From the IMG/VR virus record IMGVR_UViG_3300044624_000943, positions 1 to 39,093 of that record: 39,093 nucleotides of DNA, one strand, 5' to 3'. Shown here one piece after another: positions 1-39,093 of the stretch. Both the position numbers and the translations under genes were made by a program. Below the pieces are notes generated by a model. The model was not told where the DNA came from. It was given only the letters and a program-made list of their open reading frames with translations, and made no database searches. Origin of the DNA: a virus. Each line of letters starts with the position of its first letter. The first letter of the stretch is position 1.

Positions 1-49
1 AGTTGACCGCCTTCTTCTGGTAGTCGTGGAGCAGGTTGGGTGTCAGCAT
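1..49 (-). CDS. SF2 helicase, 5' fragment (contig junction)
   Basis: This fragment encodes the first 16 residues of the helicase whose complete copy lies at 37578-38984; it is cut only by the contig end. The ATG at 47-49 overlaps the stop of the VRR-NUC gene (43-45), the usual coupling of consecutive phage genes. It is not a separate gene or a pseudogene. Confidence 0.9.
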   Translation of the reverse strand, partial: MLTPNLLHDYQKKAVN

Positions 50-158
50 GTCATCAACATCTCGTCGACCATGCGCAGCCCAGCGTCCACGTTGTCAATG
101 ACGAACACGCTGACCTTGTGCTGCCTCAGCCGGTGATGCTCGCGCTCCTGGGGCGGCG
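1..158. repeat. Direct terminal repeat, left copy
   Basis: These 158 bases match 38936-39093 except at position 17 (C here, T there) and position 32 (C here, G there). The pattern is what an assembler gives for a circular or circularly permuted genome, so the repeat is probably an overlap of contig ends rather than a biological terminal repeat. Both differences are silent third-codon changes in the helicase gene (a Gln and a Leu codon), which suggests strain variation in the sampled population. Confidence 0.95.
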
Positions 159-327
159 TGGGCTTCTGGCCCTGGCGCTTGAACTCGCAGAAGAACATGC
201 GCCCGTTGGGCAGCACGAACAGCCGGTCAGGCACCGCGGCGTGCGCTGGCGATGTGAACTTGTAGGCCAGCAGCCCGCGCTCACGGGCGTAGCCACAGAC
301 CTTCGCTTCGATGTTCTTTTCAAGCAT
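43..327 (-). CDS. VRR-NUC family nuclease
   Basis: A 94-residue PD-(D/E)XK nuclease of the VRR-NUC family, the stand-alone phage form. Visible active-site elements are P33-D34, E48-F-K50 and Q60, matching the family order (PD, ExK, Q). Such proteins cut DNA, and in phages the gene typically sits beside an SNF2-like helicase, as here: its end overlaps the helicase start. Cleavage of branched replication or recombination intermediates is the likely role, inferred from the family. It follows the DUF3310 gene after one base. The Shine-Dalgarno is weak, so translation is probably coupled to upstream genes. Family assignment is confident; the exact substrate is unknown. Confidence 0.9.
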   Translation of the reverse strand: MLEKNIEAKVCGYARERGLLAYKFTSPAHAAVPDRLFVLPNGRMFFCEFKRQGQKPTPPQEREHHRLRQHKVSVFVIDNVDAGLRMVDEMLMTC

Positions 328-328
328 G

Positions 329-565
329 TCAGTACCCGTGCGGCTCGATGCTGCTGATGTTCAACTCGATCAACTTGTCGATGTAGTGCCGAGCCTTTCG
401 CAAGTCCTCGACACCACCTTTGTCCTTCCACCGCGAGACGTACTTCACCACGTTACCCTCGAAGTAACCGAGGTTGTTCGCAGCAATGTAGTCCCACGAC
501 TGGATCACTTGCTTCTTGTAGTGATCGCCACCGTGTTGCACTTGGTTCACGCTAAAGCCAGGCAT
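329..565 (-). CDS. DUF3310 protein
   Basis: A 78-residue protein with the DUF3310 pattern: an HGGDHYKK-type start, a SWDYIAANNLGYFEGNVVKY core, then an ED-LRKARHYIDKLIEL helix. The domain is common in phage replication modules. Some phage proteins carrying it are annotated as nucleotide kinases related to T7 gp1.7, but no P-loop is visible here and I do not assign that activity. Its start lies inside the end of the polymerase gene (19-base overlap), so the two are co-transcribed and probably translationally coupled. Function in this phage is unknown; a role in nucleotide or DNA metabolism fits the context. Confidence 0.85.
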   Translation of the reverse strand: MPGFSVNQVQHGGDHYKKQVIQSWDYIAANNLGYFEGNVVKYVSRWKDKGGVEDLRKARHYIDKLIELNISSIEPHGY

Positions 566-2379
566 AGTTTCTCGATCTCCTGTACGTAATAGTCAAAGTC
601 CACAGGCAGCCCAACGTCCTTGATGTCGTTGCACACCTGCACGTTCCACCCACTCTCCACGGCGAACTTGCGCCAGTCGGTCTTGCCCTTGAGCGGCGGC
701 ATCCACTTGATCAGCGGCTTGCCGCCCTTGGCCACGTAGTACCGGGTGGTGTTCTGCGCCTGGTGGTCACCCCACTGCAGGTAGCTGGAGCGCGGCACCT
801 TGATGCGCAGCATGAAGTCGTGCAGGTGCGGCCAGTTCTCCACCGTCTCGCGGATCGGTGCGCCGTCCACCAGCACCTTCTCGGCCACCTTGGAGATCAC
901 CAGGCCGCCAGCGTTCTGGTGCCAGCCGGTCTTCCACTCGTAGGCGCCCTTGCGCTTGACGGTGCCGTCCTCGTACTGCCCGATATAGTTGTTCACGTCG
1001 CGCAGGTACATGCGCCGGTAGCGCACCTGCTCCAGGTTCAACCCGGTCATGTGCATCCACCATGCGCACGTCTTGTCCACAAAGTACATGTTGGCGCGGG
1101 GTACGCGAACCGTGACGCCGTCGGTGTTGATCTGCACCAGCGACAGGCCGCCGATCTCCATCAGGCGCTCGGCCAGCAGGCACAGCAGCAGTTGCCCATT
1201 CAGCGTGATGCTCATGGTGAACAGCGGGTCGTAGAACACGCTGAACTTGTTGTTGCTGTCGCCGTACACGCCGTTCAGGGCCAGCTTGAGCATGGCGCTC
1301 TCGCTGCTCTTCTTGGGGTACTGCTTGCGCTGCTCGAACAGGTTGCTGTAGATGGCCACGAAGTCCTTGCCCAGGTGCGCCGGGTGGAACTCGTTGGTGA
1401 TGGCCAGGTTCGGGTAGTAGCTGGTGACGTCGAGGTCGATGATGACGTGCTCGTCGTCAGACTCCACCACCACGTTCTCCAGCGAGCCGTGGATGCCACC
1501 CAGACCGAAGACGAACGTGAACCCGTCGACCGTGGCCGTGAGATCCGTGAAGACGCCCTTGGTCTCGGTGATCGTCTGCGCCTTGAGCCAGTTCAGCACC
1601 CGGATGAACTCGGGCTGCTGGAACGTGATCCACGGCAGGATGGCGTCCTTCAAGTGGATCACCGGGCGAGGGGTCTGCCGCGGCGTGCGTCCATCGGGGC
1701 CGAAGTCGTAGCAGGAGACGCCGGCCTGCTCCAGGCGTAGCGTGAAGTATTCCTTGCCGATCTTGGTGTCGTTGAAGTTCAGCCAGTCCTTGCCCGGGTA
1801 CTTGATCGTGAGGTCTTCGCGGAACCGCAGCATGTCCGTGGTCAGGTGGTAGAAGAGCCGCGTGGCCTCGACATCATGCTCGTTGTAGCGCTTGAGCACG
1901 GCCACCTGGTCACGGGTCAGCGTGGTGCCCACCTTGAAGGGCAAGTCCTCGATGGTGTCCATGCGCAGGTTGAACTCCAGCGCCTTGAGGCTGGTGGCGC
2001 GGGCCTTGTTGTCGAAGTGGTGGATCTTGTAGAGGTCGATCTGCTCCACGATGCGGTCGGTGGGCTTGACCGTGTGCAGCCAGCGGTCGTCATCATCCTG
2101 GCGCTCGATGATGGCCTGCGCCTTGCGGTACAGCGTCTGCGCGTCAGACTGCCCCATCTGCATCAGGGTGTGCAGGATGGGGTAGTCGAAGCCGATGTTG
2201 TTGAACCCCGCCATGCGGGCGTTGCGGTCAGCGAGGTAGCGCACGAACTCGACAATCTGCCGGGACTCGTTGCGCCACTCGCTGATCTCGAACATCAACT
2301 TGACGGGTGCCTCGACGTGCATCACAGACAGCGTGAAGACGTTGGGGAACGTCTCGCAGTCGTACACCCAGTCGTTCAC
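547..2379 (-). CDS. Family B DNA polymerase with 3'-5' exonuclease
   Basis: A 610-residue replicative polymerase. The proofreading domain is complete: Exo I D7-x-E9, Exo II with D65 (NNIGFD), Exo III with D169 (YNEHD). The polymerase domain shows motif A with D317 (DVTSYYP), motif B starting at K365 (KLALNGVYG) and motif C with D420 (INTDG), so all catalytic carboxylates appear present. A GGIHG element near 294-298 resembles the YxGG-type linker of family B enzymes. Motifs A and B are only about 48 residues apart, leaving no room for a TPR2 insertion, so it is probably not protein-primed. The Prim-Pol at 5736 is the obvious primer source. It overlaps the DUF2815 gene by 4 bases and the DUF3310 gene by 19. 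Family is confident. Confidence 0.93.
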   Translation of the reverse strand: MNDWVYDCETFPNVFTLSVMHVEAPVKLMFEISEWRNESRQIVEFVRYLADRNARMAGFNNIGFDYPILHTLMQMGQSDAQTLYRKAQAIIERQDDDDRWLHTVKPTDRIVEQIDLYKIHHFDNKARATSLKALEFNLRMDTIEDLPFKVGTTLTRDQVAVLKRYNEHDVEATRLFYHLTTDMLRFREDLTIKYPGKDWLNFNDTKIGKEYFTLRLEQAGVSCYDFGPDGRTPRQTPRPVIHLKDAILPWITFQQPEFIRVLNWLKAQTITETKGVFTDLTATVDGFTFVFGLGGIHGSLENVVVESDDEHVIIDLDVTSYYPNLAITNEFHPAHLGKDFVAIYSNLFEQRKQYPKKSSESAMLKLALNGVYGDSNNKFSVFYDPLFTMSITLNGQLLLCLLAERLMEIGGLSLVQINTDGVTVRVPRANMYFVDKTCAWWMHMTGLNLEQVRYRRMYLRDVNNYIGQYEDGTVKRKGAYEWKTGWHQNAGGLVISKVAEKVLVDGAPIRETVENWPHLHDFMLRIKVPRSSYLQWGDHQAQNTTRYYVAKGGKPLIKWMPPLKGKTDWRKFAVESGWNVQVCNDIKDVGLPVDFDYYVQEIEKLCLALA

Positions 2380-3038
2380 TGTGCGCTCATGAACGGAGGC
2401 AGGGGCATCTGCGCCGCAGCGGGCTGCAGGAACGACGGTGCCGGGGCAGCAGCGCCGGCCACAGCGCCGAACATGCCCGACGCATCCACGGCGCCCTCGC
2501 CGAACGCCTTGTCGTCACCAGCGAACTGCACGGCCACCAGATCGGCCCGGATGCCGCGGCCGTGCTTGTTCTCCTGCAGCCAGGGCTTGATCGCCACGTT
2601 GACACGGCAGCCGCCGTACATCTTGCGAGTCAGCGCCTGGTAGGCCATCGTGTTGGTCGGGTCCACGGGCGTGCCATCGGCCTGGATGATCTGCGGCGGG
2701 TTGTCCCGGCCGGCGGTGACGTACACGTTGCCCGCGTACCCGTCGTAGGGCTGGAACGTCTTGCTGTTGACCTTCTGGTTGCCGTCGCCGTAGCAGCGCA
2801 GCTTGCGGTCAGCGTTGATCAGGTTCAGCACGTTGCCCGCGTGCTCCTTCCACTTGGCCAGAGCCATCTCGTTGATCTTGGCCATCAACTGCTTGAACCC
2901 CGGGTGGTCAGGGGCCATCAGGAAGTCCCCGGAGTAGCTCAGGCGCTCCTTGCCCGTCTCGGGTGAGACGCGCTTCTGGGGCTCTGCGAGGTGGGGGAAC
3001 GAGAGACGAACACCCGACAGAAATACGAGATCAGACAT
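2376..3038 (-). CDS. DUF2815 ssDNA-binding protein (Enc34 SSB-like)
   Basis: A 220-residue protein of the DUF2815 family, whose phage Enc34 member is an OB-fold single-stranded DNA-binding protein. The N-terminus (FLSGVRLSFPHLAEPQ) and the Y-x-GDFL and KMYGGCRVNV segments are family features. The last ~40 residues are Ala/Pro-rich and end in acidic-to-neutral low complexity, resembling the flexible tails by which SSBs contact partners. It probably coats ssDNA for the adjacent polymerase. The start has a GAAAGG Shine-Dalgarno, and the stop overlaps the polymerase ATG. Length is normal for the family. Confidence 0.88.
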   Translation of the reverse strand: MSDLVFLSGVRLSFPHLAEPQKRVSPETGKERLSYSGDFLMAPDHPGFKQLMAKINEMALAKWKEHAGNVLNLINADRKLRCYGDGNQKVNSKTFQPYDGYAGNVYVTAGRDNPPQIIQADGTPVDPTNTMAYQALTRKMYGGCRVNVAIKPWLQENKHGRGIRADLVAVQFAGDDKAFGEGAVDASGMFGAVAGAAAPAPSFLQPAAAQMPLPPFMSAQ

Positions 3039-3057
3039 GACAATTACCTTTCAGGTT

Positions 3058-4341
3058 TTACGATAACCACGCCGGCAGTTCGACCGGCACTTCGGATTGC
3101 ACTGCGCTGAACAACGGCGCAGCGTTGGTGGTAATCGCGGTGCGCGAGTCAGCGGCCAGAGCGACCACCGGCTTACCTACCGTCTTCACCACGTACTCGG
3201 TTTCGAGTGTCTTCAGTTGACGCTCGGTCAGTTGCACATCGGTGCCATCGCGCTTCTTCCAGCGCAGCTTCTCAGCCTGTGCTGGGGACACCAGCGTCGT
3301 CTTGTAGACCGACTCCTTGGGGATGCCCATCTTGCGCAGGCGCTCGGCCATCTCATCCTCGGACAGCTTCCAGGCGCGGTGCCCCTTGCCGTTGACCATC
3401 TTCAGGCCCGGGATGTCCGCGCCGCGCTCCATGCGGGTCTGCGCTTCCTTCTCCACACCTTCGAGCATCTGACGCAGCAGCGGTGCCGCCTCCATGATCT
3501 GGACGATCTGCTCGTCCGTCATCTTGGTCGGATCCTTCTCCGCTGCGCTGGCGGTGATGTCCACCGTGTCAACGACCTGCAGCGCCTTGGTGCTGAGCGC
3601 AGCGCAGCCGCCCTTGGCGCGACAGTACCGGCACTGCTTCTCGCCAGGCACCAGTGGCGCGTCGGGTCTGTCCGTGGCCGCGGCTTCGATGACGATGGTG
3701 CGAGCCACCTCATCGAGCACCTTGTCCACAGGGTAGTCCACAGACCTGATCGTCGGGCCACCGCGCAGCGCCAACTTCGGCTGGATGACCGTCATGCGCA
3801 CGGTCTTGTAAGGATACGGGTTGGGCTTGGCAATCTTGAACCCGGCCAGTGCGCCCACAGCGTACTGCTCCATCTGCAAGATCGCCGAGTCCCAGGCGTC
3901 GTTCATCCCGTCCTTGTAGTCGATGATCTCCAGCACCCCGTGCAGCACATCGTGGATCTGCACGTCCACGGTGCCCGAGAGATCACCGCGACTGAGCAGC
4001 CACTGCGGATCGACGCGCTGCTCGGCGATCAACTGAGCGATGCCCAGCGACTCGGCGTGGCGATGCTTGATGTAGTCAATGGCGACCTTGACCCGCTGCG
4101 CACGTTCGGCATCGACGATGAACTCACCATCGTCGTCCTTCATCTTGATGCCGACCATCGGCAACGGGTCGGCCGCGCCGGCCTTGACGCAGTGCTCCAG
4201 CAGCGTGTGCGAGTGGGTGCCGTCGATGGCCGCAGCGCCGCTGCGCTCATCAGGGTAGGCGGCCTCCTCGCGCACGCTGCCTGGGCACGCGGCCCAGCGT
4301 TGCCGCTTGGACGGCGACAGGGTGGCGTGCGCCGTGCTCAC
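3058..4341 (-). CDS. DUF2800 RecB-like nuclease, likely Fe-S
   Basis: A 427-residue protein of the DUF2800 family, a RecB/Cas4-like PD-(D/E)XK nuclease group. Active-site elements are GTVD (D126) and E138-x-x-D141-Y-K143. A QMEQYAVGAL helix follows at the position of the QxxxY motif of RecB-like nucleases. C20 near the N-terminus plus C237-x2-C240-x5-C246 reproduces the one-plus-three cysteine layout that holds a 4Fe-4S cluster in AddB and Cas4. A cluster here is inference. The gene lies between small unknowns and the SSB gene, with a 4-base overlap upstream. Likely role: end-processing exonuclease in replication or recombination. Confidence 0.85.
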   Translation of the reverse strand: MSTAHATLSPSKRQRWAACPGSVREEAAYPDERSGAAAIDGTHSHTLLEHCVKAGAADPLPMVGIKMKDDDGEFIVDAERAQRVKVAIDYIKHRHAESLGIAQLIAEQRVDPQWLLSRGDLSGTVDVQIHDVLHGVLEIIDYKDGMNDAWDSAILQMEQYAVGALAGFKIAKPNPYPYKTVRMTVIQPKLALRGGPTIRSVDYPVDKVLDEVARTIVIEAAATDRPDAPLVPGEKQCRYCRAKGGCAALSTKALQVVDTVDITASAAEKDPTKMTDEQIVQIMEAAPLLRQMLEGVEKEAQTRMERGADIPGLKMVNGKGHRAWKLSEDEMAERLRKMGIPKESVYKTTLVSPAQAEKLRWKKRDGTDVQLTERQLKTLETEYVVKTVGKPVVALAADSRTAITTNAAPLFSAVQSEVPVELPAWLS

Positions 4342-4559
4342 GCCTTTCTCCAGACCCGAGAGTTGCCTTCCTCATCGCGCACGATGAACTTGCGCCCGGT
4401 CTCCTTGGCGACGCGGCGAGCGTGAGCGGCCAGAGCAGCCCTGCCGATGGGCACAGCGAACGAGTCGCCCACCTCAAGCTGCCGCAGCACAGCGTACTTC
4501 TCGGTGCGCGCACTCTTGGCGCGGGCCGGCATGGGAACGTCTTTGTCGATCTTGATCAT
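4338..4559 (-). CDS. Small phage protein, unknown function
   Basis: A 73-residue basic protein. It has a KIDKDVPMP start, a central LEVGDSFAVP segment and a C-terminal stretch resembling a small helix-turn-helix-like fold (ALAAHARRVAKETGRKFIVRDE) ending in RVWRKA. Similar small proteins with a 'VGDSF' core are common near phage replication genes, and the layout suggests a nucleic-acid-binding mini-domain, but I cannot name a function. The stop overlaps the DUF2800 start by 4 bases. It lies two bases downstream of the Pro/Ala-rich gene, so it is clearly part of the leftward operon. Confidence 0.75.
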   Translation of the reverse strand: MIKIDKDVPMPARAKSARTEKYAVLRQLEVGDSFAVPIGRAALAAHARRVAKETGRKFIVRDEEGNSRVWRKA

Positions 4560-4561
4560 GG

Positions 4562-4981
4562 TTAGGCTTTCAGTGCTTCCACACCTGCAAACAGGGCGTC
4601 GTAGTTCTCGGGCTTCACATCGTTGATGTTCTGGTGCCCGAGTGAGACCAGAACCTGCTGGATCTGCGCACCCTTGGCCACGCCGAGGGTCTTGTAGGAC
4701 GACATCACGTAGTCGATCAGACTTTTCTGATCGGTGAACGGTGCCTTGGGCAGCGTGGCGGCCGGTGCCACGGGTGCAGGCGGCGCGAACACGGGCGGCG
4801 CGGGCATCGCAGGCACGACAGGGGTGGGGGCGACAGGGGCCGGTGCAGGCACGGGCGATGTGGGTGTGATGGTGACCACAGCAGGGGCGGCCGCGGGTGC
4901 AGCAACGGGGCGAGCGCCCATCGCAGCGACCAGTGCGTGGATGGCAGCGGTCAGGTCTTCAATTTTCGCTTCGAGCGACAT
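4562..4981 (-). CDS. Ala/Pro-rich linker protein, unknown function
   Basis: A 139-residue protein in three parts: an N-terminal helix (1-22, SLEAKIEDLTAAIHALVAAM), a long Ala/Pro/Val linker (about 23-80), and a C-terminal folded segment (about 82-139) containing TDQKSLIDYVMSSYKTLG and a GHQNINDVKPENYDALF stretch. The shape suggests an oligomerising helix tethered to a small interaction domain. The start has a strong AAGGAG site. Its 5' end overlaps the ribbon-helix-helix gene by 23 bases. Operon position implies a replication accessory role, but no function is assigned. Confidence 0.75.
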   Translation of the reverse strand: MSLEAKIEDLTAAIHALVAAMGARPVAAPAAAPAVVTITPTSPVPAPAPVAPTPVVPAMPAPPVFAPPAPVAPAATLPKAPFTDQKSLIDYVMSSYKTLGVAKGAQIQQVLVSLGHQNINDVKPENYDALFAGVEALKA

Positions 4982-5159
4982 ACAGTGACTCCTTCTTCGG
5001 GGTTACGGGTGGGATTACGGTTAGGCGGTCCTCGATGAACGCCTCGACCAGTTCGCGCAAGACCTCCGATACGCCTCCGTATCGGGTTGCCTTGTCGCGG
5101 AACGCGTGGTGCGTCTGCTGCTGCAGCCGCACCGTAAGGAAAGTGGTTCGCTTGTTCAT
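4959..5159 (-). CDS. Ribbon-helix-helix DNA-binding protein
   Basis: A 66-residue protein with an N-terminal beta strand (RTTFLTVRL) followed by two helices (QQTHHAFRDKATRYG, VSEVLRELVEAFIEDRL), the Arc/MetJ/CopG-like layout. I place the start at 5159: an AGGA site lies 8 bases upstream, whereas the alternative ATG at 5166-5168 has AGG only one base away. It is the first gene of the leftward replication operon, facing the rightward promoter at 5161-5190, a typical site for an autoregulator. The target operator is not identified. RHH assignment rests on pattern and length. Confidence 0.75.
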   Translation of the reverse strand: MNKRTTFLTVRLQQQTHHAFRDKATRYGGVSEVLRELVEAFIEDRLTVIPPVTPKKESLYVARSEN

Positions 5160-5160
5160 G

Positions 5161-5190
5161 TTGCACATCCTATCACATCAGTGCTACGAT
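5161..5190 (+). promoter_or_regulatory. Extended -10 sigma70-like promoter (rightward early)
   Basis: A -35 TTGCAC (5161-5166), an 18-base spacer ending in TGC, and a -10 TACGAT (5185-5190) give an extended -10 element (TGnTAnnnT). Transcription would start near 5197, just ahead of the gene at 5221. The minus-strand promoter at 11795-11824 has the same -35, the same spacer length and the same TGC. On the opposite strand, TTGCAT (5189-5194) with an extended TAGGAT could serve the divergent operon, but that reading is weaker and would start almost at the ATG. Confidence 0.65.
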
Positions 5191-5220
5191 GCAAGCACCT
5201 TTTTGCAACAGGAGACGCAA

Positions 5221-5445
5221 ATGAAGCTACTCAACCCCTTCCGTACCCCGTCACCCGAGGAACTGATCGCCCGTGAACTCGACCAGGCGCGCCGCGGTCT
5301 GCTGGAGGCGCAGACGGCCCGCGACTACGCGAGCGCGATGGTCATCTACCATGAGACCAGGATCGACCGGCTGCGCACACAGTTGGAGACGATGACTCGG
5401 GAAGAGCAGGTTCAGCAACGCCTTGATGGGGACGACTGGAAATGA
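5221..5445 (+). CDS. Small coiled-coil protein, unknown function
   Basis: A 74-residue, highly charged helical protein (SPEELIARELDQARRGLLEAQ, then ETRIDRLRTQLETMTREEQ), probably one coiled-coil hairpin. The start is the ATG at 5221, preceded six bases away by AGGAGA; an in-frame extension upstream crosses the promoter and is rejected. It is the first gene of the rightward primase unit, and its stop overlaps the ATG of the next gene (ATGA). Comparable short coiled-coil proteins are frequent in phage early regions. Function unknown. Confidence 0.8.
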   Translation: MKLLNPFRTPSPEELIARELDQARRGLLEAQTARDYASAMVIYHETRIDRLRTQLETMTREEQVQQRLDGDDWK

Positions 5446-5678
5446 CCGACGACCAATTCAGGAGCCTGTGCAACACCTACGGGTTTGCACCCTCTCGCGC
5501 TCTGCGGGAGCTTCTCGATGCTGCCACCGCGCAGGCTGTGATGAGCGAGCGCGAGCAGCTTGCAGGAGCGATTGACCATCAGTGCCGCGGTATGTCAGAT
5601 TACTTCGAGGTGAAGTGGCTGCGTGAACTTGCCGCCGCCATCCGCGCCCGAGACAAAAAAGAACCCCGCCAAGCGTGA
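5442..5678 (+). CDS. Small protein, unknown function
   Basis: A 78-residue predominantly helical protein (TDDQFRSLCNTYGF, RALRELLDAATAQAV, REQLAGAIDHQCRG, VKWLRELAAAIRARDK). It is translationally coupled to the preceding gene by an ATGA overlap. Its last codons run into the inverted repeat at 5663-5690. I recognise no domain. The combination of a short coiled-coil gene followed by a helical gene just before a primase is common in phages, but the function is unknown. Confidence 0.75.
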   Translation: MTDDQFRSLCNTYGFAPSRALRELLDAATAQAVMSEREQLAGAIDHQCRGMSDYFEVKWLRELAAAIRARDKKEPRQA

Positions 5679-5690
5679 ACCTGGCGGGGT
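5663..5690 (-). terminator. Rho-independent terminator, leftward orientation
   Basis: A perfect 9-bp stem (5663-5671 pairing with 5682-5690, ACCCCGCCA/TGGCGGGGT) with a 10-base loop. Read on the minus strand it is followed by a TTCTTTTTTG tract, the form of an intrinsic terminator for leftward transcription. It would stop read-through from the methyltransferase operon or antisense transcripts. On the plus strand there is no T run, so rightward polymerase should pass into the primase gene. It overlaps the 3' end of the preceding CDS. Confidence 0.7.
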
Positions 5691-5710
5691 GCAACATCGA
5701 AGGAGGAGAC

Positions 5711-5724
5711 GCAGGTTAACCTGC
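5711..5724. promoter_or_regulatory. Perfect 14-bp palindrome in primase leader
   Basis: GCAGGTTAACCTGC is a perfect palindrome located between an AGGAGGAG Shine-Dalgarno (5701-5708) and the primase ATG (5736). The linear spacing of 27 bases is too long for normal initiation, and folding the palindrome would shorten it to about 13. It could equally be a repressor operator. Both roles are inference. Confidence 0.45.
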
Positions 5725-5735
5725 CATCACATCGT

Positions 5736-8228
5736 ATGACAATCCCCAACACTGTGCAACATCCCGCGTCGGTTGACGCCTACATCAGACACGGGTGGTC
5801 ACTTGTGCCCATCCCACCCGGCACCAAGGGGCCGCGCACCACGGGGTGGAACCGGCGCGAGTCGGCGCTGCGCTCGCAGGCTGATCTGCCCCCGCAGCAC
5901 GGCATCGGGCTGTCCCACGCCTACAGCGCCACGATGGCCTTGGACATCGACAACTGGGCCACCGCCGCGCCGATGCTGGGCGTCTTCGGCGTTGACCTCG
6001 CTGCACTCTACGATGCGCCCGATGCGGTGATCGTGGACAGCGGGCGGCAGGGGCACGGCAAGCTGCTGTACGTGATGCCCTTCGGCTTGGCGCTGCCGAG
6101 CAAGAAGGTCAGCGTCGAGGGTGGCACCTCGTTCGAGCTTCGCTGCGCCACGGCTGAGGGGCTGACGGTGCAGGACGTGCTGCCGCCGAGCATCCACCCC
6201 GACACGCAGCAGCCCTACCGATGGGCTGGTCGCGGGCACTGGATGCGCCTGCCGTTGATCCCGCCTGCACTGATCGATCTGTGGCAGGCGCTGCTCGATG
6301 AGCCTGCACCCGAGCCTGCGCAGCCCACCGAGTCGGTCGAGGTGAACTGGGACGAGATCCGCAGCGCACTGGACAGCATCAGTCCCGATGTCAGCCGCGA
6401 TGAGTGGATCACCTGCGGCATGGCGCTGCACTGGGCAGGCACGCAGACCAATGACCTCGATGGCGCGTTCACCGCCTGGCAGCAGTGGAGCGCCAAGAGC
6501 GCCGACAAGTACCCGGGTGACCGTGCCATCTCTGCGCAGTGGCGCTCGTTCAAGTCCGACAAAGCCACGCAGGTCAAACTCGGCAGTCTTTTCCACCTGG
6601 CCCGGCAGTCGGGCTGGGTGAAGCCCCCGCTGGACGCCTCGGCCCTGTTCAAGCCCGCTGAGGCGCTGACCGAGCCGCAGGTGCTCATCGAGTCGAGCCG
6701 GGTGCCCGCGCCCGTCATGCGCGTGGAGTGGTGGCCGCAGGCCCTGGCCGACCGGGCCACCGAGGTCAGCGAGCACATCGGGTGCGACCCCATTGTGCCG
6801 TTGTTCAGTGGCCTGGCGGCGGTGGCCGGTGCCATCGATGCTCGCTCGCGGCTGCGGCTCATGGAGGGCTACGAGGTGCCGCCCATCATCTGGCTGATGA
6901 CCATCGGCAGCCCAGCCGACAAGAAGACCCCGGGCGCCTCGCCGATGGTCGAGGTGTTGCACCAGATCGAGGCCGAGGATTACCCGGCGTTCAAGAAGCG
7001 CATGCTGGACTGGGAGGCGCTGGAGGCCCGGCATGCTGTGTCGAAAAAGGAGTTCCTCGACGCCGCCTCCAGCCTCGATGTGACGGGGAACACGGCGCTG
7101 CCCACCGTGTCAGACCTGCCACCGCAGCCCCAGCCGCTGCGCCTGAAGGTGAGTGATATCACCAGCCAGAAGCTGGTGAGGTACGCGGCGGAGCGGCCGC
7201 GTGGCCTGTTGTGCTACCTAGACGAGATGGCCGCCTGGACCAAGAAGATGAGCGACCGCAACAGCGGCGAGGACCGCTCGACGTGGGTGCAGGCGTACGA
7301 GGCGAGGCGGTACGAGTATGACCGGGTGGGCGGTGGTGCGATCATCGCCGAGTGCTTCGCGGTCAGCGTGTACGGCAACATCCAGCCCCTGGTCTACCGT
7401 GGCGCGGTCGAGTACCTGGCCACCGACGGCCTGTTGCAGCGGTTCATCCCGGGCATCCTAGACACGCGCAAGACCCGGCGCGGGGAGCCTGGCCCGCCGG
7501 CGCACTCGGCTGGGTGGGATCAGCTTGTGCGCCTGGTCTACTCGCTCCCGGCGCAGACCTACACGCTGGCCCCGGATGCGTTCGTGCTCTTTCGAGAGTT
7601 CCAACTGTGGTTCGAGCAGTCCAAGCGCGACGAGGTGGTGCTGGAGGCCGACCCCGCGTTCCTGACTGCCTACGGGAAGCTCGAGGGCACTGCTGCCCGC
7701 CTCGCGCTGCTGTTCCATGTCATCGAGTGCCCCTTCAGCAGCATCGTCAGCCGCTCCACGCTCGAGCGGGCCATCAGCATGGTGCGGGGTTACGTGATCC
7801 CGGCGCTGCGGTACACGCTGGCCGAGTTCACCGGGGATTCGTTCGATATCTGGGTGCAGGGCTGGCTTCTATACCACTGCGCCGGGAAGACCGCGGTGAC
7901 CCTCTCAGAGGTCAAGCGAGGCGCACGGCGGCGCATGGAGAAGGTGCAGAGCACCATCCTACAGGACCGCATGGTCATCGGTGCGATGCAGACCCTAGAG
8001 GAGGCCGGCTGGGTTGTGCGGCTCGATGATGGCTCGCGTGAGCACCTGCATCAGGCCGAGTGGGCGATTAACCCGGCGCTGGTGAATGCGTTCGATACGC
8101 AGCGAACGGAGATCATCAAAGCCCGCCAGCGGGCCGAGGATGAGCGGCGCACCATCGCGGGCCTTGAGCGGCGCACGGTGCCGCACTTCGAGGAGTGGAT
8201 GGACGAAGAGGATCAGCGGGCGGCTTGA
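5736..8228 (+). CDS. Primase-polymerase / DUF3987 helicase-like replication protein
   Basis: An 830-residue multidomain replication protein. The N-terminal Prim-Pol domain has D70-x-D72 (LDIDNW), SGRQGHGK (102-109) and FELR (133-136), matching the three Prim-Pol motifs. PriCT-2 follows at about 204-294 (NWDEIRSALDSI ... SLFHLARQSGW). The C-terminal half is DUF3987-like, with a degenerate P-loop GSPADKKTP (391-399) and a YLDE Walker B-like segment (494-497). It probably primes synthesis and may unwind DNA for the family B polymerase. No ATG/GTG/TTG alternative start exists between the leader palindrome and 5736. The end overlaps the convergent methyltransferase gene by 16 bases. Confidence 0.88.
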   Translation: MTIPNTVQHPASVDAYIRHGWSLVPIPPGTKGPRTTGWNRRESALRSQADLPPQHGIGLSHAYSATMALDIDNWATAAPMLGVFGVDLAALYDAPDAVIVDSGRQGHGKLLYVMPFGLALPSKKVSVEGGTSFELRCATAEGLTVQDVLPPSIHPDTQQPYRWAGRGHWMRLPLIPPALIDLWQALLDEPAPEPAQPTESVEVNWDEIRSALDSISPDVSRDEWITCGMALHWAGTQTNDLDGAFTAWQQWSAKSADKYPGDRAISAQWRSFKSDKATQVKLGSLFHLARQSGWVKPPLDASALFKPAEALTEPQVLIESSRVPAPVMRVEWWPQALADRATEVSEHIGCDPIVPLFSGLAAVAGAIDARSRLRLMEGYEVPPIIWLMTIGSPADKKTPGASPMVEVLHQIEAEDYPAFKKRMLDWEALEARHAVSKKEFLDAASSLDVTGNTALPTVSDLPPQPQPLRLKVSDITSQKLVRYAAERPRGLLCYLDEMAAWTKKMSDRNSGEDRSTWVQAYEARRYEYDRVGGGAIIAECFAVSVYGNIQPLVYRGAVEYLATDGLLQRFIPGILDTRKTRRGEPGPPAHSAGWDQLVRLVYSLPAQTYTLAPDAFVLFREFQLWFEQSKRDEVVLEADPAFLTAYGKLEGTAARLALLFHVIECPFSSIVSRSTLERAISMVRGYVIPALRYTLAEFTGDSFDIWVQGWLLYHCAGKTAVTLSEVKRGARRRMEKVQSTILQDRMVIGAMQTLEEAGWVVRLDDGSREHLHQAEWAINPALVNAFDTQRTEIIKARQRAEDERRTIAGLERRTVPHFEEWMDEEDQRAA

Positions 8229-8803
8229 GCGCCCCACTGGTCAGCCATAGCCGCAGCGATCCCCGGGAACGTGGCGCTGCGGATTTTCCACCTGTCCGCC
8301 GATGGCGGCAGGTTGTACCACTCGGGCAGGCTGCGCCCGCTCTTGGTGACGTGCCGCGCCCCCTTGCCGACGATGTTCGAGGGTTTGAGATGGGGCAGCC
8401 CCTTGAGCCACAGGCACGTTGTCTTTGTGGCTTCATGCCCGTGCTCATAGGGCTGGATGATCTGGTCCGGCTTGCGTATGCGGCTGGAGATGATCGAGAC
8501 GGGGTTCTCGATCGCGATCCGCTCGATGGGCGCATCCATGAGCAGGCGCACAAAGTCCAGGGCGGCGGCCTGTTCATCGCGTTTCTTGTCGAACCACCGC
8601 GCCCCGCTCACGGCTAGGTGAGTGCAGGGTGGGTGAGCGATCATCAGATCCCAGCCCATCCCCAGCACGTCACGCACATCCCCGCACCAGTGCGGGCCCG
8701 GTGCGTCCGTGGGCAAAAGGTCACATGACATGGCATCGTGACCCCGTGCCAGAAACGCATCCCGCACGGTGCCGCTGTACTCACAGGCGATGAGTACTCT
8801 CAT
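8213..8803 (-). CDS. DNA cytosine methyltransferase
   Basis: A 196-residue solitary cytosine-5 methyltransferase-like protein of the short phage type. The catalytic PPC motif is at 58-60 (HPPCTHL), ENP at 99-101, and an N-terminal VLIACEYSG segment replaces the classical FxGxG SAM motif. The start is the ATG at 8801-8803, which overlaps the upstream stop (ATGA); an extension 12 codons upstream is less likely. No separate target-recognition domain and no restriction endonuclease is nearby, so it probably modifies phage DNA against host restriction or affects expression. Specificity cannot be read from sequence. It is the last gene of the leftward early operon. Confidence 0.85.
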   Translation of the reverse strand: MRVLIACEYSGTVRDAFLARGHDAMSCDLLPTDAPGPHWCGDVRDVLGMGWDLMIAHPPCTHLAVSGARWFDKKRDEQAAALDFVRLLMDAPIERIAIENPVSIISSRIRKPDQIIQPYEHGHEATKTTCLWLKGLPHLKPSNIVGKGARHVTKSGRSLPEWYNLPPSADRWKIRSATFPGIAAAMADQWGAQAAR

Positions 8804-9081
8804 GGCAGCAGGTGTTTGTGCATGTCGGGCGCCAGACACTCCACGGCGTCCAGCACGTCGAGCAGGCGAGCGGTGACCGCTCCCGGCTCACGGTGCCCAC
8901 AGGCCCAGTTGCGCCACGTAGAGACGGGAACCCCGAGATACCGGGCCATGCTGGCGTCCGTCAGGCCGAGACGGGTCTGCGTGGCCAGGAGACGGGCGGC
9001 GGTGGCCGTGTCTCGCTTTGCGTTCACCCGTGGGCGGCCGGGTTTGCCGGGGGTTTTGGGTTCGTTCGATTGTGTGGTCAT
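8800..9081 (-). CDS. HTH DNA-binding protein with AT-hook-like N-terminus
   Basis: A 93-residue putative regulator. Residues 10-17 contain KTPGKPGRPR, with a GRP core as in AT-hooks. Residues about 38-75 (LGLTDASMARYLGVPVSTWRNW) form a helix-turn-helix of the XRE-like kind often found in short phage proteins. A C-terminal helix (TARLLDVLDAVE) could dimerise. It is coupled to the downstream methyltransferase by an ATGA overlap, suggesting joint expression and possibly control of the early operon. Whether it represses or activates is unknown. Confidence 0.75.
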   Translation of the reverse strand: MTTQSNEPKTPGKPGRPRVNAKRDTATAARLLATQTRLGLTDASMARYLGVPVSTWRNWACGHREPGAVTARLLDVLDAVECLAPDMHKHLLP

Positions 9082-9085
9082 GGGG

Positions 9086-9151
9086 TTAGTCGTCCAGAAG
9101 AATAGCGGCGATGATGGCGGCGGCCAGGGCGGCCAGTAGGGCGTAGATCAT
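9086..9151 (-). CDS. 21-residue membrane micropeptide
   Basis: A 21-codon ORF with almost only Ala, Leu and Ile between a MIY start and a DD end, which would form one transmembrane helix. It overlaps the upstream stop (ATGA at 9148-9151). A GGAGG Shine-Dalgarno (complement of 9159-9163) sits 7 bases before its ATG, so it has real translation signals. It is one of three such peptides in this operon (see 10232-10306 and 11241-11321). Function unknown; membrane targeting of a host process during takeover is speculation. Confidence 0.6.
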   Translation of the reverse strand: MIYALLAALAAAIIAAILLDD

Positions 9152-9366
9152 TCGTCAACCTCCAACAGCGCCCAGGCGTCAGCCAGGGCGGCCTGATGAT
9201 CGGGGTCGAGATCATCGTCAATCTGGTCGAGCGCCCAGCGTAGGGCGGCTTCCAGGCGCTCTACATGGGCCCGGGTGAGCACGTAGGGACTGCGTCGCTC
9301 CCAGCGTTCGTCAGCCAGTTCTGAGGGGGTCAACGGGCGGTCAGGATCAAGGCAAGGGATATCCAT
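9148..9366 (-). CDS. Small acidic protein, unknown function
   Basis: A 72-residue acidic protein with PLTPSELADERWERR and a helical C-terminal half (VERLEAALRWALDQIDDDLDPDHQAALADAWALL). It has a strong GGAGGA site 7 bases from the ATG, within a leader (GGACTGACCTATG) nearly identical to that of the gene starting at 9835. The stop overlaps the micropeptide start. No domain is recognised. Acidic early proteins may act as DNA mimics or inhibitors of host proteins, but nothing here proves that. Confidence 0.75.
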   Translation of the reverse strand: MDIPCLDPDRPLTPSELADERWERRSPYVLTRAHVERLEAALRWALDQIDDDLDPDHQAALADAWALLEVDE

Positions 9367-9369
9367 AGG

Positions 9370-9561
9370 TCAGTCCTCCAATTCCACCCAGACATTGGAC
9401 TCCGGTTCGTACCAGTCCACCGCCGTGTAATCGCCGTGGTGCACCTTTACTTCCCCGTCGCGGGTCCACTCCACATCGTCAATCCGAAAATTGAACCGTG
9501 GGTTTGAAAATGCCATCGTCATTCCGGGCATGAGACACCGGGCTTGCATAACTTTCATCAT
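9370..9561 (-). CDS. Small beta-rich protein, unknown function
   Basis: A 63-residue protein (from the first of two adjacent ATGs, at 9559-9561). An AAAGGA site six bases upstream decides the start; an extension 10 residues upstream has no such signal. The sequence alternates hydrophobic and polar residues (PRFNFRIDDVEWTRDGEVKV, YEPESNVWVEL), suggesting a small beta sheet. Similar short proteins with a 'DVEW ... V.V..GD' pattern occur in phage early regions. Function is unknown. Confidence 0.7.
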   Translation of the reverse strand: MMKVMQARCLMPGMTMAFSNPRFNFRIDDVEWTRDGEVKVHHGDYTAVDWYEPESNVWVELED

Positions 9562-9581
9562 AGGTAATCCTTTGAATCTGC

Positions 9582-9615
9582 GGGGCAACATGCCCCCATA
9601 AGCCCCCAGCGGGGC
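9582..9615. other. Two adjacent small RNA hairpins
   Basis: The short gap between two leftward genes contains GGGGC-AACAT-GCCCC (9582-9596) and GCCCC-CAGC-GGGGC (9602-9615). Neither is followed by a T run, so they are more likely mRNA processing or stability structures than terminators. Pairings are read by eye only. Confidence 0.4.
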
Positions 9616-9628
9616 CTATAGGTGCCGG

Positions 9629-9835
9629 TCAGTCCCTCAACATGCGGGCGCATGCGTTCTCATAAATCTCACGGGCGTTTTCGCTCAGGGTTTCCACGCT
9701 CAGTAAAGGGGAGGGCTTGAAGCTGCGCGAGAGCTTGGACAGTCGCACATACTCACGGGACCATTGGCCCCCGTGGCAGTGCGATAGGGCGAGATACCAA
9801 GCCTCCGCGATATCGAAACGGTCAAAGTAGGCCAT
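9629..9835 (-). CDS. Small conserved phage protein, unknown function
   Basis: A 68-residue protein with MAYFDRFDIAEAWYLALSHC, then GGQWSREYVRLSKL and FKPSPLLSVETLSENAREIY. The type is recognisable from many proteobacterial phage genomes but has no known function. The start has a GAGGATTGACCT leader shared with the gene starting at 9366. It lies three bases downstream of the zinc-ribbon gene. Its fairly rigid sequence pattern suggests a folded single domain, not a low-complexity peptide. Confidence 0.78.
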   Translation of the reverse strand: MAYFDRFDIAEAWYLALSHCHGGQWSREYVRLSKLSRSFKPSPLLSVETLSENAREIYENACARMLRD

Positions 9836-9838
9836 AGG

Positions 9839-10033
9839 TCAATCCTCAGTTATGCCCACGACGGGCGACGGTGCGGGGGCCTTGTTAATGTTTTTTCTGC
9901 GGCAGTCAAAACAAACCTCCAATGCCGAGCGAAGCCATGCCGCGTGGCATTGTGGGCATTGATACTCCCGCGAGACGCCACGGGCATAGCGGTATGCCAC
10001 CCCGCTTGCCCATTTGCCATATTTGTAATTCAT
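9839..10033 (-). CDS. Small zinc-ribbon protein
   Basis: A 64-residue basic protein with two cysteine pairs (C26-x2-C29 and C41-x2-C44) typical of a four-Cys zinc ribbon, preceded by a basic Tyr/Arg-rich segment. The start at 10033 is supported by ATGA overlap with the upstream GTG-start gene and by a GGGTGG-like site. A longer start at 10066 has no ribosome site and would overlap that gene deeply. It may bind nucleic acid or protein; no specific function is assigned. Confidence 0.72.
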   Translation of the reverse strand: MNYKYGKWASGVAYRYARGVSREYQCPQCHAAWLRSALEVCFDCRRKNINKAPAPSPVVGITED

Positions 10034-10197
10034 TCCGGCCACCCCAAAAGTTGATCCGTTCCCCATGCGATAGCATCATCGGGGTTCTGAAAAAACGGGC
10101 ATCCCGCCATCGTGAACCATCGGTTCAGGGCGTCAACCCATATTTCAGCGCGCCACCCCTCCAAGGGTGTTTTTGCGGCGGTAATTCTTGGCTTCAC
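10030..10197 (-). CDS. GTG-start small protein, unknown function
   Basis: A 55-residue ORF beginning with GTG at 10195-10197, with GGAG five to six bases upstream. It ends by overlapping the start of the zinc-ribbon gene (ATGA). The product is basic at the N-terminus and Trp-rich (EGWRAEIWVDALNRWF, FFQNPDDAIAWGTDQLLGWP), with no low complexity, so it reads as a real protein. It fills what otherwise looks like a 270-base gap in a packed operon. Short length and the GTG start make it easy to miss. Function unknown. Confidence 0.7.
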   Translation of the reverse strand: MKPRITAAKTPLEGWRAEIWVDALNRWFTMAGCPFFQNPDDAIAWGTDQLLGWPE

Positions 10198-10231
10198 GGG
10201 TTCTCCAAAGCGCGCAGGGCGCGCAGCAGTC

Positions 10232-10306
10232 TTAAATGACCCCCAGCAGCGCCAGCAGCAGCGCCACTAGGGAAACGATAACAAGGGCTTTGTCCTCAGT
10301 GGTCAC
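10232..10306 (-). CDS. 24-residue membrane micropeptide (GTG start)
   Basis: A 24-codon ORF starting with GTG at 10304-10306, overlapping the upstream stop (GTGA), so translation is probably coupled. The peptide has a short charged N-terminus (MTTEDK) followed by about 18 hydrophobic residues rich in Leu and Val, a single predicted membrane helix. It is the second of three such peptides in this operon. The independent ribosome site is weak. Function unknown. Confidence 0.5.
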   Translation of the reverse strand: MTTEDKALVIVSLVALLLALLGVI

Positions 10307-10503
10307 AGTGTTACCCGATCCGCTAGGGCATCGGATATCTGCCCGTCACGGTGCAGTGAGTCCACAAAATCCACGAACGTGCAACGGACCGTTGCGCAAT
10401 GGAAGTTTTGAGGCTTGCTCAGAATGCCAGCCTCACGGGCTTGCTCTGCTAGGTGCGGGTATGCGTCCCAAAATGCCGCGCGGATTTGTTTCTGGTTTGT
10501 CAT
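10303..10503 (-). CDS. Small conserved phage protein, unknown function
   Basis: A 66-residue protein (TNQKQIRAAFWDAYPHLAEQ, then HCATVRCTFVDFVDSLHRDGQIS). The type is common in proteobacterial phage early regions but has no assigned function. Two cysteines near the middle (C36, C41) and a helical C-terminus are visible. The ATG has AAGGAG nine bases upstream. It overlaps the following micropeptide start by four bases, indicating one polycistronic unit. Confidence 0.78.
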   Translation of the reverse strand: MTNQKQIRAAFWDAYPHLAEQAREAGILSKPQNFHCATVRCTFVDFVDSLHRDGQISDALADRVTL

Positions 10504-10516
10504 GGTCTAGGCTCCT

Positions 10517-10942
10517 TCAGTAAACACAAACACCACGGGAATAGCACTCATCAGCCTTAGACCCTTCCGGTACGTCGCCAGGGCGAAGGATGTAGAGCGC
10601 TGCGCCGCGCGGGTCAGTCTGAACGTAATAGTTCAGGGCCTCATGTCCCGCCCGCGTGCGCTCCTTGTTGCACGAGTCAACGATACGGGCCAAGCGGCGA
10701 AGAGCGCCAGTCTCTCGGTCCGCCACGGTCCAGCGGCGCCCGGAATCAGTCAACCAATACGGTTTCCCCGTGGCCTCGTTGCGTTCGATGCAACCGCCAT
10801 CGGTGCCGCACTCAAGCTCATACCAGCGGCGAAGGGTGAGAGAGATGCGGCGCAATGCTGCGGCTTCGTCAGCGGTGAAGCCAAGCGAAAGGATCAGGTA
10901 TCGCTCCAAACTAAAGCGGCGCAGTGATTCGGCTTTGGTCAT
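10517..10942 (-). CDS. Phage early protein, unknown function
   Basis: A 141-residue protein with an N-terminal helical region (AESLRRFSLERYLILSLGFT, ADEAAALRRISLTLRRWYELE). A central part (GKPYWLTDSGRRWTVADRE) is followed by ARIVDSCNKERTRAGHEALNYYVQTD and a C-terminal beta-rich tail (AALYILRPGDVPEG). The order of segments is recognisable in other phages, but no enzymatic motif is visible. The start has GGAGAA, and the leader sequence (10945-10965) is repeated before the next gene upstream. Function unknown. Confidence 0.78.
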   Translation of the reverse strand: MTKAESLRRFSLERYLILSLGFTADEAAALRRISLTLRRWYELECGTDGGCIERNEATGKPYWLTDSGRRWTVADRETGALRRLARIVDSCNKERTRAGHEALNYYVQTDPRGAALYILRPGDVPEGSKADECYSRGVCVY

Positions 10943-10944
10943 GA

Positions 10945-10965
10945 TGGTTCTCCGTTCGATGTGGT
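10945..10965. repeat. Duplicated translation leader, copy 1
   Basis: These 21 bases are identical to 11216-11236. Both lie immediately upstream of leftward genes and contain the GGAGAACC Shine-Dalgarno on the minus strand. The repeat probably spread as a ready-made translation leader during gene duplication or cassette insertion, and it could also be a recombination site. Confidence 0.8.
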
Positions 10966-10968
10966 TGA

Positions 10969-11211
10969 TTAGGCGGTGACGGGTATGAGGTATTGACAGA
11001 CGACGACGGCGCTCATCATGTCGGTGATGTCACAGCGGGCGAAATCGAATTCGTCAGCGTCACCGCATGACCAGTGACCCGCGCCGGGCAGGTTGGCGTC
11101 GAATGATGCGAGGGCGTTTTGATCCTGAAGCGAAAGCCCGGTTTCGTCGCCGTTGATGAGCGCGGGCAGGAAGTGAGCGCCGATGGTGTAGGTGTAGGTT
11201 TCGAATTGCAT
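10969..11211 (-). CDS. Small acidic protein, unknown function
   Basis: An 80-residue acidic protein (QFETYTYTIGAHFLPALINGDETG, FDANLPGAGHWSCGDADEFDFARCDITD). The start chosen is the ATG at 11209-11211, nine bases from GGAG in the duplicated leader; an 18-residue extension would read through that leader. The C-terminal MMSAVVVCQYLIPV may be a buried helix. The regular mixture of aromatic and acidic residues suggests a folded domain of an unknown family. Confidence 0.72.
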   Translation of the reverse strand: MQFETYTYTIGAHFLPALINGDETGLSLQDQNALASFDANLPGAGHWSCGDADEFDFARCDITDMMSAVVVCQYLIPVTA

Positions 11212-11215
11212 AGTC

Positions 11216-11236
11216 TGGTTCTCCGTTCGATGTGGT
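11216..11236. repeat. Duplicated translation leader, copy 2
   Basis: Identical over 21 bases to 10945-10965, in the same orientation and at the same place relative to a start codon. It supplies the GGAG site for the gene starting at 11211. Confidence 0.8.
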
Positions 11237-11240
11237 GTTG

Positions 11241-11321
11241 TTAGATACCCGCAGCGATCAGGCATGCGAGCGCAAGCCCGAACGCGATAGCGAACAAGTA
11301 GTCAATGGGACGGGGGCGCAT
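11241..11321 (-). CDS. 26-residue membrane micropeptide
   Basis: A 26-codon ORF: a positively charged start (MRPRPIDY) followed by about 18 hydrophobic residues (LFAIAFGLALACLIAAGI), a single transmembrane helix with the N-terminus expected inside. A GGAG site seven bases before the ATG supports translation. It lies between the duplicated leader and a Cys-rich gene, and is the third membrane micropeptide of this operon. Function unknown; it might disturb or mark the host membrane early in infection (speculation). Confidence 0.6.
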   Translation of the reverse strand: MRPRPIDYLFAIAFGLALACLIAAGI

Positions 11322-11335
11322 GGTGGTGCTCCGGG

Positions 11336-11506
11336 TTACAGGTTGCGAAGGGGCTCAACATCCACGTCGATGGCGCGAAGGAATGCTGAGAGGGTGCGCA
11401 CGTGGATGCCCCAGTAGTGCGCGCAGTCCGCGCACGCGTCGATTGGGCATGCTTGGCATTCCGTGCGATTGAAGAGATAGTGGGAGAGGATGCGAGGATG
11501 AATCAT
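11336..11506 (-). CDS. Small Cys-rich protein, putative zinc binder
   Basis: A 56-residue ORF with C17-x2-C20 and C25-x2-C28, a compact four-cysteine knuckle, followed by a helix (HVRTLSAFLRAIDVDVEPL). The ATG at 11504-11506 has GGAG eight bases upstream. It fills the gap between the micropeptide and the first gene of the operon, and is short enough to be missed by ordinary length cut-offs. The regular amino-acid mix supports a real gene. Likely metal binding; role unknown. Confidence 0.68.
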   Translation of the reverse strand: MIHPRILSHYLFNRTECQACPIDACADCAHYWGIHVRTLSAFLRAIDVDVEPLRNL

Positions 11507-11525
11507 GGCAAGGGCTCCGATGATT

Positions 11526-11545
11526 GGCGGGGATCGCTCCCCGCC
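11526..11545. other. GC-rich hairpin in early operon
   Basis: GGCGGGGA-TCGC-TCCCCGCC is a perfect 8-bp stem with a four-base loop between two leftward genes. There is no T run on either strand, so it is probably an attenuator, a pausing site or an mRNA-processing structure, not a terminator. Confidence 0.5.
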
Positions 11546-11554
11546 GGGTTGACG

Positions 11555-11746
11555 TTAGATAATGAAGTCGTAGTGCTTGTCACACTTCATGTCTGCAGCG
11601 ACACGGGAAAGCTCGACTTTGGATCGGTTCGTCATTGCTGCGCGAATGAGTGCAGACATGGAGCGAGCGATGGTGCTGACGTCAACCAAGCCGGCTTGGT
11701 GCCATTGCTTGAGCTTGCTAACTTCACGCTGTTCGGACTTGGTCAT
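11555..11746 (-). CDS. Small early protein, unknown function
   Basis: A 63-residue charged, mostly helical protein (TKSEQREVSKLKQWHQAGLVDVSTIARSMSAL, RAAMTNRSKVELSRVAADMKC). The ATG at 11744-11746 is preceded by AAGGAA eight bases away. An upstream extension of 31 residues would cross the promoter and is rejected. It is the first gene of the leftward early operon, directly after the extended -10 promoter, so it is probably expressed earliest and most strongly. Function unknown; host takeover is a reasonable guess. Confidence 0.72.
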   Translation of the reverse strand: MTKSEQREVSKLKQWHQAGLVDVSTIARSMSALIRAAMTNRSKVELSRVAADMKCDKHYDFII

Positions 11747-11794
11747 GGTCTGGTTTCCTTCGTGTTGCGGGTCAACCGTTGGCCCGTTGAACGA

Positions 11795-11824
11795 ATCATA
11801 GCATGGTTGTTTCAACGAGTGCAA
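11795..11824 (-). promoter_or_regulatory. Extended -10 sigma70-like promoter (leftward early)
   Basis: On the minus strand: TTGCAC (complement of 11819-11824), an 18-base spacer ending in TGC, then TATGAT (complement of 11795-11800), five of six bases of the consensus -10. Transcription would begin near 11788 and give a leader of about 40 bases before the gene at 11746. It is the stronger of the two matched early promoters. Confidence 0.72.
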
Positions 11825-12076
11825 GCCCCTTTGTGTCACTGACTGACAAGGGCGGATTGACCCGGTGCAACCTGCGACAGTGTGACTGGGAGCGAGGGGG
11901 TGCGTGACGGACTAAATTAAAAAAGGTCTCTAACCCTCAAATTCGAACTATCAAAGTCACCTTGTCACACCCCCCCGATTCCCGCACCCATTGACACACT
12001 AGCCCGTGCCATTGCGCTAACCCTTGACCCATTGCACCCTGGATGCGCCCTGGTGGCTGCGCCAATGGATCATTGA

Positions 12077-12118
12077 CGCCCTGGTGGCGACGGGCTGCGC
12101 CCTGGTGGCGACGGGCTG
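12077..12118. repeat. Two tandem 21-bp repeats plus partial copies
   Basis: The 21-base unit beginning CGCCCTGGTGGCG occurs twice in perfect tandem (12077-12097 and 12098-12118). A truncated unit (CGCCCTGGATGC) follows from 12119, and a degenerate CGCCCTGGTGGC lies just upstream near 12046. There is no spacer diversity, so this is not a CRISPR array. The units may bind a phage replication or regulatory protein. Confidence 0.8.
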
Positions 12119-12271
12119 CGCCCTGGATGCATTGACTCACTGGGGCTACCGATGCTGGGGGGAGGGGAGGGCCGGCGACCCGATGAATCAAAAATGAAGA
12201 CACCACGCACCATTTTTTATTTTTTCCAATAATCCATTAAGCCATTGAACAATCCCTCCTCACCTACAACC

Positions 12272-12302
12272 TTGACGCAGCGTCGCACACTCGTAGTACA
12301 CT
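12272..12302 (+). promoter_or_regulatory. Weak candidate late promoter
   Basis: TTGACG (12272-12277) is a good -35, but the best -10 (TACACT, 12297-12302) is 19 bases away. A start from this promoter would fall almost on the ATG of the small terminase gene, which has no clear Shine-Dalgarno. Either the late transcript is leaderless or the true promoter lies elsewhere in the control region. Confidence 0.35.
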
Positions 12303-12308
12303 CGGGCG

Positions 12309-12878
12309 ATGCAGACACAGGAAATCCAGGAAAATCCTGACTGGTTAACAGGCGCACCGTCGCAACTGCTCCCAACCCAGTCACCGATTTCTCCAGTCAG
12401 CCCAGTCGAACATCGTCGTGTGACCAAAGAGTTGCTTGACGCTACCTTTTCGGCCATGTTCGAGCGGGTGCTGTCGGAGATGACGCAGGGTAGAACGCTG
12501 AAGTCGATCGTCAGCGAGGATCTGCGCAGCATCGAGTACGACGCGTTCTGGCGCTGGATCAAACGTGACCCCCAGCGTTACGAGCGGTACAAGGAAGCCA
12601 AAGAGTTGCGCACCGAGTGGTGGGCAGGCAGGATCATCGAGATTGCCGAGGCTGAGGATGCCGCCGAGGACGTACAGCGGTCCAAGCTCAAGATCGACAC
12701 TTACAAGTGGCTGATGGGCGCTGACAATCGCAAACAGTACGGCGACATCAAGCAAGTCGAGATTGCACAATCGATCAGCATCACCGCAGCACTAGAACAG
12801 GCACGCTCGCGTGTGCTGATGAATGTAGAAGAAGCGGTTGACTACATCGAACACAAACCCACAGAGGATGACAACTGA
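12309..12878 (+). CDS. terS: Terminase small subunit
   Basis: A 189-residue protein that recognises phage DNA and hands it to the large terminase. A disordered Gln/Pro/Ser start (1-35) precedes a helical DNA-binding region (TLKSIVSEDLRSIEYDAFWRWIKRDPQRYERYKEAKELR), the pattern of Sf6/phage small terminases. A central helical part (IIEIAEAEDAAEDVQRSKLKIDTYKWLMGADN) follows, as in that family. The stop overlaps the large subunit ATG by one base. No Shine-Dalgarno is visible before 12309, and the in-frame GTG at residue 38 has none either, so the start is the least certain part. Confidence 0.85.
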   Translation: MQTQEIQENPDWLTGAPSQLLPTQSPISPVSPVEHRRVTKELLDATFSAMFERVLSEMTQGRTLKSIVSEDLRSIEYDAFWRWIKRDPQRYERYKEAKELRTEWWAGRIIEIAEAEDAAEDVQRSKLKIDTYKWLMGADNRKQYGDIKQVEIAQSISITAALEQARSRVLMNVEEAVDYIEHKPTEDDN

Positions 12879-14410
12879 TGGCGCAACAGCCACGCTACGC
12901 CCCTGACGAGGAGCAGATGCTCATGAGTCAGTTGTGGTCGCCACAGGTGAGTGACGATCCTGAGACGTTCGTCATGTTTGCGTTCCCGTGGGGGCAGAAG
13001 AACACGCCGCTGGAGCACTTCAGCGGGCCGCGCAGATGGCAGCGTGAGGTTCTCAGGACCATTGCGCAGCACATTCGGCGTAACAGAACCCCTGACGCCG
13101 TGCTCGACGCGCTGCGTGCTGCCGTGGCCTCGGGGCGGGGGATCGGGAAATCGGCCTTGGTCAGTTGGCTCATCTTGTGGATGCTGACCACTCGACTGGG
13201 CTCGAGCGTGATCGTTAGCGCCAACAGCGAGAGCCAGTTGCGCAACGTGACTTGGGGCGAGCTGACCAAATGGGCGACGATGGCCATCAACTCGCATTGG
13301 TGGGAGCCGTCGGCCACCAAACTCGTACCCGCCGCCTGGCTGACCACACTGGTCGAGCGTGACCTGCGCAAAGGCACGCGCTACTGGGGCGCCGAAGGGA
13401 AACTGTGGACCGAGGAGAACCCCGATGCCTACGCCGGGGTCCACAACCAAGACGGCATGATGGTCATCTTCGACGAGGCGAGCGGCATTCCGGACGGGAT
13501 CTGGTCAGTGGCCGCGGGCTTCTTCACCGAGCCCATCGTTGATCGGTACTGGCTCGCGTTCAGCAACCCTCGACGCAACACCGGGTACTTCTACGAGTGC
13601 TTCAACGCCAAGCGGGATTTCTGGACGACGCGCAACATCGACTCGCGCACGGTCGAGGGCACCGACAAGGCCATCTACGAGCAGATCATCGCCGAGTACG
13701 GTGAGGATAGCCGCGAGGCACGCATCGAGGTCTACGGTGAGTTCCCGTCGGTGGGCGATGACCAGTTCATTAGCCCCCATGTGGTGGACGATGCAATGAA
13801 GCGGGTCAAGTACAAAGACCCCAACGCACCCATTGTGCTCGGCGTGGACCCCGCGCGTAGTGGCGCGGACGCAACAGTTATTGTGGTGCGCCAGGGACGC
13901 GACCTGGTAGCGGTCAAACGTTACCGCGGCGATGACACCATGACCGTTGTCGGACACGTCATCGAAGCAATCGAGGAGTTCAAGCCAGCGCTGACGGTGC
14001 TTGACGAGGGTGGGCTGGGCTACGGCATACTTGACCGGTTGATAGAGCAGCGTTACAAGGTGCGCGGGGTGAACTTCGGCTGGAAGGCCAAGAACCCAGT
14101 GATGTGGGGCAACAAGCGCGCCGAGATGTGGGGCGCAATGCGTGACTGGCTCAGAACCGCATCAATGCCCAACGACCGGCAACTGAAGTCGGACCTCATA
14201 TCGCCCAAAACCAAACCCAACAGCAGCGGTACGATTTTTCTAGAGTCGAAAAAGGACATGAAAGCCCGCGGACTGGCCTCTCCTGACGCCGCAGACGCGC
14301 TGGCGGTCACGTTCGCCTATCCGCTGGCCAGCCGCGAGTACAAAGAGCGCGCTCGCACCGTTACAATGCGTGATCGAGGCATGATGTCTGCAAGTTGGAT
14401 GGGTGCGTAA
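12878..14410 (+). CDS. terL: Terminase large subunit
   Basis: A 510-residue packaging motor ATPase and nuclease. The ATPase has Walker A ASGRGIGKS (84-92), Walker B VIFDE (D199-E200) and a SNP coupling motif (229-231). The RNase H-like nuclease shows VDPARSGAD (D324), LDEGG (D376) and ASPDAADA (D470, D473), so the acidic residues for metal binding appear present. It cuts and translocates the genome into the prohead through the portal encoded just downstream. Length is normal. Confidence 0.95.
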   Translation: MAQQPRYAPDEEQMLMSQLWSPQVSDDPETFVMFAFPWGQKNTPLEHFSGPRRWQREVLRTIAQHIRRNRTPDAVLDALRAAVASGRGIGKSALVSWLILWMLTTRLGSSVIVSANSESQLRNVTWGELTKWATMAINSHWWEPSATKLVPAAWLTTLVERDLRKGTRYWGAEGKLWTEENPDAYAGVHNQDGMMVIFDEASGIPDGIWSVAAGFFTEPIVDRYWLAFSNPRRNTGYFYECFNAKRDFWTTRNIDSRTVEGTDKAIYEQIIAEYGEDSREARIEVYGEFPSVGDDQFISPHVVDDAMKRVKYKDPNAPIVLGVDPARSGADATVIVVRQGRDLVAVKRYRGDDTMTVVGHVIEAIEEFKPALTVLDEGGLGYGILDRLIEQRYKVRGVNFGWKAKNPVMWGNKRAEMWGAMRDWLRTASMPNDRQLKSDLISPKTKPNSSGTIFLESKKDMKARGLASPDAADALAVTFAYPLASREYKERARTVTMRDRGMMSASWMGA

Positions 14411-14432
14411 CACCCAAAAAGGGGTCAAAACG

Positions 14433-14597
14433 ATGCCACTTGTCAAATCAGCGTCTCCTGCCGCTTTCCGCAAAAACGTGAAGGCCGAACTGGCGGCTGG
14501 AAAGCCTCAGAAACAGGCCGTGGCCATCGCGTACAGCACCCAGCGTGCTGCGCAGGCCAAATCAGGCTCAAAACCCGCGCCAAAGGGCAAGAAGTAA
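14433..14597 (+). CDS. Small basic protein, unknown function
   Basis: A 54-residue Lys/Ala-rich protein with a PLVKSASPAAFRKNVKAEL start, a KPQKQAVAIAYSTQRAA core and a basic tail ending in PKGKK. Proteins with this AVAIAYS core are common next to phage terminase genes; function is unknown, though basic charge suggests DNA contact. The start at 14433 is chosen because AAGGGG lies eight bases upstream; an ATG ten codons earlier overlaps the terminase stop and lacks such a site. Confidence 0.75.
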   Translation: MPLVKSASPAAFRKNVKAELAAGKPQKQAVAIAYSTQRAAQAKSGSKPAPKGKK

Positions 14598-14598
14598 C

Positions 14599-16779
14599 AT
14601 GGCTGACTACACCGGCATCACATCGGCTGCTGCCGTGGCCAACGGCGGCGGCGCCAAAAACAAGTCTGAAGCGGACGTCCTCACCACCGCCCGCCAGCGG
14701 CTGAATCAGGCCATTTCTGCCTACAGCGAGAGCCGGGAAGATGAGATCGACGACCTGCGGTTCTTTGCCGGCAGCCCGGACAACCATTGGCAGTGGCCAG
14801 CGGACGTTTTGGCCACTCGTGGTGCGGTGCAGGGGCAGACGATCAACGCTAGGCCGTGCCTGACGATCAACAAGTTGCCGCAGCACGTCCGTCAAGTCAC
14901 CAACGACCAACGGCAGAACCGCCCCAGCGGCAAGGTGATCCCGGCCGACGACAAGGCTGACGTTGAGGTCGCGGAGATCTTTGACGGCGTGGTGCGGCAC
15001 ATCGAGTACATCAGCGACGCTGACGTCGCCTACGACACGGCTTGCGAGAACCAGGTGTCGTTTGGCGAGGGCTACATCCGCCTGCTGACTGAGTACTGCG
15101 ACGACAACACGTTCAATCAGGACATCAAGATCGGACGGGTGCGCAACTCGTTTTCGGTCTACATGGACCCGCTGATCCAAGACCCGTGCGGCTCGGACGC
15201 CAAGTGGTGCTTCATCACTGAGGACATCACTCGCGAGGAGTACCACCGGCTGTATCCGAACGCCTCGCCGGCCAACACGCTGATGAGCCTAGGCGTGGGT
15301 GACCAGTCGCTGAGCCAGTGGCTCAACGAGAACACGATCCGCATCGCCGAGTATTTCTACGTCGATTACGACCGCGCCACGCTGAACCTGTACCCGGGCA
15401 ACCAGACGGCGTTTGCCGGCACGCCCGAGGACAAGCAGCTCAAAGCGATGTTCGGCAAGCCGCTGCGCTCGCGCCAGGCTGACCGCAAGAAGATCAAGTG
15501 GTGCAAGATCAACGGCTACGAGATCCTCGAAGAACAGGAGTGGGCCGGCAAATACATCCCCGTGGTGCGGGTGGTCGGCAACGAGTACGAGGTTGACGGT
15601 CGGCTGTACGTCTCCGGGCTGGTGCGCAACGCCAAAGACGCCCAGCGGATGTACAACTACTGGACGAGCCAAGAAGCCGAGATGCTGGCGCTGGCTCCGA
15701 AGGCACCGTTTATCGGCTACGGCGGTCAGTTTGAAGGGTATGAGATGCAGTGGAAGACTGCCAACACCCAGAACTGGCCGTACCTTGAGGTCAACCCTGA
15801 TGTGACTGACGGCTCGGGCAGCGTGCTGCCCTTGCCGCAGCGTGCCATGCCGCCGATGGCCCAGACGGGCCTGATTCAGGCCAAGATGGGGGCTGCAGAG
15901 GACATCAAGGGCACCACAGGCCAGTACAACGCCTCGCTGGGGTTAGAGGGCAACGAGCGCTCAGGCAAGGCTATTTTGGCCCGTCAGCGCGAGGGCGACA
16001 CCGGGACGTACCACTATGTTGATAATCTGGCTCGGGCTGTGCGTCATGTTACTCGTCAACTGGTGGATCTGATCCCCAAGATCTACGACACCGAGCGGAT
16101 CGCCCGCATCATTGGCGAAGACGGCGAGTCGAGCATGGTCAAGATGAACCCCATGCAGCCCGAGCCGGTCAAGAAGATCGTCAACGAGCAGGGCATCGTT
16201 ATCGACAAGATCTACAATCCCAGCGTCGGCAAGTACGACGTAGTGGTTGTGACGGGTCCGGGCTACGCGACCAAGCGTCAAGAGGCGCTGGAGGCGATGG
16301 CTCAACTGCTGCAGACCAATCCGCAACTGTGGGCTGTGGCTGGCGACCTGTTCGTCAAGAACATGGACTGGCCTGGCGCTCAGGAGCTTGCCAAGCGGTT
16401 TGCCAAGACCATCGACCCGAAGATCATCGGCGACGCGGACGAAGACCCGGCGCTGCAGGCGGCCAACCAGCAAATGCAAGCTATGGCGCAAGAGATGGAG
16501 CAGATGTACAAGATGCTCCAGAACGTCAACCAGACGATGGAAGCCCGCGCACTGGAGATCGACGAGTTCAAGGCCAAGACGGACGCTGACATCAAGGCGT
16601 ATGACGCCGAAACCAAGCGTCTGCAGGCTGTGGCGGCGGGCATGCAGCCTGAACAGGTGCAGGAGGTTGTGATGCAGACGCTGCGCGACGTGCTGACTGC
16701 GGGCGATCTGGTGCAGCCGATGCAGGCCCGCGAGGTGCCTGAGATGCCGATGAGTGAACCGATGGGGGTGCCGGTATGA
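14599..16779 (+). CDS. Portal protein (P22 gp1-like)
   Basis: A 726-residue portal forming the ring at the single head vertex through which DNA enters and leaves. Family features include an N-terminal helical start, PCLTINKLPQHVRQVTNDQRQNRP, a VSFGEGYIRLLTEY segment, and GQYNASLGLEGNERSGKAI in the centre. Long C-terminal helices (from about 615, Gln/Met-rich) probably form the barrel. This layout matches P22-type portals. The start is the ATG at 14599, directly after the preceding stop; a longer start at 14545 would overlap the small basic gene. The stop overlaps the next ATG. Confidence 0.9.
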   Translation: MADYTGITSAAAVANGGGAKNKSEADVLTTARQRLNQAISAYSESREDEIDDLRFFAGSPDNHWQWPADVLATRGAVQGQTINARPCLTINKLPQHVRQVTNDQRQNRPSGKVIPADDKADVEVAEIFDGVVRHIEYISDADVAYDTACENQVSFGEGYIRLLTEYCDDNTFNQDIKIGRVRNSFSVYMDPLIQDPCGSDAKWCFITEDITREEYHRLYPNASPANTLMSLGVGDQSLSQWLNENTIRIAEYFYVDYDRATLNLYPGNQTAFAGTPEDKQLKAMFGKPLRSRQADRKKIKWCKINGYEILEEQEWAGKYIPVVRVVGNEYEVDGRLYVSGLVRNAKDAQRMYNYWTSQEAEMLALAPKAPFIGYGGQFEGYEMQWKTANTQNWPYLEVNPDVTDGSGSVLPLPQRAMPPMAQTGLIQAKMGAAEDIKGTTGQYNASLGLEGNERSGKAILARQREGDTGTYHYVDNLARAVRHVTRQLVDLIPKIYDTERIARIIGEDGESSMVKMNPMQPEPVKKIVNEQGIVIDKIYNPSVGKYDVVVVTGPGYATKRQEALEAMAQLLQTNPQLWAVAGDLFVKNMDWPGAQELAKRFAKTIDPKIIGDADEDPALQAANQQMQAMAQEMEQMYKMLQNVNQTMEARALEIDEFKAKTDADIKAYDAETKRLQAVAAGMQPEQVQEVVMQTLRDVLTAGDLVQPMQAREVPEMPMSEPMGVPV

Positions 16780-17138
16780 GTTGTGCGGATTTCGTTGGAA
16801 CGCTGTTTTTGGCCCGTGATGTGGCCCACAGCGTGCATCTGAACACCCGGTCGTTTGCCAAGCATTCGGCGCTCAACGAGTTCTACGACGCCATTGTGGA
16901 CTTGGCAGACAAGTTTGCCGAGGCGTATCAGGGACGGCACGGGCTGATTGGCCCGATCACCTTGATGAGCGCCAAGAAAACGGGCAACATTGTGGAGTTC
17001 TTGGAGGACTCGATGTCCGAGGTCGAAAAGATGCGCTACGACGTGTGCAAGAAGGACGACACGCCGATTCAGAACATCATTGACGAGATCGTCGGACAAT
17101 ACCTGTCCACGCTTTACAAACTCAAGTTTTTGGCGTAA
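16776..17138 (+). CDS. Ferritin/Dps-like helical protein (possibly DUF5856)
   Basis: A 120-residue all-helical protein beginning SCADFVGTLFLARDVAHSVHL and continuing with ALNEFYDAIVDLADKFAEAYQGRHG, FLEDSMSEVEKMRYDV and a C-terminal helix. The spacing of conserved His, Asp and Glu in the first helices resembles a Dps/ferritin four-helix bundle, and I believe it belongs to the DUF5856 group, but I cannot confirm that. It sits between portal and appendage genes and overlaps the portal end by four bases. Iron binding or a structural role are both possible. Confidence 0.65.
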   Translation: MSCADFVGTLFLARDVAHSVHLNTRSFAKHSALNEFYDAIVDLADKFAEAYQGRHGLIGPITLMSAKKTGNIVEFLEDSMSEVEKMRYDVCKKDDTPIQNIIDEIVGQYLSTLYKLKFLA

Positions 17139-17147
17139 GGAAACACC

Positions 17148-17588
17148 ATGTCTATGACCAACGCCGCCGAAGCGGCACTCCTCGACCTTCTGTTCCTGAA
17201 CGTCGATTGGGCGAACATCGGGGACGCCGCTGGCCTGCAGAACTCGGCTACGGCAGGCTCGTTTTACATCTCGCTGCACAGCGCAGACCCCGGCGAGGCG
17301 GGCAACCAGAGCACCAACGAGATCAGCTACACCGGCTACGCCCGCGTGGCCGTGAACCGCACCGCAGGCGGATGGACGCGAACGGTTAGCACCATCGCCA
17401 ACACCGCGCTGGTGCAGTTCGGTCAGTGTACGGCGGGCACCGCCACGGCCACGCACTTCGGCATCGGCACGGACTCTACTGGTGCTGGAAACCTGCTGCT
17501 GAAAGGTGCGCTCAACGCCAGCCTGTCCATCTCCAACGGCATCCAGCCGCAGTTTGCGGCCGGCGCGATGACCGCCACCGTGGACTGA
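17148..17588 (+). CDS. Putative virion structural protein
   Basis: A 146-residue protein with a short helical N-terminus (NAAEAALLDLLFLNVDWANIGD), then a beta-rich body (GSFYISLHSADPGE, YTGYARVAVNRTAGGW) and a Ser/Ala/Thr-rich end (AGNLLLKGALNASLSISNG). Such proteins appear in phage head or tail-fibre regions, where they are usually annotated as structural or fibre proteins. Here it opens the appendage block between portal and scaffold. A GTAAGGAAACACC stretch provides its ribosome site. Role in the virion is inferred from composition and position. Confidence 0.65.
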   Translation: MSMTNAAEAALLDLLFLNVDWANIGDAAGLQNSATAGSFYISLHSADPGEAGNQSTNEISYTGYARVAVNRTAGGWTRTVSTIANTALVQFGQCTAGTATATHFGIGTDSTGAGNLLLKGALNASLSISNGIQPQFAAGAMTATVD

Positions 17589-17589
17589 T

Positions 17590-17724
17590 GTGACTCTGCG
17601 GTACTTTTGCGCCCACTGTCTGCGAGACCTTGAGCTCGTAGACAACCAGGTACAAGCGTGCCCAGATCACCCCGATGGTGCAGTGGATTGGCATGTCGAG
17701 GTGACACCCGATGTCGCTGAATAG
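17590..17724 (+). CDS. GTG-start small zinc-ribbon-like protein
   Basis: A 44-residue ORF starting with GTG one base after the preceding stop. It contains C7-x2-C10 and C24-x2-H27, a CCCH arrangement suited to a single metal site, and reads as a normal protein (RYFCAHCLRDLELVDNQVQA). It overlaps the start of the next gene by 14 bases. No clear Shine-Dalgarno precedes the GTG, so coupled translation is assumed. Small Cys-pair proteins occur between structural genes of other phages. Function unknown. Confidence 0.55.
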   Translation: MTLRYFCAHCLRDLELVDNQVQACPDHPDGAVDWHVEVTPDVAE

Positions 17725-18571
17725 CGTCCGCCAGCTCGCCGACTCGGTGGCCGATGATGGCCGCGAGTGGCAGTCGTTTTTCTACAAGATCGCCGTGCCT
17801 GCCGCCGGCGGCGGCCGGTGGGCTGACTGCAGCGTTGGCTCGGGCATTCCGGTCTATAACGCATACGTCGGCAATCCCCTGGAAGCCACGCCGCTGATAG
17901 GCGCAGGCAACCGTGGCATCTACACCGGCCCGACGCCGGAGCCTGGGCAAGAGAAATACCTGCATGTCATGCAGGCCGTGAGCGCCGGCACGGGTGTGCC
18001 GAACTATCTGTTGCTGGCCGACTACCTGATGTTTTATCCGCTGATCGATGGAGATTCCACTGACCAGCAGGACATGGACAACACCGCGCCATTGCCCAGG
18101 TACACCTCGGGCGACGGGGTACAGTGCATGATCGTGGTGGCCTCGCCCATGACGCAGGTCGGCAGCGTGACGATCAGCTACACCAACTCCGACGGAGTGT
18201 CTGGGCGCATCTCAACCGCTGGGCTGGTCACCAACACGGTCATCGGCGCCCTCGCAAACACATCGGATGCCACGACTGCCGTTGGCGCGTTGTCGCCATT
18301 CATCCCGTTAAATAGTGGTGACACGGGCATCCGCAGCATTGAGTCGGTCACAGTGTCGGGCTCGCCTGGGGGGTTGTTCAATGCGGTGCTGATTAAGCCG
18401 CTGGCGCATCTGCAGATACGCGAGAACTCCACAGCGGCAGAGAAGACCATGCTGCCGCACTCGGCTTCGTGCCCAAAGATCGAGACCGGCGCGTACCTCA
18501 ACTGGATACTGAACAACGGCAGCGCGAACGCTCCGTTACTGCGCGGCTTCTTGCAATTTGCCTGGGGATAA
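17711..18571 (+). CDS. Beta-rich appendage protein, paralogue 1
   Basis: A 286-residue protein that is a clear tandem paralogue of the gene at 18574-19452. Both have a GRW aromatic element near residue 35-50, an H/N-V-QA-TGVP segment, a Y-RYT/N-G-G core, a PL-GDTG loop with a following SVT strand, and an FAWG/FGWG C-terminus. It is beta-rich and lacks catalytic motifs. GAGGTG seven bases before the ATG sets the start. Position between portal and scaffold suggests a capsid decoration or head-fibre protein (inference). Confidence 0.65.
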   Translation: MSLNSVRQLADSVADDGREWQSFFYKIAVPAAGGGRWADCSVGSGIPVYNAYVGNPLEATPLIGAGNRGIYTGPTPEPGQEKYLHVMQAVSAGTGVPNYLLLADYLMFYPLIDGDSTDQQDMDNTAPLPRYTSGDGVQCMIVVASPMTQVGSVTISYTNSDGVSGRISTAGLVTNTVIGALANTSDATTAVGALSPFIPLNSGDTGIRSIESVTVSGSPGGLFNAVLIKPLAHLQIRENSTAAEKTMLPHSASCPKIETGAYLNWILNNGSANAPLLRGFLQFAWG

Positions 18572-18573
18572 CC

Positions 18574-19452
18574 ATGCCTTTCTCATCGATGGACGATCTC
18601 GTCAACGAGATCACAAGCGGCAAGTTCAACCGCTCCGACTGGAACAAGATCACGGGCGCTGCCGCCTACACGGCTGGCCGGTGGTATGACTTCAGCGCCC
18701 TGGGCGGAACGCCTGTCGCAAATGCCTGGGCTGGCACCGCGCTGGCCTGGAGGACATGCGACGCCGCAACAGGCAACGGCACGCAGATCTTCGGGCTGCC
18801 GCACGGCGGCAACGTCAGCCCCGACACCAAGCACATCCTCAACGTGCAGGCGCTTACGGGCGTGGCCACCGGGGTGCCTGGACAGCTCATGCTGGTGGAC
18901 CTACAAGGCTACTGGCCCGGTATCACGAACAACTCGGCCACGGCACAAACCCTGACGGGCACGCCGAGCCTGCGCTACACCAACGGCGCCGGGTGCCGAC
19001 TGTTCTGGGTGCAGACCGCCACTGCAGGCGCGACGGCGCAGAACATCGCGGTCAGCTACTCCAACACCACGCCCACCTCGGGCCGCACGCTGCCGGTCAC
19101 CGTGGCCATGACCGCCTCGGCCATCACGCCGCACATCAGCCACTCGGGAACGGCGGCGAACAACTACGGGCCGTTCTTGCCGCTGGCAAACGGCGACACG
19201 GGCGTGTCCAACGTGGCGTCTGTCACCTTCAGCGCGGCCAACACGGGCACCGGGGCGCTGTGCCTTGCGAAACCCCTGCTGACGCTGCCTCTGACCACGG
19301 TGTCCGTCGCTGCCGAGCGCGATCTGCTCAACCAGTTGCCAAGCCTGCCTCGCGTGATGGACGGCGCCTGTCTGACATGGCTTTACTTTGCGGGCGCGGC
19401 CACTGCGGCCAGCACCAATTTCTACGGCGCGGCTGAGTTCGGCTGGGGCTGA
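18574..19452 (+). CDS. Beta-rich appendage protein, paralogue 2
   Basis: A 292-residue paralogue of the preceding gene, sharing the segment order listed there while differing strongly in surface-like regions. The N-terminus has a short helical part (SSMDDLVNEITSGKFNRSDWN) missing in paralogue 1, perhaps an attachment segment. The ATG at 18574 has GGGGATA upstream; an earlier start at 18469 would overlap the paralogue by about 100 bases. The 3' end overlaps the next ATG. It is probably a co-assembling or sequentially acting virion protein; the exact site is unknown. Confidence 0.65.
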   Translation: MPFSSMDDLVNEITSGKFNRSDWNKITGAAAYTAGRWYDFSALGGTPVANAWAGTALAWRTCDAATGNGTQIFGLPHGGNVSPDTKHILNVQALTGVATGVPGQLMLVDLQGYWPGITNNSATAQTLTGTPSLRYTNGAGCRLFWVQTATAGATAQNIAVSYSNTTPTSGRTLPVTVAMTASAITPHISHSGTAANNYGPFLPLANGDTGVSNVASVTFSAANTGTGALCLAKPLLTLPLTTVSVAAERDLLNQLPSLPRVMDGACLTWLYFAGAATAASTNFYGAAEFGWG

Positions 19453-20225
19453 TGGCACTCAAGCAAAACACCACGATCCTGGCGCAGTTGCCACTGCGCC
19501 TGATCGGTGGCGACCCCGGCACGCTGCGCCCCCTGTGGGGCCGTGGCGACCGGATGAACCAGTCCGTGGGCGAGGGCATCCCGTCCAAGCTGGCGGGCAT
19601 CCCCAGCGGGCACCTCGCCCCATCGTCGTGGGTGCTACCGTACAAGCCGGGGGCGATGTCGTCGTTCACCAATCTGGTGGTGACGCTCACGCCCGGCACG
19701 CTAAACCTTGCCGCGGGGCGCAACATCAGTGGCGACACCACGGTCACGGTGACCGTCAATCCCGCCGCTGGTCAGCTCATCGTCTCGGCGGTCGGCTCCA
19801 CGTCCATCACGTTCAACCTTGCGGCCAACTTGGCTGGTGCCCTGTCGGCCTCGGGCAGCACGGCCGTCACGTTCACGGTCAACAACGCCACCCTCGGGGC
19901 CATCGTTGACGCTGTCGGCGCCACGCTGGTGCAGTTATCGGCCAGCGCCACACCACGCGCCACAGGCAACCTGTCGGGCGACATCACACCATTCACAGAA
20001 CTCAGTCCGCAGAACTTGGCTGCTGCGGTCTGGGCGCAAGTCATCGACGGAACATACGCCGCCAACGACTTGCTGAAGCTAATTTCTGCCTCTGCCGCGG
20101 GCGAACTGGCAGGCTCGCCTGGCGGGCCGATTTTGATCAAGAGTGTGAATGGCACTACAGTACGGATCACGGCCACAGTAGACGCCAACGGCAATCGCAC
20201 GGGCGTGACCTACGATGTTTCCTAA
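19452..20225 (+). CDS. Beta-repeat virion protein
   Basis: A 257-residue protein with a charged N-terminal part (residues 1-70, TILAQLPLRLIGGDPGTLRP), then Thr/Val/Ala-rich repeated strands (NISGDTTVTVTV, SGSTAVTFTVNN) and a C-terminal module (LSPQNLAAAVWAQVIDGTY, DLLKLISASAAGELAGSPGG, TTVRITATVDANGNRT). The C-terminal module is typical of phage genes in head or tail-fibre regions. It is probably a fibrous or decoration component. It overlaps both neighbours (by one base upstream and 11 downstream), showing tight co-translation. Confidence 0.62.
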   Translation: MALKQNTTILAQLPLRLIGGDPGTLRPLWGRGDRMNQSVGEGIPSKLAGIPSGHLAPSSWVLPYKPGAMSSFTNLVVTLTPGTLNLAAGRNISGDTTVTVTVNPAAGQLIVSAVGSTSITFNLAANLAGALSASGSTAVTFTVNNATLGAIVDAVGATLVQLSASATPRATGNLSGDITPFTELSPQNLAAAVWAQVIDGTYAANDLLKLISASAAGELAGSPGGPILIKSVNGTTVRITATVDANGNRTGVTYDVS

Positions 20226-20355
20226 GACGTACTTCGCTGCAGCGTTCTTCTCGGGGTACTTCTTCCCTCCGGTTGATGGCGGGCCTACGCCTCCGGAACC
20301 TGCGCTGCAACCGTATGTAGAATTGCGCTCGCTCACTGAACGCGGGGGATTCTGA
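20215..20355 (+). CDS. 46-residue aromatic small protein
   Basis: An ORF of 46 codons starting MFPKTYFAAAFFSGYFFPP and continuing with a Pro-rich PPVDGGPTPPEPA part. Small proteins with such KTYFA...YFFP starts are a common but uncharacterised feature of phage structural regions. The ATG lies inside the end of the preceding gene (11-base overlap) and the stop is followed immediately by the GTG of the next gene. Length below usual cut-offs explains why it is easily missed. Function unknown. Confidence 0.6.
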   Translation: MFPKTYFAAAFFSGYFFPPVDGGPTPPEPALQPYVELRSLTERGGF

Positions 20356-20661
20356 GTGGCCATCAACCTTAAAGCCATCACATCTTGCATCGGCTACGAG
20401 CAGATTGCGACTCTATCCGCGTCAACCGGGCTTAACGCTCCGACTACGGACGCCAACGGGTTGTCTTGCCGGCCATCGTTTGCGCTGATCAGTTGTGAGG
20501 GTGCTGCCGTGCGGTGGCGCGATGATGGCAACGCGCCTACAGCGTCGATCGGCATGCCTTTGGCAGCGGGAGTAACCCTGCAGTACGACGGCGACATTTC
20601 CAGAATTCGCTTCATTCAGCAAAGCGCTGGCGCCAAGCTGAACATCTCCTACTACGCCTGA
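20356..20661 (+). CDS. Small beta protein, paralogue 1
   Basis: A 101-residue protein with GTG start, paralogous to 20815-21090. Both share VC/SC-x-GY-Q/EQI, AVRWRDDG, ASIGMP/SAVGMP, LSYDGD/LQYDGD, RIRFI and a SYYA C-terminus. The fold is probably a small beta barrel; such proteins are common in phage structural modules. The GTG directly follows the previous stop. No SD stronger than GGGGGA is seen, which is adequate. Structural or adaptor function is likely but unproven. Confidence 0.68.
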   Translation: MAINLKAITSCIGYEQIATLSASTGLNAPTTDANGLSCRPSFALISCEGAAVRWRDDGNAPTASIGMPLAAGVTLQYDGDISRIRFIQQSAGAKLNISYYA

Positions 20662-20665
20662 CGCC

Positions 20666-20788
20666 ATGTACGTCTACAACGATGTGCCAGACGAATTGTC
20701 GTGGCCGTTGCACAAGCGGATCACCCGCAAAATCGCTGGACTGTGGGCACGTTTTGTGGCACAAGTCAAGTCTTTGCGGGCGTCTTGA
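20666..20788 (+). CDS. 40-residue basic protein, unknown function
   Basis: A 40-codon ORF (YVYNDVPDELSWPLHKRITR, then KIAGLWARFVAQVKSLRAS) lying between the two small beta paralogues. The product is basic and possibly amphipathic in its C-terminal helix. Its ATG follows the upstream stop by four bases, so re-initiation is plausible although no strong Shine-Dalgarno is visible. It may be a tiny virion or DNA-binding protein; its reality rests on codon sense and gap filling only. Confidence 0.45.
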   Translation: MYVYNDVPDELSWPLHKRITRKIAGLWARFVAQVKSLRAS

Positions 20789-20814
20789 CCAAACCAAACT
20801 TTTGAGGTTGACTC

Positions 20815-21090
20815 ATGGGACTGAAATCTACAACCGTTTGCTTGGGCTACCAGCAGATCACTTCGCTGTCTGCCGCAGCCGCGTTGACAGTGCCCGATGG
20901 GGCTACCTTGGCCGTCATCACGCCGGAATCGCAGGCTGTGCGGTGGCGTGACGATGGTGTCAACCCGACCAGTGCGGTTGGCATGCCCGTATCGATTGCC
21001 ACGGTGTTGAGCTACGATGGCGACTTGAAGCGCATTCGGTTCATTGAACAGGCCGCCAGCGCCAGGCTGAATGTGAGCTACTACGCATGA
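20815..21090 (+). CDS. Small beta protein, paralogue 2
   Basis: A 91-residue paralogue of 20356-20661; shared segments are listed there. It is about ten residues shorter because it lacks part of the loop between the first two strands. The ATG has GAGG seven bases upstream. The stop overlaps the start of the next gene (ATGA). The two copies are separated by only one tiny ORF, so duplication in place is the simplest origin. A structural role is likely. Confidence 0.68.
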   Translation: MGLKSTTVCLGYQQITSLSAAAALTVPDGATLAVITPESQAVRWRDDGVNPTSAVGMPVSIATVLSYDGDLKRIRFIEQAASARLNVSYYA

Positions 21091-21353
21091 TCACCGTCCG
21101 CAACTCACCGGTATACGTCAACCGAGTCCGTCAGGATTGGACGGCCAACGGTGGGGTGTATGGCGATGGCGGCATCTCTGCGGTGGTGCCGGCAAACGAT
21201 CCGTTTGCGCAGCTTGGCCCGACTCTTGACCTGGTGTTTGCGGGTGTCCCGACAAACCTGCTTGCGACCGCTACGGTCGATGATTACTCGTTAAGCCTTG
21301 GCTTCACGACTGAAACCTATCAAACTGCGGTTCAGTACGCTGTTTGGGAGTAA
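21087..21353 (+). CDS. Small virion-region protein, unknown function
   Basis: An 88-residue protein (ITVRNSPVYVNRVRQDWTAN, GDGGISAVVPANDPFAQLGP, DLVFAGVPTNLLATATVDDYS) with a mixed beta pattern and no catalytic motif. It overlaps the preceding gene by ATGA and is followed three bases later by the spike-fibre gene, suggesting it may act with it. Function unknown; the position and hydrophobic beta composition suggest a virion component or fibre chaperone. Confidence 0.62.
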   Translation: MITVRNSPVYVNRVRQDWTANGGVYGDGGISAVVPANDPFAQLGPTLDLVFAGVPTNLLATATVDDYSLSLGFTTETYQTAVQYAVWE

Positions 21354-21356
21354 CAC

Positions 21357-22526
21357 ATGGCACTCGTATCCAAAGCCTTCGGCGACATCATCACCTTCAC
21401 CCGTGCGTCCAGCGCCACGTTCACGGGCAGCAACGGCCTCATTCAGAGCGCCACGACCAACACGCCTCGGTTTGACTACGACCCTGTAACTCTCGCAGCC
21501 AAGGGGCTGCTGATTGAGGAGCAGCGGACGAATTTGCTTCTTTATAGCAGCGACTTTGGAAACGCAGTGTGGACGAAGGCCAATATAACGGTCACGCCAA
21601 ATTCAACCACGGCTCCTGATGGAACTACATCCGCAACTACGTTTGCCGCAACAACTACATCGTCAGCGATTTCCTATCAGGACGCGATTGCAACTAGCAC
21701 AACGCTTGTTTACACCATCTACGTAAAACAAAACACGGGTCCTACAGACGCGAATACGTTTGCGGTTTACAACAACACAACAGTAACAAATCTGTCAATT
21801 TTAACGGTTAACTATTCAACTGGAGTTGTTACACACAGCCTTGGAAGCGGGGCAACAACGACGAACGTCGGCAATGGTTGGTGGAGGCTTTCTGTGCCAA
21901 TTTCTAGCGGGGTCACAGTAGGAAACTCCGTCCGCATATACCCATGCTTTATTGGTAACGCAGAAACAGCCGGTGAATCGGCTTTTATCTGGGGCGCTCA
22001 ACTAGAAGCCGGAGCCTTCGCCACCTCCTACATCCCCACGGTAGCGAGTCAGGTGACGCGCAGTGCTGATGTGGCTTCAGTGAATACGCTGAGCCCTTGG
22101 TACAACGCGACTGAGGGGACGTTGTATGTAGAGGCAACCCCTTATGGTGTTTTACCCGACACAAGAATAGCAACGCTCGATGACGGAACAAGTTTAAACC
22201 GTCACCTGATTTGGGGGACACTTAGCAGTTCTTCAACTCGATACGAAGTAATCACAGGTGGCGTTACACAGGTAGGATTAACTGTTAACGGAACATTTGT
22301 TGCAAATACCACTACCAAAGCCGCGGCAGCGTACAAAGTCAATGATTTTGCATTCAGCGTGAATGGAGGCGCAGCGTTAACTGACACTGTTGGAACTCTC
22401 CCATCAGTTACTGCACTGCGTATTGGTGGAAGTGCAGGCGCACCGCTTTTTAATGGATCCATCCGCCGCATCACCTACTACCCGCGCCGACTCAGCAACG
22501 CTGAACTCCAAGCCATCACCGCCTGA
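21357..22526 (+). CDS. Head spike fibre-like protein with LamG-like end
   Basis: A 389-residue protein. The N-terminal 60 residues (FTRASSATFTGSNG, then RFDYDPVTLAAKGLLIEEQR and TNLLLYSSDF) match the widely seen 'phage head spike fiber' type of domain. The centre is Ser/Thr-rich beta structure, and the C-terminus (LFNGSIRRITYYPRRLSNAE) resembles the end of concanavalin/LamG-like jelly-roll domains. It probably projects from the virion to bind sugars or cells. The centre is AT-richer than its ends: hand count for 21541-21840 is 135 G+C of 300, against 36 of 60 at 21361-21420. This suggests a swapped receptor-binding segment. Confidence 0.75.
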   Translation: MALVSKAFGDIITFTRASSATFTGSNGLIQSATTNTPRFDYDPVTLAAKGLLIEEQRTNLLLYSSDFGNAVWTKANITVTPNSTTAPDGTTSATTFAATTTSSAISYQDAIATSTTLVYTIYVKQNTGPTDANTFAVYNNTTVTNLSILTVNYSTGVVTHSLGSGATTTNVGNGWWRLSVPISSGVTVGNSVRIYPCFIGNAETAGESAFIWGAQLEAGAFATSYIPTVASQVTRSADVASVNTLSPWYNATEGTLYVEATPYGVLPDTRIATLDDGTSLNRHLIWGTLSSSSTRYEVITGGVTQVGLTVNGTFVANTTTKAAAAYKVNDFAFSVNGGAALTDTVGTLPSVTALRIGGSAGAPLFNGSIRRITYYPRRLSNAELQAITA

Positions 22527-22537
22527 TAGGAGCCGCC

Positions 22538-22825
22538 ATGTTCAATGACTACATGCTTGTTTTCGCTGATGAGGCGGAAGCCATCACCGCTCTGTACGAC
22601 TCAGCCACGGACGACGAAGGCAACGTGACGCTGACGCCCAAGTTCACTGCGGTGGACATGATCGGCACGATCTACGAGCCTGCGCCTGATCCGTTGCCCA
22701 AGAAATACGTCCCCGTGCCGTACCCGGGCTACTATGCCAACGTGCGCAACATCGGCGCAGCGCCTGAGCTGGACACGCATGTGGTATCTCCTTCCCCCAC
22801 AGTTCCCCTTCGCGTGTGGGCCTGA
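22538..22825 (+). CDS. Small protein following the spike gene
   Basis: A 95-residue acidic protein (FNDYMLVFADEAEAITALYD, GTIYEPAPDPLPKKYVPVPY) with a short C-terminal tail (HVVSPSPTVPLRVWA). Proteins of this size and pattern often follow phage fibre genes and may be fibre assembly factors or small virion proteins. A TAGGAG site gives a clear start. It is the last gene before the scaffold leader hairpins. Function unknown. Confidence 0.62.
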   Translation: MFNDYMLVFADEAEAITALYDSATDDEGNVTLTPKFTAVDMIGTIYEPAPDPLPKKYVPVPYPGYYANVRNIGAAPELDTHVVSPSPTVPLRVWA

Positions 22826-22833
22826 TTCTGGTG

Positions 22834-22884
22834 TAATATGCACCGCAACCGTACTGGTAAGGTTTACCAGGGCTCAATTTGAGC
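22834..22884 (+). promoter_or_regulatory. Scaffold leader: possible -10 and two hairpins
   Basis: TAATAT (22834-22839) could be a -10, but no good -35 is found. It is followed by CTGGTAA-GGT-TTACCAG (22854-22870, 7-bp stem) and GCTCA-ATT-TGAGC (22872-22884). The scaffold ATG starts five bases after the second hairpin and has no good Shine-Dalgarno. The structures could regulate scaffold translation, as P22 scaffold regulates its own synthesis, but the link is inference. Confidence 0.45.
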
Positions 22885-22888
22885 ATCC

Positions 22889-23689
22889 ATGACTGAACAA
22901 GTCCAAGAAGCCTTAGCGGAAGTTGACTCCGCGCCAGCAGCCGAGGTGACGGCCACCCCGGAAAATGCACAGACGCCGGAAGTCGCTGAACAAAGCAACG
23001 AGCAGCAAGAGGAAAAGAAGTTTTCTCAGGCTGAGATCGATGCAATGATCAGCAAGCGCCTCGCAAGAGAGCAGCGAAAGTGGGAACGAGAGCAAGCGGC
23101 TAGGTTGGCAGAAACGCAAACCCGGCAGTCTGCGCCAAAAGATGTTCCGCCAGTTGATCAGTTTGAGTCCCCTGAAGCCTACGCGGAAGCGCTGGCTGTC
23201 AAGAAGGCCGAAGAACTGATTGCCTTGCGAGAGCAGCAAAAGGCACAGGCAGCGATTGCTGACGCCTACCACGACAGAGAAGAAGAGGCCCGGAACAAAT
23301 ACGACGACTTTGAACAAGTCGCTTACAACCCGAGCGTCCGAATCACTGACGTGATGGCTGAGACGATTCGCGCTTCTGATGTTGGCCCTGATGTAGCCTA
23401 CTACCTCGGTGCTAACCCCAAAGAAGCGGACCGTATCTCGCGCTTGTCGCCGTTCATGCAGGCAAAAGAAATTGGGAAGATCGAGGTCAGACTGACCGAC
23501 AATCCGCCCGTCAAACGAACCACATCTGCGCCAGCACCAATCACGCCTGTAACGGCCCGTGGCAGCAACAACAACCCGTCATTTGACACGACTGACCCGC
23601 GTTCCATCAAGAACATGAGTACGTCGGAGTGGATTGAAGCTGAACGTGCCCGGCAGATGCGTAAGTTGCAGGCTCAGGCTTCTCGCTAA
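22889..23689 (+). CDS. Scaffolding protein
   Basis: A 266-residue charged helical protein that guides coat assembly and then leaves the head. The acidic disordered start (1-45, Glu/Ala/Pro-rich) is followed by EIDAMISKRLAREQRKWERE, a coiled-coil typical of podovirus scaffolds. Long helices follow through residue 145, and a basic C-terminal region ends with AERARQMRKLQAQ, the kind of helix that binds coat in P22. Position directly before the coat gene supports the call. The gene is missing a strong Shine-Dalgarno (see the leader entry). Confidence 0.85.
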   Translation: MTEQVQEALAEVDSAPAAEVTATPENAQTPEVAEQSNEQQEEKKFSQAEIDAMISKRLAREQRKWEREQAARLAETQTRQSAPKDVPPVDQFESPEAYAEALAVKKAEELIALREQQKAQAAIADAYHDREEEARNKYDDFEQVAYNPSVRITDVMAETIRASDVGPDVAYYLGANPKEADRISRLSPFMQAKEIGKIEVRLTDNPPVKRTTSAPAPITPVTARGSNNNPSFDTTDPRSIKNMSTSEWIEAERARQMRKLQAQASR

Positions 23690-23708
23690 GATTTGAAAGG
23701 ACTCAATC

Positions 23709-24917
23709 GTGGCCAACAGTATTCTGACCATTGACATGATCACCAGGAAAGCCCTGGAGATCCTGGAAAACAACCTGGTGCTGACGCGCAATGTCAACCG
23801 CCAGTACGACGACAGCTTTGCTGTCGAAGGGGCCAAAATCGGCTCTACGCTGCGCATCCGCCTGCCGGACCGCGCTCTGGTGACTGACGGTGCCGCTCTG
23901 CAAGTGCAGGACGACAACGAGCAGTTCACGACCCTGACCGTCGCCTCGCAGAAGCACATCGGCGTGAACTTCACGTCCGCCGAACTGACGATGCAGTTGG
24001 ACGACTTCGCTGATCGTGTGCTGAAGCCTCGTATCAGCCAGTTGGCCGCCAGCATCGACGCCGACGTCGCCAACGCTTTCCGCACCATCGGCAACTCCGT
24101 CGGCACGCCCGGCACCACGCCGGCCACCTCGCTGGTTCTGCTGCAAGCTCAGCAGAAGCTCAACGAAAACGCCGCTGTGATGTCGCCGCGCTACGCCACC
24201 GTGAACCCGGCTGCCAACGCCGGTCTGGTGGAAGGCATGAAGGGTCTGTTCAATCCGACGGACACCATCAGCAAGCAGTTCCGCAACGGCATGATGGGCA
24301 CGGGCGTGCTGGGCTTCGAAGAAGTCAACATGTCTCAGTCGATCAAGCAGTTCACTACCGGCTCGCGTACCGCTACCGGTGGCACGACCTCCGCGGCGGT
24401 CACGGCTGAAGGCGCAACCACCATCGCAATCACCGGCGCTGGCGCGTCTGCTGTGGTCAAGGCCGGCGACGTGTTCACCGTGGCTGACTGCTTCGCTGTG
24501 AACCCGCAGACCCGTGAGTCCACCGGCTCGCTGTTCCAGTTCGTGGCTCTGGCTGACGTCACCCTGAGCGGCGCTGGCGCTGGCAACATCACCGTGGCCC
24601 CGATGTACTCGGCCAACAGCGCACTGGCTACGGTCAACGCGCTGCCGGGCAACAGCAAGGCTGTGGTGTTTGTGGGCGCCGCATCTACGGCATACCCGCA
24701 AAACCTGGTCTACCACAAGGACGCCATCACGTTCGCCACCGCTGACCTGCTCCTGCCCCAAGGCGTGGACATGGCCAGCCGTGCCGTTCACAATGGCATC
24801 AGCCTGCGCGTCGTGCGTCAGTACGACATCAACAACGACCGCATGCCCTGCCGGATCGACGTGCTGTACGGCTACAGCACCATTCGTCCGCAGATGGCCT
24901 GCCGTCTCTGGGGCTGA
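23709..24917 (+). CDS. Major capsid protein (P22 coat-like)
   Basis: A 402-residue HK97-fold coat protein of the P22 gp5 group. Recognisable are LTIDMITRKALEILENNLVL, then KIGSTLRIRLPDR, the TSAELTMQLDDFADRVLKP spine region, and a C-terminal RVVRQYDINNDRMPCRIDVL. A Gly/Ala/Thr-rich insertion near 225-300 (TTSAAVTAEGATTIAITGAG) may be the surface domain seen in P22-like coats. The start is GTG at 23709, with AAAGGA seven bases upstream. It forms the icosahedral shell around the portal and scaffold products. A UACG hairpin follows the gene. Confidence 0.92.
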   Translation: MANSILTIDMITRKALEILENNLVLTRNVNRQYDDSFAVEGAKIGSTLRIRLPDRALVTDGAALQVQDDNEQFTTLTVASQKHIGVNFTSAELTMQLDDFADRVLKPRISQLAASIDADVANAFRTIGNSVGTPGTTPATSLVLLQAQQKLNENAAVMSPRYATVNPAANAGLVEGMKGLFNPTDTISKQFRNGMMGTGVLGFEEVNMSQSIKQFTTGSRTATGGTTSAAVTAEGATTIAITGAGASAVVKAGDVFTVADCFAVNPQTRESTGSLFQFVALADVTLSGAGAGNITVAPMYSANSALATVNALPGNSKAVVFVGAASTAYPQNLVYHKDAITFATADLLLPQGVDMASRAVHNGISLRVVRQYDINNDRMPCRIDVLYGYSTIRPQMACRLWG

Positions 24918-24923
24918 TGAGAA

Positions 24924-24941
24924 TGGGGGCTACGGCCCCCA
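24924..24941 (+). terminator. UNCG hairpin 1 after coat gene
   Basis: GGGGGC-TACG-GCCCCC with an extra T-A pair: a very stable stem capped by a C(UACG)G tetraloop. There is no T run after it, so it probably stabilises the 3' end of the coat message or weakens read-through rather than stopping it completely. Confidence 0.7.
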
Positions 24942-24975
24942 GTCTTACAACTGAACACTGAAAGGAAACTCAATC

Positions 24976-25392
24976 ATGGCTCTCCCTAATGGCGCTGGCG
25001 GTTACCAAGTCGGTGACGGTAACGTTAACGATCCCATCATCGACCTGACTGCTGATCCGGTATCGGTCACTGCTACTGCAACCCTGACCCCGGCGCAAGT
25101 GCTGAACGGTCTGATCTTGGCCAACAACGGTGTCACCGCTGCTGCCCAGACCTACACGCTGCCCACCGTGGCGGATCTGGAAAACGTGCTGATCAATTCT
25201 GACCGGATCGGCACCACGTTTACGTTCCGCGTGGTCAACCTCGGCACGTCTTCTGGCACCGCAATCATCGCTGCGGGCACCGGCTGGACTGTCTCTGGTT
25301 CGCTGACCATGACGATCCCCGTCACGACCGGCGCAAGCATGGTTGCTCGCAAGAGCGCCGCGGGTGCTTGGACGCTGTACCGCGTGGCCTAA
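24976..25392 (+). CDS. Putative capsid decoration or head-fibre protein 1
   Basis: A 138-residue protein beginning ALPNGAGGYQVGDGNVNDPI, followed by Thr/Val-rich strands and a GTSSGTAIIAAGTGWTVSG loop. It ends AWTLYRVA, like an outer beta domain. It has a good AAAGGAAAC site and lies between two UNCG hairpins, so it may be expressed in proportion to coat protein. Small beta proteins at this location often decorate phage heads. The role is inference. Confidence 0.65.
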   Translation: MALPNGAGGYQVGDGNVNDPIIDLTADPVSVTATATLTPAQVLNGLILANNGVTAAAQTYTLPTVADLENVLINSDRIGTTFTFRVVNLGTSSGTAIIAAGTGWTVSGSLTMTIPVTTGASMVARKSAAGAWTLYRVA

Positions 25393-25399
25393 TGAACAA

Positions 25400-25415
25400 G
25401 GGGGCTTCGGCCCCC
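25400..25415 (+). terminator. UNCG hairpin 2
   Basis: GGGGGC-TTCG-GCCCCC, the same six-base stem as hairpin 1 but with the C(UUCG)G tetraloop. It follows the stop of decoration gene 1 and precedes the ribosome site of gene 2. Only a short GTTCT follows, so termination should be partial at most. Confidence 0.7.
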
Positions 25416-25434
25416 GTTCTCGAAAGGAACCATC

Positions 25435-25836
25435 ATGCCTAACACCAAGGCTACTGGTGTCGCGTACAGCGACCCCGAATTCACCACCTGCTACGCGACC
25501 GAAGAACTTGGTTACGCTGCTGCAGCGCAAGGCGTTGTGACGCAGGCCACCAGCAAAAGCACCGCGGTCACGCTCAACAAATCTGCGGGGCAGATTACAC
25601 TGAACAACGCAACGTTGAACGCTGCAACCAACGTGACGTTTACGCTGAACAACAGCCTTATTGGTGTTAATGATGTGACAATCATTAACGTCGCATCCGG
25701 TGCTACGGCTGGTGCGTACAATTGCTGGATTTCCAGCAAGAGTACAGGTTCTTGCACCATCACGGTGCGAAACATCAGCGCTGGCAATTTGTCAGAAGCG
25801 ATTGTTCTAAACTTTGCAATCATCCACTGCCTGTAA
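25435..25836 (+). CDS. Putative capsid decoration or head-fibre protein 2
   Basis: A 133-residue protein. Residues 33-50 (VTQATSKSTAVTLNKSAGQI) and the ending SEAIVLNFAIIHCL match a family of small phage structural proteins of one beta domain, often near coat genes. Repeated short strands (VTFTLNNS, TVRNISAGN) support this. Composition is AT-richer than the coat gene. AAAGGAACC supplies the ribosome site, and a terminator follows. A decoration or fibre role is inferred from family-like sequence and position. Confidence 0.65.
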   Translation: MPNTKATGVAYSDPEFTTCYATEELGYAAAAQGVVTQATSKSTAVTLNKSAGQITLNNATLNAATNVTFTLNNSLIGVNDVTIINVASGATAGAYNCWISSKSTGSCTITVRNISAGNLSEAIVLNFAIIHCL

Positions 25837-25838
25837 TC

Positions 25839-25862
25839 AACGGGGGCTTCGGCCCCCGTTTT
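25839..25862 (+). terminator. UNCG hairpin 3, rho-independent terminator
   Basis: AACGGGGGC-TTCG-GCCCCCGTT followed by TT: a 9-bp stem with a UUCG tetraloop and a T run at 25859-25862. It is the best terminator of the three and would close a coat plus decoration transcript before the tail genes. Confidence 0.75.
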
Positions 25863-25866
25863 CCCT

Positions 25867-26070
25867 ATGCCCATCATCTACTTGAGACATCCTTTTCACG
25901 GCGCCAAAGTGGCGACGCTGGAAATGGAGGCCGAAGCCGACGAACGCAACGGATGGGCGCGGTATACTCCGAGGCAAGACGATGATGTCGAACCGGCGCT
26001 TGCTGTCAATGCTTTGACCGCGCGCCCTCGCCGCCGTAGGGAGGTTGTCCATGTCCACCACAGCGGGTGA
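25867..26070 (+). CDS. Small basic protein near head completion genes
   Basis: A 67-residue protein with an MPIIYLRHPFHGAKVATLEM start, a central acidic helix (EAEADERNGWARYT) and a basic Arg/His-rich tail. Proteins with this 'LRHP.HG.KVA..E.EA...NGW' pattern commonly precede podovirus head-completion genes. Here it ends inside the start of the gp4-like gene (20-base overlap). Role unknown, perhaps assembly of the head-tail joint. Confidence 0.68.
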   Translation: MPIIYLRHPFHGAKVATLEMEAEADERNGWARYTPRQDDDVEPALAVNALTARPRRRREVVHVHHSG

Positions 26071-26764
26071 TCAGATCAATCGCGCCCTGCGTCTGCTGGG
26101 CGTGTTGGCGGAAGGCGAAACGTCTTCTGCAGCCGTCTCGCAAGATTCGCTGATGGCTTTGAACCAGATGATCGACAGTTGGAACACTGAGCGGTTGTCT
26201 GTCTTTTCGACCCAAGACCAAGTGTTCACTTGGCCTACCAGCACGATCAGCCGCACGTTGGGGCCTACGGGCGACTTTGTGGGCAACCGCCCCATTCTGC
26301 TGGATGACGCGACGTATTTCCGCGACCCCAGCACCAACGTCAGCTTCGGCATCAAGATCATCAACCAGCAGCAGTACGACGGTATTGCTGTCAAGACGGT
26401 CACGTCAACGTACCCGCAGGTGCTGTGGGTCAACATGACCTATCCCAACATCGAGATGTACATCTACCCGGTGCCCACGCGGCTGCTGGAGTGGCACTTC
26501 ATCTCGGTGGAAGAACTTACGCAGCCGGCCACGCTGGCCACCACGCTGGCGTTCCCGCCAGGCTACTTGCGGGCGTTCACGTACAACTTGGCGATGGAAA
26601 TCGCGCCTGAGTTTGGTGTCGAGCCGTCGCAACAAGTGCAGCGCATTGCGATGACGTCCAAGCGCAATCTGAAGCGCATCAACAACCCGGATGACATCAT
26701 GAGCCTGCCGTACGCGCTGGTGGCCACTCGCCAGCGGTTCAACGTGTACGCAGGGAACTACTAA
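26051..26764 (+). CDS. Head-tail adaptor (P22 gp4-like)
   Basis: A 237-residue protein related by pattern to P22 gp4, which plugs onto the portal after packaging. The helical start (TAGDQINRALRLLGVLAEGE, then ALNQMIDSWNTERLSVFSTQ) and the central FPPGYLRAFTYNLAMEIAPEFG segment are typical of this family. A GGGAGG site six bases before the ATG at 26051 is better than a TTG start two codons earlier. It is placed exactly where the neck genes lie in P22-like phages. No lysozyme-like catalytic motif could be confirmed. Confidence 0.8.
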   Translation: MSTTAGDQINRALRLLGVLAEGETSSAAVSQDSLMALNQMIDSWNTERLSVFSTQDQVFTWPTSTISRTLGPTGDFVGNRPILLDDATYFRDPSTNVSFGIKIINQQQYDGIAVKTVTSTYPQVLWVNMTYPNIEMYIYPVPTRLLEWHFISVEELTQPATLATTLAFPPGYLRAFTYNLAMEIAPEFGVEPSQQVQRIAMTSKRNLKRINNPDDIMSLPYALVATRQRFNVYAGNY

Positions 26765-26767
26765 GCC

Positions 26768-28300
26768 GTGAAAACGCCGATCCTCGGCTCCAGCTACGTT
26801 GCTCGCAGCGTCAATGCTGCGGACAACCGCATGGTCAACTTGTTTCCCGAAATCGTACCGGAAGCAGGCAAGGAGCCGGCGTTTCTTAGCCGAGCGCCAG
26901 GCTTGCGGCTTCTTGCTTCTCTAGGCGGCGGGCCTATTCGTGGGCTCTGGGCGTTTCAGTCTGACGCTACTGCGGCGTTTGTCGTTTCCGGCAACACGTT
27001 GTACAAAATCAACACCAGTTGGGTTGCCACCGCGGTAGGCATTGTCACCGGCTCGGGGCCGGTGTCCATGTCGGACAACGGCACGCAGTTGTTCATTGCC
27101 TGTGGCGGCCCCAGCTTCATTTACAACAACGCCACAGGCGATTTTGCCGAGATCACAGACCCCGACTTTCCTGGCGCGGTGACGGTCAACTACCTTGACG
27201 GGTACTTTGTTTTCAACGAACCTGGCAGCCAGCGCATCTGGATAACAAGCCTGCTAGACGGCACATCAATCGACCCTTTGGATTTTGCAAGCGCTGAAGG
27301 CTCTCCAGACGGCCTAGTGGCAATATTGGTTGACCACCGAGAAGCGTGGCTATTTGGCAACAACAGCGTCGAGGTGTGGTACGACAGCGGCGCGGCTGAC
27401 TTTCCGCTGACGCGCATTCAAGGCGCGTTCAACGAAATCGGCTGCTCGGCGCCTTACTCGGTCGCCAAGCTCGACAACGGCATCTTCTGGTTAGGATCCG
27501 ATGCGCGTGGGCGAGGTATTGTCTACCGCGCCAACGGCTACACCGGACAGCGCGTCAGCACGCACGCGGTGGAATGGCAGATTCAGCAGTACGGCAATCT
27601 GACGGACGCCATCGGGTATACCTACCAGCAAGACGGTCACAGCTTTTACGTGCTGGTGTTTCCCGACGCGAATACGACTTGGGTGTACGACGTAGCCACG
27701 CAGGCATGGCATGAACGCGCCGGTTGGAACGGCACCGCATTTACGCGCCACCGTGGCAACTGCCAAATGGCGTTTAACGACGAGATCGTCATTGGCGACT
27801 ACGAGAACGGCAACATCTACGCATTCGACCTAGACGTCTACGCCGACAACGGTGACGTTCAACGATGGCTGCGGTCGTGGCGAGCGCTGCCTACGGGTCA
27901 GAACAATCTGAAGCGCACCGCGCACCACACGCTGCAGCTTGACTGTGAATCGGGAGTCGGGCTTAACGGTTTGGACCCCCTCGATCCGGTTCCGGCTGTA
28001 GACGAAACGCTGTCGTTGAACTTTACCGCGCAGCTTTACGAGGTCTACGAAGAGCCTGTTTTCACCCAAGGCGTCAACCCCAAAGTCATGCTGCGTTGGT
28101 CGGACGACGGTGGGCACACCTGGTCGAACGAGCATTGGTCTGAGATGGGCCGGATTGGTCAGCACGGGCGCCGCGTCTTCTGGCGTCGTCTGGGCATGAC
28201 CATGAAGTTGCGCGACCGCGTGTACGAGATCAGTGGCACTGACCCGGTGAAGATTGCCATCACGGGCGCTGAGTTGAACATCAGTGGCACGGCGGCATGA
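26768..28300 (+). CDS. Packaged DNA stabilisation protein (P22 gp10-like)
   Basis: A 510-residue tail hub component related to P22 gp10. It begins KTPILGSSYVARSVNAADNR and continues with APGLRLLASLGGGPIRGLW; repeated beta blades (GNTLYKINTSWV, LFGNNSVEVWYDSG, GRGIVYRANGYTG) suggest a propeller-like fold. A Gly/Trp segment (RWSDDGGHTWSNEHW) near residue 450 is found in related tail proteins. The start is GTG with only a distant GGGA site. The stop overlaps the next ATG. It would seal the packaged head together with the gp4-like protein. Confidence 0.82.
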   Translation: MKTPILGSSYVARSVNAADNRMVNLFPEIVPEAGKEPAFLSRAPGLRLLASLGGGPIRGLWAFQSDATAAFVVSGNTLYKINTSWVATAVGIVTGSGPVSMSDNGTQLFIACGGPSFIYNNATGDFAEITDPDFPGAVTVNYLDGYFVFNEPGSQRIWITSLLDGTSIDPLDFASAEGSPDGLVAILVDHREAWLFGNNSVEVWYDSGAADFPLTRIQGAFNEIGCSAPYSVAKLDNGIFWLGSDARGRGIVYRANGYTGQRVSTHAVEWQIQQYGNLTDAIGYTYQQDGHSFYVLVFPDANTTWVYDVATQAWHERAGWNGTAFTRHRGNCQMAFNDEIVIGDYENGNIYAFDLDVYADNGDVQRWLRSWRALPTGQNNLKRTAHHTLQLDCESGVGLNGLDPLDPVPAVDETLSLNFTAQLYEVYEEPVFTQGVNPKVMLRWSDDGGHTWSNEHWSEMGRIGQHGRRVFWRRLGMTMKLRDRVYEISGTDPVKIAITGAELNISGTAA

Positions 28301-28977
28301 GCAGTCCGCCCAACATAACGACGATCACGCCCCCGCGCGTGCCGTTGGTCGATCCGCGCACGGGGATGATTTCGCGGGAGTGGTATCGGTTCTTTCTGAA
28401 TCTCTTCACGCTAACCAGTGACAACGCCAACGCTGGGACAATCGAAGACCTAGAAAAAGCACCGCCTGTTACGGATTACGGATCGACGGTTGCGGCGCTG
28501 CAGAATCAACTGGAGACGGCGCCGTACGCAGTCGACTATGGTTCTGTTTTGGCGAGCGTGCAGACCGAAGTCGAGACGGCGCCTTTGGCAATCGACTACG
28601 GGTCGGCTATCGCCACGTTGCAAAACGAACTGGAAACTGAGCCGCCTACATCCAACTTCGAGGCTTCCTTACAGCAGTTGCGATCCGATCTTGAGATCGG
28701 CACTCAGCCGCCAGTAATTCCAACCACGCCTCAAAACTACGGGACGCTGCCAACAGCTATCACTGTAACGGCGTCTCCCTTCACCTACATCAATCAGACT
28801 GGTGGTGATGTTGACGTGATCGTTAGCGGAGGTGGAATCTCGCTGTTAGAGTTTTCTAGAAACGGGGCCACGTTTTACAGCACGGGTAGTTTCTACGGGA
28901 TGTTCTCCCTTTCACCGTATGATCGCTTGCGAGCGACGTACGTGTCTGCGCCAACCATGACCCTTGTTCCGAGGTAA
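28297..28977 (+). CDS. Tail adaptor or needle candidate with 20-residue repeats
   Basis: A 226-residue protein. The N-terminus (PRVPLVDPRTGMISREWYRF) is a known attachment segment in podovirus tail-fibre neighbours. Residues 55-134 hold four 20-residue repeats, each a short Pro-bounded loop with a DYGS-like element followed by a heptad-like helix; the last copy is degenerate. A C-terminal beta domain follows (TASPFTYINQTGGDVDVIVS). The shape suggests a trimeric coiled-coil stalk with a small head, as in a needle or fibre adaptor. Function is inferred. Confidence 0.65.
   Translation: MSSPPNITTITPPRVPLVDPRTGMISREWYRFFLNLFTLTSDNANAGTIEDLEKAPPVTDYGSTVAALQNQLETAPYAVDYGSVLASVQTEVETAPLAIDYGSAIATLQNELETEPPTSNFEASLQQLRSDLEIGTQPPVIPTTPQNYGTLPTAITVTASPFTYINQTGGDVDVIVSGGGISLLEFSRNGATFYSTGSFYGMFSLSPYDRLRATYVSAPTMTLVPR
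28459..28698 (+). repeat. Four 60-bp in-frame coding repeats
   Basis: Each unit encodes 20 residues (for example TDYGSTVAALQNQLET); units 1-3 are clear and unit 4 is degenerate. They conserve the reading frame and protein pattern more than the DNA sequence, so the expansion is not recent. Repeat number may set stalk length. Confidence 0.85.
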
Positions 28978-28980
28978 TCT

Positions 28981-30870
28981 ATGCCCACGACCTTGTCCCC
29001 CGCGCCGAAGCTGCAGTTCTTCGACAGCAACGGCAACCCTCTTGCTGGCGGGTTGTTGTACTCGTACGCTGCCGGCACGACCACGCCGCTGGCCACGTAC
29101 ACGGATTCCACGGGCGCCACCACCAACGCCAACCCTGTCGTCTTGGATTCGCGTGGCGAAGCAAACGTGTGGCTGGGCTCCGCGTCGTACAAACTGGCGC
29201 TGTACACCAGCACCGGCGTGTTGATCTGGACCGTGGACAACATCGACGGCGTCTCCGCGCTGACCACGCTGGCCGGCTCTGGCGGCTCTAGTCTGGTCGG
29301 GTTCATCCAGTCGGGCACCGGCGCGACGGCCACCACCGTCCAGGCTCGCCTGCGGCAAACGCTGTCGGTCAAAGACTTTGGTGCGACAGGTGACGGCACG
29401 ACCGACGACACAACGGCCATTCAGAACGCATTGAACGCGGCCACCGGGCGCGGCGTGTACTTCCCTGCTGGCACCTACCGCATATCGACCACATTGGTTG
29501 TGAAAACCAAGACGACGTTAGTCGGCGACGGCATCGGCAAATCTATCATCAAACTGACGGCGGGTTTTGGCGCGAGTGTGACGGGCATCCGCAACGACAT
29601 CATCACCGGAACCGCAAACGTCTATTACGACACCGATCTTGAGTTTTACGGGCTGACGTTCGATGGCAACAACAACGCAACCCGTACAGCGGAATTGGTT
29701 GCGATATTGAAGGTGCAGAACGTCATTTTCTCCAACTGCAGCTTCCAGAACCACACCAACATTGCGCTTGCAATGACGGCAAACCGTAACATGACGGTGA
29801 CGGAATGTTACTTCACCAACAACGGTCGCCCGCGCCCGTCCACCATCAGTGCGCCAGCGTTGTGGATTGCCACATCGGTGCAAGGGACACCGTTTGATGT
29901 CCGCGTAGAAAACAACTACTTCTACGCCAACAACTGGTCGGCGGCGTACTTCATGCCGACGCGTGGTTCGTTCAGCAACAACAACTGCGTCAACAACGGC
30001 GAATCCACGCTGTTCTGCAACGACACTGGCGCGTACCTTCGCATCGAAAACAACAACATTTCGGGCGCTGTGCGGTCAAACATTTCCGCGTCTGGAATCG
30101 AGTGCGGTTCTCCGTACACCATCATTGCTGGCAACACCATCGATTCATGCGCTGCAGAAGGTATTGCGCTGACCGACGTTCAAAACGTCACCATCGCTGA
30201 CAACCTCATATTCAACAACGGTCAAGAACCTGCATATTACCCATTTGCAAACGGCATCACCATCATTGGTACTGTCGCAGCGCCGAATCAGCCGGATCAC
30301 ATCCAGATTCACGGCAACCGGATTGGCGACCGCCAAGGCACGAAGACTCAGTACGCTGCTGTCGGATTCGGCGGGACTGGCGCAGCATGCACCAACGTCG
30401 CCATCTACAACAACGACTTCACCGAGCAGAAGACGGCGACGTACTACAACCTGACGGCGGCGCGATTCGGTACGGGCTGCTACACGTTGAACAACTACGA
30501 CAGCAGCGGTACTCTGCTGCCGCCGTTCAAGTACGTTCAGTTCACGTTGAACGCTGGCGCTGGCGCGCAAGCGATTACGGGGGTCGGATTTCGTCCGCGC
30601 GGCATTCGCATTACTGCGGCGTTGGCTTCAACGACTCAAGCGTACACTAGCATAGGCGTCCACGATGGTGCGGCAGGTACTGCCATTTTCAGTTCCGTGG
30701 ACGGTTCAGGCCGACGCGGCGGCAATGACACTGGCATCATCAACATCAAAGACAGCGGCGGCGTACAAGTGGCGCGAGCGCAGATGCAGTCCTACGACAT
30801 TGATGGCTTCACCGTAAACGTCACCACAGGCAACTCGTCCGTGGTGTGCAATGTCGAGTGCTTCCCTTAA
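28981..30870 (+). CDS. Tailspike with pectate-lyase-like beta-helix
   Basis: A 629-residue receptor-binding tailspike. The N-terminal virion-binding domain (about 1-105) shows PKLQFFDSNGNPLAGGLLYS, then NPVVLDSRGEANVWLG and IWTVDNIDG. The start of the beta-helix is SVKDFGATGDGTTDDTTAIQ (near 130-150), the classic pectate-lyase-3 entry. Many Asn/Gly-rich rungs follow (NCSFQNHTN, VRVENNYFYANN, LRIENNNISG). The C-terminal 120 residues form a separate beta domain. It probably binds and may degrade surface polysaccharide; catalytic residues cannot be located without a structure. Confidence 0.85.
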   Translation: MPTTLSPAPKLQFFDSNGNPLAGGLLYSYAAGTTTPLATYTDSTGATTNANPVVLDSRGEANVWLGSASYKLALYTSTGVLIWTVDNIDGVSALTTLAGSGGSSLVGFIQSGTGATATTVQARLRQTLSVKDFGATGDGTTDDTTAIQNALNAATGRGVYFPAGTYRISTTLVVKTKTTLVGDGIGKSIIKLTAGFGASVTGIRNDIITGTANVYYDTDLEFYGLTFDGNNNATRTAELVAILKVQNVIFSNCSFQNHTNIALAMTANRNMTVTECYFTNNGRPRPSTISAPALWIATSVQGTPFDVRVENNYFYANNWSAAYFMPTRGSFSNNNCVNNGESTLFCNDTGAYLRIENNNISGAVRSNISASGIECGSPYTIIAGNTIDSCAAEGIALTDVQNVTIADNLIFNNGQEPAYYPFANGITIIGTVAAPNQPDHIQIHGNRIGDRQGTKTQYAAVGFGGTGAACTNVAIYNNDFTEQKTATYYNLTAARFGTGCYTLNNYDSSGTLLPPFKYVQFTLNAGAGAQAITGVGFRPRGIRITAALASTTQAYTSIGVHDGAAGTAIFSSVDGSGRRGGNDTGIINIKDSGGVQVARAQMQSYDIDGFTVNVTTGNSSVVCNVECFP

Positions 30871-30879
30871 GGAGTCAAC

Positions 30880-31218
30880 ATGACCGTCACCGTCAAAGTT
30901 CTTGTCTTTCCCAAGAACGCCGAAAACATCCAGTTCACGCAGTACACCGCCACAGGTGTGACGGCGATCATCGACAAGTTCACCGCAACAAATTACGGCG
31001 CGTCGGCGGCGACGATCAGCGTCAACTTGGTCACGGTGTCGGACTCTGCCGCCAATGCAAACTTGATCGTCAAGACGAAGTCGTTGCAGGCCGGCGAGAC
31101 GTACACGTTCCCCGAGATCGTCGGCCAAGTGCTTGCGCCTGGCGGGTTCATCTCTACAATCGCCAGCGCGGCAAACACCATCAACATCCGCGCTTCCGGG
31201 CGCGAGGTGACATCGTAA
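30880..31218 (+). CDS. Small beta-sandwich virion protein
   Basis: A 112-residue protein (TVTVKVLVFPKNAENIQFTQ, then TAIIDKFTATNYGASAATIS, GETYTFPEIVGQVLAPGGFI) made of alternating strands. Similar proteins often follow podovirus tailspike genes and are annotated only as structural. AAGGAG precedes the ATG. It could be a spike-associated adaptor or a decoration protein. No enzymatic motif. Confidence 0.66.
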   Translation: MTVTVKVLVFPKNAENIQFTQYTATGVTAIIDKFTATNYGASAATISVNLVTVSDSAANANLIVKTKSLQAGETYTFPEIVGQVLAPGGFISTIASAANTINIRASGREVTS

Positions 31219-31228
31219 GGATCACGCC

Positions 31229-31924
31229 ATGTTTCAATTTCTGATCCCTGCCGCCGCGACGTTGATCGGCGCCAAAATGTCGGGCGACGCTGCCAAGTCA
31301 GCCGCGCGGACGTCTGCGGAATCTGCAGACAAGGCCACTGCGCTGCAGCAGCAGATGTACGAGGAGAACATCGCTCGTCAGCAGCCGTTCCTGCAGACCG
31401 GCACCGAGTTCTTCAACCGTCTGGCGGCGGTGCAGCGTGGCGGCCCCGAGGCGCAGAACTTTTTGCAGATGGATCCCGGCTACCAGTTCCGTCTGAGCGA
31501 GGGTCTGAAGGCGCTGGACCGCCAGGCCGCGGCGCGTGGTGGACTGATCTCAGGTGGTGCGTTGAAGGCCGCGCAGCGGTACGGCCAAGACCTCGGATCG
31601 CAGGAGTTCGGCGCAGCGTACAACCGTCTGGCCGGCCTGGCTGACGTCGGCCCCCGCGCCGCAGGCGTGATGAGCGGTCTGGGCCAGACCTACGCCACCA
31701 ACGTCGGCAACATGATGTTGGGTCAAGGCAACACGGCGGCCAACGCCGCGCTGGCGCGTGGGTCAGCCTACGCGGGCGGCCTGAACCAGTTGGGCTATCT
31801 GGCCGGTCGGTACTACGGCCAGCCGCAGACGCCGAACTACGCGCCGGTTGAGTCACGCGACATCTACCCGAGCGGTGGCGGTGGTGGCAGCGGGTATTAC
31901 CCTGACTTTACAGGCCCGCGTTAA
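31229..31924 (+). CDS. DNA ejection / internal virion protein 1
   Basis: A 231-residue protein with a hydrophobic start (FQFLIPAAATLIGAKMSGDA) and Ala-rich helices (KSAARTSAESADKATALQQQ). A YQFRLSEGLKALDRQAAARG and GGLISGGALKAAQRYGQDLG core follows, with a Gly/Tyr-rich C-terminus. This core marks podovirus DNA transfer proteins that leave the head at infection and help form a channel through the envelope. It is the first of three consecutive candidates, as in P22 (gp7, gp20, gp16). A GGATCACGCC leader precedes it; the Shine-Dalgarno is modest. Confidence 0.78.
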   Translation: MFQFLIPAAATLIGAKMSGDAAKSAARTSAESADKATALQQQMYEENIARQQPFLQTGTEFFNRLAAVQRGGPEAQNFLQMDPGYQFRLSEGLKALDRQAAARGGLISGGALKAAQRYGQDLGSQEFGAAYNRLAGLADVGPRAAGVMSGLGQTYATNVGNMMLGQGNTAANAALARGSAYAGGLNQLGYLAGRYYGQPQTPNYAPVESRDIYPSGGGGGSGYYPDFTGPR

Positions 31925-31933
31925 GGAGCCAAC

Positions 31934-33334
31934 ATGGCAGTCAACTTCGGACTTCTCCAGCCGGCGCAGCCGGCGTCGGCGTTCTTCCAAGGCCAGCAGG
32001 ACGTGCAGCGCGAGGTCGAGCAGAACATGCTGCGCCAGTCGCAGATGGAGAACATGGCCGCGCAGCGTGCCGAGCGTCTGGCCATGATGCAGGACCGGCA
32101 GGCGCTGACCCAAGAGCGCACGGCCAAGGCTGCGCAGGCCGCCGAGAGGCAAGAGTTCTTGGCGGGGCTCAGCGCCAAGATGGCCGAGGGTGGCTACAAA
32201 CTCGACCGCCCCACGCTCGGCCAAGTGCTGCAGTTCGGCATGCAGACCGGCGAAGACTCGCTGATCAAACTGGCCACCGAGGGCATGCGGGCGCTGGACG
32301 AAGAGGCCCGTGAAGCTGCTGAGATGAGCCGCATCCGTGGCCCTGCGCCGTCCATGATGCGCCAGCCCGCCGCCGCGTTGCCCGCAGCGCCTGCCGCACC
32401 CACCAACATGCTGGCCGGCACGCCGTTCGACATCGGCGTAGCTACGCCTGCGCCGGCTAACGCTCTGGCCGTGCGCCCCGCTGCTGAGCCTATGGTTGGC
32501 GGCTTGACACGCGCTGAAATCAACGAGATGGCCGGCAGCGACGTCAAGGCCGTGCGCGAGCGCGGCGAACGGCTGTTGAAGTTGTTGCCGAAGGATCAGT
32601 TACCAAAACTATCTGACCGACTTGTGCCGGTCGGCAAGTTGGTGTTTGACCGCGAGACGCGGCAGTTCATCACGCCCCCTGCAGCGGCTATTGCGGCTAC
32701 GCAAGAGCGTGGGGCAGCAGCGCCTGCCAAGGAGCCCGCCGCCAAGCCGCTCACCGCTGCGCAAGAGGCGGCGCGGCGCGACAAACTGGGCAAGGAGTTC
32801 AAGTCGGCTTCATCTGCACTGCAAACCACACAGGACGTGCTGGACTCGATTGCTGCAGTTAAAAGTGCGCCCGGGTTGTCAAGAGCAACGGGTTACTCGG
32901 GCACCATGTTGCCCTCGTTCCCTGAAGGTGAGGCGGCACAAGCAGAAACTCGACTGGCTAACCTGAAAGGCAAGATCACTGCACTTGGTAAAGCGCAAGC
33001 TGCGGCAACAGGCGCGATTGGATCTATCGCCAATCAAGAATGGAAGATTCTTGCAGACCAAATTGCAGCTATTGAGCCCGTTAAAGGTACTGGGCCTTTA
33101 CTGGAGCAAATTGATCTTGTCGAGGCGCAGGCATTGGGCGCGATGGAACGAATGCGCGATGAGTATTCACGCCAGTTCGGTGAAGACTTTGAACGGTTCC
33201 CACAGTTCAAAGATCTACCGCCGCCAAAGTCAACGCAGCCCAAGGGGCGCAAGTCCGGTGGGGCTGTGACGCCTGCCGGGGCAGCGCCAGCCGCAAGGCC
33301 AAACATCGATACTTTGCTTGACAAGTACAAGTAA
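31934..33334 (+). CDS. DNA ejection / internal virion protein 2
   Basis: A 466-residue mostly helical protein. The N-terminal half is Gln/Ala/Arg-rich coiled coil (FFQGQQDVQREVEQNMLRQS, ERLAMMQDRQALTQERTAKA), followed by a Pro/Ala-rich linker (about 135-180) and a second helical half with LSRATGYSGTMLPSFPEGEA and ATGAIGSIANQEWKILADQI. Composition changes around 32600-32820, where the GC-rich first half gives way to a more AT-rich second half, suggesting recombination between modules. It probably acts with its neighbours in genome ejection. Shine-Dalgarno AAGGAG is clear. Confidence 0.72.
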   Translation: MAVNFGLLQPAQPASAFFQGQQDVQREVEQNMLRQSQMENMAAQRAERLAMMQDRQALTQERTAKAAQAAERQEFLAGLSAKMAEGGYKLDRPTLGQVLQFGMQTGEDSLIKLATEGMRALDEEAREAAEMSRIRGPAPSMMRQPAAALPAAPAAPTNMLAGTPFDIGVATPAPANALAVRPAAEPMVGGLTRAEINEMAGSDVKAVRERGERLLKLLPKDQLPKLSDRLVPVGKLVFDRETRQFITPPAAAIAATQERGAAAPAKEPAAKPLTAAQEAARRDKLGKEFKSASSALQTTQDVLDSIAAVKSAPGLSRATGYSGTMLPSFPEGEAAQAETRLANLKGKITALGKAQAAATGAIGSIANQEWKILADQIAAIEPVKGTGPLLEQIDLVEAQALGAMERMRDEYSRQFGEDFERFPQFKDLPPPKSTQPKGRKSGGAVTPAGAAPAARPNIDTLLDKYK

Positions 33335-33336
33335 CT

Positions 33337-35529
33337 ATGGCCACCATCGAACAACTTAGCGCGGCGCTTGTAAAGGCAGATGCGGCTGGCAACACCGCAG
33401 ACGCAAAAGCGTTTGCTGACGAAATTCGTCGGTTGCGTGCCGTCACTCAGCCAACGCAACCCGCTCAACCGTCAGAAGTTCCGTTTGGGCGTCGTGCGAT
33501 TGAGTTCGTGCGGCCCACGGTCGAGGCGCTGGGCGGAGTTGGCGGCGCGGCGCTAGGGACTCCGTTGGGTCCAGTGGGTGCTGTTGGTGGCGCGGGTCTT
33601 GGCTACGGCGCCGCGAAGACGGGTTTGGACGTGTTGGAGACGGCGCTTGGCTACCGTCAAGGCCCACGCACCGCGCTTGAGGCGGTAGGCGGCGGCGCCA
33701 AAGACGTTGCGGTTGGATCCGTGATGGAAGGTATTGGCCGCGGCATCGTTGGCCCTGCCGTGGCCAAGGCTGGCGAGTACGTCAGCAAGATCAAGAACAT
33801 CAAATTCGACACCTACTTACAAGCGCTTGACAACAAGGGTGACGACATCATCGCCGCGCTGCGCGGCAAGCCGTCTGCTGTACCGGGCGCGGCGCCGACT
33901 GCTGGCGAGATAGCCGCGCCTGCGGGAAGCGTGCGGTTCTCGGCGCTGCAGTCGCAAGCGTCGAAGGTGCCTGCGATGGCATCGGATTACGCCGCGATGG
34001 CTGCGCAGACCAACCAGGCTCGGCTGGCGCAGCAGAGTCGGGCAGACGCCAAGTTCCAGGCGGCAGCCGCCAAAGCCAAGGCCAAGATCGACCGCGGCCT
34101 GACCACCGTAAGCCAGCGCGAAGCTGGCGAAACGTTGTTGGCTGCTGCTGAGGCTGAGAAGGAAGCCGTCAAGAAACAGGTGGTCGAACCGGCATACACC
34201 AAAGCGTTTGCGGCGGCTGGTGACGACAAGATCGACGTCAGCAACGTCGTCAAAGAAGCCGAGTCGATTCTCGGGCGCGAATTGTCCACGTTCGACCCCA
34301 GCACCGCACCGGCTACGGTTGGCAAGTTGCTGTCGCTGCAGCCGAAAGCCCCCGCCGCCAAGCCGGTTGGCGCTGGCGTCGTGTCGTCCAAACTGAAAGC
34401 CCCGACGCCTCCTGCCGAAGCGCCTGAAGTGACGTTGGCGCAGCTTGACGACGTGCGCAAGGCCATCAACGCCGACATCGCTGCCGCCGCACGGTCAAAC
34501 GACCCGGCAGCAGCCACAACGCTGCGCAACTTGGGCAAGCTGCACAAGTCGATCGATGAGGCGATAGAAGGCAGCGCCACGCTGTCAGATGAGGCCAAGG
34601 GTCTGTACCGCCAGGCGTTGGATACATACCGCACGCAGTACGCACCTCGGTTCAAGACCGGCGTCAATGCCAACCTGTTCAAGCAAACGGCGCTCAACGA
34701 GCCCAAACTGAACCCGGACGATGTCGTCAAGACGTACTTTCAGCCCAAGGGCGAGCGTGAGGCTCAGCAGTTTGTCACGATGTTCGGTAAGAACGCCGAT
34801 GCGTTGAAGGTGGCACGCTCGGGCATTGAAGATCTGTACCGCCGCGAAGTTACAGACGCTGCTGGCCGCGTGACGCCCGAGGCGCACGCCAGGTTTGTCA
34901 AGAAGTACGCAGACCCGTTGCGCATTCTTGATGAGGCGGGTGTGAACGTCTCGCAACGCCTCGATGTTGTTGCCAAGGACGCTGCTCGACTGGCCAAGAT
35001 CCAAGAACTTGCTGAAGCCAGCGGCAACAAACTTGCGCCTCCGCTACCGCCTGGCGCAAACGCGATGGCAGTGCAAAAGCGTATCGATGAGCTTACGCAA
35101 GGCTTGACGCCTCAGCAAAAGACGCACGTCGGCGCCGTCAAGGAAGACCTGTTGCGAGAGGCCGAGTTCCAGCGCCTTGTCCAAGCCGGCGCGCAGTCTG
35201 AAGTCAAGGTCAAGGGGTTGGGCACAGAGACAGGCAAGGAGTTGGGCCTTCCATTGCCCAACTTCCTGCTGGTGCCCATCACGATCTTCAACAACGTCTA
35301 CAAGCGGTTGGCGCTGCGGATGGACGACAAGATCGCGCTGGAGATTGCACGCGAACTCACCAACCCTGCGATGGCCGCCGATTCAATTTCCAAGGCCATC
35401 CGTCTGCAGGCCGATCGTGCGGCAACTAACCAACTGTTGCCACAGTTTGGTCGCGCAGCAACAATAGGTGCCGGGGTCGAGATCGCGCCCCGAGCGGAAC
35501 CGGCAAACTACAACGCCCTTGCACGATGA
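33337..35529 (+). CDS. DNA ejection / internal virion protein 3 (large)
   Basis: A 730-residue protein. Residues 4-34 (IEQLSAALVKADAAGNTADA) form a small helical domain common in phage ejection proteins. A Gly-rich hydrophobic segment (about 62-95, VGGAALGTPLGPVGAVGGAG) may insert in membranes. Long helices and Ala-rich linkers follow. Near residues 640-660 LPNFLLVPITIFNNVYKRLA is another hydrophobic stretch. It is the last virion protein and probably forms part of the trans-envelope channel. No lysozyme motif was found. The end overlaps the next gene by four bases. Confidence 0.72.
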   Translation: MATIEQLSAALVKADAAGNTADAKAFADEIRRLRAVTQPTQPAQPSEVPFGRRAIEFVRPTVEALGGVGGAALGTPLGPVGAVGGAGLGYGAAKTGLDVLETALGYRQGPRTALEAVGGGAKDVAVGSVMEGIGRGIVGPAVAKAGEYVSKIKNIKFDTYLQALDNKGDDIIAALRGKPSAVPGAAPTAGEIAAPAGSVRFSALQSQASKVPAMASDYAAMAAQTNQARLAQQSRADAKFQAAAAKAKAKIDRGLTTVSQREAGETLLAAAEAEKEAVKKQVVEPAYTKAFAAAGDDKIDVSNVVKEAESILGRELSTFDPSTAPATVGKLLSLQPKAPAAKPVGAGVVSSKLKAPTPPAEAPEVTLAQLDDVRKAINADIAAAARSNDPAAATTLRNLGKLHKSIDEAIEGSATLSDEAKGLYRQALDTYRTQYAPRFKTGVNANLFKQTALNEPKLNPDDVVKTYFQPKGEREAQQFVTMFGKNADALKVARSGIEDLYRREVTDAAGRVTPEAHARFVKKYADPLRILDEAGVNVSQRLDVVAKDAARLAKIQELAEASGNKLAPPLPPGANAMAVQKRIDELTQGLTPQQKTHVGAVKEDLLREAEFQRLVQAGAQSEVKVKGLGTETGKELGLPLPNFLLVPITIFNNVYKRLALRMDDKIALEIARELTNPAMAADSISKAIRLQADRAATNQLLPQFGRAATIGAGVEIAPRAEPANYNALAR

Positions 35530-35753
35530 TGGACACGCAATCCCTTTTCAACGTCGCCGTCTCCATCGCCGGGTTCCTCGGCGGGTGGGTGCTCAACAAC
35601 ATCTACCAGACGATTCGGATACTGGACAAGGACGTGCGGCAGATGCCGTTGCACTACGTCACCAAGGACGACTACCATCGGGACATTGGCGAGATCAAGG
35701 ACATCTGCCGTCAGATCTTCGCCAAACTCGACGCCAAGGCAGACAAATCCTGA
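35526..35753 (+). CDS. Small membrane protein of lysis region
   Basis: A 75-residue protein with one transmembrane helix (about 8-27, FNVAVSIAGFLGGWVLNNIY) followed by a charged helical part (TIRILDKDVRQMPLHYVTKD, EIKDICRQIFAKLDAKADKS). The layout suits a holin accessory, an i-spanin-like or antiholin protein. Homologues in other phages are usually only called hypothetical. The ATG overlaps the previous stop. No partner o-spanin was found, so the specific role is unsettled. Confidence 0.65.
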   Translation: MMDTQSLFNVAVSIAGFLGGWVLNNIYQTIRILDKDVRQMPLHYVTKDDYHRDIGEIKDICRQIFAKLDAKADKS

Positions 35754-35763
35754 AAGGACTGAC

Positions 35764-35934
35764 ATGAACGCAATGATCATTCAAGCGCTAGTACGCCACC
35801 TTTTGACCGCGCTGGCCGGCGGCTTCGCTGTCAAGTACGGCATCGGCAGCGACGTCATGGATGCCATCATCGGCGGTGGCGCTGCGCTGGCCGGTGTGGG
35901 TTGGTCGGTCTACGACAAGCGCAAACAACCGTGA
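35764..35934 (+). CDS. Putative holin
   Basis: A 56-residue hydrophobic protein with two membrane segments (about 4-25 and 33-49) separated by a short DVMD turn and a basic tail (YDKRKQP), fitting small class II-like phage holins. An AAAGGA site five bases before the ATG at 35764 decides the start; the longer frame from 35686 is in another gene. Its stop overlaps the GTG of the endolysin (GTGA), linking pore and enzyme synthesis. Timing of lysis is the presumed role. Confidence 0.72.
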   Translation: MNAMIIQALVRHLLTALAGGFAVKYGIGSDVMDAIIGGGAALAGVGWSVYDKRKQP

Positions 35935-36293
35935 AGTGGTCGGATTACCCCAGCTTCACGGCTGCCGAGTTCCGTTGCCGCCACTGCGGCAAGCAGGAGA
36001 TGAAGCCCGAGTTCATGGGGCGTCTGCAGGCGCTGCGAGACGTCTACAAGCGCCCCATGAGCATCACCTCGGGCTACCGCTGCCCTGACCACCCCATCGA
36101 GAAGGCCAAAACCGAGCCGGGGATGCACTCGACTGGCCTAGCTTGCGATGTCGGCGTGCAGGGCGCTGACGCCCATGAACTGCTGCGCCTAGCCATGCAC
36201 CTAGGCTTCACCGGCATCGGCGTGCAGCAGAAGGGATCGGGGCGATTTATCCATCTGGACTTACGCTCCACGCCGTCGATCTGGTCGTACTAG
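35931..36293 (+). CDS. Endolysin, M15 peptidase
   Basis: A 120-residue zinc peptidase of the M15 group (D-Ala-D-Ala carboxypeptidase type). Zinc-site elements are H66-x6-D73 (HSTGLACD) and H108 (FIHLD). ITSGYRCPDHP (45-55) is the usual preceding segment. The N-terminus has C16-x2-C19, a possible extra metal site. It would cut peptidoglycan peptides after holin action; no signal peptide is seen. The start is GTG at 35931, coupled to the holin. Its TAG stop is one half of the CTAG shared with the opposing gene. Confidence 0.87.
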   Translation: MKWSDYPSFTAAEFRCRHCGKQEMKPEFMGRLQALRDVYKRPMSITSGYRCPDHPIEKAKTEPGMHSTGLACDVGVQGADAHELLRLAMHLGFTGIGVQQKGSGRFIHLDLRSTPSIWSY

Positions 36294-36508
36294 CCTGCAA
36301 AGAACAGGGCCAGCGTGCCCATGATGGCCACAAGAGCCGCGGCGAACAAGATCAGACCCGCGGCCTCTTCTTTCCAGTACTCGGGGCCGTAGAAGTCGGG
36401 CTCTTCGCAGCCGAGTTCAGTGCAGCATTCGGCGGCTTGGGGGTGTCGGCCTTGCTGGTCGCAGCCGTTGGGGACTCGCGTGTGCTGAAGCGGTGATTGT
36501 TCGCGCAT
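36290..36508 (-). CDS. Small membrane protein, overlapping frame
   Basis: A 72-residue protein with a Cys/His-containing soluble part (AAECCTELGCEEPDFYGPEY) and a C-terminal transmembrane helix (about 52-71, GLILFAAALVAIMGTLALFF). The start at 36508 has an excellent GGAGG site five bases upstream; a longer in-frame start at 36628 is also possible, since that ATG overlaps the preceding stop. It overlaps the zinc-finger gene in another frame for about 157 bases. Its TAG stop forms a CTAG with the endolysin stop. Function unknown. Confidence 0.65.
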   Translation of the reverse strand: MREQSPLQHTRVPNGCDQQGRHPQAAECCTELGCEEPDFYGPEYWKEEAAGLILFAAALVAIMGTLALFFAG

Positions 36509-36588
36509 TCGTACCTCCGATAGGTGTAGCCTTCTCGCTGCCTGGTTTGTAGGACTTCCGTCCATGCCTTGCAAGTGGGACATTTCAT
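36352..36588 (-). CDS. Zinc-finger protein, overlapping frame
   Basis: A 78-residue protein. Residues 1-35 (MKCPTCKAWTEVLQT, then TYRRYECANNHRFSTRE) form a Cys4 or Cys3His zinc ribbon like those of many small phage regulators. The rest is a Ser/Ala/Pro-rich basic tail that overlaps the membrane-protein frame and may be under little constraint. There is no clear Shine-Dalgarno, so translation may follow from upstream genes or from the frame starting at 36628. Transcription control or DNA binding is possible; target unknown. Confidence 0.65.
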   Translation of the reverse strand: MKCPTCKAWTEVLQTRQREGYTYRRYECANNHRFSTRESPTAATSKADTPKPPNAALNSAAKSPTSTAPSTGKKRPRV

Positions 36589-36624
36589 AGGGAAGCACGT
36601 CGCGGATGTTGGCGAAGCTGGGGT

Positions 36625-36831
36625 TCATGCGTTGCGCTCCTTCAGCGCGGCCTCAATCTCCTGATGCACATCAGTCAGCCGTTGCAGTGCCTCCTCCGCA
36701 AGCGCGGCGCGGAGAGCGTCAATTGCTTGCCATCGTTCAGGGCGATTTGCCTTTTGCGTGAAGCCCCATTCGTCTGCCATGAACTCCAACGCCTCCAACG
36801 CCTGCTGGGCGGCGGTACGAAGGTCACTCAT
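36625..36831 (-). CDS. Small helical protein, shared N-terminal cassette
   Basis: A 68-residue helical protein starting SDLRTAAQQALEALEF and ending in ALAEEALQRLTDVHQEIEAALK. The N-terminal 15 residues are shared with the gene starting at 37132 and are a common cassette in proteobacterial phage genes. A GGAGG site six bases upstream of the ATG at 36829-36831 decides the start. Stop and next ATG overlap at 36625-36628. Function unknown. Confidence 0.74.
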   Translation of the reverse strand: MSDLRTAAQQALEALEFMADEWGFTQKANRPERWQAIDALRAALAEEALQRLTDVHQEIEAALKERNA

Positions 36832-37132
36832 GGTCGTCCTCCGGTTCAATGGGCACCTCGACCAGCGGCTTGCCGCAGTAGCAGCAGTGCGTCATGCGGT
36901 TGTCGGTCGGGGTGCCGTCGTTCAGTTGGAAATAGCGATGCCTGCCGCACGACGCGGCCCACTTGTCGGAATCCTCGTCGCCGTCTTGGTACCAGTGGCA
37001 TTCGGTGGGCTGATACAGCGCGGCCCTGAGGTCGGCAAGCGCATCCCTCGTAAGAAGCACATCGTCCTCGCCATTCGCGCAGTTCTGCAACGCCTCCAGC
37101 GCCTGCTGGGCGGCGGTTCTCAGGTCACTCAT
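36824..37132 (-). CDS. Zinc-ribbon-like protein, shared N-terminal cassette
   Basis: A 102-residue protein with the same SDLRTAAQQALEAL start as its neighbour, then a variable central region. The C-terminal part has SCGRHRYF and THCCYCGKPLVEVP, a cysteine arrangement of phage zinc-ribbon proteins. The ATG at 37130-37132 overlaps the previous stop (ATGA) and has GGAG upstream; a longer start at 37258 overlaps the previous gene. Function unknown, metal binding likely. Confidence 0.72.
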   Translation of the reverse strand: MSDLRTAAQQALEALQNCANGEDDVLLTRDALADLRAALYQPTECHWYQDGDEDSDKWAASCGRHRYFQLNDGTPTDNRMTHCCYCGKPLVEVPIEPEDDHE

Positions 37133-37329
37133 CTCATCCACTCCGGTTTCTTGGGCAGCGGTGCCCAGCCGAGATACCCGCCAACACCGGGCTGGTACTG
37201 CCCGTAGACGGCCACGCCGCCCTGGGTCAGCAGTTGGACTTTCGCGGACAGCGGGCATGTGTGCAGCGGGCGCCAGAAGTAGTCCTGATCCACGGCTGCA
37301 GCCCGATCACTGGTGATCTTGACTGTCAT
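37129..37329 (-). CDS. Small phage protein, unknown function
   Basis: A 66-residue protein (TVKITSDRAAAVDQDYFWRP, then AKVQLLTQGGVAVYGQYQPG and LGWAPLPKKPEWM). The ending of the type 'WAPLP..P' is common in phage early proteins of this size. Both ends overlap adjacent genes by ATGA, showing a tightly coupled operon. The mixed beta pattern suggests a small folded domain; no function is known. Confidence 0.75.
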   Translation of the reverse strand: MTVKITSDRAAAVDQDYFWRPLHTCPLSAKVQLLTQGGVAVYGQYQPGVGGYLGWAPLPKKPEWMR

Positions 37330-37574
37330 GCCGCCGCCTCTGCTTTGGCGATGGCGGCGCGGGCTTTGCAGCCCCCGCAGTCGTCAAATGATCCACAGCT
37401 TTCTTTGCACCAGCCTTCGCAATATGTGTCGGCGTAGTGTTTCAGCGCCTCCAGCAGTTCCTGATTCACCGCATGCAGGCGGCGCAGTTCGGCGGCGGCA
37501 CATTGTTGCGTACCAGCGTGACAGTTCATTTCAAGTTCATCCGCCAGCCGCAGGGCTTCGGGTTGTGTGGTCAT
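37326..37574 (-). CDS. Small Cys-rich coiled-coil protein
   Basis: An 82-residue protein with TTQPEALRLADELEM, then AAAELRRLHAVNQELLEALK, a short coiled coil typical of phage accessory proteins. It is followed by five cysteines in C-x3-C-x3-C-x5-C-x2-C (CEGWCKESCGSFDDCGGC) before an Ala-rich tail. The cysteines could bind zinc or an Fe-S cluster. AAGGAG lies at the end of the helicase gene. The family start is widespread, but function is unknown. Confidence 0.75.
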   Translation of the reverse strand: MTTQPEALRLADELEMNCHAGTQQCAAAELRRLHAVNQELLEALKHYADTYCEGWCKESCGSFDDCGGCKARAAIAKAEAAA

Positions 37575-37577
37575 GCC

Positions 37578-38984
37578 TCACACTCCTTTTTGCTTCCGGT
37601 ATTCCTTCACCGCGCTGCGCAGACCGGCCTGCGTAGTCGCCTTCTCGTCCAGCGCCAGAGCCTGCGCCTGGTCGAGGGTGTCCTGGCATAGGATGCGATG
37701 GCACACCACCGGGGCACCCTGACCCTGCCGGCGCACCCGGGCGTTGAACTGGTCGTACAGGTCAAGGCTCCAGTTCAGCCCGAACCACACCAGCGTGCGC
37801 CCCTTGTGCTGCAGCCCGTCGATGCCGTGGCCCATGCTCGCCGGGTGGCCGATCATCAGAGGGCAGTCACCGCTCTTCCACCGCTCCATCGCGTTGTTCA
37901 ACTCGCGCTCTGTCTTGCACTCGGTCAGGTTGATCGGCCGCAGCGCCTTGAACCGCTCCATGATCCGCTCTGCGTCTGAGCGGTAAGCGTAGGCGCACAG
38001 CACAGGCGAGCCCTGAGCCTCGTCAAGGATCTCGTCGAGCGCGTCAAGCTTCAACTCATGCACCGGCTCCCACAGCGGCATGCCTGCGATGGGGTACACC
38101 GCGCCGTTGCTGAACTGCAGGCACTTGTTGGTCAGTGCGGCCGAGTTGAACACCTCAATCTCCTTGCCGCTGTCGAGCACGGTGAAGAACTCGCGCTCCA
38201 TCTGGTCATACTTGGCCCGCAACTCGGGCGGCATCTCCACCTCGATGTTGTTGACGATGAGGTCGGGCAGCGGGTTGTAGTCCTCGGCGCTCATCTCCAG
38301 CGTGATGTCGCCGATGAGGGTCTTGATGACCGTCTCGGTGTCGTCGTAGGGCACTTCCTTGTAGGGGCCGGCCTTCTTGTAGAACCGGGTCTTGAACGCG
38401 GTCTTGCTGGTGCCTAGGCGCTGCCCCTTGTCCACCACCAGGTACTGCCCGTGCAGATCCTTGTAGCCGTTGGAGGCTGGGGTGCCGGTCAGGCCGGTGG
38501 TCCAGTCAAACTTGTCCAGGATGCGCTTGACCGCTCGCACGCGGTCCGTGGCGCTGTTCTTCATCTTGCTGATCTCGTCCCACACCACACCGTTGAACGG
38601 CAGCGGCTTGTCCTTGCTCACGTAGTAGGTGTGCAGCGTCTCACCGAGCCACTTGAGGTTGTCGTAGTTCATCAGGTACACGTCAGCCTCGCGCATCAGC
38701 GCCCGGGTGCGCTGGTCCCGCGTGCCGGTGACCATGCTGAAGCGCAGGTGCTTGGTGTGCTCCCACTTCGCGGCCTCCTGGCGCCACACCAGACGGATCA
38801 CGCGGATGGGGGCGATGATGATCACGCCCCGCAGAAACCGCGTCTTGATCAGGTGCGCGATGGTGGTGAGCGTGACGATGGTCTTGCCCAGCCCCATGTC
38901 CAGCCACATCATCGAATTGACGTGGGTGGACTGGAAGTTGACCGCCTTCTTTTGGTAGTCGTGGAGGAGGTTGGGTGTCAGCAT
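37578..38984 (-). CDS. SNF2-like SF2 DNA helicase
   Basis: A 468-residue helicase/translocase. Motif I MGLGKT (30-35), motif II DEIS (136-139, in VVWDEISKMKN), motif III TGTPASN (166-172) and motif VI QFNARVRRQGQ (412-422) are all visible, so both RecA-like halves appear intact. In many phages it lies beside a VRR-NUC gene, as here (7-base overlap with its start). It probably moves along or remodels replication or recombination intermediates, with the nuclease cutting them. The gene is complete here; the first 16 codons recur at the contig start. Confidence 0.92.
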   Translation of the reverse strand: MLTPNLLHDYQKKAVNFQSTHVNSMMWLDMGLGKTIVTLTTIAHLIKTRFLRGVIIIAPIRVIRLVWRQEAAKWEHTKHLRFSMVTGTRDQRTRALMREADVYLMNYDNLKWLGETLHTYYVSKDKPLPFNGVVWDEISKMKNSATDRVRAVKRILDKFDWTTGLTGTPASNGYKDLHGQYLVVDKGQRLGTSKTAFKTRFYKKAGPYKEVPYDDTETVIKTLIGDITLEMSAEDYNPLPDLIVNNIEVEMPPELRAKYDQMEREFFTVLDSGKEIEVFNSAALTNKCLQFSNGAVYPIAGMPLWEPVHELKLDALDEILDEAQGSPVLCAYAYRSDAERIMERFKALRPINLTECKTERELNNAMERWKSGDCPLMIGHPASMGHGIDGLQHKGRTLVWFGLNWSLDLYDQFNARVRRQGQGAPVVCHRILCQDTLDQAQALALDEKATTQAGLRSAVKEYRKQKGV

Positions 38985-39093
38985 GTCATCAACATCTCGT
39001 CGACCATGCGCAGCCCAGCGTCCACGTTGTCAATGACGAACACGCTGACCTTGTGCTGCCTCAGCCGGTGATGCTCGCGCTCCTGGGGCGGCG
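38936..39093. repeat. Direct terminal repeat, right copy
   Basis: This is the second copy of bases 1-158. Position 38952 has T instead of C and 38967 has G instead of C. Joining the ends at this overlap restores the helicase and VRR-NUC genes intact. Confidence 0.95.
38978..39093 (-). CDS. VRR-NUC nuclease, C-terminal fragment (contig junction)
   Basis: The last ~38 residues of the VRR-NUC gene, repeated because of the terminal overlap. The full gene is at 43-327. It is not an independent gene. Confidence 0.9.
   Translation of the reverse strand, partial: PPQEREHHRLRQHKVSVFVIDNVDAGLRMVDEMLMTC

Follow-up and report, generated by a model that had tools for sequence, protein, structure and literature searches.

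Evidence for conserved single-helix membrane micropeptide genes in the leftward accessory operon of a P22-like freshwater podovirus

We suggest that three very short ORFs in the leftward operon of a P22-like freshwater podovirus, referred to hereafter as A, B, and C, are genuine genes that are translated into single-helix micropeptides of the inner membrane, which would modulate membrane proteins of the host. As a whole, this explanation is held with moderate confidence; its gene and membrane parts are strongly supported, and it is the function and the early timing that we infer. We extend the same degree of confidence to the view that such peptides make up a recurring kit, with most relatives of the phage carrying one to three of them in conserved slots but from different sequence families. 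Very short conserved phage genes (19–26 codons) are thereby put on a firm comparative footing. Two places suggest themselves in the search for more: the last position of the leftward accessory operon, with its 4-nt overlap between start codon and final stop codon, and the stretch directly behind the first conserved genes of the operon. At least some genes of this kind escape ordinary annotation.

Results

The window, meaning the whole stretch of DNA analysed, is a single virus record of 39,093 bases (IMGVR_UViG_3300044624_000943). It carries a P22-like structural module with an Sf6-type small terminase, a P22 portal, and a P22 coat protein, and its large terminase shares 74% identity with the one encoded by Phage DSL-LC05, whose genome was assembled from water of Dishui Lake (PMC10611076). 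Metagenomes are the source of the close relatives found, and a search for terminase relatives in GTDB returned four matches only, all of them on MAG contigs, with no clear prophage. The operon with A, B, and C runs leftwards from ~11839 down to 8213, divergent from the terminase genes and convergent with a primase gene, the end of which lies at 8228. This accessory operon is probably early, its timing being read solely from the gene layout. A consensus scan gave no convincing promoter for the operon, the single promoter-like site being on the wrong strand, and no Rfam match to a structured RNA was obtained in 8000–12600.

Table 1. Features of the leftward operon discussed in the text, in genomic order from its start
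Feature	Position	Strand	Remarks
First conserved gene of the operon	11555..11839	-	In relatives, C or the apparently unrelated peptide D comes directly after it
56-aa protein preceding C	11336..11506	-	C-type ORF is next in 9/10 de-duplicated loci
Shine-Dalgarno GGAG of C	11329..11332	-	7 nt before ATG; GGAG/AGGAG in most relatives
Micropeptide C, 26 aa, MRPRPIDYLFAIAFGLALACLIAAGI	11241..11321	-	Arg N-terminus, helix with G-xxx-A/G motif, C-terminal tail absent
GTGA start/stop overlap (4 nt) of the 10303-10503 gene and B	10303..10306	-	
Micropeptide B, 24 aa, GTG start, VTTEDKALVIVSLVALLLALLGVI	10232..10306	-	Acidic N-terminus, helix reaching the C-terminus
72-aa protein, function unassigned, preceding A	9148..9366	-	A-type ORF at -4 nt after homologues in 8/23 de-duplicated loci
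Shine-Dalgarno GGAGG of A	9159..9163	-	7 nt before ATG; GGAGG/GGAG in close relatives
ATGA start/stop overlap (4 nt) of the 9148-9366 gene and A	9148..9151	-	Seen in relatives too, with preceding genes of several unrelated kinds
Micropeptide A, 21 aa, MIYALLAALAAAIIAAILLDD	9086..9151	-	Ala/Ile/Leu helix, acidic C-terminus
HTH regulator gene (XRE-like, weak)	8800..9081	-	Starts 4 nt past the A stop; without a clear SD of its own

The coordinates of the three ORFs were confirmed exactly as originally predicted, and all three proved to lie on the minus strand, which the original prediction had left unstated. Each contains one hydrophobic stretch of ~17–22 residues that makes up most of the protein, as scored with Kyte-Doolittle windows; the 17-residue maxima are 2.53 for C, 2.72 for A, and 3.22 for B. 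This agrees with the single helix claimed for each of the 21-, 24-, and 26-codon ORFs. The two good Shine-Dalgarno sites (SDs) that had been pointed out belong to A (GGAGG) and C (GGAG), B being without one, and the two reported overlaps with an upstream stop are those of A (ATGA) and B (GTGA). The placing of A, B, and C in one operon and the lack of mutual sequence relationship are likewise supported.

Conservation and selection

More than 100 viral loci, partly overlapping, were gathered by searches with the terminase, with a neighbouring protein, and with alignments of C and B. All three frames recur in related phages, and the outcome that had been named as grounds for abandoning the original prediction, i.e. 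their lack of conservation, did not occur. Homologues or positional equivalents of A are present in ~30 loci; eight DNA variants are close to it, and two more sub-families, of 19–20 aa, occupy the same place. Eight distinct DNA variants of B share an invariant core, VSLVALxLxLL, and B is retained in two different gene contexts. C was found in more than 30 loci, as forms of 22–27 aa and as a long form of 43 aa that is extended at its N-terminus by an Arg-rich stretch; residues R4, F10, G15, L21, and A23 and a small-xxx-small pattern are invariant in all aligned members, and the neighbours of C vary among relatives.

In the first sets of sequences, in-frame pN/pS was 0.32 for A, 0.62 for B, and 0.41–0.43 for C, compared to ~0.9–2 in the other two frames. 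Enlarged sets gave 0.30 for A (0.37 and 0.31 for its sub-families), 0.59 for B, and 0.40, 0.43, 0.15, and 0.25 for the forms of C, with column-shuffle means near 1 throughout. The selection test for B stood at 79/2000 in the first set, and in the enlarged set 27 of 300 column shuffles reached its ratio, which makes B the least secure of the three by this test. A bias towards synonymous changes in relatives, which had been put forward as a check, was strong for A and C and only marginal for B. These comparisons of sequence show frame-specific purifying selection on A and C, and marginally the same on B. No match better than E 0.1 was obtained for A, B, or C in PHROGs (the best, for C, had E 0.16), with no hit to any family of known function, and tblastn gave no match in named phages even at E 10, in a search of low sensitivity owing to the short queries and the low complexity of A.

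Operon slots and their occupants

The position held by C, slot 1, precedes the large terminase gene by ~1.1–2.0 kb and comes directly behind a homologue of either the 11555–11839 or the 11336–11506 gene. It is occupied by C in relatives of the window and, in more distant ones, by peptide D, which seems unrelated to C, is 44–47 aa long and follows the pattern MNKHxLHYIDLNPxP...FSL; PHROGs returned nothing convincing for D (best E 0.05, for one member). B is an accessory middle gene of the operon. The last slot is filled either by A (19–21 residues) or by hydrophobic peptides of 19–30 aa unrelated to it in sequence, such as MIFTVYITLVCIAGAVALFIEK or MITVVVAVSVAVFIGILEEWFRD. With few exceptions, the last-slot peptide begins in a 4-nt overlap with the stop codon before it, and the genes that precede it are of several unrelated kinds (the 9148–9366 type, a methyltransferase, proteins beginning MNHTEADYI..., MIDLLTLEP..., MKKLRAALR..., or MIRKGQPVT..., and others). 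Many divergent relatives have a GC-rich hairpin and T-run, such as CCCCCAGCAAACCCGCTGGGGG-CTTTTTTA, ~7–28 nt past the A-slot stop, and its closeness indicates that the last-slot peptide is the final gene of the operon in those relatives. Instead of this terminator, the window and its close relatives have the start of the HTH gene, 4 nt past the A stop.

Phage DSL-LC05 has an occupant in both positions. Its slot-1 gene encodes a D of 46 aa, annotated as hypothetical protein WJZ48183.1, and its last slot holds an unannotated ORF of 30 aa with a TTGA overlap and a terminator 12 nt later. The expectation that usual gene calling omits these peptides is borne out at least in part, by the uncalled last-slot ORF, but does not extend to the slot-1 gene of the same phage.

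Chance and other explanations

Very short ORFs are common in the window, and B taken alone combines a weak SD with marginal selection, as might be seen if A, B, and C had arisen by chance in GC-rich DNA and gave no product. We find this barely credible in view of the controls. Dinucleotide shuffles of the region contained a mean of 0.03 equally hydrophobic ORFs versus the three observed, and on both strands of the whole 39-kb window only A and C, among ORFs of 17–40 codons, combine an SD with a hydropathy mean of 2.0 or more over 17 residues. A count of micro-ORFs (17–48 codons, encoding a hydrophobic helix and having either an SD or a 4-nt overlap) across 46 non-redundant homologous regions gave 59 on the operon strand, compared to one on the opposite strand and a shuffle mean of ~1.3, and 37 of the 46 regions had at least one, these counts being a measure of prevalence and not a significance level as related loci are non-independent. 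Taken with the frame-specific selection and the conserved starts and positions, these controls largely exclude chance for A and C. Small hydrophobic helices in a phage could also be accessory lysis proteins, similar to holins, pinholins, or antiholins, produced from the leftward operon. However, a holin (PF23987) and an M15 peptidase (endolysin) are encoded together at 35686–36293 on the + strand, as a separate cassette far from A, B, and C and outside their operon. None of the three peptides lies in a lysis cassette or matches a holin family in the PHROGs search, and a role in lysis seems to us improbable.

Type I toxins (the Ibs, TisB, and Fst families) are short hydrophobic peptides with charged ends, and the A-slot peptides resemble them in having 19–30 aa, one hydrophobic helix, and a charged C-terminal end. 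It may be that the peptides perturb the membrane in a similar manner and arrest or depolarise the host, perhaps in connection with the HTH regulator; the A-slot sequence varies while its hydrophobicity stays, and an HTH gene is located downstream in many loci. Against this, A is translationally coupled within an operon and in many cases preceded by a strong SD, in which it differs from repressed toxin mRNAs, and no antisense-RNA partner was found, with neither an Rfam hit nor a promoter-like site opposite A, B, or C in what are weak tests (a simple consensus scan). A toxin-like role is unlikely, although it is the one among these alternatives to which we give some weight. The tight spacing of A, with a 4-nt overlap at one end and the HTH start 4 nt past its stop at the other, would also suit a leader or coupling ORF that hands ribosomes to the HTH gene, itself lacking a clear SD, or that provides spacing before the terminator found ~7–28 nt past the A stop in relatives. 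Such an ORF would not be expected to show the amino-acid constraint seen in three sub-families of A (pN/pS 0.30–0.37), nor to be replaced by hydrophobic helices even where the sequences are unrelated, in a list that was itself selected for hydrophobicity. Moreover, the neighbour gene is not the same in all relatives: A is found behind many different genes, and what comes after it may be an HTH gene, a terminator, or some other sequence. For C, which is served by an SD of its own, the neighbours change as well. A coupling function is, in our judgement, a poor prospect, hardly better than lysis. We also considered, and rejected, the idea that a programmed -1 frameshift joins A to the protein before it, for which A would then be the membrane anchor: inspection of the overlap revealed no slippery sequence, the genes in front of A are of different kinds, and A retains its own start codon, often with GGAGG.

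Discussion

Several known systems can be compared with A, B, and C. PfsE (PA0721) of the filamentous phage Pf4 is a 30-residue inner-membrane peptide, inferred to be oriented N-in, that has PilC as its binding partner and blocks both type IV pili and superinfection, and its YxWGW motif is required for function or stability (PMC8764522). It is similar to C in its N-in orientation (predicted for C) and to A in an acidic residue towards the C-terminal end, which is conserved in PfsE. What sets it apart from all three is its known target, PilC, and the aromatic YxWGW motif, absent from all aligned members of A, B, and C; these, for their part, belong to a tailed podovirus and occupy slots in a multi-peptide operon. 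Post-translational insertion via SRP has been shown for YohP of E. coli (27 aa) (PMC7549839), and bacterial small membrane proteins of this type are similar to A, B, and C in size and single-helix architecture; YohP is host-encoded, and the likeness meant here is one of size and architecture.

Small genes of phages have been catalogued in bulk by Fremin et al. 2022, as cited in PMC11323111 and PMC11364881, and so far as those accounts of it go, the genes are like A, B, and C in being conserved, short, and skipped by normal annotation, the difference being that theirs is a bulk catalogue. With phage small genes known in bulk, and with PfsE as a described micropeptide with a target, the earlier wording of an undescribed class was too strong. 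No description of operon slots with interchangeable membrane micropeptides was found in the literature searched, and the A, B, and C families and the slot architecture appear to be new when compared with PHROGs, named phages, and that literature.

According to the mechanism we propose, A, B, and C would be translated and inserted post-translationally into the inner membrane. By rule of thumb, C would be oriented N-in, given its conserved Arg residues, and B probably N-out, given its acidic N-terminus. Composition fits inner-membrane single helices, as does an AlphaFold2 model of C in its long form (43 aa), in which a helix at 7–17 and a 23-residue helix at 19–41 are predicted (pLDDT 87). In every aligned member of C, a glycine is followed four positions further on by a small residue, and this spacing, being a helix-packing pattern, favours a protein partner. 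The helices may pack sideways (through G-xxx-A/G in C) against inner-membrane proteins of the host and alter their activity. Since PfsE is the best analogue with a known mechanism, our leading functional guess, made by this analogy and with modest confidence, is superinfection exclusion or the disabling of an envelope machine, as PfsE does to PilC. If a PfsE-like action on the host membrane is true, these peptides would offer a supply of minimal inhibitors, each a single helix, for membrane machines of bacteria. Across the sub-families of A, length, hydrophobicity, and the acidic end are kept more than exact residues, which leaves room for a less specific effect: A may oligomerise in the membrane or perturb it.

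Finally, we tentatively propose that this podovirus group reserves slots of the operon for host-membrane micropeptides, in which position, size, the single helix, and the 4-nt coupling of the last slot to whichever gene comes before it are conserved while the occupants are swapped for unrelated sequences, as would be expected in an arms race. Turnover of this kind, if true, fits an arms race with changing membrane targets in the host or with rival phages. As regards the origin of the occupants, profile comparison did not support a shared ancestor for C and D or for B and D (probabilities of 2% and 11%, from short profiles with little power). B and D have in common a short E-P-x-D-like helix start.

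Gene order and further small ORFs in related operons

Where the HTH gene closes the operon, the last-slot pattern, a terminal hydrophobic peptide whose start overlaps the preceding stop, is found again behind it: in L010 an additional hydrophobic ORF shares 4 nt with the end of the HTH gene, and a strong terminator lies just beyond this ORF. Phage DSL-LC05 carries an unannotated hydrophobic ORF with a TTGA overlap, and a terminator lies 12 nt past its stop.

In the window, the methyltransferase-like and HTH genes overlap. Since micropeptide A in relatives can come after the methyltransferase gene rather than ahead of the HTH gene, these genes appear to be rearranged as cassettes.

A long form of micropeptide C, present at seven loci, joins the same membrane helix to a basic N-terminal helix, MIKPLPLRYRIRRFADRNPGQ. 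Another conserved single-helix family, encoded immediately 5' of an ATPase-like gene, belongs to another branch of relatives. Short direct repeats in the intergenic DNA separating the leftward operon from the terminase genes are possible regulatory sites.

Additional features in the window and related loci
Feature	Position	Size	Sequence
Methyltransferase-like/HTH overlap	window:8213-9081		
Direct repeats	window:12043-12135		GCCCTGGTGGCGACGGGCTGC and variants
ORF behind HTH gene	L010:5745-5855 (minus)	36 aa	MTMGFLFACAVLAIIWTLCPWWLALPITAVGLFVSE
DSL-LC05 ORF	L102 (OR003940):1618-1710	30 codons	
Long C form	L013:1476-1607; six further loci	43 aa	
Further single-helix family	L058:6388-6495; also L062, L063, L068, L071, L076	35-36 aa	DPxWVxxLxSxxVGxxAxxxLFxALSGGI type
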